Source: a virus. Taken from it: DNA of 22,798 nt. Location of the stretch: positions 1 to 22,798 of the IMG/VR virus record IMGVR_UViG_3300028393_000356, one strand, 5' to 3'. The notes under the pieces were generated by a model that saw only the letters and a program-made list of their open reading frames with translations, had not been told where the DNA came from and searched no databases. The position numbers and the translations under genes were made by a program. Shown here one piece after another: positions 1 through 22,798 of this stretch. The number at the start of each line of letters is the position of its first letter. Within the stretch, counting starts at the first letter, position 1.

Positions 1-502
1 AGTCGTGGTCGTCGATGCCAGTTCCATCGCCCCTGCCTCGACCGCCGCCCTCGTCCTGATCTTGCTTCAACAAGTTGTACACCTGTGCGCTGTCCATACC
101 ACGAAACTGTGGATCTACCAGCCCGACCTCGGGCATGACGGCGAACCCGTCCTTGTTGTCGTCAGTCAGCTTGATGTTGATCACGTAGTCACATGCTTGG
201 TTGGCAAGCCTTGCATCCTCATCGTACAGATGACGCCATGTAGTCAGGTGTCTGTACAACTTGTGATAGCACTCGTGCAGCACAAGGAACCGCAACTCTG
301 CATCAGTCAGGGATTCAATGAACTTACGACCATACAACTCGTCACGCCCATTAGTGCATGCGGTTGGTACTTTGTCGTCCACCGAACGTTTACCGATCAT
401 CAACACACCAGCAAGGGCGACATACTTGGGCGAACCCATGATGTCAACCACCGCTTTACTCAGCCGCTGTTCAGCGGTCAACTCTTTACCTATCATTAAC
501 AT
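1..502 (-). CDS. DUF2201/vWA-type putative metallopeptidase-like protein, partial (C-terminus outside window)
   Basis: The reading frame has no stop before the left edge, so 167 N-terminal residues are visible. It contains LVLHECYHKL with an HExxH motif at residues 76-80, followed by NQACDYVIN at about 101-109. This pair matches the N-terminal putative metallopeptidase domain (DUF2201 type) that usually precedes a von Willebrand A domain. An acidic Gly-rich stretch (about 149-166) starts where such proteins have a linker; the vWA half would lie beyond position 1. The start at 502 is chosen because AGGAG (513-509) is 6 nt upstream; the nearer ATG at 507 reads into a stop after three codons. 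The upstream 56-aa gene stops at 504, one base before this start, so the two are probably coupled. Such proteins are commonly paired with MoxR AAA+ ATPases, and one lies two genes upstream. Whether the HExxH is catalytic is unknown. Confidence 0.75.
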   Translation of the reverse strand, partial: MLMIGKELTAEQRLSKAVVDIMGSPKYVALAGVLMIGKRSVDDKVPTACTNGRDELYGRKFIESLTDAELRFLVLHECYHKLYRHLTTWRHLYDEDARLANQACDYVINIKLTDDNKDGFAVMPEVGLVDPQFRGMDSAQVYNLLKQDQDEGGGRGRGDGTGIDDHD

Positions 503-503
503 T

Positions 504-674
504 TCATTCTCCTGTTATTTCTTCGACATCGTAGGCTTGGCACTCGCTTGAGTACGTCACCTTGCTTTGGTCAAATGATTCATACATCTTCATCTCTGCC
601 TCATCTTGCGTTTCGGCTTCGACTTCGACCTCTTGGGTGTATGACACCACCACTGTGCCTCTCCATCGTTTCAT
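504..674 (-). CDS. Small acidic conserved-looking phage protein, 56 aa
   Basis: A 56-aa ORF reading MKRWRGTVVVSYTQEVEVEA and continuing to a stop at 506-504. AGGA lies 7 nt upstream of the ATG at 674, and a copy of the 17-bp palindrome (690-706) ends 15 nt upstream. The predicted fold is a beta strand pair followed by an acidic helix (EVEVEAETQDEAE), a pattern seen in many small phage proteins of unknown role. It fills the gap between the AAA+ ATPase gene and the DUF2201/vWA gene exactly, with one base left before the next start, which argues that it is real. It has no cysteine pair, signal peptide or membrane segment. Function is unknown; location suggests it belongs with the ATPase/vWA pair. 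Confidence 0.7.
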   Translation of the reverse strand: MKRWRGTVVVSYTQEVEVEAETQDEAEMKMYESFDQSKVTYSSECQAYDVEEITGE

Positions 675-689
675 GTTGTGTCCTTTCTT

Positions 690-706
690 GTTAGGGATTC
701 CCTAAC
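690..706. repeat. 17-bp palindrome copy 1 (GTTAGGGATTCCCTAAC)
   Basis: Perfect 8-1-8 inverted repeat GTTAGGGA-N-TCCCTAAC. It lies between the ATPase stop codon (707-709) and the Shine-Dalgarno of the 56-aa gene, 15 nt before its ATG. Confidence 0.95.
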
Positions 707-1798
707 TTATTTCTTGTCCGCCGCGAACATGTAGTTGTTCTGCATCGCCCACGCTGTGAACTTCTTGTTGGTCATGACCACAGACTGCTTGGCGTACTTG
801 GGGCTACGCACACCGTTGGCGAACATACCCTGTGCTTCCTTGTCAAGGCGCATCATGTAGTCCATCCATGCATCAATCCAATCACGGTCGATCACAGACA
901 ACGCACGGTACACAACCATACATACAGCCGCCGCACTGTCCGGCACCTTGGCATTCATCGGGTCTTTCTTGATTGACTCAAGGCTAGGCAACTGATCAGC
1001 CAACTTCACGAACGCCATCAGATCCATAGCACCGCGCTCACCGATAGTGCCCATTAACAAGGCAGTAAGGGTTTGGTCGTCCACACCCTCGCGCCCCTTC
1101 AGCCAATCCGATGCGGCTTCGAGAGAACGTGGCGTAACAAACGCTGTGCGCTGTTGCTTGGGGTGGTAGATGTAGGGATTCTGTTCAGGGTCTTTCACGT
1201 CCTCGAACGAATGAAACAACTGAGGGTTGTCCTTGCACCAGCCCAGCAATGTGTGATCAACACCATTGTTCACACCCCACTCGATCCACTCCATGTTTGA
1301 CGGCTTGCGGCTTGTGACCACAGTCATACGGTTACGTGCATGTGGAGGGAGCAGGTCGCCCACGCCCTCTGCCCCTAAGTTAGTGGTCGCAAACACAACA
1401 GACTTATCTGATAGTGTGTATCCACCCATCTTGCGTTCGAGGAGCAGTCGGAGCATGGCATTCTTCACGGCGGGGTTAGCCTTGCCGTACTCGTCCACCA
1501 TCAAGATGATGTCTTTCCCTAAGTGCAAGCCGAGTTCTTCGTTGGTCACGTAGCGTACGTACCCTTGCTCGTCGATAGTCTGCAACTGAGGGATAGTGAT
1601 GTCGCCCAAGTCCTTGGTCGTGCAGTCAAAGTAGCACATCGTATGGTTAGGCAGGGCTTTGCCCAAGGTCTTGAGCAGAGATGATTTACCTGTACCCATG
1701 TGACCCTGCACCAGTATGGTGCGCTTGTTGCCGCCGATGCGGATGGCAGTCTCGATTTGGTCGAGGCCGAGTGCGTACATTGCGATAGCTTGATTCAT
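707..1798 (-). CDS. MoxR-type AAA+ ATPase
   Basis: A 363-aa AAA+ ATPase of the MoxR/CobS/CbbQ group. Visible motifs: Walker A GHMGTGKS (32-39), Walker B ILMVDE (98-103), sensor 1 ATTN (137-140), and an ARNR motif (154-157) that could supply the arginine finger. The helical lid follows from about residue 200. MoxR-type ATPases form hexameric rings that remodel partners, often a vWA protein; a DUF2201/vWA-type gene sits two genes downstream on the same strand, with a DUF3150-like gene directly upstream. The start at 1798 has only a weak ribosome site (GGA, 10 nt upstream), because a (TTAAC)n expansion lies where neighbours have AAGGAG. Whether it acts on host targets, replication or lysis cannot be read from the sequence. 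Fold and ATPase assignment are secure; the biological role is not. Confidence 0.9.
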   Translation of the reverse strand: MNQAIAMYALGLDQIETAIRIGGNKRTILVQGHMGTGKSSLLKTLGKALPNHTMCYFDCTTKDLGDITIPQLQTIDEQGYVRYVTNEELGLHLGKDIILMVDEYGKANPAVKNAMLRLLLERKMGGYTLSDKSVVFATTNLGAEGVGDLLPPHARNRMTVVTSRKPSNMEWIEWGVNNGVDHTLLGWCKDNPQLFHSFEDVKDPEQNPYIYHPKQQRTAFVTPRSLEAASDWLKGREGVDDQTLTALLMGTIGERGAMDLMAFVKLADQLPSLESIKKDPMNAKVPDSAAAVCMVVYRALSVIDRDWIDAWMDYMMRLDKEAQGMFANGVRSPKYAKQSVVMTNKKFTAWAMQNNYMFAADKK

Positions 1799-1810
1799 GA
1801 TGTTTGTTCC

Positions 1811-1835
1811 AGTTAAGTTAAGTTAAGTTAAGTTA
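1811..1835. repeat. Pentanucleotide tandem repeat (AGTTA)x5
   Basis: Five perfect copies of AGTTA (TTAAC-type on the coding strand). The last copy overlaps the first bases of the palindrome at 1832, so the array looks like slippage expansion of the palindrome's terminal half. It separates palindrome and start codon by 33 nt instead of the usual 15-18. Confidence 0.95.
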
Positions 1836-1848
1836 GGGATTCCCTAAC
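1832..1848. repeat. 17-bp palindrome copy 2 (GTTAGGGATTCCCTAAC)
   Basis: Identical to copy 1. It lies in the gap between the stop of the DUF3150-like gene (1854-1852) and the ATPase start (1798). Confidence 0.95.
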
Positions 1849-1851
1849 AAG

Positions 1852-2751
1852 TTACCAGCCCAATGAGGGCAGGGTGTCGATAGTCTTACGCACCTCGTTC
1901 ACCTTGCGGCGAGTTTCAGCGCGCAGATATGAGTCCTCACGCAGAGCGTCAGGTGTTATGCCACGCATGGCATCGTCCAAGTCACGTTGTGCCTGAGCCA
2001 TTGTCGCGTCGCCTGTCACGTTGCATGCACCGAGCAGCTCGATCATGTCGTGCACGTTAGACACCAATGAATCACGAAACACCTTCTTTGTCGGGCCGTC
2101 AGCGTAGTCGAGGCGCTCTGACATCTTTGTCAGCGCATCATGTGCCCGTTTCCACACGTCACCCATCGCGGCTTGTAGCTGTTGGGTGTAGTAGCCCTCG
2201 TACTGAGAGCGCAGGGCTTGCTCAGTCTCGTTGCCGATACTCACCCGCCAATCACCTGCATCAGGCAAGGGCATGTAGTTCATCTTGAACCTGAACTTAG
2301 ATGTCAGGCTGTCAGCCGTGGGGTACTCGTCAGCATTAAACAATGCGCCGAGCTTGAGTTGTGCGTCCTGCACTTCCCATGAGTACGCATCGAGGAACAC
2401 ATCGACGAGTCGCTTGTATTCAGTCTCAAGCGCGGTCATTTCTTGGTGGTACTTGAAGTATTGTGTCGTCGGTAGCAGACGTAAGCCGGTATCGCTCCAT
2501 GGCATGGTGCATGCATAGTGCACATTACGTGCGTTAGCCGTGAACTTCTGCACCGCGTCTAGTTCGGCGCAATCACCTAGGAGTTTCTTGCTTACATTAG
2601 CCACACCCTTATGGGCGTTGTTCTGTGACGTGACGTCTTGCGATGCACGTTTGTCGAGCTTGCGCCCTGTCCACACGCCAATAGAAAGTTCAACCAGCAT
2701 TGCGGCGGTTGAGATGGATGGCACAGATGTGCCTGTCGTTGCGTTTGTCAT
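1852..2751 (-). CDS. DUF3150-like phage protein
   Basis: A 299-aa protein starting MTNATTGTSVP, followed by ELSIGVWTGRKLDKRASQDV (about 20-39), which resembles the N-terminus of DUF3150 family proteins. The rest is mostly helical with conserved-looking aromatic stretches and a charged C-terminal helix. DUF3150 genes in phages and bacteria are often next to MoxR-type ATPase and vWA genes, the context here. The start at 2751 is preferred over the longer open frame reaching 2973: AAGGA is about 8 nt upstream, the palindrome lies just before that, and the extension would run back through the 5' stem-loop and the promoter. It is the first gene of an operon driven from the promoter at 2833-2861. 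Biochemical function is unknown. Confidence 0.75.
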   Translation of the reverse strand: MTNATTGTSVPSISTAAMLVELSIGVWTGRKLDKRASQDVTSQNNAHKGVANVSKKLLGDCAELDAVQKFTANARNVHYACTMPWSDTGLRLLPTTQYFKYHQEMTALETEYKRLVDVFLDAYSWEVQDAQLKLGALFNADEYPTADSLTSKFRFKMNYMPLPDAGDWRVSIGNETEQALRSQYEGYYTQQLQAAMGDVWKRAHDALTKMSERLDYADGPTKKVFRDSLVSNVHDMIELLGACNVTGDATMAQAQRDLDDAMRGITPDALREDSYLRAETRRKVNEVRKTIDTLPSLGW

Positions 2752-2767
2752 TTCAGTTTCCTTGTTT

Positions 2768-2784
2768 GTTAGGGATTCCCTAAC
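2768..2784. repeat. 17-bp palindrome copy 3 (GTTAGGGATTCCCTAAC)
   Basis: Perfect copy, 16 nt upstream of the DUF3150-like start. On the coding strand it is followed by AAACAAGGAA, nearly the same as after copy 4, so palindrome and ribosome site look like one module. Confidence 0.95.
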
Positions 2785-2800
2785 TGGGTTTGGTTTGTTT

Positions 2801-2826
2801 ATCGACTGAGCGAATTCCCAGTCGAT
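2801..2826 (-). promoter_or_regulatory. Stem-loop at the predicted 5' end of the DUF3150/ATPase transcript
   Basis: Perfect 8-bp stem (2801-2808 with 2819-2826) around a 10-nt loop that reads GGAATTCGCT on the minus strand. The outer base (2826) coincides with the +1 predicted from the promoter at 2833-2861. The loop core GAATTCG recurs in the stem-loop at 3571-3596, whose stem is different. Confidence 0.75.
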
Positions 2827-2832
2827 GGTTGT

Positions 2833-2861
2833 ATTATGACATACTATGTCATGTTTGTCAA
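2833..2861 (-). promoter_or_regulatory. Sigma70-like promoter for the DUF3150/MoxR operon
   Basis: Minus-strand TTGACA (2861-2856), 17-bp spacer, CATAAT (2838-2833). GTATCAAACAC abuts the -35 box, and an AACTATC heptamer (2894-2888) lies exactly 26 bp upstream of it. The same arrangement is present at 3604-3632 and 5919-5947. Confidence 0.85.
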
Positions 2862-2893
2862 GTGTTTGATACCTTACGGCATCTTCTGATAGT

Positions 2894-3061
2894 TTAGAAT
2901 TGTCTGCACTCGTATGTATGCACCTCCCCTCTGTAGTCTGTATATGTCTCGCCACATCCGCTTGCCCACTCAAGTATGAATATCAACGCAAGAGCTAGCA
3001 AGGCTACACCTATGACGGCTTGGCCCAAGGCATGGGCTAGTTTTTTAATCAGTCTGATCAT
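2894..3061 (-). CDS. Small single-pass membrane protein, 55 aa
   Basis: An ORF of 55 aa starting MIRLIKKLAHALGQAVIGVA. A positively charged N-terminus precedes one hydrophobic segment at about 12-31, then a short polar C-terminal tail with cysteines at 36 and 52. The positive-inside rule predicts cytoplasmic N-terminus and periplasmic tail; ASGC at 33-36 is a weak lipobox-like sequence. The ATG at 3061 overlaps the TGA of the zinc-ribbon gene (3060-3058) as ATGA, so translation is probably coupled. The stop at 2896-2894 shares a base with the AACTATC element of the next promoter. Single-pass small phage proteins include lysis regulators, spanins and superinfection-exclusion factors, but nothing here distinguishes among them. 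Confidence 0.6.
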   Translation of the reverse strand: MIRLIKKLAHALGQAVIGVALLALALIFILEWASGCGETYTDYRGEVHTYECRQF

Positions 3062-3267
3062 GTTGTCCTCTTAGGGTTAAGTTGTTTGAGCATGCTTGCA
3101 TCGGTAAACAGCATATAGTTTGACTTGTTCATTGGGGCGATGGTGTGTCGCACCTTCTTGGCGGCTTTCTCTCCGCAGTCAAGGCATGTGGTGTATCCGA
3201 TTTGGGTACGGGCGGCGGCTACACGCTGGGCATAACAGCATGTACATATGGGTCGTGTGTACTTCAT
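3058..3267 (-). CDS. Small zinc-ribbon protein, 69 aa
   Basis: A 69-aa protein starting MKYTRPICTCCYAQRV. It has two Cys-x2-Cys pairs (CTCC near residue 8 and CLDC near residue 27), the pattern of a four-cysteine zinc ribbon, followed by a basic stretch (EKAAKKVRH). The ATG at 3267 is preferred because it lies one base after the preceding gene's stop (3271-3269); an in-frame GTG at 3285 would extend it by 6 residues into the upstream gene. Its own stop overlaps the next start. Small zinc ribbons of this kind often bind nucleic acid or RNA polymerase, but no specific function is supported here. Confidence 0.65.
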   Translation of the reverse strand: MKYTRPICTCCYAQRVAAARTQIGYTTCLDCGEKAAKKVRHTIAPMNKSNYMLFTDASMLKQLNPKRTT

Positions 3268-3268
3268 A

Positions 3269-3511
3269 TTAGTCGTTCTCTGCACCGAGATAACACCCTC
3301 GGAAAAAGTGCTGTGCGCCCATTGCGCGGATCGTACCTGTGGCTATGCGTCTAGGCTTACGCCCAGCTTTCCACACACTACGTTCAAACCTCAAACCAGC
3401 CACACTATCTGAGCTTATGGGTCTAGGTTCACGCCGCTTGGTGCTTGAGCTAAATACATGTTGCACGGTCTTGCGTTGACCTGCGCCCCACTGGTAATTC
3501 TTCGTTTTCAT
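3269..3511 (-). CDS. Small basic protein of unknown function, 80 aa
   Basis: An 80-aa, strongly basic protein (MKTKNYQWGAGQRKTVQHVF at the start, then several Arg/Lys clusters such as TKRREPRP and WKAGRKPRRI). AGGAGA stands 4 nt upstream of the ATG at 3511, and palindrome copy 4 ends 15 nt upstream, the same layout as at other left-arm genes. It is the first gene of the operon driven by the promoter at 3604-3632 and is followed one base later by the zinc-ribbon gene. I do not recognise a family. The charge suggests nucleic-acid binding, which is inference only. Confidence 0.65.
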   Translation of the reverse strand: MKTKNYQWGAGQRKTVQHVFSSSTKRREPRPISSDSVAGLRFERSVWKAGRKPRRIATGTIRAMGAQHFFRGCYLGAEND

Positions 3512-3526
3512 ACGTTCTCCTTGTTT

Positions 3527-3543
3527 GTTAGGGAATCCCTAAC
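3527..3543. repeat. 17-bp palindrome copy 4 (GTTAGGGAATCCCTAAC)
   Basis: Perfect arms with A at the centre in plus orientation. It is 15 nt upstream of the ATG at 3511 and followed on the coding strand by AAACAAGGAG. Confidence 0.95.
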
Positions 3544-3570
3544 AGGGTTAAGCCTTGCGGCTGGTTGTTT

Positions 3571-3596
3571 GTTGAATAGACGAATTCCTACTCAAC
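3571..3596 (-). promoter_or_regulatory. Stem-loop at the predicted 5' end of the 3511-2894 operon transcript
   Basis: Nine-pair stem (3571-3579 with 3588-3596, one G-U wobble) with loop GAATTCGT on the minus strand. It begins one base after the predicted +1 (3597). The stem sequence is unrelated to that at 2801-2826, yet size, position and loop core are the same. Confidence 0.75.
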
Positions 3597-3603
3597 AGCC
3601 TAT

Positions 3604-3632
3604 ACTATAACATAGTATGCTACGTTTGTCAA
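3604..3632 (-). promoter_or_regulatory. Sigma70-like promoter for the small-protein operon (3511-2894)
   Basis: Minus-strand TTGACA (3632-3627), 17-bp spacer, TATAGT (3609-3604). GTGTCAAACAC abuts the -35 box, and AACTATC (3665-3659) lies 26 bp upstream, overlapping the 3' end of the HNH-like gene. Confidence 0.85.
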
Positions 3633-3653
3633 GTGTTTGACACCTTCTGATAC

Positions 3654-4136
3654 TTATTGATAGTTGAAGTAATCGTGCTCGCCGCCGCTTGAGGAACTGG
3701 TATCTACACCATGGCGCCTTTTGTCGTCGTCGTTCATCACTGCCAATAGATGTTTTGGTATCAATGCACCGTCCTTGGATTCAACGTAGTGCTGCTTCAA
3801 GCTTATTCGACCATCGTCATCTATGATGGCATCTACCCTCTTGGCGTGGTTCTCCCATTGTGGGTGTACGTTTGTGGCTTTGAGGTTTTCGATGCGGGTG
3901 TTGGTGCGGTCACCGTCCACGAACTTGATGAACCTAGGGTTTGCATTGTCAGGGTTGTGCCATGCCCACACTAGGCGATGCATGAGATATGTGCTACCCC
4001 CCATCTGCCATTGCTTAGAGTTGATACGTTTGGCGGCACGTTCGCCTAGGGGTTTAAGTTTGAGGGCTCCGGTCGCTGAGTCGTAAGTGAATGCAATGCG
4101 GACTAAGGTCGGGTTGATGGGTACTGCTTTTGGCAT
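3654..4136 (-). CDS. HNH-type endonuclease-like protein, probably degenerate
   Basis: A 160-aa protein with the layout of the HNH_3/AP2-associated group: YLMHRLVWAWH (50-60), then FVDGDRTNTRIENLKATN (72-89). The first His (53) and the final Asn (84) are present, but the central position normally reads VDHxNGD and here reads KFVDGD, so the second catalytic His is missing. It may be an inactive homing-type nuclease or a DNA-binding derivative. AGGAG lies 5 nt upstream of the ATG at 4136, preceded by palindrome copy 5. The C-terminus is a low-complexity Ser tail plus GGEHDYFNYQ, whose DNA (3674-3704) matches the repeat cassettes at 4756-4786 and 4910-4940. No clear promoter is visible upstream. 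Confidence 0.7.
   Translation of the reverse strand: MPKAVPINPTLVRIAFTYDSATGALKLKPLGERAAKRINSKQWQMGGSTYLMHRLVWAWHNPDNANPRFIKFVDGDRTNTRIENLKATNVHPQWENHAKRVDAIIDDDGRISLKQHYVESKDGALIPKHLLAVMNDDDKRRHGVDTSSSSGGEHDYFNYQ
3674..3704. repeat. Segment of the HNH-like gene shared with the upstream repeat cassettes
   Basis: These 31 bp match 4756-4786 at 27 positions by hand alignment, including the identical run AGGAACTGGTATC. The HNH frame uses TCA (Ser) where cassette copy A has TAA and copy D has TGA. Confidence 0.75.
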
Positions 4137-4154
4137 GGTGGCTCCTTGGTTGGT

Positions 4155-4171
4155 GTTAGGGAATCCCTAAC
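4155..4171. repeat. 17-bp palindrome copy 5 (GTTAGGGAATCCCTAAC)
   Basis: Perfect copy, 18 nt upstream of the HNH-like start. Its last base begins a CAGGTAACTG decamer (4171-4180) that recurs in the inverted repeat at 4331-4385. Confidence 0.95.
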
Positions 4172-4213
4172 AGGTAACTGAATTGTACGTTTTTAATTGG
4201 GGTTTGTATTATC

Positions 4214-4243
4214 AATGTTCTTGAATGTTCTTGAATGTTCTTT
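4214..4243. repeat. Helically phased 10-bp direct repeat (AATGTTCTTG)
   Basis: Two perfect tandem copies (4214-4223, 4224-4233) and a third slightly altered copy (from 4234, AATGTTCTTT). The 10-bp period places each copy on the same face of the helix. Confidence 0.85.
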
Positions 4244-4330
4244 GTTTGGGGTTGTGCAAGTCCTTGATTCATATAGTAAAGTACGATAGTTCCGAAAGTT
4301 CGTTGTATTTTGGATACACCCTGTCTAGAA

Positions 4331-4385
4331 GTGTCCAGTTACCTGCGAACTTTACCTGAAACTAGCTAAACAGGTAATTGGACAC
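4331..4385. repeat. 15-bp inverted repeat with a 25-nt loop
   Basis: Left arm GTGTCCAGTTACCTG (4331-4345) and right arm CAGGTAATTGGACAC (4371-4385) match at 14 of 15 positions. The inner decamer CAGGTAAyTG also occurs at 4171-4180. The loop contains one CGAACTTTA iteron (4346). Confidence 0.85.
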
Positions 4386-4599
4386 CCTCAGACGCTGGGA
4401 CTCTTTTTCACTAAAAACGAACTTTAATACAAATGATAAGAATAGATAAGAATAGATAAAATATGATAGGTATAAAACTTAAGGGATTGCAAAGCTCCTG
4501 CACAATCTAATGCAAAACTATAAAGTACGTGCGCACAAGAACTTTATGGAACTTCTTAGCTAGCGAAAAGAACTTTATAGGCCAAAAAACGAACTTTAT
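4346..4599. repeat. Iteron family 1: (C/A)GAACTTTA, five copies
   Basis: Copies start at 4346, 4418, 4538, 4569 and 4590, all in plus orientation. A partial copy in the other orientation (AAAGTTCG) lies at 4295-4302. Spacing is irregular. Confidence 0.75.
4433..4469. repeat. AT-rich GATAAGAATA-type tandem repeats, candidate unwinding element
   Basis: The stretch reads as successive roughly 10-bp units GATAAGAATA, GATAAGAATA, GATAAAATAT, GATAGG. It is almost free of G-C pairs and lies inside the iteron cluster. Confidence 0.65.
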
Positions 4600-4630
4600 C
4601 CAAACTATATTTTCGCAGCCATTTAAATAA

Positions 4631-4723
4631 AACGAACAGTACAAGCAGACTAAAAACGAACATTAGAACATTGTGTAGAACGAACAGTATGAGCAGACTA
4701 GAAACGAACAGTACGAACAGTAC
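4631..4723. repeat. Iteron family 2: CGAACAGTA, four copies, within a 32-bp direct repeat
   Basis: Copies start at 4633, 4681, 4705 and 4714; the last two are tandem at a 9-bp step. Around them, about 32 bp at 4631-4662 and 4679-4710 repeat nearly identically at a 48-bp interval (AACGAACAGTA..GCAGACTA..AAACGAACA). Confidence 0.8.
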
Positions 4724-4735
4724 GAACTCGCCGCC

Positions 4736-4811
4736 AAGTCAGTCGTGCCTCCTTCCGCGCTCATCGCCGCTTTAGGAACTGGTATCAGTTGTTAGGGAAT
4801 CCCTAACAAAG
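4736..4811. repeat. Repeat cassette copy A (76 bp, ends in a palindrome)
   Basis: Runs from AAGTCAGTCGTGCCTCCTTC through the AGGAACTGGTATC segment to palindrome copy 6 and CAAAG. Copy D (4890-4965) is the same length with a few substitutions. Confidence 0.85.
4791..4807. repeat. 17-bp palindrome copy 6 (GTTAGGGAATCCCTAAC)
   Basis: Perfect copy at the end of cassette A. No gene start is close by on either strand. Confidence 0.95.
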
Positions 4812-4835
4812 CTGGCGCTCAACGTGCTCGCCACT

Positions 4836-4889
4836 AAGTCAGTCGTGCTCATCGCTAAGTCAGTCGTGCCTCCTTCCGCGCTCATCGCT
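4836..4889. repeat. Repeat cassette copies B and C (truncated units)
   Basis: Copy B (4836-4856) begins AAGTCAGTCGTG and lacks the CCTCCTTCCGCG part. Copy C (4857-4889) is a complete 33-bp unit directly abutting copy D. Neither carries a palindrome. Confidence 0.8.
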
Positions 4890-4965
4890 AAGTCAGTCGT
4901 GCCTCCTTCCGCGCTCAACGCTGCTTCAGGAACTGGTATCAGTTGTTAGGGAGTCCCTAACAAAG
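4890..4965. repeat. Repeat cassette copy D (76 bp, ends in a palindrome)
   Basis: Near-identical to cassette A, including the AGGAACTGGTATCAGTT segment and the flanking CAAAG. The first 33 bp form a tandem pair with copy C. Confidence 0.85.
4945..4961. repeat. 17-bp palindrome copy 7 (GTTAGGGAGTCCCTAAC)
   Basis: Both 8-bp arms are perfect and only the central base (G) differs from the other copies, so the arms are under stronger constraint than the centre. Confidence 0.95.
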
Positions 4966-5014
4966 TTGTGGTGTGTGGTGGCGTGTATGTGGTGGGTGCA
5001 GAAAAGTACAGACG

Positions 5015-5045
5015 AAAAAAAAGCCCCGACCAAAAGGTCAGGGCT
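5015..5045 (-). terminator. Strong rho-independent terminator ending the 5856-5060 transcript
   Basis: On the minus strand AGCCCTGACC-TTTT-GGTCGGGGCT forms a 10-bp stem (one G-U wobble) with a 4-nt loop, followed by eight T. It stops the leftward transcript before the candidate origin. Confidence 0.9.
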
Positions 5046-5059
5046 CGAATTAAAAAGTG

Positions 5060-5194
5060 TTAACTCCTTGGTGATATGGTGCAGGGGTAAGACCTGCGAC
5101 CTTCAATGAAACTAAATGGGATACGTGAGTACTGCGCAATGCGCAATGCTTTGCCAACGTGAACCCTCCAAATGTTTACTTTGCCTGTTGTCAT
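5060..5194 (-). CDS. Possible small basic protein, 44 aa
   Basis: The frame starts MTTGKVNIWRVHVGKALRIA two bases after the stop of the 30-aa ORF and ends 15 bp before the terminator stem. GGGGG 5 nt upstream of the ATG could act as a weak ribosome site. An overlapping alternative uses a TTG start preceded by GGAGG and reads 35 aa, ending immediately before the terminator. The two frames cannot be separated by eye; only one or neither may be made. No family is recognised. Confidence 0.3.
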   Translation of the reverse strand: MTTGKVNIWRVHVGKALRIAQYSRIPFSFIEGRRSYPCTISPRS

Positions 5195-5195
5195 A

Positions 5196-5288
5196 TCAAC
5201 CCCCGAAATATCTGATCCAGCTTGGTAAGCTGACCAACAACGAAACCGAAAATGTTGCGAGAACTAAAACCCATTCAAAACCGTCCAT
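5196..5288 (-). CDS. Tiny putative membrane peptide, 30 aa
   Basis: The peptide begins MDGFEWVLVLATFSVSLLVS and ends in a short polar tail (SWIRYFGG). Residues 6-21 form one hydrophobic segment. A full AAGGAG stands at an ideal 6-nt spacing before the ATG at 5288, the main reason to call it. It lies downstream of the 173-aa gene on the same transcript, after a GC-rich hairpin, and before the terminator. Function is unknown. Confidence 0.5.
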   Translation of the reverse strand: MDGFEWVLVLATFSVSLLVSLPSWIRYFGG

Positions 5289-5305
5289 GTCTATCTCCTT
5301 TAAAT

Positions 5306-5323
5306 GCCCCCCTTTCGGGGGGC
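5306..5323 (-). promoter_or_regulatory. GC-rich intercistronic hairpin with GAAA tetraloop
   Basis: Stem GCCCCCC/GGGGGGC (7 bp) with loop GAAA on the minus strand, between the stop of the 173-aa gene and the AAGGAG of the 30-aa ORF. No T-tract follows in either direction, so it is more likely an RNA-stability or processing element than a terminator. Confidence 0.6.
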
Positions 5324-5334
5324 GTGGTTGTTAA

Positions 5335-5856
5335 TTAAGCGTTTGCAGGGATACGAGCCAATGCGTTCTGCAAGTCCTTGATGAATGCAGGCATGTCACG
5401 TACGGTGGTGCTCTCCTTCTTTTGCGCTTGACTTATCATTTCAGCAAGCACCTTGCGCTTGGTTGCCTCCCAGCTTGACTTGTCAGCACCAGCACCATCA
5501 GACTCAGCACCAGCGTTCTCACGCCGTGTCAACGCATTGCGCAAGTCTTTGAGCTTCGAGCCGATTTGCTGTTGCCAATTGCGCTTGGTCTCCTTTTGGT
5601 TTTCATTCAAACCCTTGGTGTCCTTCTTCAACAGCGCTTGCACGCTGGCCGAAAAACCCAACACGATGGCGGCCTTAGCACTGTCATACAGCGCAGAGGG
5701 CTCACCCTTTGCAGGGGCACGCAACATGTCAGCAGTAACACCATCAGCGAACAACCCATCGACCGCTTTGGTCATAGTGTTGCCAGTCTTGATAGTGGCA
5801 GATGTCCACGCGCCGATTGCGTTAACGGTAGCAGTAGATAATTTAATAGAAGCCAT
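5335..5856 (-). CDS. Helical phage protein of unknown function, 173 aa
   Basis: A 173-aa protein beginning MASIKLSTATVNAIGAWTSA. It is Ala/Lys-rich and mostly helical, with a polar linker at about 112-128 (ENAGAESDGAGADKSSW) separating two helical parts. No catalytic motif, signal peptide or membrane segment is visible. AAGGGA precedes the ATG at 5856. It is the first gene of a leftward transcript from the promoter at 5919-5947, with a 5' stem-loop but without the 17-bp palindrome in its leader. Its place next to the divergence point is typical of early-expressed phage genes; this is inference from position only. Confidence 0.75.
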   Translation of the reverse strand: MASIKLSTATVNAIGAWTSATIKTGNTMTKAVDGLFADGVTADMLRAPAKGEPSALYDSAKAAIVLGFSASVQALLKKDTKGLNENQKETKRNWQQQIGSKLKDLRNALTRRENAGAESDGAGADKSSWEATKRKVLAEMISQAQKKESTTVRDMPAFIKDLQNALARIPANA

Positions 5857-5878
5857 TTCAATTCCCTTTCAAGGATTA

Positions 5879-5912
5879 ATCGGCAGACAATCAATACGTT
5901 GTCTGAACCGAT
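5879..5912 (-). promoter_or_regulatory. Stem-loop at the predicted 5' end of the 173-aa gene transcript
   Basis: A 12-pair stem made of ATCGG/CCGAT (5879-5883, 5908-5912) and CAGACAA/TTGTCTG (5884-5890, 5899-5905) with a 2-nt bulge and an 8-nt loop. The outer base 5912 is the +1 predicted from the promoter at 5919-5947. Confidence 0.75.
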
Positions 5913-5918
5913 GGGTGT

Positions 5919-5947
5919 AATGTAACAAAGCACAGCACGTTTGTCTA
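5919..5947 (-). promoter_or_regulatory. Sigma70-like promoter for the 173-aa gene
   Basis: Minus-strand TAGACA (5947-5942), 17-bp spacer, TACATT (5924-5919). GTATCAATACC abuts the -35 box, and AACTATC (5980-5974) lies 26 bp upstream. The boxes are weaker than at the other two sites, but the upstream layout is identical. Confidence 0.75.
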
Positions 5948-5992
5948 GGTATTGATACGTTTAAATAAGATTAGATAGTTGATCCAATAGTT

Positions 5993-6009
5993 GTTAGGGA
6001 TTCCCTAAC
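5993..6009. repeat. 17-bp palindrome copy 8 (GTTAGGGATTCCCTAAC)
   Basis: Perfect copy upstream of the leftward promoter, 12 bp beyond its AACTATC heptamer, and at the edge of the divergence region. Confidence 0.95.
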
Positions 6010-6386
6010 GTGTTGATATGAAATTGGCGGTATGGTCAACCCACCCGTACCCGACCCCCGCCTTATGGGTTAGGAGTCCCTTGGTCGTATAGGTATGCTA
6101 TTCCGCACAAGTAAGCCCCACTCAACGAAATTGGGCTACAAAGACCCATCAATATACGTTTACTCTGCATTTTTATAATGAGGCCCCACCCCCCATAACA
6201 TCTTTTACGTTATATTTAAGACCCACCCCCCTCCTATAATGTAAGTACCCCCGGTAGGGAAGTTTGACATCCTTTAAAAATGATGTACTATTACGCAGTT
6301 GGTGGTGGGTGCTTACTTGGTGTTAGGGACTCCGTTGGGGGTAGGCATCCATTACCGACACTTCGGTCTACAAGGACTTGCGCACA
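6010..6386. other. Non-coding divergence region between left and right arms
   Basis: No convincing gene. It contains C-rich runs (GGCCCCACCCCCC near 6182, GACCCACCCCCC near 6220), two TATAAT hexamers without a good -35 box (6174, 6235), one good rightward promoter (6264-6291), and two imperfect relatives of the palindrome (6069-6084 and 6322-6338). A 5-bp hairpin (6354-6367) stands just before the ribosome site of the first late gene. Confidence 0.7.
6264..6291 (+). promoter_or_regulatory. Rightward sigma70-like promoter for the late genes
   Basis: TTGACA (6264-6269), 16-bp spacer, TACTAT (6286-6291), predicted +1 near 6298, about 90 nt before the first late start. It lacks the AACTATC/GTATCAA elements of the leftward promoters, so it probably has different control. 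Confidence 0.7.
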
Positions 6387-7034
6387 ATGACTATTGAGCT
6401 AACACCCGAATTTGGGGTTGAGATTGTTCCAGATATCCCGTATCTCGATTTGAGAGAACGGGCAGAGGCTGCTTGTCGTTCCATGCTTCTATTAGAAGAA
6501 CATGGGTTAGAAGTGCCAGAACCTTCTGAAGAAGATGCCCAGATTGCAGCCACACTGACAACTGCTTACGCCAGCAACCCCCACAACACAAGCGCTGCGG
6601 TATCAAACGCCCGTGCTTCATCACTTACACCCGCCACACTTTTAAACATTCGCTCATATTTAGATGAGTACGGCAAGGCGGTAGTGACCCATGCTATAGA
6701 AGTGCGGCAGTTGGTAACTAATAGACTATTAGAAGAGTCTCAGAACCCAGACCCAAGAATCCGCATCCGTGCACTAGAACTTTTGGGCAAGCACAGCGAC
6801 GTGGGGCTCTTTACCGACAGGTCAGAAGTGACAATTACCCACCAGTCAACAGACGAATTGAAGGCAAGATTGCGTGCAAAGTTGCAACGCCTTGTCCAAA
6901 AACCCGATATTTCGACGGCAACTGTGGAAATTGGTGGGGACATCATCGACGTAGATGCAGAAATGGGCCTAAAACCCGCGTCAGAACCAGAAACTCCGGC
7001 AGTTTTCGTGCCAGAAGACAGTTTTGATGACTAA
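6387..7034 (+). CDS. terS: Terminase small subunit-like protein
   Basis: A 215-aa acidic protein starting MTIELTPEFGVEIVP, directly upstream of the large terminase and overlapping it by 8 nt. The middle is helical (LNIRSYLDEYGKAVVTHAIE and RIRALELLGKHSDVGLF, about 85-140), resembling terminase small subunits that end in GKHSDVGLF-type helices; the C-terminus is a flexible acidic tail (PASEPETPAVF). Small subunits bind the packaging site and regulate the ATPase/nuclease. The ATG at 6387 has AAGGA 10 nt upstream; the TTG at 6378 is too close to that site. It is the first gene after the rightward promoter. Assignment rests on position, length and helical pattern. Confidence 0.65.
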   Translation: MTIELTPEFGVEIVPDIPYLDLRERAEAACRSMLLLEEHGLEVPEPSEEDAQIAATLTTAYASNPHNTSAAVSNARASSLTPATLLNIRSYLDEYGKAVVTHAIEVRQLVTNRLLEESQNPDPRIRIRALELLGKHSDVGLFTDRSEVTITHQSTDELKARLRAKLQRLVQKPDISTATVEIGGDIIDVDAEMGLKPASEPETPAVFVPEDSFDD

Positions 7035-8589
7035 TTCCTCCAGTTTGAGCGTGGATGACTTTACGGATGAGGAAGTTCAGCTAATGCTGGACAATCTTGA
7101 CGCTTATGAACCGGAAGAACAAGCAGAAATTGAGCGAATAGCCGACATTCTTGCAGACCGCAAGACGGCAAAGGCTTGTGCAGACGACTTTATTGAGTTT
7201 TGTAAGCACATGCAGCCAGACTATAAGGTGGGAAAGCACCACCGCAGGTTGGCAGACTTACTTATGGACATCGCTACCGGGGAAAAAGACCGTGTGTGCG
7301 TGAACATGCCACCTCGACACGGTAAGTCGCAAATGGTGTCTATATATTTCCCGGCATGGTTCCTAGGTAAATACCCTAATAAGAAGGTGCTGATGGTGTC
7401 GCACACCACTGACCTCGCCGTGGACTTTGGCCGCAAGGTTAGGAACATTATTGACTCGGCTGACTATAAGTTAGTGTTTCCTAACGTAAACCTTGCCGCT
7501 GATTCTAAGTCCGCAGGGCGCTGGAGCACTAATTCTGGTGGGGAATACTTCGCTTGCGGCGTTGGTTCTGCGCTGGCTGGCCGTGGTGCTGACTTACTTT
7601 TGGTGGACGACCCCCATAACGAGCAGGACATCATCAATGGAAACTTTGATGTGTTTGACAAAGCATATGAGTGGTTCACATATGGTGCTCGTACTCGTTT
7701 GATGCCGGGTGGGCGTGTAGCGATTGTGCAAACAAGGTGGCACCAGAACGACCTGAGTGGGCGCGTCATTGGGGATATGACAAAGAACGAGGGTTCTGAT
7801 CAGTACGATGTGATTGAGTTCCCCGCCATAGTAGAAGTTCCGCAGTCTGACGGCAGCACCATACAGAAACCCCTGTGGCCTGAGTTTTTTGACATGCCCG
7901 CGCTGCTGCGGACTAAGGCGTCGATGCCTACGTTCCAGTGGAACGCCCAGTACCAGCAAAACCCCACATCAGAAGAAGCCTCGGTTGTCAAGCGGGAGTG
8001 GTGGAAAAATTGGGAAAAGGCAGATCCGCCCAAGTGTGAGTACATCATCATGAGTCTGGACGCCGCAGCGGAAAGCCACAACCGGGCTGACTACACTGCA
8101 CTGACTACGTGGGGCGTGTTTTTAAATGAAGAAGAAGGGTGCCACAACATCATCCTCCTGAACTCAATAAAGAAACGTCTGGAGTTTCCCGAGCTTAAAG
8201 AGCTTGCATATGCTGAATATAGAGAGTGGGAACCCGACGCGTTTATCGTAGAAAAGAAGTCTGCGGGTACGCAGCTTTATCAAGAGATGAGGCGCACCGG
8301 CATACCCGTGGGGGAGTTCACACCACATAGAGGTAGCGGTGACAAACTTGCAAGGTTAAACTCTGTGGCGGATATCGTACGCTCTGGGTTATGCTGGGTG
8401 CCTGATACTCGGTGGGCCGAGGAGGTTGTAGAAGAGATTGCAGGTTTTCCGTTTATGAGTAACGATGACTTGGTGGACTCTACAGTTATGGCACTAATGA
8501 GATTCCGAGCAGGTGGGTTTATTCGCCTACCGTCCGATGAAGCAGATGAGATCAGGTATTTCAAACAACGCCAAGGCGGTTATTACTGA
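7027..8589 (+). CDS. terL: Terminase large subunit (ATPase and nuclease)
   Basis: A 520-aa two-domain DNA-packaging motor. The ATPase domain has Walker A PPRHGKS (95-101), a VSHTTDLA segment (124-131), Walker B LLLVDD (190-195) and the coupling motif QTRW (235-238). The RNase H-like nuclease domain has MSLDA with Asp345, IVEKKSAG with Glu409, and NDDLVDS with Asp481/Asp484. All expected acidic residues are present, so it looks functional. It cuts concatemeric phage DNA and pumps it into the prohead through the portal. The start at 7027 (ATG) overlaps the end of the small-subunit gene by 8 nt; an adjacent TTG at 7024 is less likely. The ribosome site is weak, so coupling to the upstream gene is probable. 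Confidence 0.95.
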   Translation: MTNSSSLSVDDFTDEEVQLMLDNLDAYEPEEQAEIERIADILADRKTAKACADDFIEFCKHMQPDYKVGKHHRRLADLLMDIATGEKDRVCVNMPPRHGKSQMVSIYFPAWFLGKYPNKKVLMVSHTTDLAVDFGRKVRNIIDSADYKLVFPNVNLAADSKSAGRWSTNSGGEYFACGVGSALAGRGADLLLVDDPHNEQDIINGNFDVFDKAYEWFTYGARTRLMPGGRVAIVQTRWHQNDLSGRVIGDMTKNEGSDQYDVIEFPAIVEVPQSDGSTIQKPLWPEFFDMPALLRTKASMPTFQWNAQYQQNPTSEEASVVKREWWKNWEKADPPKCEYIIMSLDAAAESHNRADYTALTTWGVFLNEEEGCHNIILLNSIKKRLEFPELKELAYAEYREWEPDAFIVEKKSAGTQLYQEMRRTGIPVGEFTPHRGSGDKLARLNSVADIVRSGLCWVPDTRWAEEVVEEIAGFPFMSNDDLVDSTVMALMRFRAGGFIRLPSDEADEIRYFKQRQGGYY

Positions 8590-8601
8590 AAAGGATAGAT
8601 C

Positions 8602-11025
8602 ATGGCAGCAGCAGATTCAATGGGTAAAGGTTTGTACTCCGCCCCTCAAGGGTTGGGGGGTTTAGAGATTGACGTAGAGGTTCCGTTGGAAGACGAGACT
8701 ACGGTCAACATGTTGCCTGACGGGGGCGCAGAGATTCTCATCGGTGAGATTTCCGGCGATACAGACAAGTCTGATTTTGAATGTAACCTTGCGGAACACA
8801 TTGACGAGGGCACATTAAGTACCTTGGCTACGGATCTGATTGACTTGTTTGAAGCTGACGTGGTAGCTCGCAAAGATTGGGCCGACACATTTGTCAAGGG
8901 TTTGGAAGTGCTCGGGTTTAAATACGAAGAGCGTACCGAGCCGTGGGAAGGTGCCTGTGGTGTGTACTCAACAGTGCTGGCCGAGGCAGCGATTAGATTC
9001 CAAGCGGAGACTATGAGCGAAACGTTCCCTGCCGCTGGCCCTGTCAAGACAAAGATTCTTGGCAAGGTTACTAAAGAGAAAGAAGAAGCCGCTGAGCGGG
9101 TAGGTTCAGACATGAACTATCAGCTAACCGAGCGCATGGTTGAGTACCGGCCAGAGCACGAGCGCATGCTGTATTCATTAGGTTTGGCAGGCAGTGCGTT
9201 CAAGAAAGTCTACTTCGATCCCATACTCAATCGTCAGACATCTATCTACTTGCCAGCAGAAGATGTGGTGGTGCCTTATGGCGCGTCTCATATAGAGACC
9301 GCTGAGCGTGTTACCCATGTGATGCGCAAGACTAAGAACGAGATGGACAAGCTGATGGCCAGCGGGTTCTACAGGGAAGTTGATCTTGGTGACCCCCAGT
9401 CGTTTCCTACAGATATAGAGAAGAGAAAAGCCGAGGAGGGTGGCTACACAATCCAGAGCGATGACCGCTACACACTGCTGGAAATAAGTGTGGACATGCT
9501 GATTGATGGCGTGGATGACGACGAGGACGACTTACCAAAACCTTACATCGTGACAATCGAGCGTGGCACAGAGGAAGTTCTTTCTGTGCGTCGTAACTGG
9601 AATGAAACCGATGAGCTACGGGCAAAAAATAACCACTTCGTGCACTATGTATATGTGCCGGGTTATGGGTTCTACGGGCTTGGTTTGATTCACATTATCG
9701 GTGGTTATGCCCGTGCGGGCACCTCGATTATTCGCCAGTTAGTAGATGCAGGTACTCTGTCTAATCTACCCGGAGGTATGAAGTCTCGCGGACTGCGCGT
9801 TAAAGGGGACGATACTCCGATCAGTCCCGGCGAGTTCCGTGACGTAGACGTGCCAAGCGGCTCGATCAAAGACAACATCATGATGCTCCCATATCAGGAG
9901 CCGTCACAGACATTACTAGCGTTACTCCAACGGATTACTGACGAAGGGCGTCGCCTTGGGGCTATTGCGGACATGAATGTGTCTGATATGAGCGCTAACG
10001 CTCCTGTGGGTACTACTCTGGCGTTGCTCGAACGCACACTCAAGCCGATGGCCGCTGTGCAGGCTCGCGTGCACTACGCGATGAAGCAGGAGTTCAAGTT
10101 ACTCAAGAAGATTATTGCTGAGGAAGCGCCAGAAGATTACAGCTACCAGCCAGAGACTGGGGGAACACAAGCCCGTAAATCTGATTATGAGTTGGTGGAC
10201 GTTATCCCCGTTAGCGACCCTAACAGCAGCACAATGGCTCAGCGAGTGGTGCAGTATCAAGCTGTGTTCCAGATGTCGCAGTCTGCGCCGCAGATCTATG
10301 ACTTACCACATTTGCACCGGCAGATGATTGAGGTGCTGGGTGTTAAGAACGCCGACAAGATTGTGCCTACTTCGGAAGATCAGAAACCCCGAGACCCCGT
10401 GTCGGAAAACATGGCAGCGTTGGTAGGTAAGCCGATGAAAGCGTTTATCTACCAAGATCACGATGCCCACATTGCGACCCACACATCATTCATGCAAGAC
10501 CCGATGATTGCAGCAACTATTGGACAAAACCCAATGGCGCAACAAATTATGGCGTCACTGCAAGCGCACATCGCTGAGCACTTAGGTTTCAGCTACCGCA
10601 AACAGATGGAAGAGCGTCTTGGCGTTCAGCTACCCCCACCAGACGAGCCACTTCCCGAGGATGTGGAAGTGCAGTTGTCACGCCTCGTTGCCGACGGTGG
10701 CAGACAGTTGGCCCAGCAGCACCAGCAACAAGCTGCCCAGCAGCAAGCCCAGCAACAGGCCGCAGATCCCCTGTTCCAGTTAGAGCAGTCCAAGGTCAAA
10801 GTGCAGGAGATGGAGGTCACTCGCAAGGCGCAGAGAGACCAGACTGACGCACAAATCGCCGCAGCAAAAATTGCTATGGACAAAGAGCGCGTGCAGATCG
10901 AGGCCCAGAAAGAAGCCAACCGCGTCCAGTCCCAAGATTCTCAAGCCCAGCAACGTCTGAAGCTTGATGCACTCAAGGTGTTAGCTACACCTAAACCCAC
11001 ACCCCCACAGGGTAAGAAGGAGTAA
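8602..11025 (+). CDS. Portal protein (long form)
   Basis: An 807-aa protein at the portal position after the large terminase, with AAGGA 6 nt before the ATG. The N-terminus carries VEVPLEDETTVNMLPDGGA. The body (about 70-600) has the pattern of long podovirus-type portals, including the wing/clip regions and PGYGFYGLGLIHIIGGYARA near 350. The C-terminal 110 residues are distinctive: a Gln/Ala-rich run (about 700-722) followed by a charged coiled coil to about 795, which may form the barrel inside the capsid. The portal is the dodecameric DNA gate at one capsid vertex and binds terminase, scaffold and adaptors. Its length is close to P22-like portals and well above the 400-500 aa of typical siphovirus portals. 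Confidence 0.85.
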   Translation: MAAADSMGKGLYSAPQGLGGLEIDVEVPLEDETTVNMLPDGGAEILIGEISGDTDKSDFECNLAEHIDEGTLSTLATDLIDLFEADVVARKDWADTFVKGLEVLGFKYEERTEPWEGACGVYSTVLAEAAIRFQAETMSETFPAAGPVKTKILGKVTKEKEEAAERVGSDMNYQLTERMVEYRPEHERMLYSLGLAGSAFKKVYFDPILNRQTSIYLPAEDVVVPYGASHIETAERVTHVMRKTKNEMDKLMASGFYREVDLGDPQSFPTDIEKRKAEEGGYTIQSDDRYTLLEISVDMLIDGVDDDEDDLPKPYIVTIERGTEEVLSVRRNWNETDELRAKNNHFVHYVYVPGYGFYGLGLIHIIGGYARAGTSIIRQLVDAGTLSNLPGGMKSRGLRVKGDDTPISPGEFRDVDVPSGSIKDNIMMLPYQEPSQTLLALLQRITDEGRRLGAIADMNVSDMSANAPVGTTLALLERTLKPMAAVQARVHYAMKQEFKLLKKIIAEEAPEDYSYQPETGGTQARKSDYELVDVIPVSDPNSSTMAQRVVQYQAVFQMSQSAPQIYDLPHLHRQMIEVLGVKNADKIVPTSEDQKPRDPVSENMAALVGKPMKAFIYQDHDAHIATHTSFMQDPMIAATIGQNPMAQQIMASLQAHIAEHLGFSYRKQMEERLGVQLPPPDEPLPEDVEVQLSRLVADGGRQLAQQHQQQAAQQQAQQQAADPLFQLEQSKVKVQEMEVTRKAQRDQTDAQIAAAKIAMDKERVQIEAQKEANRVQSQDSQAQQRLKLDALKVLATPKPTPPQGKKE

Positions 11026-11028
11026 TAC

Positions 11029-11226
11029 ATGGCTAAGTCCGTATTTGACGTACTTACATTGAAACATGAAGAGGATGTGGCCTCTTCAACCCAGTTTCTG
11101 GTAAGCGGGGGAGCTAAAGACTTCGCTGAATACCGGGAAATAGTAGGCAGGATTCGAGGTCTCCAGCTTGCTATCCAAACCACCAAAGACCTTTCGCGCT
11201 CTCAAATGGAAGAAAATGATGACTGA
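11029..11226 (+). CDS. Small protein between portal and GroES-like gene, 65 aa
   Basis: A 65-aa helical, charged protein starting MAKSVFDVLTLKHEEDVASS, with AGGAG overlapping the portal stop. It has one predicted long helix (EYREIVGRIRGLQLAIQTTK, about 34-53) and an acidic end. Its tail overlaps the start of the GroES-like gene by 8 nt. Small helical proteins in this slot of related cassettes are usually unassigned; an assembly role is inferred from location. No family motif is recognised. Confidence 0.75.
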   Translation: MAKSVFDVLTLKHEEDVASSTQFLVSGGAKDFAEYREIVGRIRGLQLAIQTTKDLSRSQMEENDD

Positions 11227-11596
11227 TACAGTCCAAACCGCTACTACCGACGCCGAATTGGAGGCTATGCTCCCAAAACCAGTTGGATATAAGCTGCTAA
11301 TTGCCCTGCCACAAGTGGAAGAAACGCTTGGTGATATGGGTATTCTCAAGCCACAGAAGACTATTCATGAGGAAATGCTCATGACCGTAGTCGGACTTGT
11401 ACTTGATATGGGCGAACAAGCCTACGCTGACAAAGACCGTTACCCTAATGGGCCATGGTGCAAAGTTGGTGACTATGTGGTATTTCGCGCTAACTCTGGC
11501 ACTCGTGTCAAAGTAAATGGCGTTGAATATCGTCTCATGAATGACGACTCAATTGATGCTGTCGTTGCCGACCCACGTGGCGTAACACGTGCATAA
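11219..11596 (+). CDS. GroES-like co-chaperonin
   Basis: A 125-aa protein with the GroES beta-barrel pattern: PKPVGYKLLIALPQ (19-32), a mobile-loop-like region VEETLGDMGILKPQKT (33-48) with the hydrophobic GIL that in GroES contacts GroEL, VVGLVLDMGEQAY (57-69), CKVGDYVVFRANSGTRVKV (81-99) and a closing MNDDSIDAVV (107-116). GroES lids GroEL during folding; phage homologues such as T4 gp31 replace host GroES for capsid protein folding. Its location inside the head cassette, two genes after the portal and just before the scaffold, fits that role. The ATG at 11219 is preferred over one codon earlier because GGAAG is then 6 nt away. It is slightly longer than bacterial GroES (about 97 aa), with an N-terminal extension of about 18 residues. 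Confidence 0.85.
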   Translation: MTDTVQTATTDAELEAMLPKPVGYKLLIALPQVEETLGDMGILKPQKTIHEEMLMTVVGLVLDMGEQAYADKDRYPNGPWCKVGDYVVFRANSGTRVKVNGVEYRLMNDDSIDAVVADPRGVTRA

Positions 11597-11606
11597 GGAA
11601 TAAATC

Positions 11607-12644
11607 ATGGCAATACAAAAAGTGGAATTTGAGTTTCCCGACCCAGATAAGGTTGAGGAAAAAGCCGACTTTGAGGAAAAAGCCGACGGTAGTTTTGCGT
11701 TAAAGGTCGAAGGACGGGCTTCGGAAGAAGAAGCTAAACGCGAAAAAGCCAAAGCAAAAGCCAAAGATGATGACCTCGATATTGAGGTGGTAGACGACCG
11801 TCCCGCAGAAGATCAGGGTGTCAAACGTGCCGCCCCAAAACCGATGGATCTTTCTGACGAGGAAATGGATGAGTATTCTGAGCGCGTACGCAAACGCCTT
11901 CAGCACTTTAGCAAAGGCTATCATGACCAGCGCCGGGCCGCCGAAGCCGCTTCGAGAGAACGCGAAGAAGCTGTACGTTATGCCCAGCAGATTGCTGAAG
12001 AGAATCGGAAACTCAAAGGCACGGTTAATAAAAACCAAGAGGCGATGCTTGAGTCGGCTAAAAAATTGGTCGTTACTGAGCATGAGGATGCAAAAGCTAA
12101 ATACAAACAGGCGTATGAATCCGGTGACGCCGATGCGGTTCTTAAAGCCCAAGAGGACTTAACTAGTGCACAACTCAAACTAGAGAAGGTAAATAATTTA
12201 AAGATACCTGCTTTACAAGAGGATGAATATGATGTACAAACGCAACAAACCGCTCCAGCACAGTCTGTTGACGAACGAGCCGTTACTTGGCAAGCCAAGA
12301 ATAAATGGTTCGGAGAAGACGATGAGATGACTAGTTTTGCGCTGGGGTTGCATCAAAAACTAGTCAAACAGGGCGTCAACCCGAGGTCTGACGATTACTA
12401 CGAGAAAATCAACTCTCGTATGCGCCAAGTGTTCCCCGAGTCTTTTGAAGGCGAGGATGAATATGAGGAGGTGACAGAAGAGCCCCGCCGTAAGGCGACG
12501 GTCGTAGCATCTGCTACCCGAAGCGTGGCCCCTAAAAAGATTACGCTGACACGTACGCAAGTTGCTCTGGCTAAAAAGCTCGGAGTACCGTTGGAAGAAT
12601 ACGCCAAACAGGCTGCTATGGAATTAAGGAAACAAAATGGCTGA
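11607..12644 (+). CDS. Scaffolding protein-like
   Basis: A 345-aa, highly charged protein. The N-terminal 80 residues are acidic with Lys/Ala/Asp tracts (EEEAKREKAKAKAKDDDLDI), followed by a long helical/coiled-coil section (about 85-200) and a C-terminal Lys/Arg-rich tail (KITLTRTQVALAKKLG near 315). This mix of an acidic disordered start, coiled coil and basic C-terminal end is typical of capsid scaffolding proteins, which template prohead assembly and leave or are degraded before packaging. It sits between the portal/GroES genes and the capsid gene, as expected. AAGGA lies 7 nt before the start and the end overlaps the next gene by 8 nt. No protease domain is seen. Confidence 0.75.
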   Translation: MAIQKVEFEFPDPDKVEEKADFEEKADGSFALKVEGRASEEEAKREKAKAKAKDDDLDIEVVDDRPAEDQGVKRAAPKPMDLSDEEMDEYSERVRKRLQHFSKGYHDQRRAAEAASREREEAVRYAQQIAEENRKLKGTVNKNQEAMLESAKKLVVTEHEDAKAKYKQAYESGDADAVLKAQEDLTSAQLKLEKVNNLKIPALQEDEYDVQTQQTAPAQSVDERAVTWQAKNKWFGEDDEMTSFALGLHQKLVKQGVNPRSDDYYEKINSRMRQVFPESFEGEDEYEEVTEEPRRKATVVASATRSVAPKKITLTRTQVALAKKLGVPLEEYAKQAAMELRKQNG

Positions 12645-13089
12645 AAATAGACTTAATCGTGAACTAGACACCCGTGAAAAAACGGCTCGCAAAAGATCGT
12701 GGACTCGTCCCGAGACTTTGCCAACTCCAAACCCGGAGGATGGCTACGACTTTCATTGGGTTCGTATCAGCACTCGCGGAGAGTCTGACGCCATGAACGT
12801 TTCTTTAAAACTTCAAGAAGGTTGGGAACCCGTCAGAGCTTCTGACCACCCCGAGATTTATGTTGCAGGCGTCGAAAATGATCGCTTCAAAGATAATATC
12901 GTGATTGGTGGGCTGATGTTGTGCAAAACCCCCGTCGAGTTTGTTAAGGATCGCAACGCTTGGTTCCAAAATCAAGCCGCAAACCAAATGAACTCGGTCG
13001 ATAATAATCTCATGCGCGAGAACGACCCCCGTATGCCGCTCTACAACGAGCGCAAAACTACGGTGTCTCGTTTTGGCAACGGCACTTAA
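12637..13089 (+). CDS. Head-cassette protein of unknown function, 150 aa
   Basis: A 150-aa protein starting MAENRLNRELDTREKTARKR with a basic N-terminus, then a compact domain (YDFHWVRISTRGESDAMNVS, about 38-57; EGWEPVRASDHPEIYVAG, about 61-78). Similar small proteins are found between scaffold and capsid genes in phages with this cassette order. The start overlaps the scaffold gene by 8 nt, with AAGGA 6 nt upstream. A virion or assembly role is likely from position; I cannot name it more precisely. Confidence 0.8.
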   Translation: MAENRLNRELDTREKTARKRSWTRPETLPTPNPEDGYDFHWVRISTRGESDAMNVSLKLQEGWEPVRASDHPEIYVAGVENDRFKDNIVIGGLMLCKTPVEFVKDRNAWFQNQAANQMNSVDNNLMRENDPRMPLYNERKTTVSRFGNGT

Positions 13090-13108
13090 CTTTTTTGGAG
13101 CTTAAAAC

Positions 13109-13687
13109 ATGGCTTATCCTACTGTCTCAGTACCGTATGGTTTAAAAGCTGTCAATTCTATTGATGGCAAACCATATGCCGGTGCACTCCGTCAGATTCC
13201 TATGGCGTCTGGCTACACCGCCACCTATTTTGGTGATGCAGTGAAAATCGTGAACGGTTATCTTGACAAAGATACCGGTACTACTGCGGCTACCCCTTGT
13301 GGCGTATTCGTTGGTGGTTCTTATACCAACTCCTTGGGTCAGCCTGTGTATTCACAGTACCTGCCCGCTGGCGCTACTAACCCTGTTGGGTATGTAGTTG
13401 ACGACCAACAAGCGTTGTTTAGAGTCGCAGTTGTGTCTGGTACTACCGTTATCGCAAGCGTAAGCCGCGATGTGGTGGGTTCCAACATGGCTTTGGTACA
13501 GAACGCTGGCAGCGCTACTACTGGTAACTCCGGCGTAGCCGTGTTGTCTACTAGTTCTAACACTACCGCCACTTTGCCAATCCGCGTGATTGACGTTGTG
13601 CCCGACACCGCTACTGGTGCCGATGCGTATGTAGAACTGTTGGTGAAAATCAACACCCACCAATACAACAGCACCACTGGTGTTTAA
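13109..13687 (+). CDS. Probable capsid decoration or head-stabilising protein
   Basis: A 192-aa, Gly/Ser/Thr/Val-rich, beta-type protein starting MAYPTVSVPYGLKAVNSIDG. It lies directly before the major capsid gene, where phages often encode a decoration or head-vertex protein, and has a start, composition and length close to such proteins. There is no signal peptide or catalytic motif. GGAG lies 8 nt upstream of the ATG, and the capsid gene follows after 10 nt. The decoration role is inferred from position and composition. Confidence 0.65.
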   Translation: MAYPTVSVPYGLKAVNSIDGKPYAGALRQIPMASGYTATYFGDAVKIVNGYLDKDTGTTAATPCGVFVGGSYTNSLGQPVYSQYLPAGATNPVGYVVDDQQALFRVAVVSGTTVIASVSRDVVGSNMALVQNAGSATTGNSGVAVLSTSSNTTATLPIRVIDVVPDTATGADAYVELLVKINTHQYNSTTGV

Positions 13688-13697
13688 GGAGTAAGAA

Positions 13698-14606
13698 ATG
13701 GCAATTTCCCGCGCACAACTACTTAAAGAACTTCTCCCCGGCCTGAACGCATTGTTCGGTTTGGAGTACAAAAAGTACGGTGAAGAACACAAAGAGATTT
13801 TCGAGACCGAAACCTCTGAGCGTTCTTTCGAAGAAGAAACCAAGCTGTCTGGCTTTAACGCTGCCCCCGTCAAAAACGAGGGTATGGCGATGCAGTACGA
13901 CAACGCTCAGGAAGCATGGACTGCACGCTACGTGCACGAAACCATTGCGATGGGTTTCTCCTTGACCGAAGAAGCTATCGAAGACAACTTGTATGACTCG
14001 TTGTCCGCTCGATACACTAAGGCTTTGGCTCGCGCCATGGCATACACCAAGCAGGTTAAAGCTGCTTCGATCCTGAACAACGCCTTTGCTGGCGGCCCCG
14101 TCTACGGCGACGGCCAAGTTCTGTGCTCGACAGCCCACCCCCTGATCTCTGGTGGTACTAACAGCAATCGTCCTACTGTTGCTGCCGATTTGAACGAGAC
14201 TTCCTTGGAAGCCGCCGTAATTCAGATCGCTGGTTGGACAGACGAGCGTGGCCTGTTGATCGCTGCTCAGCCTAAAAAGCTGGTTATTCCTCCAAGCTTG
14301 CAATTCGTTACAACCCGTCTCCTTGAGACCGAGTTGCGTGTTGGCACAACCGACAACGACATCAACGCTTTGAAGAACAACAGTTCTATCCGCGAAGGCT
14401 ATTGCGTTAACCACTATCTGACAGATACCAATGCTTGGTTCTTGATGACTGACGTTCCTAATGGTCTGAAGCACTTTGTGCGTAGCCCAATGCAAACCGG
14501 AATGGATGCTGACTTTGATACCGGAAACTCACGCTACAAAGCTCGTGAGCGTTACAGCTTCGGCGTTAGCGATCCGTTGGGCATCTTCGGTTCGCCCGGC
14601 GCTTAA
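13698..14606 (+). CDS. Major capsid protein
   Basis: A 302-aa protein resembling the Mu gpT-like/HK97-fold major head subunits. Recognisable parts are the helical N-terminus with FETETSERSFEEETKLSGFN (34-53), MGFSLTEEAIEDNLYD (84-99), VLCSTAHPLISGGTNSN (141-157) and the C-terminal SFGVSDPLGIFGSPGA. It forms the icosahedral shell. AGGAG stands 6 nt upstream, and codon use is rich in well-translated codons. A strong terminator follows, so this may be the last gene of the most abundant transcript. No prohead protease gene is visible nearby. Confidence 0.9.
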   Translation: MAISRAQLLKELLPGLNALFGLEYKKYGEEHKEIFETETSERSFEEETKLSGFNAAPVKNEGMAMQYDNAQEAWTARYVHETIAMGFSLTEEAIEDNLYDSLSARYTKALARAMAYTKQVKAASILNNAFAGGPVYGDGQVLCSTAHPLISGGTNSNRPTVAADLNETSLEAAVIQIAGWTDERGLLIAAQPKKLVIPPSLQFVTTRLLETELRVGTTDNDINALKNNSSIREGYCVNHYLTDTNAWFLMTDVPNGLKHFVRSPMQTGMDADFDTGNSRYKARERYSFGVSDPLGIFGSPGA

Positions 14607-14631
14607 TATTTCTTAGGAAATATATAGAGAG

Positions 14632-14657
14632 GGGGGCTTGCGCCCCCTTTTCTTTTG
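14632..14657 (+). terminator. Rho-independent terminator after the major capsid gene
   Basis: Stem GGGGGC (14632-14637) with GCCCCC (14642-14647), loop TTGC, and a T-rich tail (TTTTCTTTT). It separates the head genes from the downstream neck/tail genes. Confidence 0.85.
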
Positions 14658-14686
14658 TTGTATATTGTTTTTAATCCGGGATTTCC

Positions 14687-14731
14687 GGTGTATCAAACTG
14701 TCCCGGCAGACGACATACCGATTGATACGCC
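14687..14731 (+). promoter_or_regulatory. Leader inverted repeat upstream of the 156-aa gene
   Basis: GGTGTATCAA (14687-14696) pairs with TTGATACGCC (14722-14731) over ten positions (one U-G wobble), leaving a 25-nt loop. It ends 12 nt before the AAGGA of the next gene. GTATCAA is also the word that abuts the -35 box of the leftward promoters. Confidence 0.6.
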
Positions 14732-14754
14732 TAACTTGTATGTAAGGAAATATC

Positions 14755-15225
14755 ATGGGATTCGCAACTCACCTAGGCCCTTGGCTGTTGGGCACTGTTA
14801 AAGACACAACAGGCACCACTGCTGGCAATGTTCAAAACACTGGCTGCACCATCGTCGCTCAGTCTTTTAATCTGACCGCTGCACAAGTTGCAACTGGCAG
14901 TATTGCTGCTGGCTTTATCCCAGCGGGTGCTTTAATCACCAACGTTCAAATTCTGACTACCACTTTGTTTGCTTCAGCCACTACACTGAAAGTGACCATC
15001 GCGGGTGTTGATGTCAATACCGCTTCTACTATCACTACGGCTGGCACTATCACCGTGTCTCCTGCCGCTACGTTTACACCTGTTCAGGCCAACGTGGGCG
15101 CAACTGATGCTGCTTTGACTTTCACTACTACCGGCTCATCTGCTACTGGTGCGGTGACTGTCGTGGTTGCCTACATGATGCGTGATTCAAGTGGCGCAAT
15201 GTCCCAGCCTGCACAGCAGCGATAA
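14755..15225 (+). CDS. Beta-rich virion protein, 156 aa
   Basis: A 156-aa protein starting MGFATHLGPWLLGTVKDTTG, then Thr/Ala/Val-rich beta strands (AALTFTTTGSSATGAVTVVV near the end). The composition resembles phage decoration or fibre-like proteins. AAGGA stands 6 nt upstream. It is the first gene after the capsid terminator, preceded by a 148-bp leader with a long inverted repeat. Its role is unknown beyond a probable structural one. Confidence 0.7.
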   Translation: MGFATHLGPWLLGTVKDTTGTTAGNVQNTGCTIVAQSFNLTAAQVATGSIAAGFIPAGALITNVQILTTTLFASATTLKVTIAGVDVNTASTITTAGTITVSPAATFTPVQANVGATDAALTFTTTGSSATGAVTVVVAYMMRDSSGAMSQPAQQR

Positions 15226-15233
15226 TTGATCTC

Positions 15234-15253
15234 GGGAGCCTTGGCTCCCTTTT
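15234..15253 (+). terminator. Weak terminator or attenuator
   Basis: Stem GGGAGC/GCTCCC (6 bp) with loop CTTG, followed by only four T. It lies between two late genes and may reduce rather than stop transcription. Confidence 0.5.
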
Positions 15254-15269
15254 CTAAAGGAGATTGATT

Positions 15270-15566
15270 ATGGCAATGCAAACTGATGTAAAAAGTGCGC
15301 ACCTTAGCGCGGCTGGCTCTTACTATGTAGGTCGAACACGACTAAAGGGTATTGTTATATCCCCAAAAATAAGCACGGCGGTAACATTTGAAATCCGAGA
15401 CGGTAGCGCCACAGCCGCCGTTCTCTACACGATGGACTTAGCTAGCAACAGTAATCCAAACACGTTTTATATCCTAGTCCCCGGTGAAGGTATTTTGGCT
15501 AATACAGGTTTGTATTTAACGACAAGTACGGGCACAGTAACCGGGATCACGGTGTTCTATGGCTAA
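15270..15566 (+). CDS. Small beta-type virion protein, 98 aa
   Basis: A 98-aa protein starting MAMQTDVKSAHLSAAGSYYV; the pattern GRTRLKGIVISPKISTAV followed by VTFEIRDGSA suggests a compact beta sandwich. AAAGGAG is 7 nt before the ATG at 15270; an in-frame TTG at 15264 lies too close to it. The C-terminus overlaps the next gene by 8 nt. Similar small proteins occur among phage neck or fibre-attachment genes, but the assignment is only by composition and location. Confidence 0.7.
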   Translation: MAMQTDVKSAHLSAAGSYYVGRTRLKGIVISPKISTAVTFEIRDGSATAAVLYTMDLASNSNPNTFYILVPGEGILANTGLYLTTSTGTVTGITVFYG

Positions 15567-15804
15567 AAGTCCGGCGTGGCAGAGGAAGGAAGGCAAATCC
15601 GAAAAGGGTGGCTTGAACGCTAAAGGGCGTGCCTCTGCTAAGAAGGAGGGGATGAACTTAAAACCCCCACAGCCTGAAGGCGGTAAACGTAAAGATTCTT
15701 TTTGTGCTCGTATGGAGGGTATGAAGAAAAAGCTAACGTCAGCCAAAACAGCCAAAGATCCAGATTCACGTATCAACAAAAGCCTACGGGCTTGGAAGTG
15801 CTAA
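15559..15804 (+). CDS. DUF6321-like small basic protein, 81 aa
   Basis: An 81-aa basic protein beginning MAKSPAWQRKEGKSEKGGLN and continuing AKGRASAKKEGMNLKPP; near the end are SFCARMEGMKKKL and LRAWKC. This matches the remembered signature of the DUF6321 family of phage proteins (SPAWxRxEGKxxxGGLNxKGR, SFCARM, LRAWxC). Its function is not established. It overlaps the preceding gene by 8 nt and precedes a series of other basic late proteins. Confidence 0.75.
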   Translation: MAKSPAWQRKEGKSEKGGLNAKGRASAKKEGMNLKPPQPEGGKRKDSFCARMEGMKKKLTSAKTAKDPDSRINKSLRAWKC

Positions 15805-15806
15805 AT

Positions 15807-16172
15807 ATGCCTAGTACCAGCAGGAAACAACACAATTTCATGGAGGCGGTGGCCCACAATCCATCGTTCGCCAAGAAAGCGGGAGTCCCACAGTCCGTGG
15901 GTAAGGATTTTTCTAACGCGGACAAGGGCCGCAAATTTTCAAAAGGCGGTGATATGAAAGAATCTAAAGCAATGGTCAAAAAAGAAGTGGACTTCATGAA
16001 AAAGAAGGGCGCTCCTAAGTCTATGATTAAGCATGAAGCAGCCGAAGCCGGTAGCATGAACTATGCTAAGGGCGGTAAAGTAGGTTCTGCTTCTAAACGT
16101 GCTGACGGTATTGCTTCCAAAGGCAAGACCAAGGGCACAATGATCAAGATGGCTAACGGCGGAAAGTGCTAA
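15807..16172 (+). CDS. Small basic late protein with a RADG/KGKT tail motif, 121 aa
   Basis: A 121-aa Lys-rich protein starting MPSTSRKQHNFMEAVAHNPS, a start seen in many environmental phage proteins. A central helical Lys/Met stretch (about 50-75) is followed by YAKGG (86-90) and then SASKRADGIASKGKTKG (94-110). The next gene product ends in nearly the same sequence although the rest is unrelated. The ATG at 15807 is chosen with GGAAG about 8 nt upstream; the open frame extends farther 5' inside the preceding gene. Function unknown; a DNA-associated or virion-packaged role is possible from its charge. Confidence 0.75.
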   Translation: MPSTSRKQHNFMEAVAHNPSFAKKAGVPQSVGKDFSNADKGRKFSKGGDMKESKAMVKKEVDFMKKKGAPKSMIKHEAAEAGSMNYAKGGKVGSASKRADGIASKGKTKGTMIKMANGGKC

Positions 16173-16174
16173 TC

Positions 16175-16639
16175 ATGAAGCGCGTAAAAAGATATAACGG
16201 AGAAGAGGGTTCATCAGTTGAGTCTGATGAAATGAAGCCCGCTCAACGTATTGAATTTTCCGAATCAACTGGAAGTACTGGCCCTGCAAAATCCATGTCT
16301 TTTAAAGAGGCTTTTGCAAGTGCTCGCGGCGCTGGTGGTAAAACTTTTGAATGGCAAGGCAAGAAGTACACAACTGATTTGGCTCCTTCCAAACCTGCAA
16401 AACCTGCCGAGCCAGCACCTAAACCCACTAAAGCTGCTGAACCAGTAAAACCTCGATCACTTAGATCCGATTTGGATGATCTTGCCAAATCTAATTCTTC
16501 TTTAGGTAGTGTAAACATGCTGCCAAAAGGCAGGATGGCTCCAGAAAAGAAGTATGCCAAAGGTGGTTCGGTTTCTTCCGCTTCTAGGCGTGCCGATGGG
16601 CTCGCTACAAAAGGCAAAACCAGAGGTCGGATGGTATGA
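16175..16639 (+). CDS. Modular basic late protein with SFKEAF and RADG/KGKT motifs, 154 aa
   Basis: A 154-aa protein with three visible parts. First is an N-terminal polar region. Second is SFKEAFASARGAGGKTFEWQ (42-61) followed by GKKYTT, a short motif recurrent in phage proteins. Third, a Pro/Ala/Lys linker (about 70-95) leads to a C-terminal KYAKGG (126-131) plus SASRRADGLATKGKTRGRMV (135-154) that closely repeats the end of the preceding protein. The ATG at 16175 has GGAAAG 8 nt upstream; the gene begins 2 nt after the previous stop and overlaps the next by 4 nt. No enzyme motif. Likely virion-associated, by location. Confidence 0.75.
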   Translation: MKRVKRYNGEEGSSVESDEMKPAQRIEFSESTGSTGPAKSMSFKEAFASARGAGGKTFEWQGKKYTTDLAPSKPAKPAEPAPKPTKAAEPVKPRSLRSDLDDLAKSNSSLGSVNMLPKGRMAPEKKYAKGGSVSSASRRADGLATKGKTRGRMV

Positions 16640-16890
16640 TAAATAGTCGCGGCATGGGTAATATAAACCCCTCTAAGATGCCTAAAGCCAAGGTAAAGGA
16701 GCGCCGCGACGACACGAACTTTACTGAGTACGCCAAAGGCGGAGAAGTATGGGCCAAGCCTAGACCGGAATCCTTGGGCGATCCAGTAAAGTTAACAGCC
16801 AAGAAAAAAGCCAAAGCAAAAGCTGCGGCTAAAGCTGCGGGCCGACCATACCCAAATTTAGTTGACAATATGAGAGCGGCTAAAAAATGA
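16636..16890 (+). CDS. Small very basic late protein, 84 aa
   Basis: An 84-aa protein starting MINSRGMGNINPSKMPKAKV, with YAKGG at about 33-37 and a Lys/Ala-rich helix (AKKKAKAKAAAKAAG, about 55-69) resembling histone H1-type tails. ATGA overlaps with both neighbours (16636-16639 and 16887-16890) show tight coupling. The NPSKMPK start resembles other environmental phage proteins of unknown role. DNA binding is plausible from composition, not demonstrated. Confidence 0.75.
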   Translation: MINSRGMGNINPSKMPKAKVKERRDDTNFTEYAKGGEVWAKPRPESLGDPVKLTAKKKAKAKAAAKAAGRPYPNLVDNMRAAKK

Positions 16891-17597
16891 CCACTTCTGG
16901 CACGTACGAATTTAATCTCGAATTCACTGAGATTGCTGAAGAGGCGTGGGAGCGTGCCGGACGTGAGATGCGTAGTGGTTACGACTTAAGAACTGCTCGC
17001 AGGTCGATGAACTTGATGACTATCGAGTGGCAGAACCGTGGTATCAATATGTGGACGATTGATGAAGGGTACATCAATCTTGAGCAGGGGGTTAACACGT
17101 ATGACCTTCCAGCCGACACCATAGACGTAATGGAGCATGTAATCCGCACCGGTTCGGGTAATGTAGCCACACAAGCTGATCTATCAATCACACGTATTAG
17201 TGTAAGTACGTACGCGACTATCCCAAACAAGTTACAGCAGGCACGTCCAATCCAAGTTTGGGTTCAACGATTGCGCGATGCCCCAAAGATTACTGTCTGG
17301 CCTACCCCAGACCAAGGCACGGCTGGAGACCCGTACTATGTGTTCCATTACTGGCGCATGCGCCGCATCCAAGATGCCGGTTCGGGTATACAGACCGCAG
17401 ATATAAACTTTCGATTTTTACCCGCCGTTACTGCGGGGTTGGCGTACCACATTGCTATGAAGGTGCCTGAATTGGCAAACCGCGTCCCTATGTTGAAAGA
17501 AGCGTACAACGAGCAGTTCGATTTGGCAGCAGTTGAGGATAGAGAGAAAGCCGCGATTAGGTTTGTACCTCGTCAAGCTTCCATCGGGAGTGCCTGA
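16887..17597 (+). CDS. P22 gp4-like head-tail adaptor (tail accessory factor)
   Basis: A 236-aa protein with the characteristic helical start FTEIAEEAWERAGREMRSGY (about 13-32) followed by DLRTARRSMNLM and EWQNRGINMWTID (49-61), and a beta section (VQRLRDAPKITVWPTPD near 131). This fits the gp4-type adaptor that binds under the portal dodecamer and starts the neck in P22-like podoviruses. It overlaps the preceding gene by 4 nt and shares a single base (17597) with the next gene. The assignment is from family resemblance by eye and from position. Confidence 0.65.
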   Translation: MTTSGTYEFNLEFTEIAEEAWERAGREMRSGYDLRTARRSMNLMTIEWQNRGINMWTIDEGYINLEQGVNTYDLPADTIDVMEHVIRTGSGNVATQADLSITRISVSTYATIPNKLQQARPIQVWVQRLRDAPKITVWPTPDQGTAGDPYYVFHYWRMRRIQDAGSGIQTADINFRFLPAVTAGLAYHIAMKVPELANRVPMLKEAYNEQFDLAAVEDREKAAIRFVPRQASIGSA

Positions 17598-17986
17598 TGG
17601 GAAACCGTTTTGCCTCTGGCAAAATTGCGATTGCTATTTGTGATAGGTGTGGGTTTCAATATCGCCTAAAGGATTTACGCACGCTGATTATCAAAACCAA
17701 GCGAGTTAACATGTTGGTTTGCAGTGACTGTTGGGAACCCGACCAGCCACAATTGCAGTTGGGTATGTACCCAGTAGATGATCCGCAAGCGTTGAGAAAC
17801 CCGCGAAAGGATAATACGTATTACCAGTCTGGCACCACTACAACTGGGTCGATTGGTGAAGGTAGCAGGAATATCCAGTGGGGGTGGAACCCCGTAGGGA
17901 TGGCGCAAAATTTTGATGCTGCGTTAACACCAAATAACTTGGTAGCGACGGGTTTTGTTGGTACAGTAACGGTAAACGTAATTTAG
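17597..17986 (+). CDS. Zinc-ribbon late structural protein, 129 aa
   Basis: A 129-aa protein with an N-terminal four-cysteine ribbon, CDRCGFQY (15-22) and CSDCW (42-46), then EPDQPQLQLGMYPVDDPQAL (47-66) and a Gly/Asn/Thr-rich C-terminal half. Proteins with this CDRCGF/CSDCW plus QPQLQLG arrangement recur beside the gp4-like adaptor in environmental phages and are usually unnamed. It is translationally coupled to the adaptor (TGATG). A neck or tail role is inferred from position; zinc binding from the cysteines. Confidence 0.75.
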   Translation: MGNRFASGKIAIAICDRCGFQYRLKDLRTLIIKTKRVNMLVCSDCWEPDQPQLQLGMYPVDDPQALRNPRKDNTYYQSGTTTTGSIGEGSRNIQWGWNPVGMAQNFDAALTPNNLVATGFVGTVTVNVI

Positions 17987-17995
17987 GAGTTGGGA

Positions 17996-18172
17996 ATGGA
18001 CAAGAAAGAAGTTAAAGCTATAGCTGACAAAGAAGTTTCAGCGCATGAAAACCGCTTGCATCCCGGTGCTAAAAAGTTTGCTAAGGGTGGCAAGACTAAC
18101 TTGCAGATGAAGCAGTTGGGTCGTGGCATGGCTAAAGTTGCCAACCAGATGAAGTCTTCAAGGGGCAAATAA
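17996..18172 (+). CDS. Small basic late protein, 58 aa
   Basis: A 58-aa protein starting MDKKEVKAIADKEVSAHENR, with LHPGAKKFAKGGKTN (21-35) and a C-terminal MGR-type helix (QLGRGMAKVANQMKSSRGK). It shares the FAKGGK-type motif with its neighbours. AGGAG lies 6 nt upstream of the ATG at 17996; the TTG at 17990 abuts that site and is rejected. One-base overlap with the next gene. Unknown function; nucleic-acid contact is plausible from charge. Confidence 0.75.
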   Translation: MDKKEVKAIADKEVSAHENRLHPGAKKFAKGGKTNLQMKQLGRGMAKVANQMKSSRGK

Positions 18173-18435
18173 TGGCTAAGTTCAGCAAGAAAATGATGGG
18201 TAACGAGGTGGGCGCTGCCTCTGTGTACGCCAAGCCTCACACTATGAGTGGTAAAGAAGTGAAAGCTTCTACTAATCCCGGTAAAGGTGCTAACGGCAGT
18301 GACGCTGCTACTGTTAACATGTCTGCGGGCAATATTTACAAGCGTGAGGAAGCTGGCCCAAAAACCAGTGGTATCACAGTGCGTGGTGGTAAAGCCCAGA
18401 CTAAAGGCAAAATGGCCCGAGGCCCAATGGCATGA
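18172..18435 (+). CDS. Small basic late protein with KGKMARGPMA tail, 87 aa
   Basis: An 87-aa Gly/Lys/Ser-rich protein starting MAKFSKKMMGNEVGAASVYA and ending ITVRGGKAQTKGKMARGPMA. The tail (RGxxAxTKGKxARGPMA) is a recurrent ending of small environmental phage proteins. Mostly disordered by composition. It overlaps both neighbours (1 nt and 4 nt). Unknown function; it is the fifth protein of the Gly/Lys-rich series at 15807-18435. Confidence 0.75.
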   Translation: MAKFSKKMMGNEVGAASVYAKPHTMSGKEVKASTNPGKGANGSDAATVNMSAGNIYKREEAGPKTSGITVRGGKAQTKGKMARGPMA

Positions 18436-19085
18436 CCTATACTGAACTTGTCCAGTTTGTAGCTGATATCTGTGAGAACGCGTTTCCCACAGCGGATATG
18501 GACATGTTCATTAGGCAAGCAGAACAGAAAATTTACAACACTGTTCAGATCGCCAACTTACGCAAAAACATGACAGGTGTCACCACGGCTGGTAACTCTT
18601 ACTTGTCAGCCCCAACTGATTTTTTGTCTGCGTATTCAATTGCCGTAATTAGTAATGACGAGTATTTTTATTTGTTGAACAAAGACGTGAACTTCATTCG
18701 TGAAGCCTATCCAAGTGCAGCGATAGCGCAGCGTGGTAGACCTAGACATTACGCCATCTTTGGCCCTCAATCTGGAAACGTAACAGAACTTGCGTTTTTA
18801 CTTGGCCCTACACCAAATGCTACGTATGATGTAGAAATTAACTTTTACTACTACCCCGAGTCTATTGTGACTACAGGCACCACATGGCTTGGGGATAACT
18901 TTGACTCTGCCCTTCTCAATGGTACGTTAATTGAGGCAATACGATACATAAAGGGTGAGGCTGACATGGTTTCGCTTTACGAAAAGTTGTATGTTCAGTC
19001 TATCGGACTGCTTAAGCAGTTGGGTGATGGAAAGCAAAGAATGGATGCCTACAGAGATGGGCAAGTTAAAATACCCGTATCGTAA
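18432..19085 (+). CDS. Phage adaptor/connector-like protein, 217 aa
   Basis: A 217-aa protein with a helical start (TYTELVQFVADICENAFP), IRQAEQKIYNTVQIANLRKN (27-46), a beta core (YSIAVISNDEYFYLLNKDVN), and LIEAIRYIKGEADMVSLYEK (163-182) near the C-terminal helix. This resembles head-tail connector/adaptor proteins of podoviruses related to phage SU10. Such proteins sit between portal and nozzle. It overlaps the previous gene by 4 nt. Together with the gp4-like protein this gives two candidate neck components. Confidence 0.6.
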   Translation: MTYTELVQFVADICENAFPTADMDMFIRQAEQKIYNTVQIANLRKNMTGVTTAGNSYLSAPTDFLSAYSIAVISNDEYFYLLNKDVNFIREAYPSAAIAQRGRPRHYAIFGPQSGNVTELAFLLGPTPNATYDVEINFYYYPESIVTTGTTWLGDNFDSALLNGTLIEAIRYIKGEADMVSLYEKLYVQSIGLLKQLGDGKQRMDAYRDGQVKIPVS

Positions 19086-19125
19086 GCAGCGTTCAAACCC
19101 GAATCAAATCATTTAAGGAGTAATC

Positions 19126-19560
19126 ATGGCAATCACACAAAACATGACCACATCGTTCAAAGTTGGAGTGCTCGCGGGGCAATTTAACTTTAACACTGGT
19201 ACTACCCAAGTCTACAAAATAGCGCTGTTTACTTCCGCAGCCGCGCTAAGTGCCGCTACCACAGCGTATGCAGCCACTAACGAAGTAGTGGGTACTGGAT
19301 ACACCGCTGGCGGTAAAACGCTAACAGTTTCACAGATACCTATCTCATCTGGAACAACTGCGTTCATTAACTTTGCCAACGTTACTTGGACATCATCTAC
19401 CATAACTGCTCGTGGAGCTTTGGTTTATTTGTTCGATGGGGCTACTAACCCGTCAGTAGCAGTGTTAGACTTCGGTGCAGATAAGACATCCACCGCAGGT
19501 GACTTTACAATCCAATTCCCAACCGCAGATGCAACCAATGCGATTCTACGTATCGCTTAA
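19126..19560 (+). CDS. Probable tail or fibre-related protein, 144 aa
   Basis: A 144-aa beta-rich protein starting MAITQNMTTSFKVGVLAGQF, with KIALFTSAAALSAATTAY (32-49) and a GYTAGGKTLTV strand (58-68). It shares the pattern YxxALFT...GYxxxxLT with the next gene product, so the two may be distant relatives. AAGGAG lies 5 nt before the ATG. A virion role is likely by composition and position, but the exact one is unknown. Confidence 0.7.
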   Translation: MAITQNMTTSFKVGVLAGQFNFNTGTTQVYKIALFTSAAALSAATTAYAATNEVVGTGYTAGGKTLTVSQIPISSGTTAFINFANVTWTSSTITARGALVYLFDGATNPSVAVLDFGADKTSTAGDFTIQFPTADATNAILRIA

Positions 19561-19569
19561 GGAGTAGAC

Positions 19570-19992
19570 ATGTCTTTATCAAACGTTACAGAGACCGCAG
19601 CACTCGCAGTATTCCTGCAAGGTACAGACCCCAGCTATCGCGCAGGTGCCACTCAGTACCTAGCCCTGTTTACCGCAGACCCCGGTGAGACTGCTTCTTT
19701 GGTAGCAGAGGCCAACTACACAGGTTATGCCCGTGTAGCCCTGACCAAGGCCAGCGCATGGAACAACGGCGGCGGTAATGGCGCTGCGTTTACCAATGCC
19801 AACCTGATTCAGTTTGGTGCTTGCACAGCCGGAACCAACGCCATCACCCACTTTGCTGTGGTCGATACAGGCCCCGCCAGTGGTACTGCTGTGAACATGA
19901 TGATCTCTGGCGCTTTGACCTCTACGCTCAACGTTAGCTCGGGCATCCAGCCACAGTTCGGAATCGGCAGCGTCAGCGTGTCGGCAGACTAA
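19570..19992 (+). CDS. Probable tail or fibre-related protein, 140 aa
   Basis: A 140-aa protein starting MSLSNVTETAALAVFLQGTD, with YLALFTADPG (30-39), ANYTGYARVALTKASAWN (48-65) and a Gly/Ser-rich end. This is a recurrent type of phage structural protein. AAGGAG stands 5 nt upstream. It shares its LALFT/GYxRxxLT pattern with the preceding gene, suggesting old duplication. The stop codon directly precedes the next start. Confidence 0.7.
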   Translation: MSLSNVTETAALAVFLQGTDPSYRAGATQYLALFTADPGETASLVAEANYTGYARVALTKASAWNNGGGNGAAFTNANLIQFGACTAGTNAITHFAVVDTGPASGTAVNMMISGALTSTLNVSSGIQPQFGIGSVSVSAD

Positions 19993-20868
19993 ATGCCCTT
20001 CGTCAACTGGAAAGCTATGGTCGATGCGGATAACGCAGGGCAGAGCTTTTTCAGTGCATGGAGAAAGACCCCCACGCAGTCCACGAATGCGGGGATTTGG
20101 TTCGATCTGTCTATGTCACCGGGCAACCCTGTGCCGAACTATTACGCAGCCTCTCCCAACATTGCAGTGAGATTGGCCCAAAGCACAGACGGAGGTATCC
20201 CCCACGGGGCTAACGTAGGCAGCGCTAAAAAGTACCTTAAGAGCTTTACGGTGATGACGGCTAATGCGTCAGCGGCTCCTATGAGCTACATCTTGTGTGA
20301 TTACCTGCTGTTCTACCCGTTTGTGGACATGTCGATTACTGACCCGCAAGCGCTGGACAATACGGTGACTATTAACCGTTACACCAATGGTAAGAACGTC
20401 AAGATCATGGCGGTCGAGGTGGCGGGTCAGAACGGTGTGGGCAACCCTCAGTTCTTTGTGACGTACACCAACTCGGACGGGGTATCGGGTAGAACAACGC
20501 CCATTGTGTCTTGCAATACTCAAGTGGTGAACGGCACAATCATCAATTCCCAGCCTACTCAAGTCAACGGGCGCAGAGAAGCCACGGGGCCGTTTTTGCC
20601 GCTTCAGCCGGGCGACACAGGTGTGCAGAAAATTGACAGCGTGACCTTTGTGCAGGGCGACATTGGGCTGATTTCGTTTGTGTTAGTCTATCCAATAGAG
20701 AACATTGCCCAGCGAAGCATTGACGCGCCTATGGAGCGAGTGCCCGTGGTGGACTTCATGGACTTGCCTATGATCCAAGACGACGCCTACCTTAATCTGA
20801 TTTGCTGCCCTAATGCATCTTTGTCTGGTGTTCCCCTGATGGGAACGATAGAAACTTTCTGGAACTAA
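19993..20868 (+). CDS. Virion protein, first member of a tandem paralogous pair
   Basis: A 291-aa beta-rich protein starting MPFVNWKAMVDADNAGQSFF. Aligning by eye with the next gene product gives shared AGQ (15-17), WFDLSMSPGNP (36-46), GIPHGANVG (68-76), DGVSGRTTP (about 156-164), GPFLPLQPGDTGVQ (about 198-211) and a shared C-terminal region ending ETFWN. The start follows the previous stop without a gap and without a clear ribosome site, so it probably depends on coupling. It is likely a tail/neck component; no enzymatic motif is seen. Confidence 0.7.
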   Translation: MPFVNWKAMVDADNAGQSFFSAWRKTPTQSTNAGIWFDLSMSPGNPVPNYYAASPNIAVRLAQSTDGGIPHGANVGSAKKYLKSFTVMTANASAAPMSYILCDYLLFYPFVDMSITDPQALDNTVTINRYTNGKNVKIMAVEVAGQNGVGNPQFFVTYTNSDGVSGRTTPIVSCNTQVVNGTIINSQPTQVNGRREATGPFLPLQPGDTGVQKIDSVTFVQGDIGLISFVLVYPIENIAQRSIDAPMERVPVVDFMDLPMIQDDAYLNLICCPNASLSGVPLMGTIETFWN

Positions 20869-20877
20869 GGAATTGAT

Positions 20878-21999
20878 ATGGCTTTAACTTCAATGGACTC
20901 CCTGATCAACGCCATGTCGGCGGGTCAGACTTACCGTTCAGACTTCAACAAGAACACGCTCCCCACGACAGCCTATGCCGCAGGTCAGTGGTATGACCTC
21001 TCGATGGGTGCAGGTAACCCTAGCGTCAACGCCGTGATTGGAAGTGCTGCCAACTTAGTGCAGCAAAACGTCAGCGAAACCACCAGCATCACCGCAGCCA
21101 CAGGAGCACTGGGTGGGTCTATCGCCACCACTACTTTTACCGACACGACACACGGCTCAGGTCGATTTACAGTCGGTATGTTGCTCTCCGGCACAGGCGT
21201 GGCCCCCGGCACCTACATCACCGCATTGGGTACTGGTACAGGTGCCAACAACACGGGTACTTACACCGTCAACATCTCCCAAACCGTCACAGCCCAAACC
21301 ATTACAGGTACAGGCACTCCCAACGGTATTTACCACGGTGGCGATGTAGGGGTAAGCAACAAGAGTCTCTCCAACGCCTCGATATTCAGCGCGGCTACTA
21401 CTTCTGCCCCAGCCGTGGCTATGTTGTACGACATGCTGGCTTGCTTCACCATCACCAGCACCACGGTCACAGGTACTCAGGCATTCACAGGTCAGGCCGC
21501 ATGGCCTCGCTACGCCAACGGCGCAGGGGTTAGAGCTTTCTTGGTGCCTTCAATCGTCATGGGTGCGGGTTCTCCTACGGTTCAACTGGGTTACACCAAT
21601 ACCGCCTCAGTCTCAGGCCGTTTGACCCCATCAGCCCCATCTTTACCCCTGCTGAACACCACAGCCCCCGTTGGCTCGATTCCTTACGCTGGTACAGGTA
21701 TCGGTAAGTACGGCCCGTTCCTACCCTTGCAGTCTGGTGATTCGGGTATTGCCAGTGTGCAAAACATCAACTTCAACGCCACTATGACTTCTGGTGTGAT
21801 GAATCTGATCATCTGCAAGCCTTTGGCCTTTTTGCCCATTACTACGGTAGGTGTAGCGGCAGAGCGCGACTTTGTGAACATGTTGCCCTCCATGCCCCGC
21901 ATCTATGACGGCGCTTGCTTGAATTGGGCGCTGTATGCAGGTGCGGCTGTACCCATCAATACTTCGTATTTTGGTCATATTGACACTGTTTGGGGATAA
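20878..21999 (+). CDS. Virion protein, second paralog with an inserted domain
   Basis: A 373-aa protein starting MALTSMDSLINAMSAGQTYR. It parallels the preceding protein: WYDLSMGAGNP (38-48), GIYHGGDVGVSNKSL (150-164), SVSGRLTP, GPFLPLQSGDSG and the C-terminal IDTVWG. About 80 extra residues (68-147, DNA about 21079-21318) are inserted before GIYHGG. They include LLSGTGVAPGTYITALGTGTG (broken up: LLSGTGVAPG, then TYITALGTGTG), and NTGTYTVNISQTVTAQTITG, a module seen in many phage tail and fibre proteins. AAGGA lies upstream. Structural by context. Confidence 0.7.
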   Translation: MALTSMDSLINAMSAGQTYRSDFNKNTLPTTAYAAGQWYDLSMGAGNPSVNAVIGSAANLVQQNVSETTSITAATGALGGSIATTTFTDTTHGSGRFTVGMLLSGTGVAPGTYITALGTGTGANNTGTYTVNISQTVTAQTITGTGTPNGIYHGGDVGVSNKSLSNASIFSAATTSAPAVAMLYDMLACFTITSTTVTGTQAFTGQAAWPRYANGAGVRAFLVPSIVMGAGSPTVQLGYTNTASVSGRLTPSAPSLPLLNTTAPVGSIPYAGTGIGKYGPFLPLQSGDSGIASVQNINFNATMTSGVMNLIICKPLAFLPITTVGVAAERDFVNMLPSMPRIYDGACLNWALYAGAAVPINTSYFGHIDTVWG

Positions 22000-22002
22000 C
22001 CC

Positions 22003-22710
22003 ATGCTGCACGGTAACGGTTCGGTATTTCATAAGATACCTGCCCGTTTTATCGGGGGCTCCGCTACGTCTGTAGAGCCCCAGCTCCGCTCTGCCTTTGG
22101 CAAGGCGGGGATGCTACGTAATCGGTTTTACCAAGACGGTCAGACCACCAGCTTCAAGCTGTACTCCATACCTGAAGGCTCCTATGCGCCCAGCGGCAGC
22201 CAAGTTGCAGGTTCGGCGTTTATGCTGGCCCAAAGGGATGGGGCGATGTCCTCCGTCAATTTAGCCACGCTGTCCATCACACCCTCATCGGTGATTTACG
22301 GTGGTATCACCACTACAGGCACGGCGACTCTAAGCATCAACACCAACACCCCAGCGGGGCAGTTGATTACGTTTGGCGCAGGCTTGGCATCGTTCACGCT
22401 GAACACCAACAACCCCCTGCTCACAGCGGTGCTTAACGCAATTGGTTCAGCCAACTTCACGTTGACTGGTAGCGGGGCTACGTTGAACGGCTTTGGTAGC
22501 GCATCGGGCGCGAGCAGCTTTGCAATCACAGGCTACGTCACACCCTACGCTATTGGCTCTATGTCTGGGAGTACGGTGGATGCCACCACACTAACCACTG
22601 CATCTATCCTTGCAGCCATGAATGCGGCTCCACCAGCAGTGAACATTAAAAAGGTCAACGATGTGGTAGTCAATGGAGTAGGCAGCGCCGCGAATCCTTG
22701 GGGGGCTTAA
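22003..22710 (+). CDS. Virion-associated protein with C-terminal NxVxVNGxGSxxxPWG motif
   Basis: A 235-aa protein starting MLHGNGSVFHKIPARFIGGS. The middle is Thr/Ser/Gly/Asn-rich (beta helix or fibre-like), and the end reads VNIKKVNDVVVNGVGSAANP followed by WGA. This terminal VNDVxVxGxGSxxxPWG pattern recurs in phage tail-associated proteins. GGGGATAACCC precedes the ATG, and the next gene follows directly. Probably a tail or fibre protein; the precise role is unknown. Confidence 0.65.
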   Translation: MLHGNGSVFHKIPARFIGGSATSVEPQLRSAFGKAGMLRNRFYQDGQTTSFKLYSIPEGSYAPSGSQVAGSAFMLAQRDGAMSSVNLATLSITPSSVIYGGITTTGTATLSINTNTPAGQLITFGAGLASFTLNTNNPLLTAVLNAIGSANFTLTGSGATLNGFGSASGASSFAITGYVTPYAIGSMSGSTVDATTLTTASILAAMNAAPPAVNIKKVNDVVVNGVGSAANPWGA

Positions 22711-22798
22711 ATGGCTACCTCATTTACCGGCTGGGGTAATAGCTGGGGCAATAGCTGGGGCGACCTAGCAGAAAATTCCGGGTTTATATACGGTAATG
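22711..22798 (+). CDS. Partial late gene with GWGNSWGNSWG repeat, start only
   Basis: A frame starting MATSFTGWGNSWGNSWGDLA and still open at the right edge after 29 codons. The Gly-Trp-Gly/Asn-Ser repeat at residues 7-17 recurs at the N-terminus of phage tail or fibre genes. GGGGG stands 6 nt upstream, at the end of the previous gene. Nothing more can be said about the product from this window. Confidence 0.65.
   Translation, partial: MATSFTGWGNSWGNSWGDLAENSGFIYGN

Follow-up and report, generated by a model that had tools for sequence, protein, structure and literature searches.

Candidate 5'-terminal stem-loops with covarying stems at predicted promoters of uncultured aquatic phages

Genes, promoters and leaders of the window

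The window, that is, the whole stretch of DNA analysed here, is a 22.8-kb phage fragment from IMG/VR (IMGVR_UViG_3300028393_000356; 22,798 nt). Its left 6 kb carry leftward genes for a protein with a DUF2201-type metallopeptidase domain, a MoxR-like AAA ATPase, a DUF3150-like protein, small proteins, an HNH nuclease and a 173-aa protein of unknown function, while terminase, portal and further genes run rightward in the right part. Judging by their position, the leftward transcripts are probably early. Between leader 3 and the leftward genes that follow it stands a strong leftward terminator (5046-5021). The nearest cultured terminases, those of 023Pt_psg01, HTVC027P, HTVC023P and DSL-LC04, are 45-47% identical, and the terminase neighbours are HTVC023P-type Pelagibacter phages together with freshwater or marine relatives. 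When the whole window was compared with annotated phages by megablast, no match was returned; many closer relatives of the window phage are present in IMG/VR. Scanning positions 1-6500 against Rfam yielded sub-threshold hits only, none of them on the three leftward leaders; these hits lie around a terminator at 5007-5095.

Among sigma70-type promoter-like sites, P1 and P2 match the consensus at 11 of 12 positions each and are the two best on the minus strand within 1-7000; P3 matches at 9 of 12, and its orthologues have TTGACA as the -35 element. In all three the -10 box is preceded by TG and the spacer measures 17 bp, the spacer of P1 containing the perfect palindrome ATGACATAGTATGTCAT. Transcription starts were predicted from the -10 boxes throughout.

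The original prediction had placed a minus-strand stem-loop at the start of three leftward transcripts, each beginning within one base of the +1 implied by the -10 box. All three were found in place, with stem bases at 2826, 3597 and 5912, in each case the seventh base after the -10 (Table 1). Of the proposed pair counts, 8, 9 and 12, the third was right and the first two were slight undercounts, minimum free energy folding giving 10 and 11. The loop core proposed as common to two of the hairpins is indeed shared, as GGAATTCG, by leaders 1 and 2, while the loops of leaders 3 and 4, and of many leaders in relatives, are unrelated. A rightward leader of the same design, overlooked in the original prediction, starts at 6298, where the first paired base is again the seventh after the -10.

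Table 1. Promoters, 5'-terminal stem-loops and the genes behind them (window coordinates)
Feature	Position	Strand	Description	Remark
DUF3150-like gene, behind leader 1	1852..2751	-	299 aa	E 4e-4, below Pfam cut-off
Leader 1 stem-loop	2801..2826	-	AUCGACUGGG-AAUUCG-CUCAGUCGAU, 10 pairs	upstream of DUF3150-like gene
Promoter P1	2833..2861	-	TTGACA-17-CATAAT, extended -10	kept in relatives
Small gene, behind leader 2	3269..3511	-	80 aa, unknown	without Pfam or PHROGs match
Leader 2 stem-loop	3570..3597	-	UGUUGAGUAGG-AAUUCG-UCUAUUCAACA, 11 pairs	
Promoter P2	3604..3632	-	TTGACA-17-TATAGT, extended -10	
Gene behind leader 3	5335..5856	-	173 aa, unknown	
Leader 3 stem-loop	5879..5912	-	AUCGG UU CAGACAA-CGUAUUGA-UUGUCUG CCGAU, 12 pairs and bulge	
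Promoter P3	5919..5947	-	TAGACA-17-TACATT, extended -10	
Promoter P4	6264..6291	+	TTGACA-16-TACTAT	
Leader 4 stem-loop	6298..6359	+	~20 pairs	

The hairpins of leaders 1 and 2 have minimum free energies of -13.7 kcal/mol (z -5.2 against dinucleotide shuffles) and -11.1 kcal/mol (z -4.9, for the 10-pair core of the full helix), and contiguous stems of matching strength start at only ~0.03% of minus-strand positions. Both hairpins persist when the whole leader is folded; beyond them follow an A/C-rich stretch, a small hairpin formed by the GTTAGGG palindrome, a Shine-Dalgarno sequence free of pairing and the start codon. The hairpin of leader 3 (-12.3 kcal/mol, z -3.4) contains a 2-nt bulge and is the weaker one when scored as a contiguous stem (5.5). 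Leader 3 as a whole is not unusually stable (z -1.2), and its ribosome-binding site is partly paired in the model; the case for this hairpin comes from the covariation among its orthologues.

Recurrence and turnover among relatives

For a comparison that ignores pairing, leaders upstream of the DUF3150-like gene were collected from ATPase-anchored relatives with gene position and promoter score as the sole criteria. A terminal stem score of at least 8 was reached by 60% of the 48 distinct leaders and by 1.25% of shuffles, a score of at least 6 by 77% and 13%, respectively. At non-redundant intergenic promoter-like sites of the relatives, the outermost stem bases concentrate at offsets 4-7 after the -10 (3, 6, 14 and 6 cases), the counts at nearly all other offsets being 0-4. 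In ten near-complete relatives taken together with the window, a score of at least 8 was reached at +1 by 12 of 66 sites, compared with 1 of 66 at ~20 bases downstream. No +1 hairpin with such a score was seen in lambda, the first 50 kb of T4, HK022, DSL-LC04 or 023Pt_psg01, and HTVC023P, with one such site at +1 and two in the control window, has no pile-up at +1; lambda, HK022 and DSL-LC04 offer few sites, and the genomes of the three cultured relatives were scanned in part. The shuffles, the offset profile and the lambda, T4 and HK022 controls together rule out a chance origin of the +1 stems. Intrinsic terminators are likewise ruled out, the stems having no T-run behind them.

Orthologous leaders differ in how the stem is built. 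In P3-type leaders the pairs at +1 remain AUCGG/CCGAU-like, whereas the upper part reads CAGACAA...UUGUCUG in some phages, is a GCGGACA...GCGC element in others and is unrelated in sequence in L055, L094, L203 and L209. Thus, the distal stem and loop have been swapped for unrelated sequence with the 5'-terminal pairing retained, as would be expected if nothing but a paired 5' end mattered. The insert that forms the stem-loop of the P4 leader is missing in 15 of the 18 phages compared; the window, L288 and L090 carry differing inserts, each of which pairs from the seventh base after the -10 (TACACT at spacing 18 in L288 and L090, as read directly from the sequence). Leaders of the DUF3150-like gene range from ~20-nt hairpins to branched ones of ~60 nt. 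Most stems comprise 8-11 pairs, and some leaders hold 14-21. Stems of the latter length could invite RNase III, with cleavage of the 5' hairpin setting the mature end of the message. We regard such a role as highly improbable, considering that cleavage of a +1 hairpin would remove little and that the prevailing 8-11 pairs fall short of the usual RNase III substrates, which are longer.

The hairpin is not a fixed attribute of these promoters. About one seventh of the orthologous leaders lack a terminal stem despite a good promoter (L126, L144, L145, L152, L154, L156 and L157), one class of promoters that recurs, its leaders ~30 nt long, is without it altogether, and the L081 type has a 2x2 internal mismatch in the stem. 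Substitutions that break the pairing in related phages, which the original prediction had named as counter-evidence, therefore do occur (L081, L144, L145, L152, L154 and L156). The mismatch and the stemless leaders indicate that the +1 hairpin is prevalent rather than universal.

Covariation and the strand that pairs

The largest body of substitutions came from hairpins with a GG-AAUUCG loop, of which 33 distinct 26-nt members from P1 orthologues, P2 orthologues and further promoters could be aligned without gaps. Pairing is kept in 91.5% of the 330 cells, and both partners have changed in 8 of the 10 pairs; doubly changed cells number 69, against a shuffle mean of 20, though the hairpins are kin and these counts are not independent events. 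The covariation score of this alignment is 0.61, compared with 0.31 after shuffling and at most 0.15 when the structure is slid along the sequence. Pairs are also kept through double changes in three more families of leaders, of which two belong to P3 orthologues and the third is a long type. The covariation analysis in related phages suggested along with the original prediction has thus upheld the pairing in four leader families, and the claim of selection on RNA structure is borne out by the compensatory changes, the constant +1 position, the tolerance of G-U pairs and the repeated replacement of stems and loops.

It seemed conceivable that the pairing is a by-product of constraints on the DNA, such as an operator or the demands that promoter opening and escape place on the first transcribed bases. 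The inverted repeats are placed where a repressor could block transcription, and a promoter spacer holds another dyad. However, a G-T and an A-C mismatch are the same event on opposite strands of double-stranded DNA, so that an excess of G-U identifies the transcript strand as the one that pairs, as RNA. Across all four alignments, 107 cells are G-U and 4 are A-C on the transcript strand; the structures of alignments A3, A4 and A5 were energy-derived, which favours G-U. Because RNAalifold structures have this bias, the test was repeated on 30 sequences chosen by promoter and loop only, with pairing ignored, and gave 41:3. This asymmetry is strand-specific, the stems differ between promoters of one phage, and long branched versions exist, all of which makes an origin in DNA-level constraints very unlikely. 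An operator shared by the window promoters is ruled out, as the dyad differs among them and both ratios are skewed towards G-U. As far as substitution patterns can tell, the constraint on the +1 stems is RNA pairing and not a DNA operator.

The loop core GG-A-N-N-UC is nearly invariant over the same 33 hairpins, while their stems vary. A phage or host protein, either a translation repressor or an N/boxB-like antiterminator, might bind the hairpin through this loop, which is also common to two window leaders. Loop conservation is confined to one leader family, however; at the same position, unrelated loops are found in leaders 3 and 4 and in many leaders of relatives, and a conserved loop may reflect plain shared ancestry or loop stability. 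A loop-binding protein thus seems to us a possibility with some appeal, though an unlikely one.

End protection and comparison with known systems

Hairpins at the 5' terminus are known from a few bacterial mRNAs. What appears to be new here is how commonly covarying hairpins occur at +1 in a clade of uncultured aquatic phages, and at several early-type promoters; literature searches, to which subscription papers were largely inaccessible, turned up no description of +1 hairpins used throughout a phage clade.

We consider it somewhat more probable than its negation that the +1 stem-loops act as 5' end protectors of the ompA/papA kind, stabilising phage mRNA. RNA polymerase would initiate at the base of the stem, with the first base pair at or within a base of +1, and the 5' triphosphate end would thereby be base-paired; the leaders are predicted to have zero or one unpaired 5' base. 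Host RppH and 5'-sensing RNase E (or RNase J), needing a single-stranded 5' end, would be hindered and the messages would live longer, while the A/C-rich unpaired stretch and the unpaired Shine-Dalgarno sequence of leaders 1 and 2 would leave ribosome loading free. The +1 position, the indifference to sequence, the unpaired ribosome-binding region and the missing T-runs all suit end protection. RppH and RNase E require single-stranded 5' ends, so that 5' structure stabilises mRNA, and a 5' hairpin appended to bla mRNA stabilised it; RppH inactivation, on the other hand, affects only ~10% of E. coli mRNAs (PMC3997798). Counting against end protection are the GG-AAUUCG loop kept in one family, although protection needs no loop sequence, as well as the stemless orthologous leaders and the stemless promoter class. 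The structural half of the end-protection reading is strongly supported by the comparison among relatives; the stabilising function we infer from position and design. If the hairpins are protective, phages would have repeatedly evolved an uncomplicated defence against RppH/RNase E-type turnover, and their leaders could be put to use as mRNA stabilisers as they stand. The natural variation, with dozens of different stems and with gains, losses and replacements, is wide enough for the requirements of a 5' cap structure to be tested on it.

Phage HK022 likewise opens early transcripts, as the present ones probably are, with structured RNA: its put elements of ~70 nt consist of two adjacent stem-loops with conserved sequence contacting the zinc-binding domain of the RNA polymerase beta' subunit (PMC9378689). 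A nascent 5' hairpin might in the same way bind RNA polymerase in cis and carry it past terminators of the early operon. An early promoter is found immediately upstream of putL as well, and putL starts to pair at its third base (PMC9378689), and the strong terminator behind leader 3 would be a candidate target. By contrast, the phage leaders described here are mostly single, sequence-variable hairpins. None of leaders 1-3 contains two adjacent stem-loops within ~70 nt as put is defined in PMC9378689: leader 3 has one main hairpin, and the hairpins within leaders 1 and 2 are shorter and at least 16 nt apart. Neither is there similarity among copies, leaders 1 and 2 sharing only the loop and leaders 3 and 4 being unrelated. 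Relatives exchange the hairpin sequence freely, and every promoter has a nearby gene of its own to serve. Put-like antitermination is hence, in our judgement, decidedly unlikely. A broader proposal, which we rate as unlikely too, would have the GG-AAUUCG family read by RNA polymerase or a phage protein in antitermination of the put or nut kind, with the remaining hairpins as functional equivalents and the clade running its early programme through undescribed +1 RNA elements.

With the leader hairpins of T4, namely the gene 43 and 32 operators and the structures over gene e (PMC3014915), the +1 hairpins have in common that they are selected structures in phage leaders. The T4 elements, however, are found close to the ribosome-binding site and act as translational repressors, whereas the present hairpins are tied to the predicted +1 and leave the Shine-Dalgarno sequence of leaders 1 and 2 unpaired. 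The closest resemblance is to the stabilising 5' stem-loops of ompA and papA in E. coli (Emory 1992; Bouvet and Belasco 1992; Bricker and Belasco 1999, as described in PMC3997798). There, a sequence-independent helix stands at or within 1-2 bases of +1 and is followed by an unpaired leader with the ribosome-binding site; here, the helix of all four window leaders takes that place relative to the start predicted from the -10 box. That pairing counts over sequence, as in ompA/papA, is indicated here by covariation and by the replacement of stems and loops, and the ribosome-binding site is unpaired in the predicted folds of leaders 1 and 2. In distinction to ompA/papA, where stabilisation is established and here it is proposed, the present hairpins belong to a phage clade, recur at several promoters per genome, fall into differing families and covary.

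Palindromes and repeats of the left arm

The palindrome GTTAGGGANTCCCTAAC occurs eight times in the window, against 0.06 copies expected, and every copy lies in the left arm, the part of ~6 kb that carries the leftward genes. Five of the eight stand immediately 5' of the start codon of a leftward gene, and one is located upstream of the leftward promoter P3. Related phages carry their own versions (4-13 copies each), grouped in the same arm, which share the outer letters and read GTTATAC..GTATAAC, GTTAGGC..GCCTAAC and GTTAGTG..CACTAAC. These palindromes look like sites that are specific to each clade and bound by a protein co-evolving with them.

The spacer of the leftward promoter P1 is a perfect palindrome, ATGACATAGTATGTCAT, and promoters of relatives, such as those in phage sequences L205 and L175, have related dyads (GTAGCAGACTATGCTAC, TACCATAGTATGGTA) between -35 and -10, making these dyads candidate regulator sites. 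The non-coding repeat stretch, which includes an 88-nt direct repeat holding GTTAGGGANTCCCTAAC, is possibly an origin or regulatory region; relatives too have ACGAACATT-type repeats. On the minus strand, 5007-5095 scores 25.6 bits against the Rfam suhB/mmgR sRNA, below the cut-off of 41, a resemblance that probably comes from the terminator-like hairpin.

Features of the window and of compared phages
Feature	Position	Strand
GTTAGGGANTCCCTAAC palindromes, 17 bp each	690, 1832, 2768, 3527, 4155, 4791, 4945, 5993	
P1 spacer, 17 bp	2839-2855	
Non-coding stretch, ACGAACAGTA / AAAACGAACTTTA type repeats	4410-4970	
88-nt direct repeat	4727-4814, 4881-4968	
Strong leftward terminator-like hairpin	5046-5021, within 5007-5095	-
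62-nt rightward-leader hairpin	6298-6359	
TTGAATAA...GCCACTATAAT promoters	G001:C1:3520, G002:C1:17863, G003:C1:38487, G006:C1:39940, G007:C1:47700	

Leaders with and without a +1 hairpin

Of the 18 phages compared, 15 lack the rightward leader's +1 hairpin; L288 and L090 have unrelated inserts in this leader that are likewise paired from +1. Together this suggests that such hairpins were gained or lost repeatedly. An internal contrast to the +1-hairpin promoters is provided by a second recurring class, TTGAATAA...GCCACTATAAT, which lacks the hairpin and often has a leader of ~30 nt.

A cultured relative

Pelagibacter phage HTVC023P (L258) has one promoter-like site, at 13697, with an 11-pair stem near +1 (TGGTGTTGGTT...AACTAACACCA). 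This stem could be due to chance; it is of note as that of a phage with a cultured host.
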